DNA from: Bacillus sp. F19
GTDB lineage: Bacteria; Bacillota; Bacilli; Bacillales; Bacillaceae
Length of the DNA: 64,000 nt
Direction of reading: 5' to 3'
NCBI GenBank assembly: GCA_023823795.1
Contig: CP085711.1
Location: 372,001 to 436,000, forward strand
Positions 1-64,000 of the stretch are shown here, piece by piece. The stretch's first letter is position 1. Each line of letters opens with the position of its first letter. A model generated the notes under the pieces. The model did not search any database. It had not been told where the DNA came from and worked only from the letters and a program-made list of their open reading frames with translations. Both the position numbers and the translations under genes were made by a program.

Positions 1-1
1 G

Positions 2-286
2 CTGCGAAAAGCACATTCTTCATTAGGTTTAGCGGATTATGAATTTTTACGTAATGAAAATGGAATGATTTACTTCGTCAGAAAAGATCAATTTGAAAAG
101 ATATTAGTTATCTTGAATTTTTCTGATCAATCAAAATCTCTCAATCTAGCTGCTTGCTTTTCCTCGGATATAGAAATGCTGCTTTCATCAAAGCGAACGA
201 GCTTAGAAAGTGGGAACGTGGTAACAATTTTAGCAAATGAAGCAATGATCCTAAAGGGGGATATAGGAGATGAACATGTTAAGTAA
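2..286 (+). CDS. GH13 alpha-glucosidase, C-terminal end (partial at window edge)
   Basis: The frame is open from base 2 to the stop at 284-286, giving about 94 residues and no start, so the gene begins before the window. The text reads like the C-terminal beta domain of GH13 oligo-1,6-glucosidases and related enzymes: a LRKAHSSLGLADYEFL opening, then a segment in which a bad or good loan of residues around ILVILNFSDQSKSLNL forms the strand that follows the TIM barrel. No catalytic residues lie in the visible part, so the substrate cannot be read. It overlaps the next gene by 17 bases, which makes it the upstream member of the mannoside operon. Family call is good, exact activity unknown. Confidence 0.7.
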   Translation: MRKAHSSLGLADYEFLRNENGMIYFVRKDQFEKILVILNFSDQSKSLNLAACFSSDIEMLLSSKRTSLESGNVVTILANEAMILKGDIGDEHVK

Positions 287-1241
287 AGGGAATGCTCAAA
301 CTTGTGAACAGCTATTAGAGGAATTCACTTCAAAAGCTCAGCCAACCAATCCTGAAAAAATTGTATTCTCTGGTATTGGTGTAAATGATGTCTATAATAT
401 TAGCGCACCATTTGAAGATGAAGGGGAGCTTGTGATTGCAGGACGAGTTGAATCACGTGACAGTGAACACTCTAATGTTTATTTTTTTGTCAAGAGAAAC
501 GGTGAGTGGGTGCCAAGAGAAAATGCACCTGTTCTTGAAATGCAAGATCCTTTCTTCACTAAAATAGCAGGAGAGTTAGTATTGGGAGGCGTTCAAATCT
601 TCCCTCATCCAACACTCGAAGGAAAACTTGGCTGGCGAACAGTTTTTTATAAAGGCCGATCGATTGCTAGCTTAAAAGAGTTTGCTAAAGGCCCAGATGG
701 AATGAAAGACCTTCGACTTATTGAGCTTGAGGATGGAAGTATTGGTGTATTAACAAGACCTCAAGGAGAAAAAGGCGGAAGAGGAAAAATTGGCTGGACC
801 CGTATCTCTTCATTATCTGAATTGACAATTGAAGTGATCGACGAAGCGCCTTTACTTGAAGACCAGTTTATTGACGAACAATGGGGCGGTGGGAACGAAG
901 CGCACCTTTTAGCTAATGGTCTCATAGGCGTACTTGGGCATATTGCATCTTTTGATGAGGAAGGAAATCGCCACTACTATCCAATGGTATTTGTACTTGA
1001 TCCGGAAACAGGTGCATTTTCTGATATGGAGCTAATCGCAACAAGAAGCCAGTTCCTTCATGGTCCATCGAAGCGCCCAGACTTAGCAGATGTTGTGTTT
1101 AGCGGCGGTTTAGTTCGAAAATCAGATGGCACGGCTGATCTTTATGCAGGCATTAGTGATGCTGAAGCTCAAAAAATCACCATAACCGATCCGTTTTTAC
1201 CATACGAGCAAAAATTCAGCATTAAGGAGAAATCAAAATGA
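270..1241 (+). CDS. DUF1861-family beta-propeller protein
   Basis: The 323-residue product matches my memory of DUF1861 (PF08950), a predicted five-bladed beta-propeller related in fold to GH130-type enzymes and often encoded beside them. Visible marks are the early FSGIGVNDVYNISAPF stretch, a GGVQIFPHP motif and LGWRTVFYKG. There is no signal peptide, so it should act in the cytoplasm. The start at 270 follows AAAGGGGG at 253-260; an ATG at 276 is also possible. It overlaps GH130 downstream by ATGA, so the two are probably translationally coupled. A role in manno-oligosaccharide processing is inferred from neighbours only; no reaction is assigned. Confidence 0.8.
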   Translation: MNMLSKGNAQTCEQLLEEFTSKAQPTNPEKIVFSGIGVNDVYNISAPFEDEGELVIAGRVESRDSEHSNVYFFVKRNGEWVPRENAPVLEMQDPFFTKIAGELVLGGVQIFPHPTLEGKLGWRTVFYKGRSIASLKEFAKGPDGMKDLRLIELEDGSIGVLTRPQGEKGGRGKIGWTRISSLSELTIEVIDEAPLLEDQFIDEQWGGGNEAHLLANGLIGVLGHIASFDEEGNRHYYPMVFVLDPETGAFSDMELIATRSQFLHGPSKRPDLADVVFSGGLVRKSDGTADLYAGISDAEAQKITITDPFLPYEQKFSIKEKSK

Positions 1242-2305
1242 ACGTATATAGATATGAAGAGAACCCATTGGTCACACCAGCACATGTAAAACCGCATCGA
1301 CCTGATTTTGAAGTGATTGGTGCCTTTAATGCAGGGATTGCAACATATAATGATGAAATTATTATGCTGCTCCGTGTAGCTGAACGCCCAATTAGTGAAG
1401 ACTTAAATATTGTAAAAGCGCCTATTTATCGTCCACAAACGAATGAACTAGAGATTTTAGATTTTAATTTAAATGATCCTGCTTATGATTTCTCTGATCC
1501 GCGTGTGATTCGGGAAAATGGTGATAAACAAGGTTTTAAGTACTTAACTTCTTTGTCGTATTTACGTATTGCACGAAGCAAAGATGGTCATCAGTTCACC
1601 ATTGATGACACCCCATTTGTTTACCCATCCAATGAATTAGAAACCTTTGGAATTGAAGACCCGCGGATTACACAAATAGAAGATACCTATTATATTTACT
1701 TTAGTGCTATTTCACCAGTTGGCGTTGGAGAATCAATGGTTTCCACTAAAGATTTTATAACGACTGAACATCATGGGATGATTTTTGCGCCGGAAAACAA
1801 AGATGTTTTAATCTTCCCTGAAAAAATAAACGGAAAATATTATGCTATTCATCGTCCAGTACCGAGAAGTGTCGGAGAGCCAGAGATGTGGATTGCTGAA
1901 TCGACCAATCTCTTACACTGGGGAAATCACAAGCATTTACTAGGATTACGTGAAGGTATGTGGGATAGCGCGCGTATGGGCGGAGGAGCCGTTCCTTTTA
2001 AAACGGAAAAAGGCTGGCTTGAGCTTTACCATGGTGCAACCAAAGACCATCGCTATTGTATGGGAGCTGTTTTACTTGATTTAGAAGATCCGACAAAGGT
2101 CATTGCTCGCTCCGATCAGCCGATTCTGGAACCTGAAGCTGATTATGAAGTAGAAGGGTTCTTTGGAAATGTAGTCTTTTCATGTGGGGCTATCGTTGAA
2201 GGCGATGTTGTCAAAATGTTTTACGGTGTTGCAGACACATCGATGGCATGTGCTGAATTAAGCTTACAAGAAATTCTAGATTCATTGATTTATATTAAAG
2301 AGTGA
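1238..2305 (+). CDS. GH130 beta-mannoside phosphorylase family protein
   Basis: The 355-residue product has GH130 features: NAGIATYNDEIIMLLRVAER near the N terminus, the family IEDPRIT motif near residue 140, and the EMWIAES and LYHGATKDHRYCMGAVLLDL strands of the propeller. GH130 enzymes mostly cleave beta-mannosides with phosphate to release mannose 1-phosphate, but some members are hydrolases. The start overlaps the DUF1861 stop as ATGA. It sits directly before a GH2 beta-mannosidase, which supports beta-1,4- or beta-1,2-manno-oligosaccharide breakdown in the cytoplasm. Linkage preference cannot be told from sequence alone. Confidence 0.85.
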   Translation: MNVYRYEENPLVTPAHVKPHRPDFEVIGAFNAGIATYNDEIIMLLRVAERPISEDLNIVKAPIYRPQTNELEILDFNLNDPAYDFSDPRVIRENGDKQGFKYLTSLSYLRIARSKDGHQFTIDDTPFVYPSNELETFGIEDPRITQIEDTYYIYFSAISPVGVGESMVSTKDFITTEHHGMIFAPENKDVLIFPEKINGKYYAIHRPVPRSVGEPEMWIAESTNLLHWGNHKHLLGLREGMWDSARMGGGAVPFKTEKGWLELYHGATKDHRYCMGAVLLDLEDPTKVIARSDQPILEPEADYEVEGFFGNVVFSCGAIVEGDVVKMFYGVADTSMACAELSLQEILDSLIYIKE

Positions 2306-2316
2306 GCTTTTGTTGT

Positions 2317-2425
2317 GAGGATGACTCAAAGCAAAGGGACAGACCCCTCAACCCACAATATACTGAGTTACCACTTTTATTGTGATTGGTGAGGAGTTGT
2401 GCCTTATTGAGTCATCCTCTTTTTC
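2317..2425. repeat. Palindromic intergenic element with 13-bp arms
   Basis: GAGGATGACTCAA at 2317-2329 is repeated inverted at 2407-2419 and is followed by TTTTTTC. The 77-base interior contains the phrase GGGACAGACCCC and smaller inverted pieces (CACAAT with ATTGTG). The element fills the only real gap inside the mannoside operon. It could act as an attenuator or terminator, or be a small mobile palindrome (MITE-like); its size and long loop favour the second, the T run the first. Confidence 0.6.
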
Positions 2426-2461
2426 TTTTAAATGTAAATTAACAAGGCAGGTGACGTTCCT

Positions 2462-4984
2462 ATGAAAATAAATGAAAACTGGAAAATAAGACAATTTGAT
2501 GTGGGGACTGCTCGTGACCTGGAAGTGGCTTCTCCTGAATATATTGATTATTTTTGGATGACAGCATCTGTACCTGGTGATGTTCATTCAACCTTAATTG
2601 ACCGAAAATTGATTGAGGACCCTTTTTACGGACACAATGATCTCAAATGTCAGTGGGTAGAAGAAAACGTGTGGTGGTATCGCAACACCTTTGAGTTCTA
2701 TGATGACATTACGAAAGACGACCGCTATGAGTTGATCTTCGAGGGACTTGATACGTTTGCTACGATTTATTTAAACGGTGTGGAGCTGGGTTCAACAGAA
2801 AATATGTTTATTAGTCACACCTTTGAAGTGGCAAGGGAGCTGAAGAAAGGAAAAAATGTTCTGGCCATAAAATTTGATCCAGTACATGTTCATGTAAAAG
2901 AAAAGGTCCAATATTATTGGTCAGGATTTAGCAAGAAACGGATCTGGACACGAAAAGCTCAAAGCCATTATGGCTGGGACTGGGGCCCGCGCTTGGTTGC
3001 TGCAGGGATTTGGAAAGATGTTCATTTAAAGAAAATAACCTATGCCAAAATTGATAATGTGTTTGCGAAAACAAAATTTATATCACAAGACAGAGCGATT
3101 GTCGAAGTGGAAGTAGAAGTCGATTCATTTAGGAGAGAAAAAGAATATGAAGTCTATGTGAATCTTTCCTATGGGGAAGAAAGGTTTGCAACCAAAGTTA
3201 GAGTGGATCGCAAAAAAGCAACAGCTGTATTGGAAGTGGAAAATCCTAAGCTGTGGTGGACACATGACATTGGGACGCCTCATCTATATCTACTAACTGT
3301 TGAATTGTTTGCAGATGGTGTGAAAGTTGATGATAGACAGGAAGAGTTCGGGATTAGAACCATTGAAGTGCTTCGAAAAGATGAAGAAGGAAATCATTGT
3401 TTTACCTTTGTTTTAAATGGAGAAAAGGTATTTGCGAAAGGCGCTAATTGGATTCCGATTGATAGTTTCATTGGAGCAGTCCCGGATTCTCGTTATAAGC
3501 ATTTAATCAAGATGTCCAAAGACGCGAATATGAATATGCTTCGCGTATGGGGCGGCGGCATCTATGAAAAAGATGTGTTTTATGACGAGTGTAATCGACT
3601 TGGCATTTTAGTCTGGCAGGATTTTATGTTTTCATGTGCTCTTTATCCCGATTACAATATGAACTTTATGGCTAATGTCAAAGAGGAAATTATTCATGTT
3701 GTTAAAAGGCTTCGGAATCATCCTAGCTTGGCTTTATGGTGCGGTAACAATGAAAATGACTGGCTGTATGAAGCGTTGTTTTCGTCAGGGGAAATTAACC
3801 ATCCTTTTTATGGTGAAAAAATCTATCATGAATTAATGCCGGAATTGTTAGAAGAACTCGATCCAACTCGCTTGTTTTGGCCAAGTTCCCCATTTGGAGG
3901 AAATGACCACAACTCTAGAGACCAGGGAGATTCACATAATTGGCAAGTTTGGCATGGTAATATTGAGCCGAGAACATTTGGTGAGCCACAGACGGTGGAT
4001 TACAGTATCGAAGGGTTGTCATTTAAAAATTTTAAAAATGATACCACAACCTTTGCAAGTGAATTTGGTATGCACGCTTCTTCCAATCGCTATACATTAG
4101 AGCGAAATATCCCTAAGGATCAATTTTTCTGGGGAAGCGAAGAAATGGCGTACCGCAATAAAGATATCCATCATCCAAAAGGAATTTTGTTAATGGAAGG
4201 ATATACAGGAGTTCCGAAGGATTTAGATGAGTACATTGCTTTTTCGATGTTAACCCAGGCAGAAGGATTGAAATATGGAATCGAACATTATCGACGGAAT
4301 AAACCACATACAAGCGGCGCACTATTTTGGCAGCTTAACGACTGCTGGCCGGGTACAAGCTGGTCGGTCATTGACTATTATTTATTGCCAAAGGCTTCCT
4401 ATCATTATGCTAGAAAATTCTACAGCCCAGTTCTATTGACGGTGGATTATATCCCAAGGAGAGATTTATCTATTTGGATTGTTAATGATCGCTTAGAAAC
4501 CTATCAGGACGAAATTGAGCTGGCTGTTTATCAATTTAATGGAGAAAAAGTATTTTCAAAGCAATGGATGGTTTCAATTGAGCCAAATGTGTCTAAACAA
4601 GTGGCAGCAGTTTTGGAACAGGATGCTTTAGGCAGACTTCAACCAGATGAAGCTGTTTTCGTCATCCGCTCTAAGAATGATAAAACCAATGAAAACATCT
4701 ATTATTTCCGCGATCAAAAGGATTTGAAACTTGGTGATTCAGAATTAACAGTCTCCATAGACCAAGAGAAAAATGAGTTGACCGTTTCCACAAATGTGCT
4801 AGCACGGATGGTAACGATTGAAATGGATATGGAACAATTGGTAATCGAGGATAATTTCTTTGACATACTTCCAAATGAGAGCAGAACTCTTAGGGTCGGG
4901 CAGGCAGAGGGAAAAGAAGTTCCTTGGGAGACTTTGAGAGTGAAGGCTATTAATAGTGTGAAACCAAAGGGGTCATTATTATGA
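2462..4984 (+). CDS. GH2 beta-mannosidase
   Basis: The 840-residue protein has the full GH2 plan: jelly-roll sugar-binding domain (about 10-190, with VPGDVHSTLIDRKLIEDPFY), immunoglobulin-like domain (about 195-300) and TIM barrel (about 305-640) followed by C-terminal beta domains. The predicted acid/base is E431 in WCGNNEND and the nucleophile E534 in TFASEFGMHA; MLRVWGGGIYEKD is also typical of beta-mannosidases. There is no signal peptide, so it should cleave short beta-mannosides in the cytoplasm to mannose. The start follows AGGCAGGTGA. It overlaps the next gene by ATGA. The subfamily may include mannosylglycoprotein-type enzymes. Confidence 0.92.
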   Translation: MKINENWKIRQFDVGTARDLEVASPEYIDYFWMTASVPGDVHSTLIDRKLIEDPFYGHNDLKCQWVEENVWWYRNTFEFYDDITKDDRYELIFEGLDTFATIYLNGVELGSTENMFISHTFEVARELKKGKNVLAIKFDPVHVHVKEKVQYYWSGFSKKRIWTRKAQSHYGWDWGPRLVAAGIWKDVHLKKITYAKIDNVFAKTKFISQDRAIVEVEVEVDSFRREKEYEVYVNLSYGEERFATKVRVDRKKATAVLEVENPKLWWTHDIGTPHLYLLTVELFADGVKVDDRQEEFGIRTIEVLRKDEEGNHCFTFVLNGEKVFAKGANWIPIDSFIGAVPDSRYKHLIKMSKDANMNMLRVWGGGIYEKDVFYDECNRLGILVWQDFMFSCALYPDYNMNFMANVKEEIIHVVKRLRNHPSLALWCGNNENDWLYEALFSSGEINHPFYGEKIYHELMPELLEELDPTRLFWPSSPFGGNDHNSRDQGDSHNWQVWHGNIEPRTFGEPQTVDYSIEGLSFKNFKNDTTTFASEFGMHASSNRYTLERNIPKDQFFWGSEEMAYRNKDIHHPKGILLMEGYTGVPKDLDEYIAFSMLTQAEGLKYGIEHYRRNKPHTSGALFWQLNDCWPGTSWSVIDYYLLPKASYHYARKFYSPVLLTVDYIPRRDLSIWIVNDRLETYQDEIELAVYQFNGEKVFSKQWMVSIEPNVSKQVAAVLEQDALGRLQPDEAVFVIRSKNDKTNENIYYFRDQKDLKLGDSELTVSIDQEKNELTVSTNVLARMVTIEMDMEQLVIEDNFFDILPNESRTLRVGQAEGKEVPWETLRVKAINSVKPKGSLL

Positions 4985-5973
4985 AAGCAGCGGTTTTACA
5001 AGGAACAAAGCAAATAGAAGTGATGGATTGGAACTATCGATCACCATCCCCGAAAGAGGTGATCGTAAGAGTAAAAAGCTGCGGTATATGTGGAACAGAT
5101 CAGCATATTTACCATGGCCATCCTGGTTCTGCTGAAGTCAATCCACCGATCGTTCTTGGGCACGAATTAGCTGGAGAAGTGGATGAGGTAGGTACAGAAG
5201 TATCTATCTTACAAAAAGGCGACCGTGTTTCGATTGATCCGAACATTTATTGCGGGACATGTGAGTATTGTCGCAGCAACCGAGCTCATTTATGTATTCA
5301 TCTTCAGGCAGTCGGTGTAACAAGAGATGGTGGAATGGGAGAGTATTGTGTAGTACCAGCAGCTAATTGTTACAAGATCCCAGACCATATGACGTTCGAA
5401 GAGGCTGCTCTTGTTGAGCCATTAGGCTGTGTTATACATGGTTTTAAGAAAATTCACTTGTCATCCTTAAGTAAGGTACTCCTTATTGGTGGCGGTTTTA
5501 TTGGACAATTATTTTTACAATTGGTGAAACAACAAAATGTTCAATCCATCTTAGTAAGTGAACCTGCTGATAACAAAAGGGAGCTTCTATATAAGTTGGG
5601 TGCCGATGAAGTGATCCATCCAATGAATGCTGGAAGGTTAGAGGCAGACGTGGTAATTGAATGTGTGGGCAGACCGGAGAGCATGGAATTGGCTGTCAAA
5701 TCAGCAGCAAAGGGCGGCCAAGTGTTACTTTTTGGAGTTTCTGCACCCAATACAATGATTTCGGTTTCACCCTTTGAAATTTTTTCAAAGGAGCTTTCCA
5801 TAAAGGGCTCGTTCGTGAACCCATTTACGCACGAAGAAGCTATTTCACTTATTGCGAAAAAAGTGGTAGATGTCGGGTCGCTCATTTCTCATCGTTTTAC
5901 AATTGAAGAGTTATCAGCAGAAATGGCTAACTTCCAAAATCTTAACGTTTCAAAAGCGATCATTAACCACTAG
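4981..5973 (+). CDS. Zinc-dependent medium-chain alcohol/polyol dehydrogenase
   Basis: The 330-residue MDR enzyme carries all zinc ligands: catalytic C37 in SCGICGTD, H61-E62 in VLGHELAGEV, and four structural cysteines C91, C94, C97 and C105. A dinucleotide fold with VLLIGGGFIGQLFLQLV lies near 160. The closest well-known relatives are sorbitol, threonine and 2,3-butanediol dehydrogenases. Its start overlaps the beta-mannosidase stop, so it belongs to the operon; oxidation of a sugar or polyol released from the imported glycan is an inference. The substrate is unknown. Confidence 0.85.
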   Translation: MKAAVLQGTKQIEVMDWNYRSPSPKEVIVRVKSCGICGTDQHIYHGHPGSAEVNPPIVLGHELAGEVDEVGTEVSILQKGDRVSIDPNIYCGTCEYCRSNRAHLCIHLQAVGVTRDGGMGEYCVVPAANCYKIPDHMTFEEAALVEPLGCVIHGFKKIHLSSLSKVLLIGGGFIGQLFLQLVKQQNVQSILVSEPADNKRELLYKLGADEVIHPMNAGRLEADVVIECVGRPESMELAVKSAAKGGQVLLFGVSAPNTMISVSPFEIFSKELSIKGSFVNPFTHEEAISLIAKKVVDVGSLISHRFTIEELSAEMANFQNLNVSKAIINH

Positions 5974-6013
5974 TTGCAGTAGTTTTCGGCCTAAAGGGCC
6001 GACTCTACTGCAA
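5974..6013 (+). terminator. Strong intra-operon hairpin without T tail
   Basis: TTGCAGTAG at 5974-5982 pairs with CTACTGCAA at 6005-6013, and TCGGCC pairs with GGCCGA inside it. It begins right after the dehydrogenase stop. With no T run it is more likely an mRNA-stability or processing element, or a weak attenuator, than a full terminator. The next gene starts 15 bases later with its RBS beside the stem. Confidence 0.6.
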
Positions 6014-6028
6014 AAGGAGTTTAAAAGA

Positions 6029-7258
6029 ATGTTTCAAATTTTCAAGTCTTTTTCTACGGAATTAAAATTTTATTTACTCATGAATACCCTTTTTTCCTTT
6101 GGCGGTGCATTATCAGGTATCTTTCAAAGTGTGTTTCTGTGGAAACTAGATAAAACTTATTCACTGCTTGCCTATTATAGTTTATATTGGTCCATTGCAA
6201 TCATTTTTTCTTTTGGGCTTTGTGCGTGGATTGCTAGGAAAACAAGCCCGATGATTACGATGCGTTTAGGGTTTATCTTTTATCTGATTACTTATTTAAT
6301 CATGCTTATTTTTCATAACACATTAAGTGATCATATCATTTTGTTGGGAAGCACAACTGGCTTGGCAATGAGCCTATACTATGTCGGCGTGCATATGGCT
6401 GTATTAGATTTAACAACAAATGATAAGCGGGATCAATTTTTATATGTACAAGGAATATTACTTACCATCGGAGGAGTAATCGCGCCGCTTCTATCAGGGA
6501 TTTTAATCTCGCAATTTCAAGGTATGATTGGTTATTATGTCGTTTTTATTGCTACATGTGTATTCTTTTTTATTTCTTTTTTAATCTCACTAAAAGTGAA
6601 AGGAATTCCAGTTACAACAAAAAGTTATTTTTGGGATGTCATCAAGAATCCATCACGAGAATGGAAGAAGATGTACAAGGTTATGTTTGCCGATGGAATT
6701 GTATCCGGAGTGTACTCGACCTTTTTGATTACGATGATAACGTTCAAAGTAGCTGGTGGAGAATTGAGCTTAGGTGTTTATAATACAGCAGCTGAGATTG
6801 TTGCAATTGTTGCTTTCTATTTGCTCGCTAAATTCTCTAATCAGAAATATCGTCTGGCAATTTTTGCGATTGGTTCGGTTAGTATATTTTTGAGTTCTGT
6901 TTTACTATCAGCCCTTCCTGTATTCATTTCGTTGGTTATTTTTGGAGTCGTCTCGCCTGTAGCAATGAATATGATTAACACCTCGATGAATGCAATGATT
7001 TATGAGTCAATTGAAAAGGATCCTCAATATAAGGAAAAGAGACTGGACTATATTATTATTCGAGAAATTCCACTCGGTGTTGGAAGAATCATCGGTGTAT
7101 TTTTGTTTCTAGCTATGCAAAAATACTTTGATATAGAGGCGCTTTTACCTATTTCGTTTAGTTTCTTTCCTATTGTATATGTCATAATAATTCCATCACT
7201 ATATTTTATCTGGAAAAAACCAAAAAAGGGACCCGTGGTTAGTTCTAGTGAAATATAG
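6029..7258 (+). CDS. MFS transporter
   Basis: The start at 6029 follows AAAAGGAG; the open frame extends further upstream but that part overlaps the dehydrogenase gene and has no homology-like text. The 409-residue product has about twelve hydrophobic segments, a short charged loop between halves near residue 200 (KNPSREWKKMYKVMF) and a basic C terminus, as in the major facilitator superfamily. In this operon it probably brings in a manno-oligosaccharide or mannoside, or exports a product. No sugar-specific motif can be named. Confidence 0.85.
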   Translation: MFQIFKSFSTELKFYLLMNTLFSFGGALSGIFQSVFLWKLDKTYSLLAYYSLYWSIAIIFSFGLCAWIARKTSPMITMRLGFIFYLITYLIMLIFHNTLSDHIILLGSTTGLAMSLYYVGVHMAVLDLTTNDKRDQFLYVQGILLTIGGVIAPLLSGILISQFQGMIGYYVVFIATCVFFFISFLISLKVKGIPVTTKSYFWDVIKNPSREWKKMYKVMFADGIVSGVYSTFLITMITFKVAGGELSLGVYNTAAEIVAIVAFYLLAKFSNQKYRLAIFAIGSVSIFLSSVLLSALPVFISLVIFGVVSPVAMNMINTSMNAMIYESIEKDPQYKEKRLDYIIIREIPLGVGRIIGVFLFLAMQKYFDIEALLPISFSFFPIVYVIIIPSLYFIWKKPKKGPVVSSSEI

Positions 7259-7314
7259 AAAAAAGGAAATTTGGAAGGATAATAGGATATATTTTCATTT
7301 GGAGGGATTTGAGT

Positions 7315-8187
7315 ATGTTAGGTGCAATCGAAGCGGGTGGGACAAAGTTTGTTTGTGCTGTTGGTGATGAAAATGGTAAAATTTCAGATCGAATTCAGAT
7401 TTCAACCACTGTACCAGCGGAAACTATGCCAAAGGTGTTTGACTTTTTTAATAAATATCCTGTTAAAGCGATTGGGATTGGTTCATTCGGGCCAATCGAT
7501 GTAAACCGAGATAGTTCTACTTACGGATATATTACGTCGACGCCTAAATCGGCATGGGAATATTATCCTTTTGTGCAAGCATTAAAAGACTCCTTTTCTG
7601 TTCCGATTGGATTCAATACAGACGTTAATGCTGCAGCCTTGGGAGAAGCTACCTTTGGCGCTGCTAAAGGATTGGACAGCTGCTTGTACATTACTGTTGG
7701 TACAGGAATTGGAGCAGGAGCTATTGTTCAGGGGAAACTCCTTCAAGGGCTTTCGCACCCTGAAATGGGACATATCCTTGTGAGGCGACATCCGAATGAT
7801 GAGTATCAAGGAAAGTGCCCTTATCATCACGATTGCTTAGAAGGTCTTGCTGCCGGACCTGCTATTGAAGCTCGATGGGGCGACAAAGGTGTTAACCTTG
7901 TTGATCGGATGGAAGTTTGGGATTTGGAAGGCTACTATATTGCCCAAGCTCTCATGCAGTATATTTTAATTTTATCACCAAAAAGGATTATTCTTGGTGG
8001 AGGAGTCATGAACCAGGAGCAAGTATTCTCTAATACTTACAAGTATTTAAAAGAACTAGTTAACGAGTATGTTACTTTACCTGAGCTTTCTGAGTATATT
8101 GTTCGTCCAGGTTTTGGGGATAACGCAGGAATTACTGGAGCCCTTATACTTGCTCATCAAGCATTTCTAAAAGAAAAGCAAAATTAA
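7315..8187 (+). CDS. ROK-family fructokinase/mannokinase
   Basis: The 290-residue product starts MLGAIEAGGTKFVCAVG, the ATP-binding DxGGT-like motif typical of ScrK/GmuE-type bacillary kinases, and has the ROK zinc site C-x-H-x2-C within KCPYHHDCLEG, preceded by the HILV histidine. It should phosphorylate free mannose or fructose to the 6-phosphate in the cytosol. The ATG at 7315 is preferred over TTG at 7309 because GGAGGG at 7301-7306 is 8 bases away. It feeds the isomerase that follows, exactly as in the glucomannan operon of B. subtilis, where the equivalents are gmuE and gmuF. Confidence 0.9.
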   Translation: MLGAIEAGGTKFVCAVGDENGKISDRIQISTTVPAETMPKVFDFFNKYPVKAIGIGSFGPIDVNRDSSTYGYITSTPKSAWEYYPFVQALKDSFSVPIGFNTDVNAAALGEATFGAAKGLDSCLYITVGTGIGAGAIVQGKLLQGLSHPEMGHILVRRHPNDEYQGKCPYHHDCLEGLAAGPAIEARWGDKGVNLVDRMEVWDLEGYYIAQALMQYILILSPKRIILGGGVMNQEQVFSNTYKYLKELVNEYVTLPELSEYIVRPGFGDNAGITGALILAHQAFLKEKQN

Positions 8188-8210
8188 ACCTACTTCAGGA
8201 GGAAATAAAA

Positions 8211-9155
8211 GTGCAGCCTTTATTTTTAAAACCAGTTTTTAAAGAACGAATTTGGGGTGGAACAGCCTTACAAACAGAATTTGATTACGATATTCCAATT
8301 AATAAAACAGGTGAATGCTGGGCAATTTCCGCTCATCCAAATGGACCTTCTATCATAGAAAATGGTCTATATGCTGGTATGGCGTTGGACGAGCTATGGC
8401 GTGAGCATCCAGAGCTTTTTGGTAACCCGAAGGAAGAAGTTTTTCCACTATTAACGAAGATATTGGATGCAAACATGGATTTATCCGTTCAGGTCCATCC
8501 AGAGGATGCCTATGCTAAGGTACACGAAAGTGGAGAACTTGGTAAAACGGAATGCTGGTATATCCTTGACTGTAAAGAAGGAGCCGACATGATCTTCGGC
8601 CACAATGCAAAAACAAAAGAAGAATTAATCCAACAAATTAATTTAGGTAACTGGAACGAACTACTGGGCAGAGTGAAAATCAAGCCTGGCGATTTTTTCT
8701 ATGTACCAAGCGGAACCATCCATGCATTATGTGAAGGTACGCTTGTATTAGAAACACAGCAAAGCTCTGACACAACCTACAGAGTGTATGATTACAATCG
8801 TAGAGATGCAGAGGGCAATTTGCGAGATCTTCATTTAAAAAAAGCGATTGATGTGACAACTGTGCCACATCATGACACTGGGGTTGCGCCTAAAGTTCAG
8901 AAGCAGGAGAATATAACAATTACTACTTTTGTAGAATCAGAATTTTTCTCAGTGTACAAGTGGGATATAGAAGGGAAAGTTACTTTTTCATTTAATGATC
9001 AATATATACTTCTAAGTGTGATCAAGGGTGATGGAACTCTAGTTCACAATTGTGAGAAATATTCTCTTAAAAAAGGTACACATTTCATAATTCCAGTGGG
9101 ATTAGGAGAATTTGAATTAGATGGGGATTGTGAATTGATTGTTTCCCATCCGTAG
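8211..9155 (+). CDS. manA: Mannose-6-phosphate isomerase, class I
   Basis: The 314-residue enzyme has the type I PMI cupin signatures: KERIWGGTAL near the N terminus, zinc-ligand region SVQVHPEDAYA, the ECWYIL glutamate, and GTIHALCEGTLVLETQQSSD. It converts mannose 6-phosphate to fructose 6-phosphate and delivers the pathway to glycolysis. The start is GTG at 8211, 8 bases after AGGAGG. It is the last gene before a terminator. Short bacillary form (about 315 residues), also called Pmi, ManA or GmuF in relatives. Confidence 0.93.
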   Translation: MQPLFLKPVFKERIWGGTALQTEFDYDIPINKTGECWAISAHPNGPSIIENGLYAGMALDELWREHPELFGNPKEEVFPLLTKILDANMDLSVQVHPEDAYAKVHESGELGKTECWYILDCKEGADMIFGHNAKTKEELIQQINLGNWNELLGRVKIKPGDFFYVPSGTIHALCEGTLVLETQQSSDTTYRVYDYNRRDAEGNLRDLHLKKAIDVTTVPHHDTGVAPKVQKQENITITTFVESEFFSVYKWDIEGKVTFSFNDQYILLSVIKGDGTLVHNCEKYSLKKGTHFIIPVGLGEFELDGDCELIVSHP

Positions 9156-9194
9156 CATTACACATGCACACCGATTTTGTCGAAGATTGAAAAT

Positions 9195-9232
9195 GGAACC
9201 AGAGTTAATCGCCCTGGTTCCTTTACTTTTTT
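9195..9232 (+). terminator. Rho-independent terminator of the mannoside operon
   Basis: GGAACCAG at 9195-9202 and CTGGTTCC at 9214-9221 form a perfect 8-bp stem, followed by TTTACTTTTTT. It lies 40 bases after the manA stop. Confidence 0.85.
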
Positions 9233-9385
9233 AAGGTTGTGTTCGCAAAAATTGTTGTGTTCCGTAGATAGACATATACGTCTATCATAAGGAAATTGTG
9301 CTCTTTTCTATTAAAAATCGCTCGGAGAATTCCCTAATATAACGAGAGAACAAACTAAATAATATTGAAAAGCTCAATGTTTATA

Positions 9386-9431
9386 CTTGGCTTTCACCTT
9401 TAGCGATTTCAAGGCCAATGACTGTACCCAT
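9386..9431 (-). pseudogene. Possible IS110-type transposase N-terminal scrap
   Basis: Read on the minus strand from 9431 the first residues are MGTVIGLEIAKGESQ, which resembles the opening of IS110-family transposases (V-GLD-SKGES), then a stop. Only about 15 codons remain. The rest of 9233-9484 shows no gene. Low confidence because the match is so short. Confidence 0.3.
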
Positions 9432-9484
9432 AAAATAACACTTTACTAGATTACCGGCAGCAATTTAAACAGTCTAAAGAACAA

Positions 9485-10030
9485 ATGGAAGAATAATGGC
9501 ATTCTGCTGTACGTGATGTCTCCTTAATTGAAAAAGCAGTTCTTTCACCTGTAGAGACAATCCTTTTAATGACTGGGGATATTTTTACGATTGAGCATTG
9601 TGTAGAAATGAGTAGAAAACACAACAAGTCTATTTTCTTACATGTTGATTTAATAAAAGGGATAGCTAATGATCGAGAAGGAATAAAGTACTTGTCGAAA
9701 AAGGTAAAGCCAGATGGGATTGTTTCAACAAAAAATCAATTAATTCAAGCTGCTAAAAAAGAGGGGTTATTAGCTGTTCAGCATTTATTTATGATTGATA
9801 CACATGCATATGAAAATGGGGTTAAGAATATTGTAGATGTAAAACCCGATGCAATTGAAATAATGCCAGGATTGATGCCAAGGGTCATCCGTGAGTTTTA
9901 CGACAAAATTGATTGCCCTATTATCACAGCGGGATTAATTAAACATGCACATGAAGTTAGAGAAGTTGTGGAGGCTGGAGCCCATGGAGTAGCCATTGGT
10001 GAACCTGAGTTATGGGATCTAATACTATAA
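9485..10030 (+). pseudogene. glpP: GlpP-like glycerol-3-phosphate-responsive antiterminator, early stop
   Basis: From 9569 the frame encodes 153 residues of the G3P_antiterm family (PF04309): LHVDLIKGI, PDGIVSTKNQLI, AVQHLFMIDTHAYENG, IEIMPGLMPRVIREF, PIITAGLIKHAHEV. The family N terminus (HSAVRDVSLIEKAVLSPVET, roughly codons 6-25) lies upstream in the same frame but after ATG GAA GAA TAA at 9485-9496, so a stop interrupts the natural start. The ATG at 9569 has no good ribosome binding site and would drop the first strand. Known members bind glycerol 3-phosphate and leader RNA to prevent termination. Either a pseudogene or an assembly/sequence error; context with two leader elements downstream suggests it was, or is, functional. 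Confidence 0.65.
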
Positions 10031-10195
10031 GTACTATTTTGAATATGACAAATAGTAGGTAGAATAAACTAATTATTAATAATAATTAATAAATTATTAA
10101 CAAATTAACAATACTATTTTAATCTAAGAGTCTTAGAATTAAGTTATAAATTTCGAATGCCTAACCACTACAAGAAATTAATAATTATATATTGC

Positions 10196-10312
10196 TAACT
10201 GCCAAGGGTGGAGTTAATGGAGAAAACCCAGGTATAGCTACTAGTTCTACAAAAATACACGAATGCTATTTAGGCATGTGTTTTTTGGGACTGGCTATAC
10301 TTGGGTTTTTTG
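10196..10312 (+). promoter_or_regulatory. Leader element A: conserved box plus long terminator hairpin
   Basis: A conserved box (ACTGCCAAGGGTGGAG at 10198-10213, then TGGAGAAAA) precedes a very long stem: ACCCAGGTATAGC pairs with GCTATACTTGGGT, continues through CTAGTTC with GGACTGG, and ends in a loop with ACAC and GTGT arms; TTTTTT follows at about 10306. A homologous element lies at 16836-16945. The stems differ in sequence but keep pairing, which suggests selection on RNA structure. By position next to a GlpP-family gene, I infer a GlpP-type antitermination target; this was not proven. Confidence 0.7.
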
Positions 10313-10377
10313 TTATTCTTTTCTAGTCAGCGGATTTAGGGGGTGGGAATGATTACCGAAAACCAACTAGAGGAAAT

Positions 10378-10728
10378 GAAAGTGAGTTTAGTAACAAAGC
10401 TATTTTTATTAAACTAAGTGTCTGTTTACTTATCTATCATCTTACTAAGCCTGCTTACTCATACAAAAAGAATTAGATGGTGATGTTCAAACTAATGATA
10501 GATCAACTACTAACTATTATGAGGAGGGTGAGGAAAAATGAAATTCTTAATGGCTATCAGCTAGATAGACAATTTCGTGCTTAGGTACAGATGGGAAGTA
10601 AGGTCTCTGGTCATGAGCGTGTATTATCTAAATCATCAAATTTACTACCCAAATACTATTTTAATGCAGGGGGTGGGGGTAGAGGCTCTGAGAATTTACT
10701 ATTTGATCATCTTTCTCATTTGCTAACG
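10378..10728 (+). pseudogene. Decayed small secreted-protein reading frame
   Basis: Between leader A and the next gene, joined frames read as a signal-peptide-like start (MKVSLVTKLF at 10378, then LSVCLLIYHLTKPAYSY) followed by polar text, but with a frame change near 10417 and stops. Well-formed ribosome binding sites (AGGGGGTGG near 10340, GAGGAGGGTGAGG near 10522) precede tiny ORFs of 8-22 codons. I do not recognise a family. It may be a gene remnant or long 5' leader of the downstream gene. Confidence 0.3.
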
Positions 10729-10779
10729 TAGCTCCGCCCCTTTTTTCACTGCAAATTTAGATGAAAGGTTTGAGCAACT

Positions 10780-11868
10780 GTGAATAAAATTATTTCATGC
10801 TTTGCACTGTTTATATGCTGTTTTATGATGATGCTTATCCCTTTTAAGGTTATGGCCCACACAGATAATAGTGAAGGTTATTCAAAGATTACAATGGATC
10901 GAGAAAATGAAGAGCTACATGTAGAACTTTCTATTGATTATTTTGAAATGGGAAGGTTGATTGATTTTGGGGTAAATCCAGGTTCTTCTTCGGCTCAGCT
11001 CAGTAAGGCATTAGAAGAGAAACGTGATGCTTTATCAGAGTATCTTTCATCACATTTTGAAATTTCGGTGGATGGAGAAAGGGTGGACGGAGAGCTCATC
11101 TCTACAGAAGTAGAAAAGAGACTGGATCGAGATTACGCAAAGATATCTCTAGATCTTCCTATAACTGATTTAGATTCGGCGATTCAAATTCATTACAATA
11201 TCTTCTTTGAGGATAATGACCCAATGCATAGAAACATTATGACATATGAGATTGGAGAGAAAAAAGGGCAGTTTGCTTTTCAAGCAGAAGAGAGGGAACT
11301 TCAGATTGGTGAGGAGACTCTTGTTAGCCAAATCATCCGGTTCATTGAAATTGGTTTCCACCATATTATGATAGGTATCGATCATATTTTGTTTGTTATC
11401 GCACTTGTTTTGGGGACTCGAAAATTTTCAGATGTATTGAAAGTTATTACAGTCTTTACAATAGCCCATAGTATCACAATTGGACTAACAGCTATGAAAT
11501 TTCTCAATCTACCACCAGAGATTATTGAGCCGCTCATTGCGTTAAGTATTGCGTTTGTAGCTGTTGAGAGTATCCTTGGATTTTCATCAAAATTCAGGTT
11601 TGCCGTTGTGTTTCTTTTCGGGTTAATCCATGGAGTTGGATTCGCAGGTGCTCTACTGCTAAATAATGAAATAACATGGCAATCTTTATTGTCCATCCTC
11701 TCATTTAATGTAGGTGTTGAAGTGGGACAAGCTCTAATTATTGTGCTTTTGTTTCCTCTGCTTCTTTATATCCGAAAATACAAATGGTCTTTTTACATTC
11801 ATGGAGCGACAACGATGTGGATCTTAGGAATGGGATTATTTTGGTATTTTGAGCGCATTTTAGGATAA
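10780..11868 (+). CDS. HupE/UreJ-family membrane protein
   Basis: The 362-residue product begins with a signal peptide (to about residue 26, VMAHTDN), has a soluble extracellular part of about 155 residues, then six or so membrane segments. The HupE/UreJ_2 marks are clear: HHIMIGIDHILFVIALVLG, FTIAHSITIGL and LIHGVGFAGALLL, where conserved histidines and aspartate suggest metal (nickel or cobalt) handling in this family. Start is GTG at 10780. It lies about 470 bases after leader A and 83 bases before the giant phosphoesterase, so both are probably one transcript. A role supplying metal to that enzyme is speculation. Confidence 0.8.
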   Translation: MNKIISCFALFICCFMMMLIPFKVMAHTDNSEGYSKITMDRENEELHVELSIDYFEMGRLIDFGVNPGSSSAQLSKALEEKRDALSEYLSSHFEISVDGERVDGELISTEVEKRLDRDYAKISLDLPITDLDSAIQIHYNIFFEDNDPMHRNIMTYEIGEKKGQFAFQAEERELQIGEETLVSQIIRFIEIGFHHIMIGIDHILFVIALVLGTRKFSDVLKVITVFTIAHSITIGLTAMKFLNLPPEIIEPLIALSIAFVAVESILGFSSKFRFAVVFLFGLIHGVGFAGALLLNNEITWQSLLSILSFNVGVEVGQALIIVLLFPLLLYIRKYKWSFYIHGATTMWILGMGLFWYFERILG

Positions 11869-11951
11869 TACTTGGGCCGAAATAGGAGGTGGTGCTTTCA
11901 TCTAGTTAGGTTTTTAAAAGAAACATGAACTCAAGAATTGGAGGAGAAACG

Positions 11952-14900
11952 ATGGAATTTTTAGAAGGAAAAGGGAAAATAACTAAACAAAAACTTAAAG
12001 TAATTACCGCTGTTATCATGTGTGGACTAGCTGTTGCTGCTGTAACTAAGCCGGTTATTGCTGAAAACACTAATGTAACCGTTAAGGGTGTTGTGTTTGT
12101 TGATAAAAATGAAAATGGAACCCTTGATAGTAACGAACAAGGGATTCCTAATGTTTCCGTTTCAGATGGGAAGACTGTTACTGTTTCAGACGAAGAAGGA
12201 AATTATACATTAACTACAAGTACAGATAGACGACAAACGGATATTGTTTTTGTAACTGTTCCTAGCGGATATAGCGTACCAACAGATGAGAACAAAACAC
12301 CTCAGTTTTATAAACTGCTAGGCAACCTCAAAGCAGGTGAAACAAGTGAACAAAACTTCGGTTTGTTACATACGCCGGACAATAAAAATCCGAACTTTAG
12401 CTTTGTCAATATAGCAGATGTTCACGTAGAAGCTGGGAGCACTAATAATCGCGAACGGTTTACAAATCAGCTTTCTCAAATCAACGAATTAACAGGAGAT
12501 CCAGCCTTTATTGCTGTAAGTGGTGATTTGACAAACCGAGCAACAGATGCTGAATTCCAGGATTATACAGCGAGTACAGCTACATCTACTCTTCCGGTAT
12601 ATCCTGCAATGGGGAACCATGATTTTGCACCTGGCTCCGACTACAAAACAAGAGTTGATCGTTACCGAAACTATTTAGGACCAGAGTGGTATTCATTTGA
12701 TTATGGAAATCGACATTTTGTAACATTGGAGAACAACATAGGCTTTTCAGAACCAGAACAATTAGAGTGGTTGAAACAGGATCTTGCCCAAAATGCAAAG
12801 GACAAGGAAGTCGTCGTATTTGTTCATAAGCCATTAAATACACCACAAACTCCATCAGCAGATAGTACTAAGCAGTTTATAGATCTTCTTAGTCAATATA
12901 ATACACGCCTTGTGATGGTAGGACACACGCATGTAAATGATGTAGCACAAGACACCATTCCTGGTGCAGACCATGTAACATCTGTTTCTAGTGCTTACAC
13001 GATTGATCAATCACCTAATGGATTTAGAATGGTTACTTTCCAAGGTGACGAACAAGATCCGAAATTTAAAATGTATGATGTGAAAAAAAGTGCTTCTATT
13101 GTACATCCGGCAAACAATAGTGAAATAGCTCAAGATAAAATCAACATATTGGTAAATGCTTATAACACTTCAAGTAATGTTAAAAGAGTAGAATACCGTG
13201 TGGATGGTGGTCCATGGAAAAAGCTTAAACAAAGCAGCGGTATGAGTTGGTATGGCACATGGGATGCCCGTAAAGCAAAGTTAAGAAAGCATCATATGGA
13301 AGTCAGGGTGACTGATGATGCCGAAAATGTTTGGTCAAGAATTTCACAATTTTCAATTGTAGATGATGACAAAAAAATTACACCAAAGAGCGGAACTGAC
13401 TGGACGATGTTCCACGGTGATGCTCAGCATACGGGTTATACAAAGGATACACTTGAAGCAGGTCTGAATTTTAGCTGGACTTACCGTACACCAGGAACAA
13501 TTCTTACTTCTTCACCAGCAATTGTAGATGAAATTGTTTATATAGGAACACGTGATGAAGACAGCAATGAACATCATGCCATTCATGCGGTGGACCAAAA
13601 AACTGGCAAAAAGCTGTGGCAGGTAAAGGCTGATGCTCAAGTACAATCTTCTCCTGCAGTTGCCGACGGAATCGTATATGCTTCGTCTATCCGAGGTACT
13701 TTATATGCAATGGATGCAAAAACAGGAAAAATAATTTGGGAGAAGTCAGTAGGTAAAAATGAAGTGCAACGTGCATGGATGTACTACTCTCCAACAATCG
13801 ACAATGGAGTCGTGTATCAGGCATATAGTACGGGCAGTGGTGGAGCGATGATGGCACTTGATGCTATTACGGGAGAAGAAATATGGAATGCACCTTTAGC
13901 GGGAGGCTGGATTGTTGAATCAACACCAGTTGTTCAAGATGGAAAAGTTTATGTTGGTGCAGACGGAGGTTGGTTGATTGCCCTTGATGCCTTAAATGGT
14001 AAGGAAATATGGAAACAAAAACCTGCGGGAGGCTGGATGCATTCAATGCCATCCATCTCAAAAGGTCGTGTTTATATGGGATATCAAGGTGGATTAGTAG
14101 TTGCACTTGATTCTTCAACAGGTAAAGAACTGTGGCGCTACAAGAGCTCAGACTCATCTTATATTCACGGAGGGGCAACTGGGTCGTCTGCTGCAGTCGC
14201 TGATGACGTTGTTTATATGGGATTCCCAGATGGAAATGTGGTTGCCTTAGATGCAACAACAGGTTCATTGAAATGGAAGTACCGAACACAAGGTGGTATC
14301 ATCTCATCTGCAGCAGTCAGCGGTGATGTAGTATTTATCGGATCGAATGATGGAAACCTTTATGCATTTGATCGTAGTACAGGACAGCCTTTATGGCAGC
14401 ATGAAATTGGAGCTTGGGTAGCATCATCTCCAGCTATTTCAGGAAATACTTTAGTTGTCGGTGCCCTTGATGGAAACCTGTATGCTTTCACTCCTGGAGG
14501 GAAAAAGGTTCAAAAGTGGCCCCGAGCTACTGGAAAAGTAAGTGATGCTATTACAGGAAAACCTGTTAGTCGAGCTACGATCGTGGCAACAAACGGTGCA
14601 GGTGAAACTAAAACGACAGTGGCAAATGATAATGGTGAGTATGTTCTTGGTCTACAGCCAGGAAAATATACTCTCACAGCCAAACGTAGAGGGTTCTTGA
14701 ATGGTACTTCAGCTTCTACTGAAATGGTAACTGGTCAAGTTGAAACAATTGACTTGGAACTAGATGAGATTACCGAGCCAGTTGCTGGTAAGTCCCAGGA
14801 GACACCTGATTTTAATTCAGGGAGCCCACGTTTGGACACAACGAATGGTGAAGAATATCACTATATTATGAATAATCGAATTCAAGCAACTATTTCTTCA

Positions 14901-16613
14901 ACGATTGGTGCTAACAACGTTGCGGGAACTTTCCAGCCTGGATGGCTATCAGATATCGCTTTACTAGATAATAATGCATCAGAGACGCTGGATTGGAGTG
15001 AGTGGATCCTTTCCAAAACAATGAATGATCCGAAACTGCCTTGGAATCGTCAGGGACAATGGTTATCTTTACCCAATATCAACGTTGATGGTGATACAAT
15101 TAATGCATCAGGACAAGCGCAAATTGATCCTGCAATTAAAACGAAAGTTACTTACAAAGCTTTGCCGAATGCACCAGTAGCAAAGTTTACTTTACAGCTT
15201 GATAATACAGGAACAGAAGATTTTAAGGGGTATTTTCAGTATTTACTAGATCCTGACAGTTCTGACGACACTGCATTTGTTCCAGGAATATCAGCTGCAA
15301 ATCCTGGCTTCATTACATCAGGATGGGCAGGAAACTACATTTATGACGGACCAAAAACAGCTATTTCTAGCCCGGCCCATGGAATTGCTTGGGTTAACGA
15401 TCAGCCGACTGGATTAAGTGCTTTTGGTTATATTTTTGGGGTATCATTTGATGCAAGTGTAGCAGCAGGTGAAAAGAAATCTATTAGCTGGTACCACATC
15501 ACTGATTATCCTGCTAATGGAAGTAGCCCAGCATCAACTATTGCCAATTGGGCTGCAAATCTTGGTACTTTAGATCCTGAAGCAGCAGAGCAATCTCGTA
15601 TTCAGGGAAGTGTCACTGATTCTAGTACAAATAAGCCAGTTGAAGGAGCTTTAGTAGAGGCTCTAAATAAAGAAAATAAAGTAGTTGCATCTTCAACTAC
15701 CAATAATGAAGGAAAGTATCTGTTTGCTTTGCAGGACCCCGGAAGTTATTCCGTTCGCGCAAGTCGCCTTTCTTATGAAAATGCGACAATTACTACTATA
15801 ATTAGTGAAGGAGAAACAAAGTCTGTAGATGTTTCTCTAAAGCCAGTAACAGTTAACGCAGGTACTGGAAAGATTCTACCAGGTCCTGTCTCTGAAGGAT
15901 CTATTCAGGACATTATGATGGAAAACAGCAGATTAGCTATGACGATTGCTGCAGTTACCCAGGACGCACAGCTTCCTGGAGTGACGAAAGGAAAGCCAAT
16001 CGATATTTCAGCTAAGGGCTTTCAAGATCAAGTGGACTGGTTTAATCTTCCTTATATATCGACAGCTCAACCATTGGGTCCAGATGCATGGAGGCAATTA
16101 ACTGTAAAAAGTGAAGAAGTAAAAGTAATGGAATCTTCTTCTGAACGTGCTGTGGTAAGTGCGATCGGTACATCCACAGAAGATCCAGAAATCAAAGTAG
16201 ATACTACTTATACGATTTTACCGGATCAAGAGTGGATAACAGCTAAAACAGTGTTTTCCAACACTGGTCAGGATTCCAAATCTGTTTGGATAGGTGACGC
16301 TTTGGATTATGATGGAGCTGGACAAAAAAGCGGTGTAGCCGGACACGGTACGATTACGCTAGCCTATTCTGATCCGCAGGAGTTCACGCCAACTGAACCA
16401 TGGATGGGAATGTCTGGTACAGATAGGCAAACGATTGGTCTCGTTTATTCAGGAATTACTTCCGGGTTAAAAGTTTATGGTAATGGAAGCTGGATTATGA
16501 GCCGACAAAATGTAGAACTAGCTGCAGGTGGTAGTCATACGATGGAGCGAAAAATCGTAGCCGCACCTAGTGGCACAGAAGATCCGTTTTCAGTTCTGAA
16601 TTCTATTAAGTAA
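11952..16613 (+). CDS. Secreted multidomain calcineurin-like phosphoesterase with PQQ propeller
   Basis: The product has 1553 residues starting at ATG 11952 (GGAGG at 11940-11944; an ATG at 11925 is in frame but poorly placed). Order seen: signal peptide (to about 38), SdrD-B-like domain with VDKNENGTLDSNEQGIPNV (about 41-95), metallophosphoesterase (about 150-345: IADVHVE, VSGDLTNRA, MGNHDF, FVHKPL, GHTHVND), Ig-like domain (about 385-470), PQQ/Trp-Asp-like beta-propeller with repeated YAFDRSTGQPLWQ-type blades (about 483-846), two carboxypeptidase-regulatory-like domains (about 858-936 and 1216-1298), each followed by a beta-sandwich region. It resembles YvnB-type exported phosphohydrolases. 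Substrate unknown; a secreted phosphodiester or phosphomonoester hydrolase is likely. No sortase motif at the C terminus. Confidence 0.88.
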   Translation: MEFLEGKGKITKQKLKVITAVIMCGLAVAAVTKPVIAENTNVTVKGVVFVDKNENGTLDSNEQGIPNVSVSDGKTVTVSDEEGNYTLTTSTDRRQTDIVFVTVPSGYSVPTDENKTPQFYKLLGNLKAGETSEQNFGLLHTPDNKNPNFSFVNIADVHVEAGSTNNRERFTNQLSQINELTGDPAFIAVSGDLTNRATDAEFQDYTASTATSTLPVYPAMGNHDFAPGSDYKTRVDRYRNYLGPEWYSFDYGNRHFVTLENNIGFSEPEQLEWLKQDLAQNAKDKEVVVFVHKPLNTPQTPSADSTKQFIDLLSQYNTRLVMVGHTHVNDVAQDTIPGADHVTSVSSAYTIDQSPNGFRMVTFQGDEQDPKFKMYDVKKSASIVHPANNSEIAQDKINILVNAYNTSSNVKRVEYRVDGGPWKKLKQSSGMSWYGTWDARKAKLRKHHMEVRVTDDAENVWSRISQFSIVDDDKKITPKSGTDWTMFHGDAQHTGYTKDTLEAGLNFSWTYRTPGTILTSSPAIVDEIVYIGTRDEDSNEHHAIHAVDQKTGKKLWQVKADAQVQSSPAVADGIVYASSIRGTLYAMDAKTGKIIWEKSVGKNEVQRAWMYYSPTIDNGVVYQAYSTGSGGAMMALDAITGEEIWNAPLAGGWIVESTPVVQDGKVYVGADGGWLIALDALNGKEIWKQKPAGGWMHSMPSISKGRVYMGYQGGLVVALDSSTGKELWRYKSSDSSYIHGGATGSSAAVADDVVYMGFPDGNVVALDATTGSLKWKYRTQGGIISSAAVSGDVVFIGSNDGNLYAFDRSTGQPLWQHEIGAWVASSPAISGNTLVVGALDGNLYAFTPGGKKVQKWPRATGKVSDAITGKPVSRATIVATNGAGETKTTVANDNGEYVLGLQPGKYTLTAKRRGFLNGTSASTEMVTGQVETIDLELDEITEPVAGKSQETPDFNSGSPRLDTTNGEEYHYIMNNRIQATISSTIGANNVAGTFQPGWLSDIALLDNNASETLDWSEWILSKTMNDPKLPWNRQGQWLSLPNINVDGDTINASGQAQIDPAIKTKVTYKALPNAPVAKFTLQLDNTGTEDFKGYFQYLLDPDSSDDTAFVPGISAANPGFITSGWAGNYIYDGPKTAISSPAHGIAWVNDQPTGLSAFGYIFGVSFDASVAAGEKKSISWYHITDYPANGSSPASTIANWAANLGTLDPEAAEQSRIQGSVTDSSTNKPVEGALVEALNKENKVVASSTTNNEGKYLFALQDPGSYSVRASRLSYENATITTIISEGETKSVDVSLKPVTVNAGTGKILPGPVSEGSIQDIMMENSRLAMTIAAVTQDAQLPGVTKGKPIDISAKGFQDQVDWFNLPYISTAQPLGPDAWRQLTVKSEEVKVMESSSERAVVSAIGTSTEDPEIKVDTTYTILPDQEWITAKTVFSNTGQDSKSVWIGDALDYDGAGQKSGVAGHGTITLAYSDPQEFTPTEPWMGMSGTDRQTIGLVYSGITSGLKVYGNGSWIMSRQNVELAAGGSHTMERKIVAAPSGTEDPFSVLNSIK

Positions 16614-16835
16614 GAATTCTTTCACTCTTTTAAAAAAATCAGTTGTAACCTTGAATCGAATATAAAACTCAGGTGGTGACACACATAGTGTTGCTACCTG
16701 CAATAAATAAATTGAAATCAGAAAATCCATTCGTTACTAATTCTTTTCCTAGCGAAAATATAAAATTAACAATAATGTGCTAAATTATATATAGAAGAAA
16801 TTGCAACAGAAATTTTATATAGCATACTAAAAAAC

Positions 16836-16945
16836 TACCAAGGGTGGAGTATTGGAGAAAATCCAGGTATAGTTCTTAGTCCGTTATGACATAAACTCAA
16901 AGAGTTTGTGTTTATTATGACTAACTATATTTGGGTTTTTTCTGT
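16836..16945 (+). promoter_or_regulatory. Leader element B: second copy of box plus terminator hairpin
   Basis: The box ACTACCAAGGGTGGAG is at about 16834-16849, then TTGGAGAAAA and the stem CCAGGTATAGTT pairing with AACTATATTTGG, extended by AGTC/GACT and ACATAAACTC with GAGTTTGTGT, ending in TTTTTT at about 16935-16940. It shares box, spacing and stem foot with leader A but uses different bases in the upper stem. An AAAGGAGG follows at 16951 before a four-codon TTG frame, and the HAD gene starts at 17075. The remainder of 16614-16835 shows nothing I can name. Confidence 0.7.
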
Positions 16946-17074
16946 TTTTAAAAGGAGGTTACTTATTGGACGAAAACTAGCTTATCAAAGTATCTATTAC
17001 TTAACAAAAAAAGATAATTAAGTAGAGGCTTTATGTACTAATAGCAACAAGACTAGGTTAAGAAAAGGCAGTGA

Positions 17075-17875
17075 ATGATAAAAATGACAATGAATATAGC
17101 GAAATGCACCACATTTATTTTTGATTTGGATGGATCTGTTTATTCAGGTAGTCAGATGTACCCAGGAGTGAAGAAGTTACTACGATTATTGCATTTTAAT
17201 CAAAAACAAATTTACTTTTTAAGCAATAATTCAACCGATACTGCTGAAACTATTCGAGAAAAGCTGAGTGGAATGGGCCTAGCTGTTCAGGAATCTTCTA
17301 TACTAGTAGCCACAGAATTAGTAGGAGACTACTTGCTAGAAAAGTACGGTGTCGTTAAAGTGAAAACGTTTGGCACTCCTGCACTCCAACATTCTATTAA
17401 ATCTGCAGGTCACATCATTTCACAGGTAGGTTGTAAGGATCCTTGTGATGTAGTAGTGGTGGGGCGCGATCCTTCCTTTACATATGAAAAGCTATATGAT
17501 TGCGCAAGAACCCTAACAGTTGGTGTTAAACTAGTGGCAGTTAATCCTGATCTTTATCATCCGGGAGAGGATGGAAGTAGGGTACCAGAAACTGGGGCAC
17601 TTATCTCAGCAATACAGGCGGTATCAGGTGTTACGGAGTTAGAATCTGTAGGGAAACCCTATTGTTATTCATTTAAAAAGATTAAGGAACTATCATCTGT
17701 TGAACCTCAGTCTTGTATCATGATTGGGGATAACCCTTACACAGATATTCAGGGAGGATACTTAGCTGGAATGCATACAGTTTGGATTTCCCATGGACAA
17801 CCATTTCCTCTAGATCTTGGGTTCAAGCCTGATATTACAATACCATCCATTGGTGAATTAGTTCATTACTTATAA
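17075..17875 (+). CDS. HAD-IIA family sugar/glycerol-phosphate phosphatase
   Basis: The 266-residue protein has HAD motifs: FDLDGSVYSG (motif I, aspartate nucleophile), FLSNNST (motif II), K in SVGKPYCYSF (motif III) and MIGDNPYTDIQGG (motif IV). The C2a cap between motifs II and III places it in the NagD/AraL/PGP subgroup. Such enzymes dephosphorylate sugar phosphates, glycerol phosphate, PLP or nucleotides. Because it sits behind a leader of the suspected GlpP type, glycerol phosphate is a reasonable guess but only inferred. Alternative ATG starts at 17084 and 17090. Confidence 0.85.
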   Translation: MIKMTMNIAKCTTFIFDLDGSVYSGSQMYPGVKKLLRLLHFNQKQIYFLSNNSTDTAETIREKLSGMGLAVQESSILVATELVGDYLLEKYGVVKVKTFGTPALQHSIKSAGHIISQVGCKDPCDVVVVGRDPSFTYEKLYDCARTLTVGVKLVAVNPDLYHPGEDGSRVPETGALISAIQAVSGVTELESVGKPYCYSFKKIKELSSVEPQSCIMIGDNPYTDIQGGYLAGMHTVWISHGQPFPLDLGFKPDITIPSIGELVHYL

Positions 17876-17888
17876 TTAGGAGAGGTTT

Positions 17889-18011
17889 ATGGGCGCTCAA
17901 GGTTATATCGGGATAAAAAGAATAAAGTATCTCATTTTGGTGTGCTTTTTTAGAAGAAAGTATAATCTGGTCTATATAAGTAAAAGGGGAATTTATACAA
18001 TAATTATATAA
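17889..18011 (+). CDS. Short ORF behind the HAD gene, unrecognised
   Basis: An ATG at 17889 follows TAGGAGAGG and opens 40 codons beginning MGAQGYIG and ending in a basic, hydrophobic tail. It starts 14 bases after the HAD stop, so it may be the stub of a following operon gene cut short by the nearby IS remnant. No family recognised. Confidence 0.25.
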   Translation: MGAQGYIGIKRIKYLILVCFFRRKYNLVYISKRGIYTIII

Positions 18012-18021
18012 AGTAAAATGG

Positions 18022-18697
18022 TATGTCAACACTAAACTAGACAGTTTTCCTAAGGTGTAAATTTTTGTATTCTCGTGGGCTTAAATAACCCAATGTTCCA
18101 TGAATTCTTGTTCCATTAAACCAGTTCACATAATCAAATAGTTCCCTCTTTAAGTCGGATAGTGATTCGAAGTGGCGTTTTTTTACAAACTCTGTCTTGA
18201 TAATTTTAAATGTTGCCTCCGCAACCGCATTATCATATGGGCAGCCTTTCATACTCATAGAACGCTTGATTTCAAACGTTTCTAAGGCTTCGTCAATCAA
18301 TTTATTCTTGAATTCACTTCCACGATCCGTGTGAAATAACTTGATCTTGTTTAGATCAATTTTTATCGAAGAAATCGCTTGATACACAAGCTTTGCGTCC
18401 TTCTGTGGACCAGCACTGTATCCGATAATTTTCCGATTATAAAGATCAAAATACACATATGTAATGCCATTTTTTCTCGACTCTCACATACGTTAAATCA
18501 CTGACAACCACGTCGTAAGCTGCTTCTTGTCTGAACTCACGGTTTAGCTCATTCTTTTGCTTCGATTCATTACACGTTGAGACATGGGGTTTGAACTGGG
18601 CAATGGTATAAGTGGACACTAGGCCTGTTTTTGATAAATCACAGCAAAGAGAGGGTATCTTCGGGGAAATTCGTATTTCCAATAGTAAAAAGCTCAA
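18022..18697 (-). mobile_element. IS3-family (IS150-like) insertion sequence remnant
   Basis: On the minus strand two frames hold the C-terminal two thirds of an IS3-type OrfB integrase: SDLTYVRVEKKWHYICV (first Asp), then after a frameshift near 18446-18456 YFDLYNRKIIGYS, HTDRGSEF (second Asp) and AVAEATFKIIKTEF (Glu), followed by GTRIHGTLGYLSP. The first orf and the upstream IS end are missing; homologous text fades near 18640. The downstream end near 18022 has TGTCAACACTAAACTAG, a likely terminal repeat. Not able to transpose by itself. Confidence 0.85.
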
Positions 18698-18732
18698 TTT
18701 CCCTATTTTAATTCAGAGAAATTGAGCTTTTT
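18687..18732. terminator. Bidirectional terminator-like hairpin
   Basis: AAAAAGCTCAATTT at 18687-18700 pairs exactly with AAATTGAGCTTTTT at 18719-18732. Both sides are T-rich in their own direction. It adjoins the truncated IS remnant. Confidence 0.65.
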
Positions 18733-18790
18733 CATTACTCCATAAACGCGCCCTTTAATTGAAGAAGGAGTCTTGCTTTTTACGGTTACT

Positions 18791-18992
18791 TTAACTCATA
18801 TGAATGTCTGTACCATACTGAAGAAGTTTTAGTTTCCTTGCCACAGATTGGGATGCAAAGTTGTCCCACGAAGTGCTATATAGAGCAATTCGTCCTTGTT
18901 TTTGTACCTCTGCTGCCCAAGCATTTATGACATCTATACTGTATCCTCATCCGCGGTAATCTTCATGTGTGAATACACTTCTTCGTCTGCAC
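18791..18992 (-). pseudogene. GNAT acetyltransferase C-terminal remnant
   Basis: The minus strand reads VFTHEDYRG, a stop, then GYSIDVINAWAAEVQKQG and LYSTSWDNFASQSVARKL, which is the acetyl-CoA binding and C-terminal part of a GNAT protein. The N-terminal half is absent and an in-frame TGA replaces the conserved R/Q-x-x-G position. It abuts a HAD remnant on the other strand at 18993. Confidence 0.7.
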
Positions 18993-19145
18993 GATATTAT
19001 TGGGGCAAATAATAGTGGGATTGACTCAATTGGAGTAACTTATGGATATGGTTCATTCGAAGAAATAAGTCACTCTAACCCTACTTATATTGTCGAAAGT
19101 GTTGACCAATTAAAAGATATTTTGATGGGAAGTCGAGTAAAATAA
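18993..19145 (+). pseudogene. HAD phosphatase (phosphoglycolate phosphatase-like) 3' remnant
   Basis: Fifty codons read DIIGANNSGIDSIGVTYG, GSFEEISHSNPTYIV and a terminal helix before TAA at 19143. This is the motif IV end and C terminus of a phosphoglycolate-phosphatase-like HAD protein. Everything upstream is missing; the preceding bases belong to the GNAT remnant. Confidence 0.7.
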
Positions 19146-19317
19146 ACATATATCGTTCTTCCATTAAAGGGGGCTTTTCTTGAATATCCTTGCAATGTGG
19201 ATGTTCCAGAACGATCTTCAACAATAGGGCGCGATAGCCGAAGATTCAAGTAATGGTCTCCGGCTATTCTCTCTTTTAAGGTTTGGGCAGCAATAAATTG
19301 AAAAGAGGTTATAAAGA

Positions 19318-19857
19318 ATGAAAAAAACAGCAGTGTTACTATATCCTCAATTTAGTGAATATGAACTAAGTGTAGCATTATCAATCTTAATGCAAGGAGA
19401 GAAACCTGTAATTACTGTCGGAATAAGTAATCAACCGATTAGAGGGGAATCTGGATTAACTTGTTTGCCTGATACCACTATTGATAATCTTAACTATGAT
19501 GACATAGATAGTCTCTTATTAACAGGATGTATGGATATATTCTCTTTAGAAGGTGAAAGAAAGCTATTTGAGTTTTTGCAACAAATAGAAAGTAAAGTAT
19601 CTGTAATTGCCAGTATTTCGAGTTCTCCTTATCTTCTAGCAAAAGCAGGGATATTAAAAGGGAAAAAATATACTATTGGTATGACAAAGGAAAATCGGGA
19701 GATGACGGGTGTTTTTGAAAGAGAAAATTATTGTGAATCACTAGTAGTCCAAGATGGAAATCTAATTACTGCAAGAGGAAGAGGATTCATTAGATTTGGA
19801 ACTTTATTTGGAAAAGCACTAAATCTTACATTTGATGATAATTGGTACAAAGAGTGA
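19318..19857 (+). CDS. DJ-1/PfpI family protein lacking the usual cysteine
   Basis: The 179-residue product has the DJ-1/PfpI (class I glutamine amidotransferase-like) fold marks: LLYPQFSEYELS near the N terminus, DSLLLTG, and the nucleophile-elbow region IASISSSPYLLAKAGILKG. At the elbow the usual Cys (AICxGP) is replaced by Ser101 or its neighbours, so ordinary DJ-1 thiol chemistry is unlikely. Start ATG 19318 after AGAGG. Flanked on both sides by copies of the CAATCGGG-type repeat. Intact by length; function unknown. Confidence 0.8.
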   Translation: MKKTAVLLYPQFSEYELSVALSILMQGEKPVITVGISNQPIRGESGLTCLPDTTIDNLNYDDIDSLLLTGCMDIFSLEGERKLFEFLQQIESKVSVIASISSSPYLLAKAGILKGKKYTIGMTKENREMTGVFERENYCESLVVQDGNLITARGRGFIRFGTLFGKALNLTFDDNWYKE

Positions 19858-20081
19858 TATCTTCCCAATCGGGGGCTTCGAATTATTCATGCAGCAGTGA
19901 TGTTCCAAGATGATCTTCAACAATCGGGCCATTTAATGGAGTACAGGGCAGGAATAGACTATTCTTTGTTATCATGAACTGTGACAAGGTGTTTTTTGTT
20001 TGGAAGGGATTTGTAACTTTTTAATAGAATAATTATGAAGATGATCAGATAATAAATTTTTACACATAAGGAGATAAAACT

Positions 20082-20534
20082 ATGGCAAAAAACAAATTAC
20101 TAAGAATGGACAATGTCGGCATCGTTGTAGAATCCCTTGATGACGCAATCTCTTTCTTCGAGGAGATTGGCTTGAACCTCGAAGGGCGAGCCACTGTCGA
20201 AGGTGAATGGGCTGGTCGCGTAACCGGATTGGGTTCTCAGTGCGTAGAAATTGCTATGATGGTTACCCCAGATGGCCACAGCCGACTTGAACTTTCGCGA
20301 TTTCTCACCCCACCTACTATATCAGACCACCGGACTGCTCCTGTAAACGCCCTCGGTTATCTACGCGTCATGTTCACCGTTGAAGACATTGACGAAATGG
20401 TATCCAGACTCACTAAGTATGGTGCTCAGCTCGTTGGCGAAGTGGTTCAGTACGAGGACTCGTATCGGCTCTGCTACATTCGTGGAACCGAAGGACTTCT
20501 AATCGGTTTGGCGGAACAACTCGGTAACAAATAA
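20082..20534 (+). CDS. VOC (glyoxalase/bleomycin resistance) family protein
   Basis: The 150-residue protein begins with the VOC pattern LLRMDNVGIVVESLDDAISF and has paired beta-alpha-beta units ending in RGTEGLLIGLAEQL; the likely metal ligands are H or E residues in DNVGIV, SRLELSRF and GTEG. The ATG follows AAGGAGATAAAACT. Its base composition is richer in G and C at third positions than its neighbours (for example CTCGGTTATCTACGCGTC), which fits recent transfer. Substrate cannot be assigned; catechol-type dioxygenase or lactoylglutathione-like are both possible. Confidence 0.85.
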   Translation: MAKNKLLRMDNVGIVVESLDDAISFFEEIGLNLEGRATVEGEWAGRVTGLGSQCVEIAMMVTPDGHSRLELSRFLTPPTISDHRTAPVNALGYLRVMFTVEDIDEMVSRLTKYGAQLVGEVVQYEDSYRLCYIRGTEGLLIGLAEQLGNK

Positions 20535-20723
20535 GTAAGTGACGTTTTATAAAAAGCCTTTACTGCTTTATTCAGCAATCGGGCGCGTTTATTTAGGAAC
20601 GCGTCTTTTTCGTGTATTGGGCCATATTGTGAAGTAAGGAGGGAGTTTAAAGGGGACATCTCGAAATTGTAATTTATTCCATTAAAGGGCAGTTTAGTTT
20701 GAAGAAGGATATATATATAAAGA

Positions 20724-20747
20724 AAGACCGATTATCGGTTCGGTCTT
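20724..20747. terminator. Short hairpin
   Basis: AAGACCGA at 20724-20731 pairs with TCGGTCTT at 20740-20747. No long T run on the plus strand. It lies just downstream of the minus-strand gene fragment that ends at 20774, so may be its terminator. Confidence 0.45.
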
Positions 20748-20773
20748 CGACTGTTATTCTCATCTTTTTTACA

Positions 20774-20921
20774 TTATTTTCGAATTCCAACACCTAAAAC
20801 TTTTTTAGAACTTTTATCAACATATACAGCAATTGGACCGAGATCTCCGTTATCATCTGTTGCAAATTTAACTTTAAACACTGGGATATCTTTTATGTTA
20901 GTTAATTTTTCTACTTATTAA
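20774..20921 (-). pseudogene. 3' fragment of an unidentified small protein gene
   Basis: The minus strand reads KDIPVFKVKFATDDNGDLG, then PIAVYVDKSSKKVLGV and a stop. The pattern of short strands looks like the end of a secreted or lipoprotein domain, but I do not recognise it. No start or upstream part remains. Confidence 0.35.
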
Positions 20922-21097
20922 CAAATTACACCTCACCAACTTTAATAATAGCAGGGAAAAAAGATATATTCTTTCCTGAAAGTAGATTAAATAAAGTTGC
21001 AAAAGAAATCATCACAAATTTAACAGCATTCAAATCCTACGATATAGGACATTTCCCTTCAGAAGAATATTTAATAAAAATTAGACTTTTTAAATGA
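20921..21097 (+). pseudogene. Alpha/beta hydrolase C-terminal remnant
   Basis: The frame from 20921 reads TNYTSPTLIIAGKKDIFFP (the strand and turn carrying the catalytic acid of alpha/beta hydrolases) and ends with YDIGHFPSEEYLIK, where GHFP carries the catalytic histidine. The nucleophile half is missing. Confidence 0.7.
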
Positions 21098-21237
21098 CCA
21101 TTATAAATAATACCGTTATTCGATTTTGTCTATTGTTTCGATATGTGCGGAAAAGGCACCGCCGCCCATTTGCTAAATACCTGTTACATGTTAACTGGAG
21201 ACTGTTCATCTGAAGTATATCTAAATAAAAAAATTGA

Positions 21238-21268
21238 AGAAAAGCACGCTGGGAGAGCGTGCTTTTCT
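21238..21268. terminator. Bidirectional terminator
   Basis: AAAAGCACGCT and AGCGTGCTTTT form an 11-bp stem (loop GGGAG); A-rich before and T-rich after, so it can serve the minus-strand DUF3231 gene that ends at 21307. Confidence 0.8.
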
Positions 21269-21306
21269 TTGTTTATGCTATTTACTAACAGACTTTAGTT
21301 TAAGCA

Positions 21307-21846
21307 TTATTCACTAGCTTTAACTTGTAATGGAGGCGGAATCAGCCAACCCTTTTCTTTATTAAGTTTTAACATTTTAGCACCAAATTGAGCTTTTGCT
21401 AAATGAAATTGACCATACATCACTCCAATATCTTCTCTTATTGATTGACCTATTACTTGACTGCAAGCAACTAGACCAGCAGCTACATCCCTAGAGACAG
21501 AAGCACTAATTTCTGGATCACTAAATCTTGCTCCAACAGGGATATCTTCTAATTTAGCAATAGGGCGTTCTGGTGGTGCAGGGGGTAAACCAATCCCATT
21601 CGCTTTAAGAAGTTCTTCTATTTGTTTATTTTCATTTTTTAAACCTTCAATTGCTTCTTCAATTAGCTTTTTTAGATCCTGATCACCAGTGTGATTAATA
21701 AAAGCCTGATAGCCTGCAATTAAGCCGTTATTTGTTAAAAGGTTAGTCCATGTACCAAAAATCTCTCCGTAATGCATTGGTTCATCTTTTGGGTTACCAC
21801 TTAAAATTCCCATAACTACACTCCTTATCGTCTTTTGAAAATTCAT
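21307..21846 (-). CDS. DUF3231 family protein
   Basis: The 179-residue product matches the DUF3231 family common in spore formers: MHYGEIFGTW, LTNNGLIAGYQAFINHTGD, EELLKANGIGLPPAPPERP and FSDPEISASVSRDV, with predicted long helices like a ferritin-like four-helix bundle. The ATG at 21846 follows AAAGGAG and is preferred to the upstream in-frame start. Members are often duplicated and their biochemical role is unknown. Single-gene unit between a terminator at 21238 and a plus-strand gene. Confidence 0.85.
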   Translation of the reverse strand: MNFQKTIRSVVMGILSGNPKDEPMHYGEIFGTWTNLLTNNGLIAGYQAFINHTGDQDLKKLIEEAIEGLKNENKQIEELLKANGIGLPPAPPERPIAKLEDIPVGARFSDPEISASVSRDVAAGLVACSQVIGQSIREDIGVMYGQFHLAKAQFGAKMLKLNKEKGWLIPPPLQVKASE

Positions 21847-22024
21847 GATTTTCTCCTTTAAAAGGATAGTGAACACAGGGAATATTATTAGATACTATAT
21901 TTGAATTTATTCAAAGGTTGTTTCGACTTACGATAGCAATTTTTCTCAAATTCAATAAGTATAAAAAAATGTACAAAAGGGAGAATAACCTTGAGTATGA
22001 AAAAAAATTAAAAGGAGAATTACA

Positions 22025-22255
22025 ATGATAAGAAAACAATTAGTAATTATTACAGCCCTTGTTCTTTCATTAGGACTTTTATTCGGTGGGAATAATGCTT
22101 CAGCAAATAATAATGACAATAATAATGATACAAACATGACAAGAAATGTTGCAGCAACAAATGATGACGATGATGATACGGATTGGGGATGGATCGGGTT
22201 AATTGGTCTGGCTGGGTTATTAGGTCTAAGGAGAAGAGACGACCGAAAAGACTAA
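22025..22255 (+). CDS. WGxxGxxG family small exported protein
   Basis: The 76-residue product has a signal peptide (VIITALVLSLGLLFGGNNAS), a low-complexity N/D linker (about 30-53), and the C-terminal module DTDWGWIGLIGLAGLLGL followed by RRRDDRKD. This is the WGxxGxxG arrangement found in many Bacillales: a short membrane helix with a basic cytoplasmic tail. AAAGGAG lies before the ATG. Likely anchored in the membrane; function unknown. A strong terminator follows. Confidence 0.85.
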   Translation: MIRKQLVIITALVLSLGLLFGGNNASANNNDNNNDTNMTRNVAATNDDDDDTDWGWIGLIGLAGLLGLRRRDDRKD

Positions 22256-22300
22256 TTTAGACTTGAATTTTGATATACACTTTTTTACTTCAATAAATTC

Positions 22301-22350
22301 AAAACGCAAAAAGACAGCCGGCATTTAAATTGGCTGTCTTTTTGCGTTTT
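22301..22350. terminator. Perfect 19-bp terminator stem
   Basis: AAAACGCAAAAAGACAGCC at 22301-22319 and its exact complement at 22332-22350, loop GGCATTTAAATT. It closes the WGxxGxxG gene and is symmetric. Confidence 0.9.
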
Positions 22351-22358
22351 CTATAAAA

Positions 22359-22667
22359 GCTGATAACGGCTCAACAATTTCTGGAGGGTTATTAGTTAGG
22401 GCGAGTTATAAAGCTGCTTCTGACTTTTCATTCTTAATAGCACTTCCGATAATGGTTGGGGCTACAGGATTAGACCTTTTTAAAAGCTAGAATGAATTGA
22501 GTATAGGTGATTTACCTATGTTTGCAGTTGGTTTTATTACTTCTTTTGTGGTAGCTCTTATGGCAGTTGTTACTTTTGTGAAATGGATTAGTAAAATCGG
22601 TTTAATTCCCTTTGCTTTTTATCGTTTTGTTTTAGCCATTGCATTTTATATTTTCGTCTTGTACTGA
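22359..22667 (+). pseudogene. uppP: Undecaprenyl-diphosphatase (UppP/BacA) C-terminal remnant
   Basis: The frame reads GSTISGGLLVRASYKAASDF, SFLIALPIMVGATGLDLF, then an in-frame TAG, and continues [16 protein letters not shown] and [12 protein letters not shown] to a TGA at 22665. This is the second half of the UppP membrane protein. The N-terminal catalytic half is missing. A CAATCGGG repeat copy starts 13 bases after the stop. Confidence 0.8.
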
Positions 22668-22715
22668 ATCCCTTATTCAACAATCGGGGGCTTTAATGGA
22701 GTAACATAATTATTT

Positions 22716-22753
22716 ATGGACTGATCGGTTTTTACCGATTAGTCCATTTTTTC
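22716..22753. terminator. Terminator hairpin
   Basis: ATGGACTGATCGGT at 22716-22729 pairs with ACCGATTAGTCCAT at 22734-22747 with one G-U, followed by TTTTTT. Confidence 0.8.
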
Positions 22754-22852
22754 TCAATAAGGTTAACCCTATTGAGAAGATAGTGATTTATTAATTTTCA
22801 AGGCTTTAAATCTTCTCAAATACACTTATCAAAATTATTAAATGGCATTACC

Positions 22853-23165
22853 TCCATAGTGGCCCCTGAAATCCAGAATCGTTTCCATACCCCTTATAGG
22901 GTGTATAACATTCTCACCATGTTCATTCAACTCAAGCGCCATGATTTACACCACCCCCGCGGGTAGGCTTTCATCAACTTAACCTGGTACGGTAAATTCT
23001 CACGCCTTTTCGCCGAGCTTATAACACTATCTTTCTTACTAATCCAGTGCTATTCGACTAAGAGAGAACCCTTCAGGGCGTTACCCCATCATTTGATTCT
23101 TCGATATAATCCTTCAGTTCCGAAAGGAACTGTCTAGCCTTTACCTGAGTAATGTGACCACCCTC
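22853..23165 (-). mobile_element. Structured-RNA remnant resembling group II intron domain I
   Basis: No coding frame fits this stretch, which is richer in G and C and full of short stems. On the minus strand it reads AAGCTCGGCGAAAAGGCGTG, GAAAGCCTACCC with GGGGGTGG, and ends GGTATGGAAACGATTC ... GGGGCCACTATGG. The pattern resembles the folded 5' part of a bacterial group II intron. The last 41 bases recur with few differences at 53191-53230, near the intron fragment at 51-52 kb. Assignment is by resemblance; a covariance search is needed. Confidence 0.45.
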
Positions 23166-23307
23166 AATTTAAGCTAGAAACATTTCGCACAATTAAATAG
23201 CCCTTTAGTGGAGTAACATACTGGAGTTTTACAACATCGACAAGAACATAAAAATGAAAATTTTGTTTAAATAAATACAGGATTTTAATCAAACCTTATT
23301 CAAAATC

Positions 23308-23523
23308 ATGATTGGTGAAAATGACATCGCCATAGAAATTAATACTTCTGGTAAAACGAAAGATGTAGGGGGCTGGTATCCTTCAGACGACATTTTGGAA
23401 TTAGCATTGCACCATGGAGTAAAAGTAACCTTTGGTTCGGATGCACATGTTCCGGATCGAGTGGGGGATGAGTTTGAACTAGTTCATAAACACCTTGTGG
23501 AAATTGGTGTGACCGCTAAGTAA
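23308..23523 (+). pseudogene. hisJ: Histidinol-phosphatase (PHP family) C-terminal remnant
   Basis: Seventy-one codons read EINTSGKTKDVGGWYPSDDI and VTFGSDAHVPDRVGDEFELV, the last metal-binding strand (GSDAH) and C terminus of HisJ-type PHP phosphatases. The first three quarters are missing, and the ATG has no ribosome binding site. It ends at TAA 23521 against an inverted-repeat element. Confidence 0.75.
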
Positions 23524-23525
23524 GA

Positions 23526-23752
23526 TTGAACACTTTTCTGCTCGATAAGACTGAACACTCTCTTCCAGGTCAAAGCACCCGCTTTACATGGAGAGGCGTG
23601 CATGATAGGCTAGTCAGCTGTGCGAAATCCCTTGTAAGATGCGGCTTCGCAGGGACATCTTGCACGCAGAGGCTCCGTGTCAAGCGACTCTGGCGTACCT
23701 CCTATTTCCCAAAAGTGTGTTAACTGTTGATTAGCAAAAAGTGTTCAATTCT
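23526..23752. mobile_element. Non-coding element with IS21-like repeated ends
   Basis: The left end has TTGAACACTTTTCTG and a second, similar GACTGAACACTC copy; the right end has AAAAGTGTTCAATTC, so the ends are inverted repeats. The interior is G+C rich with an inverted TGTAAGATG/CATCTTGCA pair and no open frame of note. Multiple short repeats at the ends are usual for IS21 elements; this looks like ends left after loss of the transposase, or a small non-autonomous element. Confidence 0.5.
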
Positions 23753-23842
23753 GTTAGGCGGTCACAATTGGCAATAAAGAATGGGTTTATTTTAAAGAAA
23801 AGAAGAGAATTCCGGTCAGTTTATAGAAAAAATTCATATATT

Positions 23843-23868
23843 TGGACCTAACATGGCTAGGTCCTTAA
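23843..23868. terminator. Small terminator-like hairpin
   Basis: GGACCTA and TAGGTCC flank ACATGGC. It lies downstream of the ohr remnant on the minus strand. Confidence 0.45.
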
Positions 23869-23878
23869 AGTTTGTCAA

Positions 23879-24036
23879 TCAAAAAATATGAGTCTTTAAT
23901 TCAACGCCAATATTTCCTTTAGTTGCTTTCGAAAATGGACAAACTAGATGTTTTTTTCAACTATTGCTTCGGCTTCTTTAAGTTTAATACCATAAATAGC
24001 AACTGAAACTACTAACGCTAACTTGAATCCTCTATA
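23879..24036 (-). pseudogene. Organic hydroperoxide resistance (Ohr/OsmC) C-terminal remnant
   Basis: The minus strand reads GFKLALVVSVAIYGIKL and KEAEAIVEK, then after a one-base frame change HLVCPFSKATKGNIGVELK and a stop. HxVCPxSxATRGNI is the hallmark with the resolving cysteine of Ohr proteins. N-terminal half absent. Confidence 0.75.
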
Positions 24037-24089
24037 AACGTAAATCAATGATTATTTTATGCTTATAAGCTATTAAAGATTATTCCTAA

Positions 24090-25157
24090 TTAAGTTCTCT
24101 TTGTCGCGATCAAGGCTACTGCTGCAGCTAAAAATCCTGCTGTAAGTTTACCGACAACTAATGGAATAACAAAGCTCTTTTCTAAGCCGGCTACAAAGCC
24201 TAAGTGACTACCAAATACAAATGCACCACTAACGGCAAACGCAGTATTCACGACTTTACCACGGTTATCCATGTCGTGCAATGTAGCAAACATAGGAATG
24301 TGATGAGCGAAGGATGCGATAAAACCACCTAATGCTTGTTGATTCATACCTAGCTTATTTCCGAGTAGTACAAAAGGCTTCTTTAATACTTTTACTAACA
24401 CAAATACAAACGGAAACGCACCGGCAAGCATGATGGTTATTTTTCCAACTGTTACAAAGCCTTCTGAAAGCGGCAACATACCAGGAATAAGAACTATACC
24501 TGTTAAAGTTTCAATGATAATCGAGACAAGACCAATGATAATAACTATTTCAATCCCTTTACCAAACCATTTAAAACCACGGATCATCACGGATTGAGCG
24601 GATAACATCCCAATGCCGATCAAGACAGAAATGAGGATAGAAGGAAGCAGATTTTTCAACATCCATATCAAGTCAAATCCTGCTACGAATCCTCCCGTTA
24701 AACATCCAAATGGAATAGTCATGAGCCCAATTAAAATTCCTTTAGCAAAAAAGGGATGATCATTTTTATGAACGATGCTTAAAGCAACCGGAATGGTAAA
24801 AACAATAGTCGGCCCCATCATCGTTCCTAAAAACACCCAAGAAAATAAAGCAGCATCACTCGATTGAGCCATTTCATTTGCTAAAGAGTATCCACCCATA
24901 TCAAGAGCTAAAAACGTGGATGAAAACATCGATGGATCTGCTCCAAGAAATTGGTAGACAGGGGATACAATCGGTGTTAACCATTTTGCCAATACAGGCG
25001 ATAGTGAGATCATTCCAACCATTGAAAGGGCTAGTGCTCCCATGGAATGGAAGGCTTCCTTAAATTTTTGTCCGACTCCATACCGATTACCCAACAGATA
25101 ATCTATTGCTCCTAGAACCATAAATCCTGTCATGATAAATATGATGATTTCATTCAT
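24090..25157 (-). CDS. eutH: EutH family ethanolamine permease
   Basis: The 355-residue protein has about ten or eleven membrane segments and the EutH text: MGALALSMVGMISLSPVLA, LALDMGGYSLANEMA, FLGTMMGPTIVFTIPVA, and GGFIASFAHHIPMFATLHDM. EutH moves ethanolamine into the cell. The ATG at 25157 (GAGGT upstream) is preferred over an in-frame start 33 bases earlier. No eut ammonia lyase or shell genes are present; instead the gene follows two Xaa-Pro peptidase genes, apparently on one sigma-54-driven transcript, so the real substrate may be another amine. Confidence 0.85.
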   Translation of the reverse strand: MNEIIIFIMTGFMVLGAIDYLLGNRYGVGQKFKEAFHSMGALALSMVGMISLSPVLAKWLTPIVSPVYQFLGADPSMFSSTFLALDMGGYSLANEMAQSSDAALFSWVFLGTMMGPTIVFTIPVALSIVHKNDHPFFAKGILIGLMTIPFGCLTGGFVAGFDLIWMLKNLLPSILISVLIGIGMLSAQSVMIRGFKWFGKGIEIVIIIGLVSIIIETLTGIVLIPGMLPLSEGFVTVGKITIMLAGAFPFVFVLVKVLKKPFVLLGNKLGMNQQALGGFIASFAHHIPMFATLHDMDNRGKVVNTAFAVSGAFVFGSHLGFVAGLEKSFVIPLVVGKLTAGFLAAAVALIATKRT

Positions 25158-25227
25158 ATCGAATACGACCTCATTCAAAAGAAAGGTCATCTTTATAAAA
25201 ATTCCTTGGATGACCTGTTCAATATTT

Positions 25228-26289
25228 TTATAAGATAATTAATTGCTTAGGAGAATGGGTAATGATTTCATAACCATTCTCTGTTACTACAATATCATCT
25301 TCAATCCGGCAGCCACCCCATCCTGGGATATAAATTCCTGGCTCGACGGTAACAACCATTCCAGTTTGAAGAATTTCTACACTTTTGTCAGAAAGCCGGA
25401 TTGGTTCGTGAACTTCCATACCTAACCCATGACCTGTTGAATGTCCGAAACGATTTCCGAAGCCTTTTTCTGTAATATAGTCTCTCGTTAAATCGTCAAT
25501 CGTTTTCGCTTTTTCACCTGATCGAATTCCTTCTGTTCCACGTTTTAGAGCTTCTAATACGATGTGATAAATGTTGCGGAACTCATCCGAGCAGCTCCCG
25601 ACGGCGATTGTTCTCGTAATATCAGAGCAATAACCATTGTACAATGCACCAAAATCAAGGGTTACCATGTCACCATGCTCGATCACTTTTTCGGAAGCCA
25701 CTCCATGCGGTAGGGCAGCCCTCTTTCCAGAAGCAATAATGGTATTAAAGGATGAGGAGGTTGCACCTTGCTTACGCATATAGAATTCCAGCTCATCACG
25801 GATTGCTAATTCCGTAACCCCTGGTTTAATGACATTCAAAATATAATCAAACGCCTTATCTGCGATCTTAGCTGCCGTTCTCATTAATTCTAATTCTAAC
25901 GGCTCTTTGATTTCTCTAACCTTTTCAACGATATTTTCCAATTGGATCCATTGTACATTTCCATACTCTTGTAGAGTTGAGAACGTTTTTAATGTCATGG
26001 CATTTGCCTCAACAGCGACCTTTTTAAGACCTTGACGTTCGATTTCATTGGAAACTTCTTTTTCAATATTACCGTCATGGACGATAATCTTAGCGTTTTT
26101 CACTTCATTTTGAGCTTGTTCAGCATAGCGGAAGTCAGTGATAAAGGTAGCACCATTTTTTGAAATTAGCACCATACCTGCTGATCCTGTAAAACCTGTC
26201 GTATATCTACGATTTTCACTCTTTGTAATTAATTTTGCATCGACATTGTTCTCTAAAAGCTGTTTCTGTATTTTTTCGATTCGGTTCAT
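25228..26289 (-). CDS. M24 Xaa-Pro peptidase/dipeptidase
   Basis: The 353-residue protein has a creatinase-type N-terminal domain (to about 125; NRRYTTGFTGSAGMVLI) and a pita-bread catalytic domain with metal ligands: D in VTLDFGALYNGYCSDITRT, H in GHSTGHGLGMEVHE, and the two Glu in VTVEPGIYIPGWGGCRIEDD. It should cut dipeptides or N-terminal X-Pro bonds, or a related amide, in the cytosol. Its ATG overlaps the stop of the paralogue upstream (TAATG). Confidence 0.88.
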   Translation of the reverse strand: MNRIEKIQKQLLENNVDAKLITKSENRRYTTGFTGSAGMVLISKNGATFITDFRYAEQAQNEVKNAKIIVHDGNIEKEVSNEIERQGLKKVAVEANAMTLKTFSTLQEYGNVQWIQLENIVEKVREIKEPLELELMRTAAKIADKAFDYILNVIKPGVTELAIRDELEFYMRKQGATSSSFNTIIASGKRAALPHGVASEKVIEHGDMVTLDFGALYNGYCSDITRTIAVGSCSDEFRNIYHIVLEALKRGTEGIRSGEKAKTIDDLTRDYITEKGFGNRFGHSTGHGLGMEVHEPIRLSDKSVEILQTGMVVTVEPGIYIPGWGGCRIEDDIVVTENGYEIITHSPKQLIIL

Positions 26290-27392
26290 TATCGTTCAGC
26301 TCCTACAACCATTAATTTTTTTGGAAACTTCGTTAATACTTCATACCCATTATCCGTAATGACAACATCGTCTTCAATGCGAACACCACCAAGGCCATTA
26401 AGATAAATGCCAGGTTCAATGGTGATGACCATTCCTGATTTCAATAACCCCTCATTAGCATCGTTCATAGAAGGTGCCTCATGAATATCAATTCCAAGGC
26501 CATGACCGATTCGATGTGGAAAAAAATCACCGTAGCCAGCCGCTTGAATGACGCGTCTTCCAGCGATATCAACATCACCAATTCTTGTTCCAGGTTGAGA
26601 AGCATCCACCCCAGCAAGATTGGCTTGTAAAACCGTATTGTAGATTTTATCGAGTTCGCTATTGGTATTACCATAAATGACGGTTCTTGTGATATCAGAG
26701 CAATATCCCTTATATTTCACACCTAAATCAAATAGGGCAGTATCGCCTTTTTTTAACTTATTGTCTCCTGAAGCGCCATGTGGGTTACTTGCATTTTGGC
26801 CAAACAATACAATGGGAGGGAATGACATGTCTTTAATCCCTTTTTTCTTTAATTCAAATTCAATTTTCCCTAATACTTCAAGTTCTGTGATTCCTTCTTT
26901 TAATGCTTCAATACCCACTTGTACGCCGTAATCAGCAAAAGCGGCGGCTTCACGTAATATTTCAATTTCATCAGCATCTTTTACTAGTCGCATTTCAGTT
27001 AGTATTGGATCTAGTGATGCAAACTCTACTTCACCAAAAATCTGTTGCAGACTTTCAATGTAAAAATAGGAGATTTCATATTTCTCAACAGCAAATTGTT
27101 TCATTTTGTTTCTGCTTTCGATCACGTCACGAACAAGTGCCCACGGGTGATCGGAATCTGTGTAACTTAGGATTGGATGGTTCCAGCCTGCTTCCTTTAT
27201 CATTTGAACTTCCATTGCCGGTGTAATAAAAATGGGTTCGTCATTCGGGAAGACAAAAATACCTACAAACCGTTCGTGCGGATTGTAATCAAAATTCGAT
27301 AAATAAAAAATATTATGGCGCGATGTGACTAAGCCACCTGGAATACTTTGTTTTTGTAAAAAGGTTTGCAATGCTTGCAATCGCTTATTCAT
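26289..27392 (-). CDS. M24 Xaa-Pro peptidase/dipeptidase, paralogue
   Basis: The 367-residue product is a diverged copy of the next gene, with NIFYLSNFDYNPHERFVG in the N-terminal domain and ALFDLGVKYKGYCSDITRT, HRIGHGLGIDIHEAP and ITIEPGIYLNGLGGVRIEDD carrying the dimetal ligands. ATG 27392 follows AAAGGGG. It is the first gene behind the sigma-54 promoter at 27440-27456. Two M24 paralogues in tandem with a permease suggest uptake and hydrolysis of a specific amide or peptide-like compound. Confidence 0.88.
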   Translation of the reverse strand: MNKRLQALQTFLQKQSIPGGLVTSRHNIFYLSNFDYNPHERFVGIFVFPNDEPIFITPAMEVQMIKEAGWNHPILSYTDSDHPWALVRDVIESRNKMKQFAVEKYEISYFYIESLQQIFGEVEFASLDPILTEMRLVKDADEIEILREAAAFADYGVQVGIEALKEGITELEVLGKIEFELKKKGIKDMSFPPIVLFGQNASNPHGASGDNKLKKGDTALFDLGVKYKGYCSDITRTVIYGNTNSELDKIYNTVLQANLAGVDASQPGTRIGDVDIAGRRVIQAAGYGDFFPHRIGHGLGIDIHEAPSMNDANEGLLKSGMVITIEPGIYLNGLGGVRIEDDVVITDNGYEVLTKFPKKLMVVGAER

Positions 27393-27439
27393 GATCAATT
27401 CCCCTTTAATGTATGGATTAAAATAGACATGAAGTATTG

Positions 27440-27456
27440 ATGCAAGTTATGTGCCA
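27440..27456 (-). promoter_or_regulatory. Sigma-54 promoter (-24/-12)
   Basis: On the minus strand the bases read TGGCACATAACTTGCAT, a full match to TGGCAC-N5-TTGCW. The start of transcription would be near 27428, about 36 bases before the first peptidase ATG. The neighbouring regulator gene encodes a sigma-54 activator. Confidence 0.85.
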
Positions 27457-27506
27457 TTTTTATAATCTTTTATTTAGGGGCTAGTTTAGGTAATGGTGTA
27501 GATGTT

Positions 27507-27562
27507 TTTAGACATTGTGTAGTGCTGAGTGTCAAAGTATTTAGACAGTTGGAATTTTGACA
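27507..27562. promoter_or_regulatory. Candidate upstream activator sites
   Basis: TTTAGACA occurs at 27507 and 27540, TGTCAAA at 27530 and TTTTGACA at 27555, forming inverted pairs about 75-120 bases upstream of the sigma-54 promoter. This is the normal distance for enhancer binding sites of the adjacent activator. Confidence 0.5.
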
Positions 27563-27596
27563 GAACAGTGGAACATCCTATAAGTGGAGTTTATTT

Positions 27597-27689
27597 AAAG
27601 GTAGGGAGCTTACTTACGGGTAGAGGAGCAAAACTTTCGGTAATGGAAGATAACTCGCGACTAACTGAGTATTACTTGCGTCTACCTTT
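27597..27689. repeat. Imperfect palindromic element
   Basis: AAAGGTAG at 27597 and CTACCTTT at 27682 bracket about 77 bases containing further short complementary pieces (TAAT/ATTA). No gene in 27563-27765. Could be a small mobile palindrome. Confidence 0.35.
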
Positions 27690-27765
27690 GATTTCCAGCT
27701 TCTAAATCAGCCCAGGAGCTTCTTACGCTCGTCTGAACTAATTTAGGCGCATATGCTATTTGTTT

Positions 27766-29454
27766 TTAAAGCTCAATCTTTAATTTTTTCATTTTATTGT
27801 ATAAAGTAGCTCGAGATATTCCTAGTTTTTTTGCTGCTGCTTGCTTGTTGCCATTCTCCGTTTGAATGGCTTCCATGATTTTATTTTTTTCAAAATCATT
27901 TAGGTCATCTTGCAAGGAGTCATCAAGGTATCCAGTCGATGACAATGTAGATTGTAACAGCTTTGGCGGTAAGGCTCCGACAGAGATGGTTCCTTCTCCT
28001 GACAATAACACTAATCGTTCAATAACATTTCGCAGCTCCCTCACATTTCCAGGCCAATCGTATTGTAATAGGGCGGAAGTGACCTGAGGATCTACGATTT
28101 TAATCGTTCGATGATATAACAATGAAAACTCATATATAAAAAGATGAAGGATCTCCATAACATCTTCTTTTCGTTCTCTCAAAGGGGGAATCGTAATAGA
28201 TAAAATGTTAAGTCGATAATAAAGGTCTTCTCGAAAGGTATTGGCTACAACCATTGCCTCTAAATCCTTATTTGTAGCAGCAATGATTCGGCATTGGGCT
28301 TTAAGTTGCTTTGTACCACCAACCCGATAATACGTTTTATCTTGCAATACTCGGAGTAACTTCACTTGCATATCCAACGGTAAGTCACCAATTTCATCAA
28401 GAAAAAGTGTTCCTCCATGCGCCAACTCTAGTTTACCTTTTTTACCTTTTGCATCTGCACCAGAAAATGCTCCTTTTTCATAGCCGAAAAATTCACTCTC
28501 AAACAATGATGGTGTAATCGCACCACAGTTTACAGCAATAAATGGAGAGTCTGATCCACGATAATAATGAATAGCTTTTGCGAAGACTTCTTTTCCAACC
28601 CCAGTTTCACCAAGTAATAAAATGTTCGCACTCGTTTCAGACATTTTCCTTGATAATGAAACTGTTTCTTTCATCAATTGACTCGAACCTTTAATTTGTT
28701 GAAAGGAATCATGTGACAATTGCAGCCTTGAAACCTCCTTCTGCAGTTGAAGAATTTTGGAGGAAGCATTAATAAGTTCTTGATTCATTAACACTTGACT
28801 CGTAATGTCTGTTTCTGCAGCAACCGCACCTACGATCCGATCATTGATGACGATCGGACTGCTATTAATCATGACAAAAAGATCCTCACGAGGTTTATGC
28901 TGCTTATGACGAAATGATTGACCTGTTTCCATCGTAACTTTATTTAATAACATTTCTTTTGGAAAAAACTGCTCCATTTCATTTCCGATAATTTCTTCTT
29001 TAGGAATTGAAAAAATCCTCTCAGCACCAGGAGTCCAAACAACCGTTTTTCCAGCTTCATCCACAATCGAGACTGACCCATCCATAGTATCAATCATCGT
29101 TTGAAAATAAGCATGTAAATATTGATATGATTCAAATAGTTTTGTAAGTAGGGTGAGTGAATCAAGGTAGCCTATGATAGTTTCTTCCTCATTTGTGATA
29201 ACTATAACATCTGCTGCTTGCAGTTGTTGAACTACTTCTTGAATAGCAACATCAATTTTTAATACAGCTGCTTTTTTCCAATCATAAATATTCTCATGAT
29301 GATGAAGATACTTATGTTTACTTAACTTCCATACTGTATTTTGTTCTTGTTTAAACACATATGTAGCTTCACATTCTATTTTTAAATCCGTATCGGAAAG
29401 CACTACAAAATCCGTGTGAAGTAAATTCTCTAAAAGAGGAAGAAGATGCTTCAT
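27766..29454 (-). CDS. Sigma-54-dependent transcriptional activator (PAS-AAA-Fis)
   Basis: The 562-residue regulator has an N-terminal region with a CBS-like end (IIGYLDSLTLLTKLF), a PAS domain (about 118-225, with GNEMEQFFPKE), the AAA+ domain (about 250-480: GETGVGKEVF, GAFSGAD in place of GAFTGA, GGTLFLDEIGD, WPGNVRELRN) and a Fis-type helix-turn-helix (about 518-560, NKQAAAKKLGISRATLYNKM). It should drive the eutH-peptidase transcript from the sigma-54 promoter next door, in response to a small molecule or redox signal. The T to S change in the sigma-contact loop is conservative. Confidence 0.93.
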   Translation of the reverse strand: MKHLLPLLENLLHTDFVVLSDTDLKIECEATYVFKQEQNTVWKLSKHKYLHHHENIYDWKKAAVLKIDVAIQEVVQQLQAADVIVITNEEETIIGYLDSLTLLTKLFESYQYLHAYFQTMIDTMDGSVSIVDEAGKTVVWTPGAERIFSIPKEEIIGNEMEQFFPKEMLLNKVTMETGQSFRHKQHKPREDLFVMINSSPIVINDRIVGAVAAETDITSQVLMNQELINASSKILQLQKEVSRLQLSHDSFQQIKGSSQLMKETVSLSRKMSETSANILLLGETGVGKEVFAKAIHYYRGSDSPFIAVNCGAITPSLFESEFFGYEKGAFSGADAKGKKGKLELAHGGTLFLDEIGDLPLDMQVKLLRVLQDKTYYRVGGTKQLKAQCRIIAATNKDLEAMVVANTFREDLYYRLNILSITIPPLRERKEDVMEILHLFIYEFSLLYHRTIKIVDPQVTSALLQYDWPGNVRELRNVIERLVLLSGEGTISVGALPPKLLQSTLSSTGYLDDSLQDDLNDFEKNKIMEAIQTENGNKQAAAKKLGISRATLYNKMKKLKIEL

Positions 29455-29644
29455 GATAAATTCACCACCAAATTTATTATACTAACTATTACAATATCAT
29501 TTTGGAAAACAGGTGTCGATTGTATGGGGGATAATGCCGGTGGTAGAAACAATCAAGTGATGAGGAAAAATTTTCATTATCTTAATAATTTCCAAACATG
29601 TTATAATTTTCCGATAATTAACTTTTTAATGAAGATGTGGTTAT

Positions 29645-29791
29645 ATGAACAAATTATATTCAAGTCTACTTATCAGCTTTCTTACGAACCATTTTGGTGT
29701 AAACCTATTTGTTCCATCAGAATTTATTTCTTCAGTTGATGAAATCGACTTAGCTAACATCAAACTTGAACCAATTTATGTGACGAAGTAA
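29645..29791 (+). CDS. 48-codon ORF, unrecognised
   Basis: Starts MNKLYSSLLISFLTNHFGVN and ends LEPIYVTK. No good ribosome binding site precedes the ATG, so it may be the 3' end of a lost gene. No family recognised. The rest of 29455-29644 holds nothing I can support. Confidence 0.25.
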   Translation: MNKLYSSLLISFLTNHFGVNLFVPSEFISSVDEIDLANIKLEPIYVTK

Positions 29792-29886
29792 ACGAACTTG
29801 ATTGGGCTGTCGCACTACAGCAGTTAACAATCGGGGGCGTGTGCGGCCGAGCTTAGGTCGTGGGTGGGATTCCCGTCGAGTAAGAA

Positions 29887-30072
29887 CTAGCCATTCGCTC
29901 GTGTCCAGATACCCTTATTTTCAATTGGACGACTTAGTAATGGACCAATTGTACTCATTAACACAAGTTCAGAAACTGTCAATTTAGAAATAGAGTTTCT
30001 TCCAGCTATTCTTAATAAAAGCGTTCCCATGATAACAATTAGCACTGCTTTCCAAACAAAATCAAGTTGCAT
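29887..30072 (-). pseudogene. DUF421 (YetF-like) membrane protein, N-terminal remnant
   Basis: Sixty-one codons read MQLDFVWKAVLIVIMGTLLL, RIAGRNSISKLTVSEL and LMSTIGPLLSRPIENKGIW, the two-helix N terminus of YetF/DUF421 proteins. The soluble domain is lost; the homology stops near 29890, next to a G+C-rich stretch with a CAATCGGG repeat copy. Confidence 0.75.
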
Positions 30073-30152
30073 ATAATCATCCTTTTTAACTTAATGTTTC
30101 AAAGTGAGTTACAGAATATTCATTAATATTGACAGAGTGTGTGTAGGTTTCT

Positions 30153-30266
30153 AAAATCATTGACAATATCTCAGGAGAATTCTCAATTTACCATAAAGGA
30201 GAAATTCGTAAAGCTATTAAAGAAGAATGCGAAGGATTAGAAATAGCTGCCGTTTGGGAAGCGTAG
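30153..30266 (+). pseudogene. 3' fragment of an unidentified gene
   Basis: Thirty-seven codons (ISGEFSIYHKGEIRKAIKEE, then CEGLEIAAVWEA) end at TAG 30264. The text looks coding but no start exists and I do not recognise the family. Confidence 0.3.
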
Positions 30267-30384
30267 CATATAATCGACAGAATAATAGTTAGTTCCTCCT
30301 CCTTTGCATTTGGATAAACAATAAAAAATCATCTGCTTTAATTGTGAATAGACTTCCAATTCTATTTTTTAGAATTAACATGAA

Positions 30385-30412
30385 AAACCGGCCTTTTCAG
30401 GCCGATTTTTTT
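30385..30412 (+). terminator. Rho-independent terminator
   Basis: CGGCCT-TTTC-AGGCCG followed by ATTTTTTT. Confidence 0.75.
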
Positions 30413-30751
30413 AGTTTTAATAACTTATAATATCCACTTGAGAACCCATTCGAATAGGTAAAAGTGAATTGTATACCAAACTGTACAAACAGTGGTGTGA
30501 GAGGTTTGGTGTGGTACTACGCCGCAGACTCAATTACTTGAAAAGCTTTCCTTTTGTTGTGCAGGGGGGCAATTAAAAATTAAGCTGCCATTATCCTAAA
30601 ACTGATTTATTACATTGGACACATAAGTGCAAAACCCAAATGGAAACTTGATCGTAAAAGATCACACAACTTGAAACAAGTATTTATATTTTTTTTTGCT
30701 TTAATGTGCAACCTAGGAGTATGGAAGAGGAAGAATGGAGGAGGATAAACG

Positions 30752-32011
30752 TTGGAAGCAAGTGTAATGAATGTTGTTCAACATGAACTATATATGATTA
30801 CTATGGTTTTTCTTTTTGGATTAATAGCCATTAAAGCAGCAGAACGTATTAAGATCCCTGATGTAGCACTGTTTATGATTGTGGGTATTATGCTGGGTCC
30901 ATCAGTCTTAAACCTAATAACCGCACCTATTGATTCAGTATCTTATCAATTCATTATTGTAATAGGTTCTATTTTAATCCTTTTTGAAGGCGGAAGAGCT
31001 ATTCAATTTTCCATCCTTAAAAGAGTGTGGTTAACAATCTCCCTTTTATCTATAGTAGGAGTAGTTGTAACTGCAGCAGTAGTAGCATTTAGTGCGTATT
31101 ATTTATTGGATCTTCCAGTTTTGTATGCCCTTTTGCTCGCATCTGTCATTGCATCTACTGATCCTGCGACTTTAATTCCTGTTTTTAAACAAATTACCAT
31201 CAGAGAAAAAGTCAGACAAACGGTAGAAAGTGAATCTGCATTTAATGATGCATCAGCTTCTATACTAACATTTACCTTACTAGGGGTGATTCTTGGAGAA
31301 ACACAATTATCATTTTCCTCAAGCCTATGGAGTTTCGTACGTGAAGCAGGAGGTGGAATTTTAATTGGGACGTTTATTGGTTTCATAGGAACTATTTTGA
31401 CCGCTGAACATAAGTGGGGACTATTACAAAAACACAGCTCAATTGTAAGCATGGTTGTAGCAATCAGCTCTTATTTGTTAGCAGGATCTATCGAGGCTAG
31501 TGGATTAATGGCCACATTTACAGCAGGACTTGTTTCAGGCAATCCCCAACTGTTTCGTTTTCATATTTCAAAAGAAACCAATTTAACAACCTTTCACTTT
31601 TCAGAAACAATAACTTTACTGCTTAGAACGCTCATTTTCATGTTACTTGGAACCCAAGTTGATTTTAATATCTTAAGTAAATATTGGCTTCAAGGGACAC
31701 TAATTGTATTGATTTTTATGTTTGTGGCAAGGCCTCTTGCTGTACTATTATGTACTTTGCCAGATCGAAAGGCAAAATGGAGTTGGAATGAGATTGTTTT
31801 TATGTTCTGGGTTCGTGAAACAGGCGTTATTCCAGCAGCTCTTTCAGGAATGATTGTTGCTGCAGGCGTTGACTTTGCAAATGAGATTTCTTCAGTTACT
31901 TTTATTGCCATATTGGTGACTATTCTTATACAAGCCAGTACAACTCCTTATGTAGCTAAAAAGCTAGGAATTATCTTAAAGCCTCCTGTAAAGGGCTTAA
32001 GAAATCAATAA
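30752..32011 (+). CDS. CPA-family cation:proton antiporter
   Basis: The 419-residue product has about twelve membrane segments and CPA1/NhaP-like text: IPDVALFMIVGIMLGPSVLN, LFEGGRAIQFSILKRVW, ASVIASTDPATLIPVFKQ (TDPA) and ESAFNDASASILTFTLLG with the ND ion-binding pair. It should exchange Na+ or K+ for protons. The start is TTG at 30752, seven bases after GAGGAGG. It precedes ktrB and ktrA by short gaps, so all three are likely one potassium/sodium homeostasis unit. No c-di-AMP riboswitch seen upstream (30413-30751 has no other feature). Confidence 0.88.
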   Translation: MEASVMNVVQHELYMITMVFLFGLIAIKAAERIKIPDVALFMIVGIMLGPSVLNLITAPIDSVSYQFIIVIGSILILFEGGRAIQFSILKRVWLTISLLSIVGVVVTAAVVAFSAYYLLDLPVLYALLLASVIASTDPATLIPVFKQITIREKVRQTVESESAFNDASASILTFTLLGVILGETQLSFSSSLWSFVREAGGGILIGTFIGFIGTILTAEHKWGLLQKHSSIVSMVVAISSYLLAGSIEASGLMATFTAGLVSGNPQLFRFHISKETNLTTFHFSETITLLLRTLIFMLLGTQVDFNILSKYWLQGTLIVLIFMFVARPLAVLLCTLPDRKAKWSWNEIVFMFWVRETGVIPAALSGMIVAAGVDFANEISSVTFIAILVTILIQASTTPYVAKKLGIILKPPVKGLRNQ

Positions 32012-32047
32012 AGGATGTAGAAAATAATTTTAGTTAGGAAGATTAAA

Positions 32048-33385
32048 ATGAAAAAAATTAAAGGGAGATTAGATCCCCCTAAAATTCTTGTATTGGGCTT
32101 TGCGAGCATTATTTTTATCGGGGCTATCCTGTTGACACTGCCCATTGCTACCGTTGATGGTAAAGGGTTATCTTTTTTAAACGCTATATTTACTACTACA
32201 TCCGCCACATGTGTAACAGGACTTGTCGTGGTTGATACCGGATCTACTTTTACCAGATTTGGACAGTTGGTTATTTTATCACTCATACAAGTGGGTGGAT
32301 TAGGTTTTATGACGTTTGCAACTTTTTTTGCTTTTCTTTTAGGTAAAAGAATATCTTTACAAGAGAGATTGTTACTTCGGGAGTCTTTAAATAACATATC
32401 TATGGAAGGCATTGTCAGGTTAGCAAAAAGAATTTTAATTTTTACTGCAATTATAGAAATCGTCGGAGGAATCATATTATCTTTTCGTTTTTCGTTTGAT
32501 ATGCCAATTGGAAAAGCAATTTATTATGGTTTCTTCCATGCGATTTCGAATTTTAACAATGCCGGGTTTGATTTAATGGGGGAGTTTAGAAGTTTGACTC
32601 CTTATGTAGAAGATCCTATTGTAACCCTTACTGTTTGTGTCCTTATTATATTAGGGGGGATAGGTTTTATTGTTTTGAATGAAATCTTTGAATACCGTAA
32701 AACGCATCGTTTTTCTTTACATACGAAGATAGTATTGGTAACTAGCTTAGTTCTTACGCTAACTGGAACTGTCTTAGTATTCTTGTTCGAATTTGGTAAC
32801 AATAAAACATTACAACCTTTATCCTATTCTGGGAAAGTATTGGCATCATTTTTTCAATCTGTTACTCCGAGAACAGCTGGTTCTAATACATTGAACATTC
32901 CAGACTTAACACAACCTACCTTATTTCTGATTATTTTCCTTATGTTTGTTGGAGCTTCTCCAGGATCGACAGGCGGGGGTATTAAAACAACTACCTTTGC
33001 CACTTTATTAGGAACCGTTTGGTCACAAATTAAAGGGAAAGAAGATGTCAATTTCTTTCGTAACCGTATTGATCTTTACACGATATCTAAAGCTCTTACC
33101 GTTACCATTAGTGGATTGTTTTTAGTCGTAATCATTACCATGATGCTGTCCATTACTGAGACCGGAAAAGATTTTTTAATGATTTTATTTGAAGCTACTT
33201 CGGCATTTGGCACTGTAGGTCTGTCTATGGGACTAACCCCTGAGTTATCTCCTATTGGCCGCATTCTAATCATTTTTACTATGTTTGCAGGAAGAGTCGG
33301 ACCTTTAACCATTGCTTTTGCAATCGCTATGAGACGAAAACCAGATACCTTCCGTTATCCTAAAGGGAAAATTATGATTGGTTAA
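32048..33385 (+). CDS. ktrB: KtrB/TrkH-type potassium transporter subunit
   Basis: The 445-residue membrane protein has the four pore repeats of the Trk/Ktr family, each with a selectivity-filter glycine: TSATCVTGL, SNFNNAGFDL, GASPGSTGGGIKTT and SAFGTVGLSMGL. It conducts K+ (with Na+) when gated by KtrA. ATG 32048 follows TAGGAAG. The ktrA gene begins 26 bases after its stop. A very similar membrane organisation to B. subtilis KtrB/KtrD. Confidence 0.93.
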   Translation: MKKIKGRLDPPKILVLGFASIIFIGAILLTLPIATVDGKGLSFLNAIFTTTSATCVTGLVVVDTGSTFTRFGQLVILSLIQVGGLGFMTFATFFAFLLGKRISLQERLLLRESLNNISMEGIVRLAKRILIFTAIIEIVGGIILSFRFSFDMPIGKAIYYGFFHAISNFNNAGFDLMGEFRSLTPYVEDPIVTLTVCVLIILGGIGFIVLNEIFEYRKTHRFSLHTKIVLVTSLVLTLTGTVLVFLFEFGNNKTLQPLSYSGKVLASFFQSVTPRTAGSNTLNIPDLTQPTLFLIIFLMFVGASPGSTGGGIKTTTFATLLGTVWSQIKGKEDVNFFRNRIDLYTISKALTVTISGLFLVVIITMMLSITETGKDFLMILFEATSAFGTVGLSMGLTPELSPIGRILIIFTMFAGRVGPLTIAFAIAMRRKPDTFRYPKGKIMIG

Positions 33386-33411
33386 TACAATTTAAGGAGT
33401 GTAGGTGTTGT

Positions 33412-34068
33412 ATGCAAAAACAACAATATGCTGTCATTGGAATGGGACGATTTGGATCAAGTATAGCTAAAAAATTGTATGATGCTGGACAAGAAGTGAT
33501 GGGAATTGATGTTAATGAGAAACGTGTAGAAGACGTAGGAACAATAGTTACACATGGGGTTGTGGCAGATACGACGGAACAAGAAACACTAAAATCAATT
33601 GGAATTAGAAATTTTGATTTTGTAGTCGTCGCAATCGGTAATAATATGCAAGCTAGTATTTTAACTGTTTTACTCTTAAAGGAATTAGGAGTGAAAAAAG
33701 TAATAGCAAAAGCTTTGGATAAATACCATGGACAAGTGTTGGAAAAAGTCGGAGCAGATTGGGTTATATTCCCAGAAAAGGATATGGGGGAACGTGTTGC
33801 TCATCAACTTTTATCACCAAATGTGTTAAACTTTATAGAACTTTCAAAAGATTATAATTTAGAAGAAGTTATAATCCCCCGATCTATGACTGAAAAAAGT
33901 TTACGTGAACTTGATATACGTGCTAAATATAATTTAAGTGTCATTGCCATTGTTAGAAACGGAGAAATATTAATATCTCCCTCACCTGATCAGATCATTC
34001 ATAAAGGAGATATTCTAGTGGTAATCGGGAATACAAAAAATCTTGCTGTATTTACACGTATAGAATAA
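33412..34068 (+). CDS. ktrA: KtrA/TrkA-type gating subunit
   Basis: The 218-residue protein has an RCK_N nucleotide-binding domain (YAVIGMGRFGSSIAKKLYDA, GxGxxG) and an RCK_C domain (about 135-218) with IIPRSMTEKSLRELDIR, the region that binds c-di-AMP in KtrA/KtrC homologues. It forms an octameric ring under KtrB. Length is normal. Start ATG 33412 follows AAGGAGTG. Confidence 0.93.
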   Translation: MQKQQYAVIGMGRFGSSIAKKLYDAGQEVMGIDVNEKRVEDVGTIVTHGVVADTTEQETLKSIGIRNFDFVVVAIGNNMQASILTVLLLKELGVKKVIAKALDKYHGQVLEKVGADWVIFPEKDMGERVAHQLLSPNVLNFIELSKDYNLEEVIIPRSMTEKSLRELDIRAKYNLSVIAIVRNGEILISPSPDQIIHKGDILVVIGNTKNLAVFTRIE

Positions 34069-34505
34069 TAAGAGCCGCATTTTATTATTTAATCAATAAA
34101 TTAAACGATTAAGCTCTTTATTGTTGTATTTGATTAATATTTTTGTTAATTTCTCACATGTAAATAAGTTTCATTTCCTTCAATTTTTAACGTAAAAGAA
34201 AACGATAGAAAGAATATATTAACATCTATAAGTCTTTTCCTTTTTTTGCGGGGCCGTATGGATATTTTTTTGGCAGCGTAATATTTATCTCAACTTTCAT
34301 ATCTGCTCATAGTTAGGTTTGATAGGGAAACCTCCTCAAGGAATTTTCCTTTTTTAATATAGGCTTTTTTATTGCAATAATCGGGCAATGAGGGGTATGA
34401 AGAGATTACTTTGTTCTAATTCTCACTTTTTGAATATTTTTTAGAATCAGCTGCAAAATATGCTATAGATTAGAATTATTTAAAAAGTAAAGGCGATGGA
34501 TACAT
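34069..34505. other. Intergenic stretch between ktrA and corA
   Basis: AT-rich, no convincing ORF. It holds one copy of the CAATCGGG-type repeat near 34374 (GCAATAATCGGGCAATGAGG). Confidence 0.5.
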
Positions 34506-35447
34506 ATGTTTCGTACTTTTGCGGTTACAAACGATTTAATACTTTTAAATGATATACCGATGAATCGTTTATCTGATTCTGAAATTAAATGGTTTTGGGT
34601 GGACTTTGATTCTCCAAATGAAGAAGAAGCACTGCTACTTAAAACACATTTTAGCTTCCACCCACTAGCGATTGAGGATTGCTTACATTATTTGCAGCGT
34701 CCAAAACTTGACTATTACGATGGATACGATTTTTTTGTTCTACACACTTTAAACCAAGGCTCACTTCCACCTAAAGAAGTAGATGTATTTGTTGGTAAAA
34801 ATTTCATCGTTTCATTCCATTTATCGTCGTCAACCGAAATAGATATGGTTCGGCAAAAATTAATGGAAGACAATAATGCACTAAATAAAGGGGCACTGTA
34901 CATCTTTTATTTAATAATGGATAAAATTGTCGACGAGTATTTCCCTACCATATATAAAATTGAAGATAATATTAGTGAAATTGAAACGAAAGAAGCAAAT
35001 AAAAATCTAATTGAATCTGTCTTTGAAATTAGGAACCAGTTACTTGAATTACGCCGAATCATTTTTCCAATGCGTGAATTATTATACAGAATATTAAATT
35101 CGGAGAGGGTGATAATACCCAAAGAAGAACTAGTGTACTTCATGGATATTTACGACCATTTGCTGAAACTTTCCGAAATGATTGAGTCGAATCGAGAAAT
35201 AACAACTGATATTCGAGACAGCTACATTTCATTAAATTCAAACAGAATGAATAAAATTATGAAGACATTAACAGTCATGACCTCCATTTTTATTCCCCTA
35301 ACATTTATTGCAAGCATCTATGGTATGAATTTTGAATATATGCCAGAACTCACATGGCGTTGGGGCTATTTTGTGGTAATAGGGGTTATGTTTGTAGTCG
35401 GCTCTATCATGCTAATTGGGTTTTGGCGTAAAGGTTGGTTCAAATAA
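34506..35447 (+). CDS. corA: CorA-like magnesium/divalent cation channel
   Basis: The 313-residue protein has a large soluble N-terminal domain (HPLAIEDCLH near 58), a long helix, and two C-terminal membrane segments with the GMN selectivity motif at residues 273-275 in YGMNF, preceded by IFIPLTFIASI. CorA mediates Mg2+ and Co2+ uptake as a pentamer. Start ATG 34506; a weak GGCGATGG precedes. Closed by a terminator. Confidence 0.92.
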   Translation: MFRTFAVTNDLILLNDIPMNRLSDSEIKWFWVDFDSPNEEEALLLKTHFSFHPLAIEDCLHYLQRPKLDYYDGYDFFVLHTLNQGSLPPKEVDVFVGKNFIVSFHLSSSTEIDMVRQKLMEDNNALNKGALYIFYLIMDKIVDEYFPTIYKIEDNISEIETKEANKNLIESVFEIRNQLLELRRIIFPMRELLYRILNSERVIIPKEELVYFMDIYDHLLKLSEMIESNREITTDIRDSYISLNSNRMNKIMKTLTVMTSIFIPLTFIASIYGMNFEYMPELTWRWGYFVVIGVMFVVGSIMLIGFWRKGWFK

Positions 35448-35456
35448 AGAACCTAT

Positions 35457-35492
35457 AAAGCCGATGTTTTTGAAGTGACCATCGGCTTTTTT
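35457..35492 (+). terminator. Terminator of corA
   Basis: AAAGCCGATG at 35457-35466 and CATCGGCTTT at 35480-35489, then TTT. Confidence 0.85.
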
Positions 35493-35623
35493 ATATTTAT
35501 TAAAGCTGCACGAGTTGCTAATGAGTGGTTTAAAAAAATAAACGGGAATACAATTATTATGTGGAACTTTATAAGCTGATTTATTACGGAAATGACATTA
35601 TTGAACTTGTTCGGAAATTGATA

Positions 35624-35654
35624 GAAGCCCTCTCGATTAAGAGAAGGGCTTTTA
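35624..35654. terminator. Terminator-like hairpin in decayed region
   Basis: AAGCCCTCTC and GAGAAGGGCTTTT form a stem with one bulge. No gene is attached to it now. Confidence 0.5.
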
Positions 35655-35829
35655 CGATTTTGCTGTCCAATGTTCAAATGATGGAATTCTTAATATCCTT
35701 TGAATAATTGTTACTAAGCAGGGATAGTATACGTTAATTTTGCACCAGATAAATCTTTGTAACATCCGAAAAAGCGGAATATACAAAAACGTTTTCGGTA
35801 AATAAGGTGAAAGGATTTATAATAGAAAG

Positions 35830-36101
35830 CCATGACTCAGGAGCATGCCTTTAAAGCAGCGGAATTGTGCCTGACCGCTCAGGAAATGGCCGTGCGGATA
35901 GATCCCTCATAGTGAAGTTTTTGCATACCTGAGAAGCATCTGATGGTGTTTTCAGGGCGGGGGTATTCCGAAAAAGATTCAACCTGGGACGGCTGGTGGT
36001 TTAACGATGCTGAATTAAATGAAGGCGCTTGCAAGCATCGGGCTATTCAATCTTTTTGGGCCAGCGTATATAAAAGACCTTTTAAAGGCTGGTTAACATA
36101 G
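35830..36101 (+). pseudogene. Short coding-like fragments of higher G+C, unrecognised
   Basis: Two short frames look coding: MTQEHAFKAAELCLTAQEMA starting near 35832 and, from 35943, RGYSEKDSTWDGWWFNDAEL to a TAG at about 36099. Base composition is higher in G+C than the surroundings. I do not recognise either; they may be scraps of a transferred gene. The rest of 35655-36196 is featureless. Confidence 0.25.
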
Positions 36102-36196
36102 AGAATTCTAGAACTTTAAAAGAAGGTTTTTTTGGAATAATAAAAAAACTTGGTTGATACACAGTTTTAAGTTTATTGTGGCGGCATCTGGTTTTG

Positions 36197-36544
36197 TTAT
36201 AGCTTCATTAAATACATTAAAGTCATGTCGATTAGTACTACTATAAAAAAAATTGTGGCAAGCGTACTTTTTTCTGAGTAATACAACGCTGCTGCTGCCG
36301 AACCAAATATTATTAACTGAAGAAAAATTCGTACTGGAACAGAAACAGGAATAGAAGCTTTTGGAGCAATGAATGTACCCCAGATGATCGCGACAAGTAT
36401 AGGAGTACCTAATCCAAACAAAATTTTTATTAGCATTTCTTTGTCAATTTGGAAGCCCCAATACATAAATGCCATAAGCGCCGATAACTCGAGGAGGAAA
36501 AAAATAGCGAGAACTGCATATTGAAAAAAGATCACAAAAAACAC
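36197..36544 (-). CDS. DUF2568 (YrdB-like) membrane protein
   Basis: The 115-residue product has four membrane helices and the YrdB/DUF2568 pattern: LLELSALMAFMYWGFQI, then IIWGTFIAPKASIPV and LALYY-type third helix followed by short loops. The start is uncertain: GTG at 36544 is very close to AAAGGAT, and a second in-frame GTG at 36535 is better spaced. Function unknown. Confidence 0.8.
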   Translation of the reverse strand: MFFVIFFQYAVLAIFFLLELSALMAFMYWGFQIDKEMLIKILFGLGTPILVAIIWGTFIAPKASIPVSVPVRIFLQLIIFGSAAAALYYSEKSTLATIFFIVVLIDMTLMYLMKL

Positions 36545-36646
36545 ATCCTTTTTTTATTCACAAATAATTTATTTCCTATCATCAAAAAATCTAATAATTC
36601 CTTTTTTAAGTATCATTTAGAAATAAATCATACTAATTTTGCTTTT

Positions 36647-37336
36647 TCACCCTTTCCCTTGCAGTAATTTCTTCTCCATTTTTTGAATGTATTCCTCAAG
36701 CTGATCTGCAGGATGAAACACCGAGTACCCGTGGCAAACCTCTAACTTTATTGGTTTTAATTTTCTGACGATTGAACTACTTCTCACTGCCTCATTCATA
36801 TTTGCAGTAAACATTGGGATTGGTTGATGAAGCTTACCCTTTTTGGAAGTAAAGAGATCGCCTGCAAGTAATACTTTATCCTTTTCATGGTAATAGACAA
36901 CATGACCTGGAGAGTGCCCTGAAGTCAGATAAGGTCTTACTCCTGCAATCGAATTCAAGCTACCTTGTTCAACCTCTTGAAGCGCTTGGATTAATTGTTT
37001 AGGTACCGTTTGTTCAGCTTTTTTCCGTCTCGGATAAGGAAGATCACCTTCCATATATGGAATTTCAGTTTGGTGTGCATATACTGGTACTTTTGTGTCT
37101 GCCAAAATTGTTTTTACAGCACCAACATGATCAGAATGACCATGCGTTAATAAGATTCTTTGCAAAGGACCCGCACCCAGTTCTTTTATAAAATTCATAA
37201 TTCCTTTTGCCATCATCGATATCCCAGCATCTACTAGTGTGACCCCGTCCTCATCAACAACGACCCACACATGAATAGGAATAATGATCCATGTCTTTAA
37301 GCTCCAAATATGCTCTGAAACTTTATTTACTTTCAT
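36647..37336 (-). CDS. MBL-fold metallohydrolase
   Basis: The 229-residue enzyme has the metallo-beta-lactamase motif LLTHGHSDHVGAV (HxHxDH), TSGHSPGHVVYYHEKDKVLLAGDLF and a late histidine in VCHGYSVF. It resembles bacillary YtnP/YflN-like hydrolases, some of which cut lactones or thioesters; substrate unknown. The ATG overlaps the stop of the tetR frame by four bases, so regulator and hydrolase are one operon under the palindrome at 38010. Confidence 0.87.
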   Translation of the reverse strand: MKVNKVSEHIWSLKTWIIIPIHVWVVVDEDGVTLVDAGISMMAKGIMNFIKELGAGPLQRILLTHGHSDHVGAVKTILADTKVPVYAHQTEIPYMEGDLPYPRRKKAEQTVPKQLIQALQEVEQGSLNSIAGVRPYLTSGHSPGHVVYYHEKDKVLLAGDLFTSKKGKLHQPIPMFTANMNEAVRSSSIVRKLKPIKLEVCHGYSVFHPADQLEEYIQKMEKKLLQGKG

Positions 37337-37973
37337 CTGTCTCCCTCTCCTTGTTTTAACTTATATTTAAAGCCTAAAATTAGGGTTTCTACAGCAAGGT
37401 CAAAGGTCGGTGTTAATCTTTCTAATAAAACTTCAATAGGTTCGTGTAGGTATGAGTAAGTACAAAATATTCCGTTTATGTTGTAGTAAAAAATACGAGT
37501 AAACGCCAATAATTGTTCATTTTCTGGCATGGAGAGGCATTTCTGAATAGCGTGCATTAAAAGCCCAAAAATCTCCAATCGAAGCTTATTAATCTCTAGC
37601 TCAGGTTCCTCTTCATCTACTCTTGATGATTGGGTGTTGATAAAAACGGAATACATATTTCGGTTCTTTAAGCAAAAGTGAATAAATTCACGACTTATTC
37701 CCTTAAGTTTGTCTAGGGACGTTAATTCATCAATAAGTGATATTTTTTTAGTTGTTGCTGTAATTCTTGTAAGGATGGCATCGATAGCTGGTGCAGCAAT
37801 GTTACCTTATCCTTAAAATATAAATAAATGGTTGTATGTGAGCAGCCCGCCTCCTTTGCGATTTCTCGCATTGTAACAGAATCATACCCTTTCTTGGAAA
37901 ATAGCTTCCCAGCAGCGATTAAAATCATTTTTTTTGTTTTATCAGAACGTCGCTCTTGATTACTTACCATCAT
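37333..37973 (-). pseudogene. TetR-family regulator split by an A7-tract frameshift
   Basis: The first frame (37973 down to 37722) gives the DNA-binding domain: LFSKKGYDSVTMREIAKEAG, CSHTTIYLYFKDK. It ends eight codons after a run of seven A residues (minus strand, 37743-37749). The ligand-binding half (LIDELTSLDKLKGISREFI onward, to 37333) is in another frame. One extra A would restore a single protein of about 213 residues. This could be a true mutation, a sequencing error, or slippage-controlled expression, as A7 runs allow polymerase slippage. Confidence 0.8.
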
Positions 37974-38009
37974 TCAAATTCACTCATCTTTTTTATTGTA
38001 TTTATTACC

Positions 38010-38032
38010 AAAAATAACCATTGGTTATTTTT
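38010..38032. promoter_or_regulatory. Perfect palindrome, likely TetR operator
   Basis: AAAAATAACCA, a central T, then TGGTTATTTTT: 11-bp perfect arms, 37 bases upstream of the tetR ATG. Size and position fit autoregulation by the TetR-like protein. Confidence 0.7.
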
Positions 38033-38345
38033 ATGTCAATAAAACTTCACCAAAAACGTCAATCAAAAATTCTTTATGTATTTTTTCTTCAACAATCGGC
38101 CATATTCTAGAGTAAAAAAAGGCAATTAGGTGGTTCATCTCGAAATGTATGTTATTCCATTGATATGAATGAAACTGTCAACCCACCACACACAAATGTT
38201 TTTAAATGTTGTTTGATTCAGCAATAAACAATCGGGGGCGATTGCTTAACAAAGTGTCGCCTCTACTAATTGAAGAAAAGGGCAGGTTATTGATGATGAT
38301 ATAATTAAATAAATCTGGACTTATATTAAGGAGACTTTTATTGTT
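38033..38345. other. Intergenic stretch with two repeat copies
   Basis: No gene. Copies of the CAATCGGG-type repeat lie near 38093 (CTTCAACAATCGGCC) and 38229 (AAACAATCGGGGGCGATTG). Confidence 0.5.
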
Positions 38346-38783
38346 TTGAATGCGAAATGTATTAAATTCTATGAATTCGGTAGTCCTAAAAATGTATTAA
38401 AAGTTGAATATAAAAGCATAGAACCACCAAAAGATAATGAAGTCATTGTTAGAATGTTAGCACGACCTATAAATCCTTCTGGCTTAATACCAATTAGAGG
38501 GGCATATTCACATCGGATTTCTTTACCTAATATTCCTAGTTATGAAGGAGTAGGTATTGTAGAAGAAGTAGGTCCTTTAGTTTCTAAAAATCTTATCGGG
38601 AAACGTGTATTACCTTTACGAGGGGAAGGCACTTGGCAAGAACTTGTTAAGTCATCAGCAGAATTTACAGTTCCTATACCGGATTCTATTGATGATTTTA
38701 CGGCATCACAAATGTATATCAATCCAATTACAGCGTGTAGGGCTATGTCCACATGTGCTTCGACAGACGAAAAACTCTATTAA
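38346..38783 (+). pseudogene. MDR quinone-reductase-like protein, truncated
   Basis: From TTG 38346 (AAGGAG upstream) the frame encodes the N-terminal GroES-like domain of a zinc-free MDR oxidoreductase: PINPSGLIPIRGAYSHR, IPSYEGVGIVEEVG, YINPITACRAMSTCAS. It stops at residue 145, before the nucleotide-binding domain, and no continuation is found in any frame downstream. Likely truncated by deletion. Confidence 0.75.
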
Positions 38784-38998
38784 CTCTTGGTGGGGTACAG
38801 CAAATTTATCGTTAAGTCTCTTTAAATAAATTTTACGTTAATCCTAGGATTTTTTTCTCTTTTCAATGAAAATAACGAACCGCATCGGCTGTTTTCTGGG
38901 AATAAGGGACTGTGATAATCACCCTTTCCTCGTTGAGATAATCTAATCATCATGCATCCAAAAATATATTCTGAAACTTTAGGACTGATTTCTTAACT

Positions 38999-39126
38999 TT
39001 ACAAGATCATTAAAAAGCTTTCATCAAGAGCGACTTCCCATCTTACAGGAACGTCATGGGACTTCATTCCACCGCCATTAAGCGGGTCAGGGGCCAATCG
39101 GGTCCATAGTACGATTCCGTCCGAGG
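38999..39126 (-). pseudogene. phoD: PhoD-type phosphodiesterase/alkaline phosphatase D scrap
   Basis: The minus strand reads [20 protein letters not shown] and [15 protein letters not shown] before a stop. [11 protein letters not shown] and VRWEVA are marks of the PhoD N-terminal domain. Only about 40 codons remain of a protein that is normally more than 500 residues. The surrounding 38784-39290 shows no other gene. Confidence 0.75.
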
Positions 39127-39290
39127 TTTAAAATAATTGAATACTTTCTTTTAAGAAGGAGTAGCACTCTTTTTATTGAATTAAAGAATGGGGGTTACGA
39201 ACAAGGAATCAAAGCAATTACCAGAGAATAGTAAGTCACTAAGAATAAATATTATGGATGTATTTGTAAAAAGTTGAAAGGAGGATGGTT

Positions 39291-39836
39291 ATGGTATATA
39301 TTGCTCTTCTTCGGGGGATTAATGTGGGTGGAAAAAATAAAATTGACATGAAGTTGCTTAAAAAAACGTTTGAGCAAGTCGGGATGAATGATGTGGTGAC
39401 ATACATCAATACAGGTAATATTATTTTTTCATACAATAGCCTATCAAAAACTGAACTATCAAGTATTTTGGAAGAAGCGATACATAATGATTTCGGATTA
39501 CAAATTAAAGTAGTAGTTCGTAGTGTCGATGATGTCAGAAGAATAATTAATGGTATTCCTGACACATGGAAAAATGACAAAGACTTGACAAGTGATGTCA
39601 TGTTTTTATGGGATGATATTGATGATGAAACTGTACTTGAGAATCTGGTCATTAAACCAAATATTGACACGGTGAAATATGTCCCCGGCGCGATCCTATG
39701 GTCGGTTGACAAGAAAAATATAACCAAAAGTGGAAAGTCAAAGATCATTGGATCAAAGATATACAAACAAGTTACGGTAAGAAATGTCAACACCGCTCGT
39801 AAGATATATGAACTGATGAAAGCTCAAAATAGTTAG
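39291..39836 (+). CDS. DUF1697 family protein
   Basis: The 181-residue product matches DUF1697: YIALLRGINVGGKNKIDMK at the N terminus, YINTGNIIF, and VPGAILWSVDKKNITKSG with SKIIGSKIYKQVTVRNVNT near the end. The ATG at 39291 is six bases after AAAGGAGG; the ATG at 39285 touches the RBS. The family is widespread with no settled function. A CAATCGGG repeat copy lies about 80 bases downstream. Confidence 0.88.
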   Translation: MVYIALLRGINVGGKNKIDMKLLKKTFEQVGMNDVVTYINTGNIIFSYNSLSKTELSSILEEAIHNDFGLQIKVVVRSVDDVRRIINGIPDTWKNDKDLTSDVMFLWDDIDDETVLENLVIKPNIDTVKYVPGAILWSVDKKNITKSGKSKIIGSKIYKQVTVRNVNTARKIYELMKAQNS

Positions 39837-40012
39837 TTTTTCCGATGATAATTATACAAAGATTTTTATCGTTTTGATCGGAATGAGAGGACTTCAATAG
39901 GATTTGAATAATTATCTTCCACAATCGGGCGCGATTGTTCAAGTCGAACGGTTAAAATCCTTAACGTTAATTCTCATTCTCCTCTGACGAATTATATATA
40001 GTATTATTATTG

Positions 40013-40052
40013 TTGTAACATATGTTAAAATATATATTAACATATGTTACAA
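40013..40052. repeat. Tandem palindromic operator-like sites
   Basis: TTGTAACATATGTTAA at 40013-40028 and its exact inverted copy at 40037-40052. Each arm holds the 12-bp palindrome TAACATATGTTA. A related 16-bp palindrome lies at 52813-52828, near the other end of the plasmid-like block. Confidence 0.75.
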
Positions 40053-40112
40053 TTAGGAATATTTTTGAAAGTAATATTTTGAGATAATAGAAAACTCTAA
40101 CCAATTTATTGG

Positions 40113-41975
40113 TTAGAGTTTTATTAATGTTTCTTTTTCTTTAAGCCAGTTAAGCATTTTCTGGTCATTATTTTTATTCTGTCGCTTATTCTCTTTTCTG
40201 ATATATCGAGAGAGGGTAGAATGAGAAATGCCTATATCCGTGGCAGTCTGACGAATACTAACATTCAAAGTATCTATCATTTTTTTCATCGCCTCTGGGG
40301 AAAGGGTAATTTCTTTATCTTTATCGATGTTATCATCATTGAATTTGAATGCTTGCTGAATAGGTTCGCGATCTGATTTGTTCAGCGAAAATTCTATGTC
40401 TACAGCAGCTGCTGTTTCATTTTGTGCAAGTTCTGAGAAGTGAGAAAAAGAAAGTTCAGCTGAATTAGCTGTCGCATTTTCATGATTCATTTGATACATG
40501 CTATTCATAATTTTTTCCTCTATACTATAGCTCGTATCAGTCAAAAGGTTTTTTTGGTTTTCTTGTATCACGATTTCAGTCGGCAAAAGCAGCACGCTTA
40601 ACTTGGTCCAATAGTTTTTAAGCCATCCCTTTTTGCCAACTTTCTCTTCCTGAATCTCTTCAGTGTATCCCCAGCTTTTAATAACATCATCTTTTTGAAG
40701 CTCATCTAATACTGTTTCAAATTTATCCCTTACTTGAACACCATTGTAACGCGATGAAATATCCATTACTTTAAGCAAAGTAGCAACTTTAAATGGCTGC
40801 TGGAGCGAACGTTTAATCGTTCGGATTTTCCACTGCAGGTTTAAATACCTTGTTAATCGCTTTTGTTCCCTCTGTGTATAATGGCTGTATTGAAATACCT
40901 TAAGGTCCAATAAGCCGATAGATCGGTTAGGTCCAACAAGGTAAGGAGTAAGAATAGAAGTTGGTTTAACCTGAACCGCATAGATACCTTTAGCTTCGCC
41001 AGACTTTTTATCATAGGCTACTCTGATTTTTCCGATTTCAAACATTCTTTGGAAATCTTTAAAGTTATAGAGTTCGTTTTCCTTCATTTCCTGAGTATTT
41101 AACACTTTTACCTTTTGATCCCCAAGAGAAATCCAAATACTTGAAAGTGCGGCTACTCGTTTCATGATATTAAACCGATCCTCTTCGCGGAAGTCTATCT
41201 CTCGGCCGTTAGAAGTTCGTTTTTTCAAGTTCCTTAGTCGCAAGGCATCATTGCTGTGAAACTCAACGTAGCCGTCATTGCTTTTTGGTGTCACCATCCA
41301 TAAATATGTAATAAGGTCAAAAAGGTCAGCCGTCATTTCATCTAATGAGTTTATCGTTGATCCAATCATTTCAAGCCACATGGCCTGCTGATCTGAAGTT
41401 ACTTCAGTAATATGTGATTCATAGGGTCTAAGTTCTGCCAGCCCTTTTACTTTTCCGCGGTTGTCTATGATCTCAGTTGCCAAGTGGCCAGTCTCACTTT
41501 CTTTAAACTCTTTTTTCTTGGTAACGATGTCTCTCATTAAATGATAGTCCATATCCATGCTTCCATATATATAATCGCGGTTTAACGCTTCATCAATTTT
41601 TTCTTCGTTCACACTGCGTTTTATTTCATCATTAGGATATTCATTTATGAAATGGCCAGCTAATAGTAACTTGATGGTATCTTTATATTTAGCCACCGCA
41701 TCTTTAATCATCTTCTTTGTTATATGTTTTTCAGAATACAATGTTTGAGTAAATAGGAAGAATAATGCTCGGAAGCTGGGCCTCATCTTTTCACAGGGAG
41801 ATTGCCTCCTAAACTCTTCATCACTCATTTTATAGGCTTCCATTTTCCAATCTTCCAAAATATATGGACGATCTTCAAATAAGTACTTTGATTCTTCGAA
41901 TATAACAATCTTTAATAATTCATAGTTCAGGATTAAACGGTCTGATATGTCTTCATAATTCATTAAAAGAATCAT
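40113..41975 (-). CDS. Putative plasmid replication initiator (Rep-like)
   Basis: The 620-residue protein has no clear named family to me. Its middle part (about 205-470) has winged-helix-like text such as LRNLKKRTSNGREIDFREED and PYLVGPNRSIGLLDLKVFQY, and its C terminus has a helix-turn-helix (TATDIGISHSTLSRYIRKEN, near 585-600). It is encoded beside an array of about 12 ATGCACCA and 7 GGAACCTGTATA iterons and diverges from a primase gene, which is why I call it a replication initiator. The ATG at 41975 follows AAAGGATG at about 41980. Alternative: a large regulator. A hairpinless A/T-rich region follows its stop. Confidence 0.6.
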   Translation of the reverse strand: MILLMNYEDISDRLILNYELLKIVIFEESKYLFEDRPYILEDWKMEAYKMSDEEFRRQSPCEKMRPSFRALFFLFTQTLYSEKHITKKMIKDAVAKYKDTIKLLLAGHFINEYPNDEIKRSVNEEKIDEALNRDYIYGSMDMDYHLMRDIVTKKKEFKESETGHLATEIIDNRGKVKGLAELRPYESHITEVTSDQQAMWLEMIGSTINSLDEMTADLFDLITYLWMVTPKSNDGYVEFHSNDALRLRNLKKRTSNGREIDFREEDRFNIMKRVAALSSIWISLGDQKVKVLNTQEMKENELYNFKDFQRMFEIGKIRVAYDKKSGEAKGIYAVQVKPTSILTPYLVGPNRSIGLLDLKVFQYSHYTQREQKRLTRYLNLQWKIRTIKRSLQQPFKVATLLKVMDISSRYNGVQVRDKFETVLDELQKDDVIKSWGYTEEIQEEKVGKKGWLKNYWTKLSVLLLPTEIVIQENQKNLLTDTSYSIEEKIMNSMYQMNHENATANSAELSFSHFSELAQNETAAAVDIEFSLNKSDREPIQQAFKFNDDNIDKDKEITLSPEAMKKMIDTLNVSIRQTATDIGISHSTLSRYIRKENKRQNKNNDQKMLNWLKEKETLIKL

Positions 41976-42030
41976 CCTTTCTCTTAAATGCTGTAAGACT
42001 AAAAGTATAAGTTAAGAAAACCTCGATAAA

Positions 42031-42942
42031 ATGCACCAGTTAAATTTTTATGTATACATACTTTGTTTAATAAATAATAAAACGAGTCGAATCAGTATAA
42101 GTAACCCGATCACTTTAAGGAAATGCACCACTTGATTAGTATTATAACAAGGAAAAATTCGTTTTTGTATATAAAATGCACCAAATACCATACAGGTTCC
42201 GAAAAGTAAGGAGAGAAATGCACCAATACTATTAATTTATTACCGTAAGTTTTAGAAAACCACAATTTTTCGTAATGGCATTCGTAAAAGAAATGCACCA
42301 GGTACCATACAAGTTCCGCCATTGTGCAAAACAAACCTAAAGATTTATTGGGTAATCGGTGATGACTCTAAAGATTACATGTTGTATACATTCAAAAAAT
42401 GCACCAATGGCCTTTTTAGTGCGTTTAACAGGCAATTACTGTTCAGATAGCACCAATGAGGATTTGGTTAATTCGCCTTTAGAAATGGTCCAAATTGAAG
42501 ATTTGAGCGGAACCTGTGTACAAAAATTCGTATATTATGCACCAATCTTTAAGCAGTTCCGTTAGTTTGAGCGGAACCTGTATAGCAAAAAAAACCTATA
42601 AATAAGCCTTTACCTTAAATACCTGAGAAAAATCTATTTAAGGTGGTGAAAAAAGTGGCGTCTTTTAAGGATTTTAGGGCGGAACCTGTATAGAAATAAT
42701 GCACCACCTTCTGTGTAATGTGAGCGGAACTTGTATAGAATTATCTTACTCAAATTTCTCCTAATTGATTGATAGAGTAAGCTTTTCTATCTCTTCTTTT
42801 CAAAGATGATATATATATAATTGGTGCATTTGATGTGAAATTGGTGCAAAAGTTGAGCGAAACCTGCATAACAAAAAAAATAAAACTTTTTTTCCATCCC
42901 TTGGGGCTCTAAGCTCCGGGGGTGTTTTTTATTTTGGTGCAT
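42031..42942. other. Iteron-type origin of replication with two repeat families
   Basis: Family 1, ATGCACCA: direct at 42031, 42123, 42176, 42218, 42293, 42399, 42537 and 42699 (variant at 42449), inverted as TGGTGCAT at 42822 and 42935 and TGGTGCAA at 42842. Family 2, GAGCGGAACCTGTATA: inverted near 42190 and 42308, direct at 42505, 42569, 42677, 42722 and 42855 with one to three changes. The inverted family 2 copies each lie just next to an inverted-oriented family 1 copy. The block lies between the divergent Rep-like and primase genes. Confidence 0.8.
42893..42931 (+). terminator. Terminator inside the origin region
   Basis: CATCCCTTGGGGCT pairs with AGCTCCGGGGGTG (mismatches in the middle), then TTTTTT. 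It would stop a plus-strand transcript coming from the iteron region about 110 bases before the primase gene, for example a short regulatory RNA. Confidence 0.6.
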
Positions 42943-43038
42943 TTTGCTTAGAGAACGCACTTTGGCAAAATTCGATTTCGATATACTTATTACAGCAAAA
43001 TATTCCAATAAATTTAAGAGATTTAAGAGGTGTTAGAC

Positions 43039-44598
43039 ATGGGAGAACATGAAGTTAAAAGAGTAACAAAGAACGTGGTTTCACCAGCTGAGATCATGCA
43101 ATTCATGACCCATAACAGCCTACTGCTCTATAAGAAGAAAGGGTCGCGTGCCCCATTAAATAGTATAACAGTGTATCAGAGAAACGAAAAAAATAATCCG
43201 TACCGTAAAGGTGCGGTATTTGTGTCTCCAACAAAAGATGATCTCACCCAGGGCAGAGGTTATGTAGTAACTTCATATGAAACATTAGGGGAGAAGTATC
43301 AGCAATTATCTCACTGGACGCCAAACACTTATCGCGGCGGCACCTATTATGATTTCAAAAAACGAATCATCAAGGGTCATAAGCGCGAAAATTTAAAGCA
43401 AATTAATGTGATTGGTTTTGATATTGATACAAAAGAAGTGGATCTTTACGGATTATATTTGGGCTGCGAAGAAGTAAGGCTCCCGAGGCCGAACCTTCTT
43501 CTTGAGACCCCTAGAGGATTTCAGTGCTTTTTTGTCTTAGAAACGCCTTTTTATGTACATAGTCAAAACGATTACAAGTCTTTGAGAGTAGCAGAACGCC
43601 TATCTGATAACATTCGCAAAGCCTTATGCAAGTATGTTCCGATAGATATGAACTGTGTTCCCTTTGGCTTTTACAGGATTCCTAAAGAAGACAACATTCT
43701 AGATTTCTATGAAGAATCAGCTAACACAAACCTGCTTCTTTCTTGGTCAAAGACATTTGAGGAACAAGAAAAAAGGAAGTTTCTTCGCGTTGTCTATAAT
43801 AACAACTCTTCATCAATGGACCTTTGCTCATCAGATTGGTACAAAGCCCTAATCCAGGCAACTTATATTGAAAAAGGACATAACAGTGCGAGCCGCAACA
43901 ATGCTTTAATGACTCTTGCCCTTGCCAATTACGCGAGTGAGCGCTCATTTGAAGAAGCATATGATGAACTCGATCAATTCAACAGTTTTTTAGACCATCC
44001 GTTAAGCAAAGCTGAATTTGAGAAAACGTTACAAAGCGCCTACTCAGGAAAATACAAGGGAGTCAAGCGTTCTTATGTAGAAGGTCTGCTGGAGCTATGG
44101 ACTGATGGGAGTGCCAGATTTCAAGGGAGAGAGGGCTGGTATAAATTCAAAAAGGAGCGTGAAGATAGAGAACGATCCCATTATGATGAATGGGAAGAAG
44201 ATATTCTTAGATACATAGAGCAGGAAAGAAGCCCAGAAACACCGTTTCTAGAGGGTTCTTTAGCTATGCTTGCAGAAACCTTTGGTATGGCGGTTTCATC
44301 TTTAAAAGAAGTACTCAATCGTTCTAGCAGGCTTATTAAGCGAACCGTTGGCCGCGGCCGCGCAGCTGTTACAAAACTGAGTAGCAGGAGTATGCTGTTT
44401 AAAGGCTTGCTCAATATGCGTAAAAAGCAGTTAAACCTTAACCAATCGGCAGCTGAATCTTTAGTCGACAAGGTTTCAACGATTAGGAGAGAGATACAGT
44501 TAGGAATAAACATGTTCGACACACTTTTTTCATCGCAGGATGCAATAGACATTTTTAATGATTATGGACCACGTACACCGATCAAGAATACAAGCTGA
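43039..44598 (+). CDS. RepB-like archaeo-eukaryotic-type primase
   Basis: The 519-residue protein has a plasmid primase (RepB_primase/AEP) pattern: VIGFDIDTKEVDLYG with the catalytic DxD at D128 and D130, LLLETPRGFQCFFVLETPF, DMNCVPFGFYRIPKEDN, then a helical C-terminal part with SLKEVLNRSSRLIKRTVGRG that looks like a helix-turn-helix with basic tail. It should prime replication of the element. ATG 43039 follows AAGAGG by eight bases. It diverges from the Rep-like gene across the iterons. Family call is by motif. Confidence 0.75.
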   Translation: MGEHEVKRVTKNVVSPAEIMQFMTHNSLLLYKKKGSRAPLNSITVYQRNEKNNPYRKGAVFVSPTKDDLTQGRGYVVTSYETLGEKYQQLSHWTPNTYRGGTYYDFKKRIIKGHKRENLKQINVIGFDIDTKEVDLYGLYLGCEEVRLPRPNLLLETPRGFQCFFVLETPFYVHSQNDYKSLRVAERLSDNIRKALCKYVPIDMNCVPFGFYRIPKEDNILDFYEESANTNLLLSWSKTFEEQEKRKFLRVVYNNNSSSMDLCSSDWYKALIQATYIEKGHNSASRNNALMTLALANYASERSFEEAYDELDQFNSFLDHPLSKAEFEKTLQSAYSGKYKGVKRSYVEGLLELWTDGSARFQGREGWYKFKKEREDRERSHYDEWEEDILRYIEQERSPETPFLEGSLAMLAETFGMAVSSLKEVLNRSSRLIKRTVGRGRAAVTKLSSRSMLFKGLLNMRKKQLNLNQSAAESLVDKVSTIRREIQLGINMFDTLFSSQDAIDIFNDYGPRTPIKNTS

Positions 44599-45102
44599 AA
44601 TTAATAAGCCAGTCTGCCAATACATATCTATATTCTCCTGTTGTTTGATTCGTGCTGTTTTGTTCTATGCCTTTATGAAGCTACTTTTAGGAACAATTTA
44701 TATTGTAATTAGTACAAATTAAGTCTTAAGCTATGGTCTATGTTTTTTACTATTTTGGTATGTTACAGGATTTATATCTGTTGGGTTTTGAATTAAAAAT
44801 AAGTTTGAAGAAGGTACTTTATTTTTTTATTAGGGATCAACTGGAGTCAGGAAATTTTTTAGCTCATTACTAGTTATAGGTTCATAAAGTTCATTTGATA
44901 AGAAAAAATATTGGGAGAAATATCATATAGAAAACATTAAAATAAGAACATTTGATCTCTAAACAGGAAGAAAGCCTCTTTCCATATATTTACCAAGATG
45001 GTAGCATTAAGTAGTAAAAATGCTTGTAAATGCTGTAGTAAAAGCTGTTATTTCTATATACAACATCTAATACAACTATGAATGCTCGGAAAGTCAAGTG
45101 CA
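44599..45102. other. Intergenic stretch after the primase gene
   Basis: AT-rich with no convincing ORF, promoter or repeat seen. Confidence 0.4.
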
Positions 45103-45159
45103 GTCCTGCTAAATGGTCACGGCATGATGGAGAGTTATTCCGTGACCATTTAGCAGGAC
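45103..45159. repeat. Perfect 20-bp inverted repeat, candidate oriT hairpin
   Basis: GTCCTGCTAAATGGTCACGG at 45103-45122 is repeated inverted at 45140-45159 with a 17-base loop. There is no T run, so it is not a normal terminator. It lies upstream of the coupling-protein and replication-relaxation genes, where a transfer origin would be expected. Confidence 0.6.
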
Positions 45160-45199
45160 CTTAGATAACTAATCCACTTACCCATCTAAAAGGAATATA

Positions 45200-45506
45200 G
45201 TGTGTAAGGTTGGGTGGTAGAGAGTAGTGTGTAAGTGAGAGAGTAAGAGTATGAGAGTATGTAAGTGTAGTAGTAAGGGAGAGGAGAGATAGATAGTGGT
45301 GGTGGGTAGTAAGTGAGAGAGTGAGTTCAAGGGATGTAGTTCAAGAGAGTAAGAGTATAAGTTCAAGTGCAGCAAGAGTAAGTTCAAGAGAGATGGATCG
45401 GAGTATGATTTAGGAGAAGTGGGTTTTTGGTTAGTTTGATGAGAAGAGTGTAAATGAGAAATTGTTGTATTAATTGAGAAACTTTTGAATTGGTTTTGAA
45501 GGGGTG
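45200..45506 (+). other. Strand-asymmetric, almost C-free tract
   Basis: About 305 bases with only eight C residues on the plus strand and long G/A/T runs (GTAAGTGAGAGAGTAAGAGT and similar). AGTTCAAG recurs four times between 45323 and 45388. No believable ORF. It runs to the start of the coupling-protein gene. Confidence 0.7.
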
Positions 45507-45507
45507 A

Positions 45508-48123
45508 ATGAGTGTGAGGTTTCATTTGTTGCCGTTTCTGATTCCGAAAGAAGGTAAGGTTTATGAGTTAAGGACAACGATGGATGCTAAGATTTTGTAT
45601 TTCAAGGATGAGACAGCCTGGACAACAATGCTAAGTTTTATGACGCGTCCGTGGTACCGCAGATGGGTTAAGCAGGAATGGATCAGCTGGGAGATTGCTG
45701 CAACGAAAGAGGAGATCCGGTATTTTGTCTGGGTACCAGATGAACATGTTGGCAGAGCTTTTAAAGCAAAGTTTTATGCCGAGCATTCGGATGTTGAAAT
45801 TGTGGAAGTCAATGATTACTCCCTTGATTTTAACCGCCCTCACGCAGGTACTAAGCTATTCACCGAGAGTCATTGGACGGTGCCTATAAAAACGTATCAT
45901 AACGAGGTAGTTGATACTCAGGCTGAACTTGTCGAGTTTCTAGATGGTTTAGAAGATGGCCAGGAGGTTCACATGCAATTTCTTGTGCAGCCTGCTTATC
46001 GCACTGAAAAGAGCTTTAGAGGAATTGTCCGCCAGTTTCATAAGCAGGGTGAGTATGATGAGACGCTCGAGAAGGATAATGAACTGTATTTATCAGCGAT
46101 AGAGGGTAAATCGACGAGGGTTCTTTCGAGGGTGGCGATTAAAGCTGTTGCATTTGGAATAGACAAACGTGATTCCAAAGAGCTGATTAAGAGTGCCAAA
46201 GGTTCTATCGGCACTTTTTCATGTGGACGGTTAAATCAGCTAAAGGGACGGGAATGGTGGTGGTTCCGTACGATTCGGCCATTGTTTCGCTGGGAGTATA
46301 AGAATCGCATTTATCCGATGGAGACGATGAAAAAGCGAGTGATTTTAGGTACTGAAGAGATGGCAGCGATGATGAGGCTACCAAGCGAGAGAGTTCACAG
46401 CAATAAACTCAACCGGCTAAAGATGCGCTCTACCCCACTTCCGAAAGAATTAAAGAATGTGGAGTTTGATCCTTCCTTAGCTGTTTCACTGGGAGAACAC
46501 CGTTATCACGGTAAAGAGACAGATGTCATGTTTGACCTTGCAACCTTGCGTTATCATGCAGCTTTTATTGGGATGTCAGGCATGGGCAAATCGACAGCCA
46601 TGTATAACCTTGTTGAAGATTTAATCAATCTTGAAGGAGCCGGCACAACAATTGGTGGAACTATCATTGATCCGCACGGGGATTTGTGTCAGGATATTGC
46701 TGCAAGGATTCCGCCTGAAAAACAGCATCTTGTCAGATACATTAAATTTTCAGAAGGCCAGATGCCTTTTAACGTTTATGATGTGGATTTTCTGGCGGCA
46801 GAAGATAAAATTGCCCAAACGGTGGCGGATGTGCTGAAGAGAACCTGGAAGGATTTTTGGGGTCCAAATATTGATGATAATTTCTTAAATGGCGGCATTG
46901 TTCTTCAGCGCATAGGAGAAGCAAGCCTTCCGAATTTGCAAAGGCTGTTGAGTGATCCTGACTACCGTGAAAATATCCTGGAACGCTTAAATCGTGATGA
47001 CGTAATCGAGAATAACCTTTATCTGTACTTTGCAAACCTGCAGGGGCTTCAAGACCGTGAACTGCAAGCAAAAACGAATTCAACACTCAATAAGCTGCGT
47101 AAAATCACCTTATCTAGCGTGCTTGGGAAAATGCTTCGTGCTAAAACGAACGGACTTCGCTTCCGTGAAAGCATGGATCAGGGAATGATCAATTTGCTTG
47201 ATTTATCCGAGCTAACAAGTGATGAGAAGAAGCTTATCGGTTCGATGTGTTTGACGTATGCGGAGCTTGCCGGTAAAAGCAGGGTAGACACACTAGCATC
47301 TGAACGTCACAAACTTCCTTATCATTTTGTGATGGTAGACGAGGCTCCGACCTTGATGGAACACAGTATAGATGCGATTGAGTCTTTTGCATCGCAGCTT
47401 AGGAAATACAAAACGTCCATCATTTTAGGCATGCAGGGGATTAAAGATCAATTGCCGAGAGAAGTTGCATCTGCTATATTCAGAAACTTCGGAACTTTTG
47501 TTTCTTTCCGGTTGGGAGAACCTGATGACGCCCAATATGTGAATCGCTCCATGTCGTCTGAAGTACTTCAAGAAACGGATTACCTTCAAATTGAGCCTTA
47601 TAACGCGTATATGAGAATGCAGGTTGGAAACGAGAGAACCCGGCCTTTCCTAATTCGTATGAAGGCACCTGGGCCTGCCTTATACGCAGATTCCATTCCG
47701 AAGCTAAAGGAGAGAACCCTTGCAGAAGCTTTGGATTTTGAACAAAAGGAGACTCTTGCATCCGAATTTGAGGAGAAGCAAGCAGAAGAGGCAGAAAAAG
47801 AAACATACGATTCATACCTTTCAGAAGATAAGGATTCATTAGAAATCCATCGTCTTGATCACCCGTGTGAAGTTGTAGCAACGATTACATTTGAAGATAC
47901 TGTGGAGTTTCAGTCATCTTTTCAACAAAAACATCACCATAAAGAAAATGATAGCCAGGAAGAATCAACTGATCACGTTGTTAAACTAAAAGAGAAAAAC
48001 ACGCAACATGAATCCGGCCCAATAGACAGTGAAGGATCTTCAAGTGAAAAGGAAGACGCGAAAAAAGAGGAAAAAACGGCTGAGATAAAAAAAGTCATCA
48101 GCAACGATGACTTATGGGTGTAA
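45508..48123 (+). CDS. T4SS coupling-protein-like AAA ATPase (VirD4/TraG-type)
   Basis: The 871-residue protein has Walker A GMSGMGKST at 355-363, Walker B FVMVDEAPTL with D611-E612, and helicase-type text such as IIDPHGDLCQDIAARIPPE and SIILGMQGIKDQLP. The C terminus (about 745-871) is acidic and low in complexity. This is the DUF87/TraG-like ATPase that moves DNA to the transfer channel in Gram-positive conjugative elements. No strong N-terminal membrane helix was seen. ATG 45508 follows AAGGGG. The next gene overlaps the end. Confidence 0.85.
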   Translation: MSVRFHLLPFLIPKEGKVYELRTTMDAKILYFKDETAWTTMLSFMTRPWYRRWVKQEWISWEIAATKEEIRYFVWVPDEHVGRAFKAKFYAEHSDVEIVEVNDYSLDFNRPHAGTKLFTESHWTVPIKTYHNEVVDTQAELVEFLDGLEDGQEVHMQFLVQPAYRTEKSFRGIVRQFHKQGEYDETLEKDNELYLSAIEGKSTRVLSRVAIKAVAFGIDKRDSKELIKSAKGSIGTFSCGRLNQLKGREWWWFRTIRPLFRWEYKNRIYPMETMKKRVILGTEEMAAMMRLPSERVHSNKLNRLKMRSTPLPKELKNVEFDPSLAVSLGEHRYHGKETDVMFDLATLRYHAAFIGMSGMGKSTAMYNLVEDLINLEGAGTTIGGTIIDPHGDLCQDIAARIPPEKQHLVRYIKFSEGQMPFNVYDVDFLAAEDKIAQTVADVLKRTWKDFWGPNIDDNFLNGGIVLQRIGEASLPNLQRLLSDPDYRENILERLNRDDVIENNLYLYFANLQGLQDRELQAKTNSTLNKLRKITLSSVLGKMLRAKTNGLRFRESMDQGMINLLDLSELTSDEKKLIGSMCLTYAELAGKSRVDTLASERHKLPYHFVMVDEAPTLMEHSIDAIESFASQLRKYKTSIILGMQGIKDQLPREVASAIFRNFGTFVSFRLGEPDDAQYVNRSMSSEVLQETDYLQIEPYNAYMRMQVGNERTRPFLIRMKAPGPALYADSIPKLKERTLAEALDFEQKETLASEFEEKQAEEAEKETYDSYLSEDKDSLEIHRLDHPCEVVATITFEDTVEFQSSFQQKHHHKENDSQEESTDHVVKLKEKNTQHESGPIDSEGSSSEKEDAKKEEKTAEIKKVISNDDLWV

Positions 48124-48137
48124 TAGGGGGAGCAAAT

Positions 48138-49028
48138 ATGGCCAAAAGAATAACAGATTTAGAAGAGGAATTGTTTGTATCATTGCATGATTTAGTATTT
48201 GTTGATGTTCAGTATTTAGAAAAATATATATATGTTCATGAGGATCGAAAGCCTTACAGTAAATACTGGATTTCAAAGCAAATGAGGGCAATGGAAGCAG
48301 AAGGGTATATCAAGTCATTCCCTGTTGCAAAAGCAGCCGTGCAAGGGCGAGACCGACTCGTTTATACGCTCGATTCAAAAGGGGTTCAGGAAGTGAAGGA
48401 AATTCTAGGTGAAGCCGATTGGGATACAAGGTGGACACAGAGAACACCGACTTATGTTTTTCATTCTTTGAGAATGTCACATATACAGGCTGCCTATGCC
48501 TCACAAAAAGATATTCTGTTTACATTTAAAGAGTTTTTCTCAGAACGCAGAGCTTTCCGTAATTATGGCGAGATCACGAAAGATAAGGAAGGAAAGAAAA
48601 AACAATCTTCTACAACGGTGATTCGTCCAGACGGTGCTTTTACATTGGAGAGAGAGATAAACGGTCAAAAAGTTAAGTTTTTGTTTTTTGTAGAGTTAGA
48701 AAGAAGCAGGCAGCGAGTGGATGTTACCTTGAATAAAATCAGACGCTATAACGAATATGTTCGAAAAAGATCATTTGAGAATGATGAGATTTTTGGTGAA
48801 GGTGTACGAGTCGTCCGTGTTTTATTCGTCTCTAATAACGATACTGAGCGCAATAAAATCATGGAAAACTCACAAAAAGCAGATTCTCGTGAAATCGAAA
48901 AAATAGGCGGCAGTTTATTGTTTGGAACTTATGAAGATGTCATATCAGATCCATTTGGTCAGATCTGGAAAGCGAAAGATTCATCAGATTCTAGTAAATT
49001 ATATAGTTTATATAATAGAGTTGAATGA
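48138..49028 (+). CDS. Replication-relaxation family protein
   Basis: The 296-residue product starts MAKRITDLEEELFVSLHDL and has a winged-helix N terminus (HEDRKPYSKYWISKQMRAM), LVYTLDSKGVQEVKEIL, PTYVFHSLRMSHIQAAY and VIRPDGAFTLE, ending with a predicted PD-(D/E)xK-like part (FFVELERSRQRVDVTLNKI). This is the Replic_Relax family (PF13814) of Gram-positive plasmids and ICEs, proposed to act in replication or DNA nicking. ATG 48138 follows AGGGGG and is preferred to an ATG at 48114 inside the coupling gene. Confidence 0.82.
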   Translation: MAKRITDLEEELFVSLHDLVFVDVQYLEKYIYVHEDRKPYSKYWISKQMRAMEAEGYIKSFPVAKAAVQGRDRLVYTLDSKGVQEVKEILGEADWDTRWTQRTPTYVFHSLRMSHIQAAYASQKDILFTFKEFFSERRAFRNYGEITKDKEGKKKQSSTTVIRPDGAFTLEREINGQKVKFLFFVELERSRQRVDVTLNKIRRYNEYVRKRSFENDEIFGEGVRVVRVLFVSNNDTERNKIMENSQKADSREIEKIGGSLLFGTYEDVISDPFGQIWKAKDSSDSSKLYSLYNRVE

Positions 49029-49083
49029 TTTGTGAAAATTATGAAACCTTAAAGAAAAGAAACTTGAAAGGAGGTGAGAAGAG

Positions 49084-49419
49084 GTGGGCTACAAGGTGAA
49101 ACGCGGTTCTACACCAACGGAGAGTTCCATAAAAGAGATGCTGTTAAGCTTTATTAGAAGACTTGCGGTCGTTGTGATCATTATGGCTGTAATGGTGGCT
49201 ATCGGTTATTTTCTTTTTCAATTTGCGTATGATTCGTTTCCAGCTTTTGCAGCAGCTGCCGATGATGTCGTATTTTTTGTCAGAGGATTCTACGTGGAAC
49301 ACGGGGTCTGGGCAACACTCGGAATGTTTGGTTTCATCTGTCTTGCGGTTTGGGCTTTTGGTGAAGAAGCAAAGAGGAAAGATCGCCGTAGGCAAGCCAT
49401 GAATGAAATGATGAAATAG
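49084..49419 (+). CDS. Small membrane protein of the transfer module
   Basis: The 111-residue product has a basic N terminus and two membrane segments (LAVVVIIMAVMVAIGYFLF and GVWATLGMFGFICLAVWAF) with a basic tail. The start is GTG at 49084, nine bases after AAAGGAGG. It sits between the relaxation protein and tcpC, where pCW3/ICEBs1-type clusters have small membrane subunits. Not recognised beyond that. Confidence 0.65.
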   Translation: MGYKVKRGSTPTESSIKEMLLSFIRRLAVVVIIMAVMVAIGYFLFQFAYDSFPAFAAAADDVVFFVRGFYVEHGVWATLGMFGFICLAVWAFGEEAKRKDRRRQAMNEMMK

Positions 49420-49514
49420 TAACCGCCAAATCTATGTCCATATTTTTATTGCGGAAAATGCTCCAGACATTAAGGCACATGAGTAATAGATTGATAGATT
49501 TGAAAGGAGGCACT

Positions 49515-50489
49515 ATGAAATAACGTGAATACCCTAGAACCGTCTTATTAAAAAAAATTATTAAAGGAATGTTTTGGACTGCTTTTACATTGGTATTGTT
49601 TCTGTCAGTTGCGGCAATTGAACGAAGTGGAAATGCCGGTGCGGGTGCAATACAACATATGCCAGCTGAAGATGTAATGAAAGAAGAGAATTTTGCTGCT
49701 GAAGTCGGTGCACAGTCTTTTGCAGAGAACTTTGCTGCTGAGTACTTCAACTGGGAGAACTCCGATGATGAAATAAAAAACAGAGCCAAACGGCTTCACC
49801 CCTACCTTGCCAAAGGACTTGATGAACAGGCAGGTCTCGCTTTTGAAGGAATGGAACGGAGCAGCGAGTTAGATGATTCACAAGTCTGGAATGTAGAAGA
49901 AACAGAAGAAAATACAGCGTTAATTACCCTTCGAGTACAACACACCTTAAAGAAAACCACACCGCCTGACGCCAAAGCCGTCGAACAAGCAAAGAAAGAT
50001 AAAAAACCTCTCCCTAAGGCTAAAGAAGAAAAATCAGAACCATTTGAAAAGTATATTGTTATTCCAGTCAAGACGGATGGTAAATCATATGTTGTTCATA
50101 AGGTCCCTTATTTTGTCCCTCCAGCCAAAAAACCAGAAATCACATCAGACGTTTCGATCAGCGAAAAAGGAAAAATCCAAGATTCGCAGCTTCAAGATGA
50201 AATTACTTCAGGACTCACTACCTTTTTCAAAGTATATACCACAGGAACTCAGGAAGAATTGTCTTATTATACAAAAAGCGATGAAATCAAAGCCATGACC
50301 GGCATCACTACGTTTAAAGAAGTAAAGGACACTATCATTAAGCAGGGTGATGCTGAAAATGAATATAAAGTTCATGTGACAGTGATTTTTCAGGAAAATC
50401 AATCCAAAGCAAAAGTGATTTACCCATATGAGTTAGTCCTAGTAAAGGAAGAGAATCGCCTGTTTGTAAAAGAGATGAAGAATCAATAA
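49515..50489 (+). pseudogene. tcpC: TcpC-family transfer protein with stop at codon 3
   Basis: A full RBS (AAAGGAGG) precedes ATG AAA TAA at 49515-49523; the same frame continues REYPRTVLLKKIIKG into the membrane helix and on to 50489. The natural gene therefore has a nonsense codon at position 3 (probably CAA to TAA). A restart at ATG 49569 would give 306 residues: one membrane helix, then two NTF2-like domains (LRVQHTLKK, FFKVYTTGTQEEL) as in TcpC/ConC, which anchor the transfer channel. Reading through or restarting may still give protein. Confidence 0.75.
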
Positions 50490-50512
50490 AACTAGTAGGA
50501 GGATGAAAGACT

Positions 50513-50734
50513 ATGAACTTTGGAGAAAATATTCAAAACTGGTTTTCAACGCAGGTAGGAGCATTATTTCTTGTGATTATCGGAGCTATTGCCATCTACT
50601 TTTTAGTCAGACGCGAGTTTTCCAGATTTGTAGGCTTTGCCATTTTCGCCATGATCGTAGGCGTATTTGTCTTTACGCCAGACAGCGTCAAAGATTTAGG
50701 CACTAAACTCTGGGCTACTGTTTTCGGAAGTTAA
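50513..50734 (+). CDS. tcpD: TcpD-family membrane protein
   Basis: The 73-residue product begins MNFGENIQNWFSTQVGALFL and has two membrane segments, then SVKDLGTKLWATVFGS. This size, topology and position match TcpD of tcp-type conjugation clusters. ATG 50513 follows AGGAGG by about ten bases. It appears intact. Confidence 0.8.
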   Translation: MNFGENIQNWFSTQVGALFLVIIGAIAIYFLVRREFSRFVGFAIFAMIVGVFVFTPDSVKDLGTKLWATVFGS

Positions 50735-50760
50735 AGGACAGATGAAAGCGAGGTAACACC

Positions 50761-51191
50761 ATGAAGCCTAAAATCTTACGCACCTATAACAGTGTCTGGA
50801 AGGTAGAAAAGGTCTTATACGGGATTCAAGATATCCCACTGCCGATACCCCTGACGTATCGGCAGATAGGATTTTTCGGGGGTGGAGTGTTCCTCGTGTG
50901 GGTACTCAACCACTTTCCTCCTTTAAGTTTACTTGAAGACTCGGGTTAGTTGAATATATCTTTTTGCCGGGACTTTTCGCGTGGTTTTTCACGAAGCAGC
51001 TGCTCGACGGGAAAGCTCCTCATCGGTTTTTCATAAGTGCCGGACGCTATCATCTATCTCCACATCTACTTAATCGCTACAAGGAAGTATCGGATATAAA
51101 AAAGCCTTATAAATATGCCAGTAAAGTTGGATACCGGAAACTTAGCTATCATGAAAGGAGTGAAGCTGATGACCATCGAATTTCCGATTAA
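50761..51191 (+). pseudogene. tcpE: TcpE-family protein, frameshifted
   Basis: Frame one gives MKPKILRTYNSVWKVEKVLYG and a membrane segment, ending at TAG 50947 after PLSLLEDSG. The rest of the family continues in the next frame from about 50942: LVEYIFLPGLFAWFFTKQLL, DGKAPHRFFISAGRYHLSP, LNRYKEV. A one-base change near 50940 separates them. The end overlaps the conE start by 23 bases. Without both halves the channel subunit is lost. Confidence 0.8.
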
Positions 51192-51327
51192 ATACTTTGA
51201 AGGCAATCTCGTATTTTCCCAAGACGGATCCTGCTGGGCGTATTATCAGCTAGCCGGTTACAATTATGATTTTTTAGCAGATGATGAAAAAGAGATTATT
51301 TTTACAAAGATTAAGCAATTCTGCTAG
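51169..51327 (+). pseudogene. conE: ConE (VirB4-like ATPase) gene, truncated after 52 codons
   Basis: Starts MTIEFPIKYFEGNLVFSQDG at ATG 51169 (AAAGGAG eight bases before) and reads ADDEKEIIFTKIKQF, the N terminus of the ConE/YddE ATPase. After codon 51 the sequence switches to group II intron maturase DNA and stops at 51325. The ATPase domains, more than 700 residues, are missing. Confidence 0.85.
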
Positions 51328-52063
51328 ATTCCTAGGATATGACGTGATCATTTCGCGCAATCAAGACAGAAAAATGTGCAAGGATAGGAAGATGAGAAGA
51401 ACCAAATCCTATACATGCACACTATACGTACCGCAGGAAAAATGGGTTGATAAGTTAAAAGAAATAGGAGCTTTAAAAATAACGCCAAAAGGTACTTGGA
51501 TGCCTACTCACAGAGCAAGTTTAATCGACTTCGATGATTTGGAAATTCTCAGCATCTACAATGCACAAATAAGAGGAATGTACAACTATTACAAATTGGC
51601 GAAAAATGTAAGTGTGCTTAACAAATTCTACTATCACATGAAATATAGTCTTTACAAAACCTTCGCTAATAAATACAAATCCACCATACACAAAATAACG
51701 AAAAAGTACTGTCATGATGGAGTGTTTACAATAACGTATGAAACTAAAAAAGGACAAAGAAAGATTACGTTGTACTCCGAAGGGTTCAAGTGTAATACGA
51801 AGATAAACACGGAAATTACGGAAGACTTACTTCCTAATGAGCAGAAACTCAAGGGAGAAACAAGTCTGATAGACAGACTTAAGGCAAGACAATGTGAATG
51901 GTGTGATAAAACTGACGTTCCTCTTGAGATGCACCATATAAGAAAAATGAAAGATTTAAGCGGTAAAACAAAATGGGAAAAGAGGATGCTTGGAAGAAAA
52001 CGTAAAACCGTAGCTCTGTGCACAAAGTGTCACAAGGATTTACACAGTGGAAAACTAGACTAG
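51320..52063 (+). pseudogene. Group II intron maturase/HNH endonuclease C-terminal half
   Basis: From about 51320 the text reads SARFLGYDVIISRNQDR, then the maturase X domain (IYNAQIRGMYNYYKLAKNVS, YKTFANKYKSTIHKI) and a zinc-ribbon HNH endonuclease: CEWCDKTDVPLEMHH with C-x2-C, ALCTKCHKDLHSGKL. The reverse transcriptase domain is missing, so it cannot retrohome by itself. Upstream codons to 51281 belong to conE DNA in another frame. Confidence 0.85.
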
Positions 52064-52172
52064 GATTAAGTGGAGAGCCGTATACATGGAGACATGTACG
52101 TACGGTTCGGGGGAGAGTTCTTGGAAACCTGTCATGGAAACATGATAAGGCGCTGGGTTCTTATCCTACTAT
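51320..52172 (+). mobile_element. Group II intron, 3' part only
   Basis: The segment holds the end of the intron-encoded protein and then the ribozyme core. Domain V is exactly 34 bases at 52075-52108, beginning GAGCCGTATACATGG and ending GTACGGTTC, with the AGC triad and GNRA-like tip region. Domain VI follows and the intron appears to end near 52172 (CCTACTAT). The 5' ribozyme domains and the reverse transcriptase are missing. It is fused to conE on the left and to an NlpC/P60 gene on the right. Confidence 0.85.
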
Positions 52173-52283
52173 GTTGGGAATGGTAAGTTCATAGGGGCGC
52201 AAACCAGTACAGGAGTTGCGATTGAAGATATGTCTAGAGGATATTGGAAAGATGTATTCAATGGCCATGTAAAAAGGATATAA
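52173..52283 (+). pseudogene. NlpC/P60 cell-wall hydrolase (CwlT-like) 3' end
   Basis: Thirty-six codons read VGNGKFIGAQTSTGVAIED and GYWKDVFNGHVKRI, the C terminus of NlpC/P60 endopeptidases (after the catalytic His, near the third polar residue). ICEBs1-type elements carry cwlT in this position. The intron end joins directly, so intron insertion here preceded the deletion back to conE. Confidence 0.7.
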
Positions 52284-52349
52284 ATAATTTAATGGTAGAT
52301 ATTTCAAATCGAATGGATATAAGTAATGTATAAGGAGTAGAATCAGCTA

Positions 52350-52436
52350 TTGAAAAAATTAGGAGATTCAAACTTTATTATAATTAGTGTGCTTGTTATA
52401 GCATTTTTCATTGTGCTCTTCTTTACCACACCATAG
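52350..52436 (+). CDS. 28-codon hydrophobic peptide ORF
   Basis: TTG start at 52350, 12 bases after TAAGGAG. The peptide is KKLGDSNFIIISVLVIAFFI and then VLFFTTP: a single membrane helix. A clean terminator begins at its stop, which supports a real small gene. No family recognised. Confidence 0.45.
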   Translation: MKKLGDSNFIIISVLVIAFFIVLFFTTP

Positions 52437-52473
52437 ACTAAAAAAGCTGAAGTACTTTTCAGCTTTTTTAGTC
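52436..52473 (+). terminator. Terminator, symmetric
   Basis: GACTAAAAAAGCTGAA at 52436-52451 and TTCAGCTTTTTTAGTC at 52458-52473 are exact complements. Confidence 0.88.
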
Positions 52474-52812
52474 TTGCTTTAATAGAGAATTAACTCTCAT
52501 TCTGTTTTATCAAAATTGTATCAGTCATCTGATCAAAAAGTATTCTTAACGCCTGCACAAATACACTATCTTTACCCCTATCATTATCCATACATATTCC
52601 TAGTTTGTAAAAGAGTGAAGTTTAGAACCTTTCATTTCCTACTTCTTCAAAGCATGATAATTCTCAAACAATATATTTTATTGTATTACTACGATTGTTA
52701 TATAATCATAAGAAAATCACCTATAGCCCAATGTCTAAATAACCTCCTATAAATCACCTTTTTCCCACATTATGCTTATAATATCTATACAAAATATACT
52801 TATATTTCGTTG

Positions 52813-52828
52813 TTAACATATATGTTAA
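52813..52828. repeat. 16-bp perfect palindrome
   Basis: TTAACATATATGTTAA. It shares the TTAACAT core with the tandem sites at 40013-40052, and a looser version occurs near 55350 (CATTAACATATATGTC). 52474-52812 shows no other feature I can support. Confidence 0.55.
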
Positions 52829-53038
52829 GTTATATATTATATTATTTATTAATAAAATTATATAGAATGTAGAATTTCTTTTCTGTTGTCAGTACAAGTA
52901 GAGGCTAAAAAAAAACAATCAGTAGGTTCAGATCTTACACCAACCTGTCATACCAAACGAGCCGTAATCTGAAGGTTTTAGTATAGGGGTGCAAAATAAA
53001 CACTCATTTTTGTTATGTCAATTACTTAAGATTAAGAT

Positions 53039-53066
53039 AACGTCGCGAGATGCGGCGTTTTTTTGT
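53039..53066 (+). terminator. Terminator
   Basis: AACGTCGC and GCGGCGTT flank a GAGAT loop, followed by TTTTTTT. Confidence 0.7.
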
Positions 53067-53190
53067 GTGCGACAGGTGTGTCGTACAAGCAAGATGAATT
53101 TTTATAGACTGGAGTAAGATACCTATGCTATACACAAATACTGAATTCTAGAAGATTCATCAAACTCTATTTCAATTATTACTATAGTTA

Positions 53191-53230
53191 GGGTACGGAA
53201 ACGATTCGTAGATTGAGGGGCCACTATGGA
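53191..53230 (+). mobile_element. Short copy of the structured-RNA segment
   Basis: GGGTACGGAAACGATTCG and GAGGGGCCACTATGGA match the end of the minus-strand element at 22853-22893 with few changes. Likely a scrap of the same type of group II intron or another mobile RNA. Nothing else of it is visible here. Confidence 0.45.
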
Positions 53231-53295
53231 AAATAATAGAATTAATTGAAGAACCTATCAAAATAAAATTAACAGAACAAAACTAATTTATTTAC

Positions 53296-53318
53296 GACCA
53301 AAATTTTTGGTCTTTTTT
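53296..53318 (+). terminator. Terminator
   Basis: GACCAAAA and TTTTGGTC, then TTTTTT. Confidence 0.7.
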
Positions 53319-53508
53319 GTTTTTGGTCCTATAACAAAAAACGCTGTAGTTAGGTTCCAATAAACTAATGGCTTAAAAGCAGCATAGAGGAGGAAGATTA
53401 GCAGGAAGTAAACTTCGTGTATAATACTAATTTTACGAAGATTTAATTATAGAAAACAAAACAAACGTTTGCTATAATTAAATTAACCAATTAATGGAGG
53501 TATTTCCA

Positions 53509-53574
53509 TTGGGTAATACTATGCAAATAAAAATCTTAAATTTGTTTAAAAGAAAAATGTTTCTATTGAGTTAA
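53509..53574 (+). CDS. 21-codon ORF with good ribosome binding site
   Basis: TTG start at 53509, after ATGGAGG; peptide GNTMQIKILNLFKRKMFLLS. A promoter-like TTTGCTATAATT and the palindrome CAAACGTTTG lie just upstream. Possibly a small peptide or just a remnant. Region 53575-53835 is otherwise empty. Confidence 0.3.
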   Translation: MGNTMQIKILNLFKRKMFLLS

Positions 53575-53835
53575 TCTGTAATTTTGGATCAACTGTTAAA
53601 GGAACTTAACTTCACATAAAAATAAGAGTTTTATTTCAGGATCATTGCCGTCCATTATTATCAGGAAGTAATCTTGGCTATTTTACAAAAAAATACTTGA
53701 AGATTATCTTATTGATTTCATGGAATATACCAAAACCATTCTTTTCTACTAAGTAAATAAACAATAAAATTATTATGTAAACAAATCTGTGTAAAAATTG
53801 TATTATACACACAATATTTTTTAAGAGGTGTTTTC

Positions 53836-54954
53836 ATGGCTACATCCAGGCAGCATATTACTCATAAACAAAAATATGAAGACATTCTTAAGCTAATGCC
53901 AGATTATGTCCAGGAATATGTATTAGCAATGGAGGAAAATGACAGGTCCCCCTCCACCCTGCTTAATTATCTTTTGGATTATGAGGATTTTTTTAATTGG
54001 TTACTTACAGAGGGATTTTCTTCTTCACTAACAATCTCTAACATCCCTCTTTCAGATCTGGCTAATTTACCCCTTGATGCGGCCAGAGCTTACTTTAACA
54101 AAGTTACCAATGAGGAAATAGTCGTATCTAAACATGAGAAAAAAACGCGTGAAAAAACATCAGTCAATCGAAAAAAATCAGCCTTAAGATCTCTTTTTAA
54201 GTACTTAACAACTCAAACAGAACGCATTGAAGACGGAGAACCCTATTTTCATCGTAATGTCATGCAAAAAATTAGTGTAAGCAAGCCAAAAGAAACTCTG
54301 AATGAGCGCAGTAGAAAATTGACAGATACTATATTTGTAGATAATGATGATATCGATTTCCTCTATTACTTAAAGAATGAATATGAAAAATCTCTATCGG
54401 ATAGGCAAAAATCTTATTTTCTAAGAGATAAGGAAAGGGATTACGCAATCTTTTCTCTTTTTTTGGCTAGTGGAATTAGGGTTAATGAGCTTGCAGATAT
54501 TAGATTGAGAGACTTAAATTTTAAAAAGAATAGAATATCTATTATTAGAAAAGGTAATAAATTGGATAGTATTCAAGTGATACCTGACGCCATGAATGAT
54601 TTGAAGGAGTATTTACAGATTCGAAATGAAAGGTATGGCGGATCCATTGAAGAATTTGAATATGTATTCTTATCTAAATACAAGGGTAAGAGTTCTCCCC
54701 TTTCAGTTCGAGCAATACAAGACTTAGTTCGTAAATATACGAAATCCTACGACAAAGGAATGTCTCCTCATAAACTTAGACATTCATATGCAACCACTTT
54801 GATGGATGAAACAAATGACATTACTTTGGTTATGGATCAACTGGGGCATACTTCCACCTCTACTTCAGTTCTTTATGTTCATAACTCACAAGAAAAGGCA
54901 AAGATGGCTGCTGAAGCGATGGGATTAAGAAGGACTAAACTAAAGGATAAGTAA
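53836..54954 (+). CDS. xerS: XerS-like tyrosine recombinase
   Basis: The 372-residue protein has the SAM-like N-terminal domain of XerS (LMPDYVQEYVLAMEENDRSP, LLNYLLDYEDFFNWLLTEGF) and a catalytic domain with R215 in SGIRVNELAD, H312 and R315 in SPHKLRHSYATTL, H338 in QLGHTST and nucleophile Y347 in SVLYVHNSQ. It should act at a dif-like site or resolve plasmid multimers. ATG 53836 follows AAGAGGTG. Intact; located at the right end of the plasmid-like block. Confidence 0.9.
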   Translation: MATSRQHITHKQKYEDILKLMPDYVQEYVLAMEENDRSPSTLLNYLLDYEDFFNWLLTEGFSSSLTISNIPLSDLANLPLDAARAYFNKVTNEEIVVSKHEKKTREKTSVNRKKSALRSLFKYLTTQTERIEDGEPYFHRNVMQKISVSKPKETLNERSRKLTDTIFVDNDDIDFLYYLKNEYEKSLSDRQKSYFLRDKERDYAIFSLFLASGIRVNELADIRLRDLNFKKNRISIIRKGNKLDSIQVIPDAMNDLKEYLQIRNERYGGSIEEFEYVFLSKYKGKSSPLSVRAIQDLVRKYTKSYDKGMSPHKLRHSYATTLMDETNDITLVMDQLGHTSTSTSVLYVHNSQEKAKMAAEAMGLRRTKLKDK

Positions 54955-55645
54955 AGCAAACAAAATAGGGTCACACTTGGCCCTTTTAGTAATCTTATTC
55001 GCTGTTTTAAAGCTAAGTCCTCATTTTTTCTAAAGCCCTTTTTGAAAGATTGGTTAATCCCCCAGAAAATATTTTATTAATTTATATGTATAAAAGAGTT
55101 ATAGATTGGGAATAATAAAGATAAGGAAGTTAATAAAATCACGTTCTGTATCGAGTGACAAACCAGACATTGGGATTTGGGCTGATTGAGAAATAATCAG
55201 CATCTTACAAGCCATTTCCAATGTCTGCAATGCAATACGTTAACAGCCAACATCAAGCCAACAATGATACCCACTACTTTGTTCAAACGGTCAATTTTTA
55301 TGTTGTAAATTCAATCAATAATTAATTTACATGATATAACGTTAACAACAACATTAACATATATGTCGATGTTGTTGTTGAATTGGTTCGTGTCATAAAT
55401 AAATACTTATGAAGTTAAAAGAATATTGAAAAATAAGTCTGATAATTAGTTGTGTACCAAATGGTACTCTTTTTTTATGCTTTGCATAGACTTTTTAGCA
55501 CGTTAAATATGAAAAGCAAATATTTAAAGAGCTTTAAATGTAAAATTTCATCTTTTGACTCAGGGACTCATTTGCAATAGTCTTCATACTCTCATTTCAA
55601 TTACTTAAAGTTCATAAACGTATTAATTTATATAAATATTAATAC
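54955..55645. other. Intergenic stretch after the recombinase
   Basis: No gene recognised. It holds a weak hairpin (AGGGTCACACTTGGCCCT, 54966) and long CAACAACAT/ATGTTGTTG inverted repeats around TTAACATATATGTC near 55343-55377. A minus-strand coding-like stretch near 55190-55330 (LNKVVGIIVGLMLAVNVL) is too short to name. Confidence 0.4.
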
Positions 55646-55675
55646 GAAAAACCCTCTCCTTAGGAAAGGGTTTTC
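55646..55675 (-). terminator. Terminator of the LmbE-family gene
   Basis: AAAACCCT and AGGGTTTT with a ten-base loop; T-rich on the minus strand after the stem. It lies 63 bases beyond the stop of the gene that ends at 55739. Confidence 0.8.
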
Positions 55676-55738
55676 TAAAATGAAATACAGTTCATTAGAT
55701 TAAAAACGATCTTCATTGATCAGTATATTTTATAAGTT

Positions 55739-58252
55739 TTACTTATTTGCTCCGTAACTGATCAGGTTGGTGAAAATTCTATATCCACCAGGCACCTGGC
55801 CTTGAATCTGGCGGTAGAATACTAAGTTGGTATAAAGATAGGTTCCTTGACCGTAATTTGCCATCAAAATTCCTCCATCGAATGGTTCCTCGTTAGGGTC
55901 AGCCATGCTAACGAAAGTCTCGAAACGATCGTCCCATTTCATTGGATAATAGAGCCCGCGTTCTTGGACCCATCCTTCCCAGTCTTTTTCTGTAATTTTA
56001 TTAGGGTAGTTGAAAAGTGGCGATTCTGGTTGAAGGATATTTACTTTTGCATTCTCATCCGTTACCCTCCAGCGAATTGATGGATTTCCAATTGTCAATG
56101 GATATGGAGCAGTCGTCATGGCATCCCAGCCGTCATTTGGCTTATGATACTGAACGACGAGATGTCCTCCTTCTTCAACATATTTCATAAGACGTGCATT
56201 ATTAAACTTCAGGTCTTCCCTTGAGAGATATGCCCTGATTCCTGTTACAATCGTATCGTATTGACTTAAATCTCCTGTTGCAAGATCCGATTCAGTCAGT
56301 TTTGTTATATCCAGCCCTGTATTCGCTAAAGAATTTGCAACCGTGTCAAACCCACTATCAATGTAGCCTATTTTTAAATTAGGTTGCTGCAGCAGCTCAA
56401 AGGCAACTCCATCTATTTGTGCTGGATATTGATAATAGAAGGTACCTATGTGATCATAGCTTATTTCCTGAATGGTTGTATTGTAGGCTTTTCCGTTTGC
56501 TACTGCTTCAGCGCCTATATCAAATTCACCCTCGATAATGTCTTTAGGGGGGATAAGCTTAAACGCTACTTCTTTTTCCTCGAACTGATTGTCGAAATTA
56601 ACTGATGCTTTTTCTGGCGTTACTGCCCATCCATCAGGAATGTTCAAGGAAACGGATGATTGGATTTTACCGCTGTTATAGTTTTTAAGTTTTACTTTAA
56701 CAGGCATTTCTTCATGCACCTTCGCTGTATTCACAACAATATCTTTAGGAGACATTGTGAGAGAGATATCTGGAAGAACAGCAACTGTTCCATCTAAATC
56801 TTCTGTGTGTTCAGTCTTTGTTCCGCGATTCTTAAAATCAATTTTGACAAGTATAGCAGGGTGGTCATAAGCATGATAGTCTTTCGCGCTATTAGGTACT
56901 TCAACCTTGTAGAGTATTTTCACTTTCTTACCAGGAGAGAGATCATTCACATCATCTTTTGTTGATGCTTTCCAGTGTTTAGGAACGTCTAAAAAAATGT
57001 CTGTGTCTTTAAGGATTTGTTGTCCCCCATTCTTAAGCGTAACTGTCACGGATGTTGTTTGACCTTTTGTCAGGACATTTGATTCCGCTTTAGCCGAAAC
57101 TTCAAGACTCGAAGAAACAAAGCTCACTGTTTCTAATTGATCCTCTTTAATAGAAAGTTTATGGAGGAGGTCTGCCTTTAACTTCTCATCCAGCTTCGAT
57201 TTTTCTGTTTTCTTAATTAGTTTTCGCACTTCATTCAATGCATTCTGTGTTTTTGTAAATACTCTATCTCGATTAGGATAAGCTGTAATGATAGAGTTTA
57301 AATTTTTTTGCAACTTTGTAAAATGTACGTTCAGGGATTTTTCTTTCTTTGGAAGTACCTGAGCCCATTCTGCCAGATCGTATGGAACCCCGGCGAAGAG
57401 TTCAAAACTACCTTTTGTATCAACTGCATTTTTAAGTAGTTCTAAATGGATTTGTCTAGGAGCAGCAGGAATATCATTACCCATGCCTTGACTCTTGTGC
57501 ATGTAACGAGATTCTTCTCCTAACTGAGGATAGGTCATGTTGTAGATGGGATCGAACATTCCGATTTCGATAGAGGTGGTCGCTGTTTGTGGAGATTCTG
57601 CTGGCAAAAATAATTTTTTTACCTGCCATACAGACAGTCCTTCTTTTAAGTGTTCTGGATATACTTTTGGATTGGCTGCATCTTCAAATGCACGTTCACT
57701 TAGAATCTCCATTGCACGGTGGTGCCCGTGCTGAGTATGATCATTTCTAAACGATGGCATTAGGATATCTGGCTGATAAGTACGAATAAAACGTATTAAA
57801 CGTTCGTACGTAAGGTCTTCTCCCCACTTTTCTAAAGTTTCTTCAGGAGTTTTTGAGAAACCGAAATCGTATATAGGATCAGATGTCGTTTCACTAAGAT
57901 GGTATGCTTTTACACCTGTAATTTTGGACGCTTCTATCATTTCCCTGGACCGAATAATTCCAAGGGCGTTGTCTAACTCATTTCCAATCTCATTCTGCCC
58001 CCCTTCGCCTCGGTTAGCTATAAGACTCGAAGTGGTAACACCAAGTCCTCTTGATAAATAAGCTAAAAAGTCACTTCTTTCATCATCTGGATGGGCCCCT
58101 GTATTTAAAAAGGTAACAGTGGTTTCAAGTGGTTTAAGAGCATTCCATAAATCTACATCTGGATCTTTCTGTGATGCAGTTGCATTTCCTCCGATTGGCA
58201 GTGTAGAAATAATAAGAATGATTGAAAACAATACTACGATAAACTTCTTCAT
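55739..58252 (-). CDS. Secreted LmbE/PIG-L family deacetylase with NEW3 domains
   Basis: The 837-residue product has a signal peptide (to about 27), then the LmbE/PIG-L zinc deacetylase domain: TGAHPDDERSDFLAYL with H54, D56 and D57, IIRSREMIEASKI, and SFRNDHTQHGHHRAM. Two NEW3 or alpha-galactosidase-associated beta-sandwich domains follow (about 390-610) and a C-terminal Rossmann/ThuA-like part (YDTIVTGIRAYLSREDLKF). It would remove N-acetyl groups from exported or extracellular amino sugars. ATG 58252 (AAAGGGGT upstream) is preferred to an ATG 18 bases earlier. Unlike BshB it is exported and much larger, so bacillithiol synthesis is unlikely. Confidence 0.85.
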   Translation of the reverse strand: MKKFIVVLFSIILIISTLPIGGNATASQKDPDVDLWNALKPLETTVTFLNTGAHPDDERSDFLAYLSRGLGVTTSSLIANRGEGGQNEIGNELDNALGIIRSREMIEASKITGVKAYHLSETTSDPIYDFGFSKTPEETLEKWGEDLTYERLIRFIRTYQPDILMPSFRNDHTQHGHHRAMEILSERAFEDAANPKVYPEHLKEGLSVWQVKKLFLPAESPQTATTSIEIGMFDPIYNMTYPQLGEESRYMHKSQGMGNDIPAAPRQIHLELLKNAVDTKGSFELFAGVPYDLAEWAQVLPKKEKSLNVHFTKLQKNLNSIITAYPNRDRVFTKTQNALNEVRKLIKKTEKSKLDEKLKADLLHKLSIKEDQLETVSFVSSSLEVSAKAESNVLTKGQTTSVTVTLKNGGQQILKDTDIFLDVPKHWKASTKDDVNDLSPGKKVKILYKVEVPNSAKDYHAYDHPAILVKIDFKNRGTKTEHTEDLDGTVAVLPDISLTMSPKDIVVNTAKVHEEMPVKVKLKNYNSGKIQSSVSLNIPDGWAVTPEKASVNFDNQFEEKEVAFKLIPPKDIIEGEFDIGAEAVANGKAYNTTIQEISYDHIGTFYYQYPAQIDGVAFELLQQPNLKIGYIDSGFDTVANSLANTGLDITKLTESDLATGDLSQYDTIVTGIRAYLSREDLKFNNARLMKYVEEGGHLVVQYHKPNDGWDAMTTAPYPLTIGNPSIRWRVTDENAKVNILQPESPLFNYPNKITEKDWEGWVQERGLYYPMKWDDRFETFVSMADPNEEPFDGGILMANYGQGTYLYTNLVFYRQIQGQVPGGYRIFTNLISYGANK

Positions 58253-58323
58253 TTTTCGTACCCCTTTCATTATTTGATTTCCTCGTTAATAAGACACTCC
58301 TTTCTACCTAGGTATTTAGTATG

Positions 58324-58344
58324 TTAGTAAGTCTACCTAACTAA
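58324..58344. promoter_or_regulatory. Candidate ROK regulator operator
   Basis: TTAGTAA at 58324-58330 and TAACTAA at 58338-58344 form a 6-of-7 inverted repeat, typical of TTAGTT-type sites for NagC/XylR relatives, in the gap between the divergent deacetylase and ROK genes. Nearby TACCTAGGTA (58304) is a second palindrome. Confidence 0.4.
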
Positions 58345-58580
58345 CTAGAAGTGTGAAACCTTACCTAATGATAACCTCAAAGAGATAATGTTGTAAATAC
58401 TCTTTATTTTCAGAAAACTAAAAATGATAGTTTGACACTTAAAACACTGGGCGATTATTCCAACATATTTAGTAGGGATAATCTTTGTAAACATGGTGAG
58501 ATTGAGTTATATTTTAATTAAATAAACTCTATTAACATATAAGTTGAGGCCTAGATGTAATGACTTTTAAGGGAATTCCG

Positions 58581-59771
58581 ATGCATATGAAATCTTTCAA
58601 TAAAAAATGTATTCTTCAATGTATTAAAGATCAATCTCCTACTTCAAGAGCAGAGATAGCTGTGAAAACGAAAATAAGCAAGCCCACTGTTTCATTGTTA
58701 GTTGACGAACTAATCCAAGAAAATTGGGTTTTTGAAAAAGGTATCGGTGAATCCTCTTCCCAAGGTGGCAGGAGGCCGATTCAACTTTATTTTAATGAAA
58801 AGGCAGCTTATATCATTGGAACAGATATAGGTGGTACCAATGTGAGAACGGTCTTATGTGATCTGGGAGGTAACATAATTGCGTTCAGCAGTTTCGCAAC
58901 CCAAAAATATCTAAACTCTGGATTGCTTAAACAGTTAGCAAAAAAAGTGGATAATATGATGAAAAACCAGAATATCGACGTTACCCAAATATTAGGTATG
59001 GGCGTTGGTGTTCCAGGAATAACAAACACTTCTAGTGGATTAGTAATAGAAGCCCCTAGCTTAAATTGGATTCAGTATCCTTTTATTGAAGATGCAAAGA
59101 AATTCTTTCCTTTTCCTGTATTTGTTGATAATGATGTCAATGTTGCCTGTCTAGGTGAACAGTGGCTTGGTAACGCTAAAAACAATAGGAACGTTTTGTA
59201 CATTTCAGTAGGCACAGGCATCGGGAGTGGGATTATTATAAACAATCAACTATACAGAGGCTCATCAAGTGCAGCTGGTGAAATGGGATATATGGTCACG
59301 GATAAGAACGATTTGATGAATGATTTTAAACCTACTTTTAACCATTATGGTTATCTAGAGAGCGTTGCTGGAGGGAAATCCATTGGTAACAAATTTACTG
59401 ATAGAATTAAGGAAATCTCTGACCATCCCTTGCATACTCAAGCGAATTCTTCTGGATTAACTGGCGAAGATGCGTTTAATGCAGCTAAGCTAGGGGATGA
59501 AATCGCACTTTCGACTATAAATGAAGCCAATGAACATTTAGCGTATGGCATTATTAATGCTGCAAGTTTGCTAAACCCGGAGGTCATTATTTTGGGCGGA
59601 GGCGTACTAAAATCATCTGAGCTGATCCTGCCAAGATTGCAAGAAATAATGTTGCAGTACCTTCCAAGCACGGTAGAACTGAAGTGCTCCTTTTTAGGTG
59701 AAAAATCTGGAGCATTCGGAGCTGTATCCCTTTTCTTAAGAGAGTACGACAGCATTATTCAACATTCATAA
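58581..59771 (+). CDS. ROK-family transcriptional repressor
   Basis: The 396-residue protein combines a MarR-like HTH at its N terminus (SPTSRAEIAVKTKISKPTVS) with a ROK sugar-kinase-like domain (GTDIGGTNVRTVLCDLGG, VGTGIGSGIIINNQLYRGSS, GYLESVAGG). Relatives (NagC, XylR) sense sugars or sugar phosphates. The ATG at 58581, seven bases after AAGGGA, is preferred to 58560. Divergent from the deacetylase and convergent with the kinase operon at 59860, so it probably regulates both or one of them. Zinc-site cysteines are missing here, so it may bind effector without catalysis. Confidence 0.9.
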   Translation: MHMKSFNKKCILQCIKDQSPTSRAEIAVKTKISKPTVSLLVDELIQENWVFEKGIGESSSQGGRRPIQLYFNEKAAYIIGTDIGGTNVRTVLCDLGGNIIAFSSFATQKYLNSGLLKQLAKKVDNMMKNQNIDVTQILGMGVGVPGITNTSSGLVIEAPSLNWIQYPFIEDAKKFFPFPVFVDNDVNVACLGEQWLGNAKNNRNVLYISVGTGIGSGIIINNQLYRGSSSAAGEMGYMVTDKNDLMNDFKPTFNHYGYLESVAGGKSIGNKFTDRIKEISDHPLHTQANSSGLTGEDAFNAAKLGDEIALSTINEANEHLAYGIINAASLLNPEVIILGGGVLKSSELILPRLQEIMLQYLPSTVELKCSFLGEKSGAFGAVSLFLREYDSIIQHS

Positions 59772-59802
59772 ATATGGTTTTCTATACCTTCAACGTATTA
59801 AC

Positions 59803-59853
59803 AAAAAAGAACCTGCTTTTGGTGATCAGTTATCTCAAAGCAGGTTCTTTTTT
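59803..59853. terminator. Bidirectional terminator between convergent genes
   Basis: AAAAAAGAACCTGCTTT at 59803-59819 and its exact complement at 59837-59853 form a 17-bp stem with T runs on both sides. Confidence 0.9.
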
Positions 59854-59859
59854 AATCAT

Positions 59860-60816
59860 TTATTTCAAATTGTTCAACAGCCCTCTCTGAACAATGTATT
59901 GGAAGGGTTCAAGGTTGGCCAGAATCAAACGACTATTTGGGAATTGACCTTTCACTTTATCTCCTAATTGTTTTTGGATATAGTGATTATGCTTAAGAAT
60001 ACCGCCTTGGAGTACTATCGTAATGTTTTCATCAGCGTTTAATGTTTTTTCCATTACAGTATACAGCAATGAAAAAAGTTCATCAGTTGCTAAGTCTAGA
60101 ATATTTTGGGAAACGGCATCTCCTTCCACTGTACATGCTTCTACGATCTGAGCGATTGCGCCTATTGTGTCCACCGAACTTTTTGTACCATATACCCAGT
60201 TATAAAGTGATTCAACTTTTGGCAGGTTGATTGCCTCTAAAACTCTATCTCTTAATAGCGTATTTGGTCCGCGTCCATCACTCATTTTTAAGATTGCACG
60301 AATGGCCTCCATTCCAATCCAATAGCCACTTCCTTCATCACCGATTTTATGACCCCAGCCTCCTGCGCGGACGTATTCGCCCTTTCCATTATGGGCAAAT
60401 GCAATGGACCCCGTACCGGATATCACAAGAGCCCCAGGTTGGTTAGATGTGGCTCCAATCAAAGTAGAAAGGGCATCATTCTCCACAATAAGTTTCTCAA
60501 AATAGAGTCCGGTTCTGTTACAAACGTCGTTGACAATTCGCGTTACTACATCTCTGTCTTCAGAAGTATCGATACCTGCCAAGGCAAAAACACCAGTTTG
60601 AAATTTAATCTGATCTCTCTTCTCGCAAACCTTTATTCTCACTTCTTTAATAGCCTTCAAAAGAGCATTTTTAGCTCCTTCAATACCTGCTACCTGATAG
60701 TTTGAAGCATTTGATCGACCAATTCCCAATACTTTACCTTGGGAATCAGTCATGACAGCAAGTGTCTTCGTTCCCCCTCCATCTACAGCTAAGAGGGGAA
60801 ACGTTGCATTATTCAC
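59860..60816 (-). CDS. BadF/NagK-type sugar kinase
   Basis: The 318-residue protein has the BadF/BcrA-type ATPase fold: LLAVDGGGTKTLAVMTDSQG, GRSNASNYQVAG, ALVISGTGSIAFAHNGKGE, GWGHKIGDEGSGYWIGMEAI. These are marks of N-acetylglucosamine/N-acetylmuramic acid kinases (MurK, NagK). It likely phosphorylates a free amino sugar. The start overlaps the stop of the lyase gene by eight bases. Last gene of the minus-strand operon. Confidence 0.87.
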   Translation of the reverse strand: MNNATFPLLAVDGGGTKTLAVMTDSQGKVLGIGRSNASNYQVAGIEGAKNALLKAIKEVRIKVCEKRDQIKFQTGVFALAGIDTSEDRDVVTRIVNDVCNRTGLYFEKLIVENDALSTLIGATSNQPGALVISGTGSIAFAHNGKGEYVRAGGWGHKIGDEGSGYWIGMEAIRAILKMSDGRGPNTLLRDRVLEAINLPKVESLYNWVYGTKSSVDTIGAIAQIVEACTVEGDAVSQNILDLATDELFSLLYTVMEKTLNADENITIVLQGGILKHNHYIQKQLGDKVKGQFPNSRLILANLEPFQYIVQRGLLNNLK

Positions 60817-62332
60817 TTTTATGAGCCCACTTCAGAACATACAATTTTAATATCTGCTCATACTGTTCCAGGGCTTCTTTCTTGCTTTTCATCCAATCTA
60901 GTAACTGTTGCTGTTCTTCTTTCTTATTGTTCAGAGTAGTTGCCATTCTGCTAGGCGCAGGTCCTCCCGGTAATGTCCGTACATGGACAAAAAAGACGGG
61001 ATTCAATGCATTCTTAAAGACATCTTCCGTTAGAGTTAATGGTTTTCCAATAACTTGTTCAGCATGCTCGTTCACTAGCGCTAGAGTAAGATCTCTCAGA
61101 GAACCTTTTCCTGATTGAGTAAGCGACGTGACGGCACCGCTAACAATATGGTGTGATTGGCGGAAAGAGAGGCCGTCTTCCCGAACAATGGTATCTGCAA
61201 GCTCAGTAACATTGGCAAAACTCTCTTTAGCTCTATTTAACAAAAGGTCCCTATTCACATTCATAGTCAATAGCACACTTGACAAGAGTTGATATATTCC
61301 TTTGAGTCGATCCATTGCTTTCCAGAGGTATGGTTGCATGTCGTCCTCTGTATCTACGATATCGCCAAAAGGTGTATTGTGCACCATGGTGAGAACAGTC
61401 TGAGCATCACCGGCTACACCAGAAAGCAGGGCTCTCATATGTTCTATAGAAACTGGATTTCGCTTTTGTGGCATGATAGAACTGATTTGAACGTAAGGGG
61501 CTGCAAGTTGGAAAGATGCAAATTCTTGAGTGCCCCATAGCAAGAAATCCTGAGTAGACCTTCCAAGATTGAGTGCAGCAACTTGTACAGCAGAGGCTGT
61601 TTCCATAATGTAATCCGCACCTGAAACGGCATCCCAAGCATTATCAATTATATCTTCAAATCCAAGCAGCTCCTGCATGCGGCTACGACTGATTGGAAAG
61701 CCGGATGTAGTGAGGGCTGCAGCACCCATACTGCTTCGGTTAACTGTTTTGTAGGCCGATTGTAGACGTATAATGTCCCGTGTAAGCATATCAGTCATGG
61801 CGTTGAAATAATGTCCAAGTGTTGTCGGCTGTGCCTGTTGTGTATGTGTATAACCAATCATGATGGTATCAATATGTTCTTTTGAGAGTTCGATCAATGA
61901 TTCCCTTAAATGTAGAGCCCCTTCAAGGAGATCTAAAATTTTCTCTCTAAGGGTCATTCGATAAATGGCGATGCCCATGTCGTTGCGGCTGCGCCCAATA
62001 TGAAGGTTGCCTGCAATATCTCCAGCCTGCTCAATCAGGTTGTGCTCCACTTGGAAGAAAAGATCCTCAAACTGTGGATCGTATTCCCCTTTTTGAAGTT
62101 TTTCAACTTCTATATTGCCAACTGCCTGACCAATTTTCTTTCCTTCTTCCTCAGTAACTAGACCTTGCTCTTGAAGCATCACTAGATGAGCTGTGTGAAT
62201 TTGAAGCATTGACTTTAAAAAATTCTGTTTTGCCTCATTGTAAGCTGGTTTTAAAACCATTGATGTATAAGATTTTGAGGGAAATGAATCTCCTTCGAAT
62301 TCAATAATTTGATTTCTTAATGTTAAATCCAT
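60809..62332 (-). CDS. Argininosuccinate-lyase-family lyase
   Basis: The 507-residue protein belongs to the fumarase/aspartase superfamily. HIGRSRNDMGIAIYRM and GYTHTQQAQPTTLGHY are the ASL motifs with the active-site His, and SSIMPQKRNPVSIEHMR is the signature loop. ASL family members either make or break a C-N bond to fumarate/succinate. There are no other arginine genes here, and the gene is packed between a creatininase-family gene and an amino-sugar kinase, so a substrate such as a succinyl- or carboxyalkyl-substituted amine is more likely than argininosuccinate. That last point is inference. Confidence 0.85.
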   Translation of the reverse strand: MDLTLRNQIIEFEGDSFPSKSYTSMVLKPAYNEAKQNFLKSMLQIHTAHLVMLQEQGLVTEEEGKKIGQAVGNIEVEKLQKGEYDPQFEDLFFQVEHNLIEQAGDIAGNLHIGRSRNDMGIAIYRMTLREKILDLLEGALHLRESLIELSKEHIDTIMIGYTHTQQAQPTTLGHYFNAMTDMLTRDIIRLQSAYKTVNRSSMGAAALTTSGFPISRSRMQELLGFEDIIDNAWDAVSGADYIMETASAVQVAALNLGRSTQDFLLWGTQEFASFQLAAPYVQISSIMPQKRNPVSIEHMRALLSGVAGDAQTVLTMVHNTPFGDIVDTEDDMQPYLWKAMDRLKGIYQLLSSVLLTMNVNRDLLLNRAKESFANVTELADTIVREDGLSFRQSHHIVSGAVTSLTQSGKGSLRDLTLALVNEHAEQVIGKPLTLTEDVFKNALNPVFFVHVRTLPGGPAPSRMATTLNNKKEEQQQLLDWMKSKKEALEQYEQILKLYVLKWAHKSE

Positions 62333-62333
62333 G

Positions 62334-63080
62334 TCAAACCCCTTTCCCGGTACCGATAAGCCAATTTTTTATCAGCTTATTCATGTTATCAGCCGCTGTT
62401 CTGACAATTACTTCTCCCTTTTCCTGGGCTGTTTGTACAATTAATCCTGTATAACCATCCCAACTCTCAGGTGCTCCCTCAACGGTTATATATGGGAGAG
62501 TTGAATACTTGTTTGTGTCACTGAACTCATTATCTTCTCTTTCTACTTTTACTAGATCAGGCCTGAATGCCTTTACTGCAGACATTTCAAATGGACCTCC
62601 ATGTCCTCTTCCGCTTGTACCAATAAATCCGATTTCCTCAGCTTTCTCAATTTCGACCATTTGCCACCAATTTATTAATAGAAACTTTGCATTTGGATGA
62701 CGAATGGATATATATTCCGCGACCGATCGAGATAGTCCCATGTTAGCATCATGCGCATTTAGGAGAATAATCCTTTGGACACCAAGTTTGAGTATTCCCT
62801 CTAATATATCCGACAAGTATTCAAGCATGATAGATGGTCGAACAGAAATGGTTCCTGGATACTTAGCCGTTTTTCCTGGACAGGATGAATAGGGAACAGT
62901 TGGATAGACGATGCCACCAAGGTCTTTATGAATTAACCCCCCGAAGCTTTCAGCAAGAATAATGTCCGTACCATAGGGAGAATGGGGACCGTGGTATTCA
63001 AAACTTCCAAGAGGCAGTACCACAAAGGCAGCTTGTTTTAATTCATCTAATTGTCGTCCATGTATTTCAAATGCGTTCAT
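62334..63080 (-). CDS. Creatininase family hydrolase
   Basis: The 248-residue protein has the creatininase-family (PF02633) marks: VLPLGSFEYHGPHSPYGTDI, LNAHDANMGLSRS, TSGRGHGGPFEMSAVKAF. The residues E, H, D and H in these are the metal ligands. Known members hydrolyse creatinine, other cyclic or linear amides, or FAPy compounds. ATG 63080 (AAAGGGGAGAAAAC upstream) is preferred over a longer frame that runs into the permease gene. It ends one base before the lyase ATG. Confidence 0.85.
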   Translation of the reverse strand: MNAFEIHGRQLDELKQAAFVVLPLGSFEYHGPHSPYGTDIILAESFGGLIHKDLGGIVYPTVPYSSCPGKTAKYPGTISVRPSIMLEYLSDILEGILKLGVQRIILLNAHDANMGLSRSVAEYISIRHPNAKFLLINWWQMVEIEKAEEIGFIGTSGRGHGGPFEMSAVKAFRPDLVKVEREDNEFSDTNKYSTLPYITVEGAPESWDGYTGLIVQTAQEKGEVIVRTAADNMNKLIKNWLIGTGKGV

Positions 63081-63094
63081 CTGTTTTCTCCCCT

Positions 63095-63985
63095 TTACAT
63101 TGCAGATCCAGCTTTTCCATTTGTCAATTTTTGTGAGACGAATAGGACGATAAGAATTAACAGGATTTGCAATACACCGTATGCACATGCTGTCCCAAAT
63201 TGAAAAGCATACATTTTTTGGAATATCGCAACAGATAAGGGCATTGTCGATGTACTATAAATTAAGATTGAAGCGACAAATTCGCCGATACCCTGTACAA
63301 ATGCGAGCAATGTACCTGCAAGAATACCCGTCATAGTCATAGGGAGGACAATTCTCCGGAAGGAAGTCATCCAACTAGCCCCCAGACTTCTTGCTGCTTC
63401 TTCGATTGATTGATCCACTTGCATTAAACTTGCAGAGGTTGACCTGAAAATGAGTGGCAAGTGTCTGACAAAGTAAGCAAGTGGAAGAATCCAGAACGTC
63501 CCAATCAGAACTTGATTAAAGCTGAATACAGATGGTTCGCTGAATGCAGCAATAAGGTTTACCGCTACAACCGTTCCTGGGAGTGCCCAAGGTACCATAA
63601 TCAGAATATCTAAAACTGTTTTTCCTTTAAATTTAGTCCGGACCATAACATAAGCTGCAGCTACACCGAAAATGATATTTCCTATGGTGGCAACAAAGCT
63701 CATTTGAATTGAGTTCCATATCGGCCGCCATGTTCGTTCATCTGTAAAAAGAGCTAGATAATGTTCAAATGTATAGGCTGGCGGCAAAACTTGAACCGTC
63801 CAAGTCCCATCTACTGAAAAAGAAATAAGAACTAAAACAAGAATTGGTAGCAATAAAATGACAACACCGATAATTGAGAGCATCATAGAGAAGTATTTCA
63901 TAAAGGAAGAACGTACTTCTGTCCGATGGACGCTGATTCCTTTACTTTGGTTTTGATAGTTACGTTTGTTTTGATACCATCTCAT
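63095..63985 (-). CDS. ABC transporter permease (binding-protein-dependent type)
   Basis: The protein has six membrane segments and the EAA loop EEAARSLGASWMTSFRRIV at about residue 205, placing it with the iron/putrescine/thiamin-type (CysTW or PotC-like) permeases. The frame stays open to the window end (SFLIL before the ATG at 63985), so the true start may lie outside or the protein may be a longer fused permease. It precedes the creatininase gene by 14 bases, so the operon probably brings in its substrate. ATPase and binding protein would be upstream, outside the window. Confidence 0.8.
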   Translation of the reverse strand: MRWYQNKRNYQNQSKGISVHRTEVRSSFMKYFSMMLSIIGVVILLLPILVLVLISFSVDGTWTVQVLPPAYTFEHYLALFTDERTWRPIWNSIQMSFVATIGNIIFGVAAAYVMVRTKFKGKTVLDILIMVPWALPGTVVAVNLIAAFSEPSVFSFNQVLIGTFWILPLAYFVRHLPLIFRSTSASLMQVDQSIEEAARSLGASWMTSFRRIVLPMTMTGILAGTLLAFVQGIGEFVASILIYSTSTMPLSVAIFQKMYAFQFGTACAYGVLQILLILIVLFVSQKLTNGKAGSAM

Positions 63986-64000
63986 CAAGATAAGGAAGGA

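Follow-up and report, generated by a model that had tools for sequence, protein, structure and literature searches.

An RNA switch of glycerol metabolism, accompanied by additional sensor-protein copies, appears to stand ahead of phosphate-ester-degrading enzyme genes in Bacillus sp. F19

Two leaders, a broken regulator gene and their neighbors

The window analyzed here is a stretch of 64,000 nucleotides from Bacillus sp. F19, and all features described below lie on its plus strand. The first is a gene at 9506–10030 which, judged by its translation, is clearly assigned to the GlpP family, PF04309 (184.6 bits against a cut-off of 27, the profile match beginning at position 4). The preliminary description had recognized this GlpP-type gene correctly, but there is no reading frame from 9485: the ATG at that position meets a TAA after three codons. 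The sequence is coding-like from 9506, with an in-frame TAA upstream, and the first usable start, which is also the next in-frame ATG, GTG or TTG, is at 9569. When aligned with its relatives, which form a paralog clade that we call GlpP2, the gene shows a small gap that breaks the frame at the first barrel strand, and a frameshifted 5' end. No intact regulator gene thus stands next to the window leaders. The genome contains four PF04309 genes, three of them full length, and the other (main) contig carries two intact GlpP2 copies and one canonical GlpP.

The two leaders share one design, in which a short hairpin carries GGAG-N4/5-GGAGA in its loop and its 3' side doubles as the 5' arm of a long terminator with a T tail. 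In leader 1, pattern matching places the box CAAGGGT-GGAG-TTAAT-GGAG-AAAA at 10203–10226; the predicted antiterminator hairpin (10206–10229) has a GGGU:ACCC stem, backed by covariation over 35 distinct leaders, and the loop GGAG-N5-GGAG-AAA, and the terminator hairpin with its T tail spans 10225–10311 (z −7.9 for the hairpin alone). In leader 2, the box CAAGGGT-GGAG-TATT-GGAG-AAAA is matched at 16839–16861, the predicted antiterminator hairpin (16842–16864) has a GGGU:AUCC stem with one G-U pair, and folding puts the T-tailed terminator at 16861–16941. Folding of the whole leaders supports an intrinsic terminator in each, at −49.1 kcal/mol for leader 1 and −44.6 kcal/mol for leader 2 (z −7.0 and −6.5), and none of 200 shuffles was as good in either case. 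The two sites are the only exact box matches in the 5.59 Mb genome (reversed control, 0), and a looser search of the same genome (3 mismatches, fixed spacing) returned leader 2 and one other site. The pair of matching boxes with T-tailed hairpins reported at the outset is therefore real; the accompanying remark that the stems differ yet keep pairing applies to the inner part, which diverges and still pairs, but not to the outer ~12 pairs, which are nearly identical.

A weak possible −10 element, TATATT, is visible by eye immediately 5' of leader 1 (10188–10193); a consensus scan found no promoter ahead of the window leaders, this element included. The corresponding scan for plus-strand terminators between hairpin 1 and hupE, which covered loops of 3–8 only and missed the leader hairpins too, found none, and neither scan was richer than shuffled sequence (promoters 21 vs 27.3, terminators 5 vs 4.7). 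No Rfam family (release 15) reached its gathering score, whether in the window leaders or in five loci that carry leaders of this kind, the weak sub-threshold matches being to unrelated families, and a near-match plasmid search with positions 9300–18000 of the window gave no match.

The identities first proposed for the genes downstream of the leaders hold, but ~470 nt without any reading frame of 60 amino acids separate hairpin 1 from hupE. The latter (10780–11868) encodes a HupE/UreJ-type membrane protein with a DUF6702-like N-terminal part (PF13795, HupE_UreJ_2; 137.3 bits against 24.5) and is followed by a 1562-residue metallophosphoesterase (11925–16613) that combines PF16371, PF00149 (56 bits against 21.5), PQQ-type repeats (PF13360) and carboxypeptidase-regulatory-like domains. 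Its translation contains readable D-x-H, GD, GNHD and GH-x-H motifs, which we take to be the metal sites of calcineurin-like phosphoesterases, and a hydrophobic N-terminal stretch, seen by eye, suggests that the protein is probably secreted. It is rare, being found in 2 of 229 genomes of the order at E <= 1e-40, its own genome counted. Leader 2 precedes a HAD-IIA phosphatase gene (17075–17875; TIGR01460, 134 bits against 100.15), whose relatives in the PDB include the glycerol-3-phosphate phosphatases 7po7 and 4i9f, neither of them the nearest.

The tandem-GGAG element and the genes it accompanies

The same box stands ahead of glpF and glpD in this genome. Across 40 leaders (35 distinct), hand-chosen from 92 scan matches with duplicates included, short-stem covariation scored 13.03 against 8.60 for shuffles (sd 0.52; 0/20,000), and 12.53 against 8.47 (sd 0.72; 0/20,000) over 15 stem types. 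Repeating the analysis on all intergenic matches, with no hand picking (38 distinct), gave 11.58 against 7.87 (0/5,000). As controls, in-ORF matches had a smaller pairing excess (8.62 against 6.69; 38/5,000), and all 237 distinct motif occurrences, with no terminator condition, scored 7.64 against 6.45 (0/5,000). Both control sets are made up in part of true leaders.

Covariation points to an alternative hairpin that would exclude the terminator, a signal that is weak when the GlpP2-type leaders are taken by themselves: in these 12, the 4-bp antiterminator stem is 91.7% paired, which 13 of 500 shuffles equaled, and the covariation score was equaled by 88 of 500. Distant leaders of unlike sequence retain the design of the element. 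A joint alignment of leader types was left out of model building, as differences in linker length displace the stems by one or two columns from one type to the next. By calculated energy the antiterminator alone (−4.8 and −2.3 kcal/mol in leaders 1 and 2) is far weaker than the terminator (−38.8 and −30.5 kcal/mol), so a helper would be needed for it to form.

The covariance search that had been proposed as a check was run with a model, R1, built on 12 phosphohydrolase-type leaders, with glpF and glpD leaders kept out of training. In 81 genomes of the family it gave 13 matches at E < 1e-8, in five genomes; all 13 sit at GlpP2/phosphohydrolase loci, though 10 are the model's own training sequences. 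Two of the three others lie ahead of PhoD genes and the third is an orphan behind phoD; 11 of the 13, including two of the three new ones, are directly upstream of a phosphohydrolase gene or a GlpP2-led operon. A further 14 weaker family matches (E 0.39–0.91) lie at a distance of ~3.13 kb from the glpP start, and the one that was read (G051) is a glpD leader; the model also found the glpF leader of locus L010, at 25.2 bits, and, among 20 loci searched, a leader just upstream of a Sporomusa GlpP2 operon that lay outside the training set (E 2e-4).

When the search was widened to 397 genomes of the order and 398 of the phylum, all 13 matches outside the F19 genome (E <= 0.1; 12 of them not in training) adjoined genes of glycerol or glycerol 3-phosphate type, namely glp, GDPD or HAD-IIA. 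By a count of vicinity only, a PF04309 gene lies within ~4 kb in nine of the 13, the exceptions being G284, G542, G675 and G747. Only nine candidates were scored per genome in these wider searches, under strict filters, and misses are therefore likely. The leaders are not confined to genomes with GlpP2: G067, a draft genome with 7% contamination, has two of them ahead of PhoD genes and only a canonical-type GlpP. G001 and G006 retain orphan leaders that no gene follows, and no leader was found in the 19 kb available around the hupE-phosphoesterase pair of G178 (61 and 74% identical).

The GlpP2 paralog clade

GlpP2 forms a clade of 11 rows in the protein tree (support 99/93); since several other rows are long and unstable, we used the tree only for this clade and for placing the G067 protein. 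A PhoD, calcineurin-type or NPP phosphoesterase lies within 10 kb of GlpP2 in 11 of 11 rows and a HAD-IIA gene in nine of 11, and some GlpP2 genes are themselves preceded by a leader. A contig scan with the first GlpP2 alignment, using narrow peptide patterns, returned only two loci, both useful. Purifying selection is indicated by dN/dS values of 0.07–0.13 over six pairs, with the broken window copy at 0.07–0.11 against three relatives, and G006 carries a GlpP2 fragment. The paralogs differ from other family members at two places: the strand-5 arginine (IQR-F), present in 46 of the 48 remaining alignment rows, is histidine in 10 of the 11 GlpP2 rows, and strand 8 reads AVG or AIG in most of them versus TTS or TSS in canonical GlpP of Bacillaceae.

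Proposed mechanism, alternatives and known systems

We consider it very probable that the window leaders are GlpP-type conditional terminators of phosphohydrolase genes, worked by a GlpP-family protein and its ligand. The leader search and the element shared with glpF and glpD support this reading; the earlier observation is on the whole partly confirmed, and its interpretation partly supported. Without a signal, the nascent RNA would fold into the long terminator, and transcription would stop ahead of hupE-phosphoesterase and the HAD phosphatase gene. A GlpP-family protein with its ligand (for known GlpP, glycerol 3-phosphate, which is assumed for GlpP2 as well) would bind the tandem-GGAG loop and hold the short hairpin that shares the terminator's 5' arm, so that the terminator is blocked and transcription runs on into the genes. 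With the window copy broken, the likeliest candidate for this protein is one or other of the intact GlpP2 paralogs, two in number, that the main contig carries. The regulon would comprise PhoD with TatA, the calcineurin-type phosphoesterase with HupE, the HAD-IIA phosphatase and GDPD, to which other hosts would add NPP and a Ugp-type importer. It looks like a pathway that may liberate, import and dephosphorylate glycerophosphate from phosphodiesters, and our guess at the sources would be teichoic acid and phospholipid head groups.

It is possible, if somewhat unlikely, that the RNA mechanism is the same and that GlpP2 answers another small phosphate ester, which the HAD phosphatase would remove; examples would be an ester derived from a nucleotide, or sn-glycerol 1-phosphate with lipoteichoic acid or phosphatidylglycerol as its source. 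sn-Glycerol 1-phosphate is the glycerophosphate enantiomer of which lipoteichoic acid and phosphatidylglycerol are made. The residue differences in strands 5 and 8 fit such a change, as does the statement in PMC7086022 that in B. subtilis the wall and lipoteichoic acids are glycerophosphate polymers enantiomeric to each other, whereas the recognition element shared with glpF and glpD, and the leaders of G067 with canonical-type GlpP only, argue against it. More doubtful is a fuller version in which GlpP2 was re-specialised for a different glycerophosphate (e.g. sn-glycerol 1-phosphate) with a dedicated scavenging regulon, HAD-IIA being the phosphatase of that enantiomer and the covarying tandem-GGAG antiterminator a single phylum-wide class.

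We think it unlikely that canonical GlpP alone serves every leader and that the GlpP2 copies are redundant or decaying. The broken window copy, the G006 fragment and the G067 leaders would be expected on that account; the purifying selection on GlpP2 and its continued linkage to the same kinds of genes in distant hosts speak against it. That the hairpins are plain, constitutive terminators belonging to the genes before them, spread by copying, would explain the nearly identical outer stems and the orphan copies behind phoD, but is very improbable given the conserved box upstream of the hairpin, a stem that covaries over many leaders, the design kept by distant leaders, and the position of 11 of 13 strong matches ahead of operon starts, GlpP2 itself included. 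A protein-free riboswitch or sRNA-controlled attenuator, which a long structured leader with a conserved block might suggest, is the least credible of all, as a transcript begun at the A+T-rich element seen by eye would have only ~20–30 nt (too few for an aptamer) ahead of the terminator, Rfam offers only weak, unrelated matches, and leaders of genes with established GlpP control carry a matching element.

If the proposed mechanism is right, GlpP control would reach beyond glycerol use to phosphohydrolases, of which several are probably exported, and would have a paralog clade specific to it, and the GlpP antiterminator hairpin would gain a precise, covariation-supported definition searchable across Bacillota; should the GlpP2 ligand differ, a sensor for a cell-wall or lipid turnover metabolite would be named. 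In the searched literature, which covered few subscription papers, no title or abstract opening mentioned GlpP control of PhoD, HAD or calcineurin-type enzymes, or the tandem-GGAG consensus.

Among known systems, the antiterminator RNAs of the LicT/SacY type are alike in working, with a protein-stabilised hairpin that overlaps a terminator arm; to our knowledge their protein and RNA sequences are unrelated to those of GlpP. Closer are the PF04309 genes of related Bacillaceae that stand beside ugpCAEB and GDPD, in which a paralog is likewise paired with a glycerophosphodiester uptake operon and, at one such locus (L059), with a degenerate leader of this type (a weak match, E 0.33); they belong to another clade, and HAD, HupE and PhoD were not seen beside those examined. 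The original papers on GlpP antitermination in Bacillus subtilis are reportedly those of Rutberg and colleagues. According to PMC9604022 and PMC7430163, GlpP there controls glpD, glpFK and glpTQ by antitermination. Phosphohydrolase targets, put forward at first as new for GlpP, are not wholly so, because glpQ, a phosphodiesterase gene, belongs to the known regulon (PMC9604022). The B. subtilis system thus shares with the present one a PF04309 regulator, a conditional terminator in the 5' UTR and a regulon with a phosphodiesterase gene, and the glpF and glpD leaders of the F19 genome and its relatives share the GGAG-N-GGAGA box. What sets the window apart is terminator hairpins longer than those at its own genome's glpF and glpD, a separate paralog clade, and targets that comprise PhoD/TatA, the calcineurin-type phosphoesterase, HupE and HAD-IIA.

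Leaders and a broken antiterminator gene in the window

Both leader boxes of the preliminary description are present, at 10203-10226 and 16839-16861, with no other exact match anywhere in the 5.59 Mb genome, and the long T-tailed hairpin described after each folds much better than shuffled sequence. Leader 1 lies upstream of a gene for a HupE/UreJ-type membrane protein and, with it, one for a 1562 aa metallophosphoesterase with PQQ-type repeats; a HAD-IIA phosphatase gene follows leader 2. Leader 1 is separated from hupE by about 470 nt that hold no reading frame of 60 aa, a promoter scan detected no clear promoter before the window leaders, and no Rfam family reached its gathering score at these leaders or at five loci with such leaders. 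The window is situated on the second contig (507 kb). Directly behind the HAD gene lies an integrase-core (rve) transposase fragment (18037-18456, minus strand), which points to mobile DNA bordering the locus, and group II intron matches (RF02004, RF00029) occur at 22923-23117 (minus strand) and 52073-52169 (plus strand).

The adjacent GlpP gene is broken near its start: translation from the ATG at 9485 would end at a TAA after three codons, and a start at the next in-frame ATG, GTG or TTG (9569) would lose the first barrel strand. Alignment with three intact relatives places a small, frame-breaking gap at that strand. Because the remainder is well conserved against these relatives (dN/dS 0.07 to 0.11), the damage is either recent or the gene is used in a shortened form. 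Elsewhere the genome carries three further PF04309 (GlpP-family) genes, one in the canonical glpP-glpF-glpK-glpD cluster and two intact members of the paralog clade that we call GlpP2. One of these is followed by tatA, a tatC-like remnant recognized by eye and a PhoD-type phosphatase (locus L009), the other by HAD-IIA, hupE, metallophosphoesterase and GDPD-type genes. Bacillus PhoD is known to be exported by the Tat system, yet the tatC-like remnant lying after tatA and ahead of phoD (L009 6770-7060) appears, by eye, to be broken.

Leader design and covariation

When the leaders are read side by side a common layout emerges: GGAG and, a few bases on, GGAGA lie between the two sides of a short stem, the second of which doubles as the terminator's 5' arm. 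In this genome the element is found before glpF, glpD, tatA-phoD, the intact GlpP2-HAD-hupE operon, the window hupE and the window HAD gene. When 1.26 Mb of retrieved sequence was scanned for the box followed by a T-tailed hairpin, 92 matches, duplicates included, were obtained, and 40 leaders (35 distinct) were picked from them by hand. Complementarity of the short stem in the 35 distinct leaders was 13.03, versus 8.60 when sides were swapped between leaders (sd 0.52; 0 of 20,000 shuffles as high), and when each stem type was represented by a single leader (n=15) it was 12.53 versus 8.47 (sd 0.72; 0 of 20,000). Dispensing with hand picking, 38 distinct intergenic matches gave 11.58 versus 7.87 (0 of 5,000). 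The excess was smaller in two controls that themselves include true leaders, namely 13 distinct matches within reading frames (8.62 versus 6.69; 38 of 5,000) and, irrespective of a terminator, the full set of 237 distinct motif occurrences (7.64 versus 6.45; 0 of 5,000).

Taken alone, the 12 GlpP2-type leaders support the short stem weakly (91.7% of cells paired; 13 of 500 shuffles); in their terminator stem 93.7% of cells are paired and the covariation score exceeds all 500 shuffles, among rows that are related. The short hairpin alone reaches -4.8 and -2.3 kcal/mol versus -38.8 and -30.5 kcal/mol for the terminators, and being so much weaker it should prevail only with a protein bound.

Distribution of GlpP2 and of GlpP2-type leaders

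Phylogenetic analysis of 59 PF04309 rows places the window protein in a clade of 11 (support 99/93), whose members include Sporomusa silvacetica, a Bacillota MAG and genomes G001, G063, G629, G230 and G242. A PhoD, metallophosphoesterase or NPP-type phosphodiesterase gene is found within 10 kb of all 11 GlpP2 rows and a HAD-IIA gene within 10 kb of nine (that of locus L013 by eye); PF04309 genes outside the clade adjoin ugpCAEB with GDPD, or glpFK/glpD. The G063 locus, ordered leader-PhoD-GlpP2-leader-HupE-phosphoesterase-leader-HAD-PhoD, is the window arrangement with a PhoD gene added on each side. With the threshold set strictly (a score over 280 bits), 3 of the 81 family genomes contain GlpP2, and a 398-genome phylum sample contributes one more, G629. 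Strand 5 carries His in 10 of 11 GlpP2 rows versus Arg in 46 of 48 others, a difference that might alter the ligand.

In other families of the order, loci L116 and L117 (G230, G242) are GlpP-HAD-NPP phosphodiesterase-Ugp importer operons with a tandem-GGAG leader at each head. A further type of GlpP-linked phosphate-ester operon is seen at loci L118 to L122 (G257, G105, G165, G280, G379), where PF04309 is accompanied by a different HAD-IIA-like gene (31-32% identical) and by an ABC importer whose permease is long.

The proposed covariance search, run over the 81 family genomes with a model (R1) trained on the 12 GlpP2-type leaders, upheld the association in that strong matches occurred only at GlpP2/phosphohydrolase-type loci and nowhere else, but G067 proved to have leaders without GlpP2. 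There were 13 matches at E < 1e-8 in five genomes, 10 of them training sequences; of the three untrained leaders, G067 accounts for two and G001 for the third. Eleven of the 13, including both from G067, lie directly upstream of PhoD, hupE-phosphoesterase, HAD or a GlpP2-led operon, and the other two (the untrained G001 match and a G006 match) are orphans, situated at the phoD locus without a gene behind. Downstream of the G067 leaders are PhoD genes sharing 51 and 76% identity with the L009 PhoD, and by family profile search and tree this genome has a single PF04309 gene, of canonical type. Fourteen family genomes each have a weaker match (E 0.39 to 0.91) about 3.13 kb from the glpP start; the one read, in G051, is the glpD leader. 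Weak matches in G008 (contig 6) and G079 have other surroundings and look like chance, and the remainder are antisense to known hairpins or a decayed copy behind phoD. A leader copy behind phoD with no following gene (L009 9535-9615; L014 9292-9390; L020 near 13680-13780) is full length in G001 and decayed in the F19 genome, and in G006 it lies beside a GlpP2 fragment, with phoD absent.

A wider search of 397 order and 398 phylum genomes, in which scoring was limited to nine candidates per genome, returned 13 matches outside the F19 genome at E 0.1 or better, one of which (G629) was in the training set. All 13 adjoin glycerol or glycerol-3-phosphate genes (GlpK, GlpF, GlpD-like oxidoreductase, GlpP, GDPD or HAD-IIA), and at least nine, counted among the genomes other than G284, G542, G675 and G747, lie within about 4 kb of a PF04309 gene. 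In G712 and G840 glpK precedes the leader, the next gene in G840 opening with an FAD-binding motif (by eye), and in G542 an ORF lacking a Pfam match separates leader and glpK. The untrained Sporomusa GlpP2 operon has a looser form of the element directly upstream of its GlpP2 gene (R1 E 2e-4).

A proposed GlpP switch on phosphate-ester hydrolases

Several observations count against a GlpP2 regulon: the GlpP2 gene adjacent to the window leaders is broken, G067 has leaders without GlpP2, some leaders are orphans, leader 1 stands far from hupE, and a clear promoter was not seen. A hupE-phosphoesterase pair in G178 (L190 6589-11406, minus strand) had neither GlpP leader nor GlpP2 in 19 kb. All of these are compatible with a regulon undergoing spread and decay, in which the window leaders may be served by an intact GlpP2 protein or by canonical GlpP.

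GlpQ and PhoD have been implicated in wall teichoic acid degradation (PMC7086022). Freed glycerophosphate could enter the cell and load GlpP2 (or GlpP), which would raise the enzymes that release, take up or dephosphorylate further glycerophosphate; HupE might, at a guess, supply metal to the phosphoesterase.

A search of open-access literature yielded no description of a GlpP-paralog clade with a phosphohydrolase regulon or of a covarying tandem-GGAG antiterminator. The box itself may already be in print, since the original GlpP-RNA papers lay outside the literature searched. The kind of system is already known: GlpP binds glycerol 3-phosphate and allows transcription past the terminators before glpD, glpFK and glpTQ (PMC9604022, PMC7430163). 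The simplest reading is that this known switch here acts on a wider set of enzymes, with binding, ligand and direction presumed to carry over.
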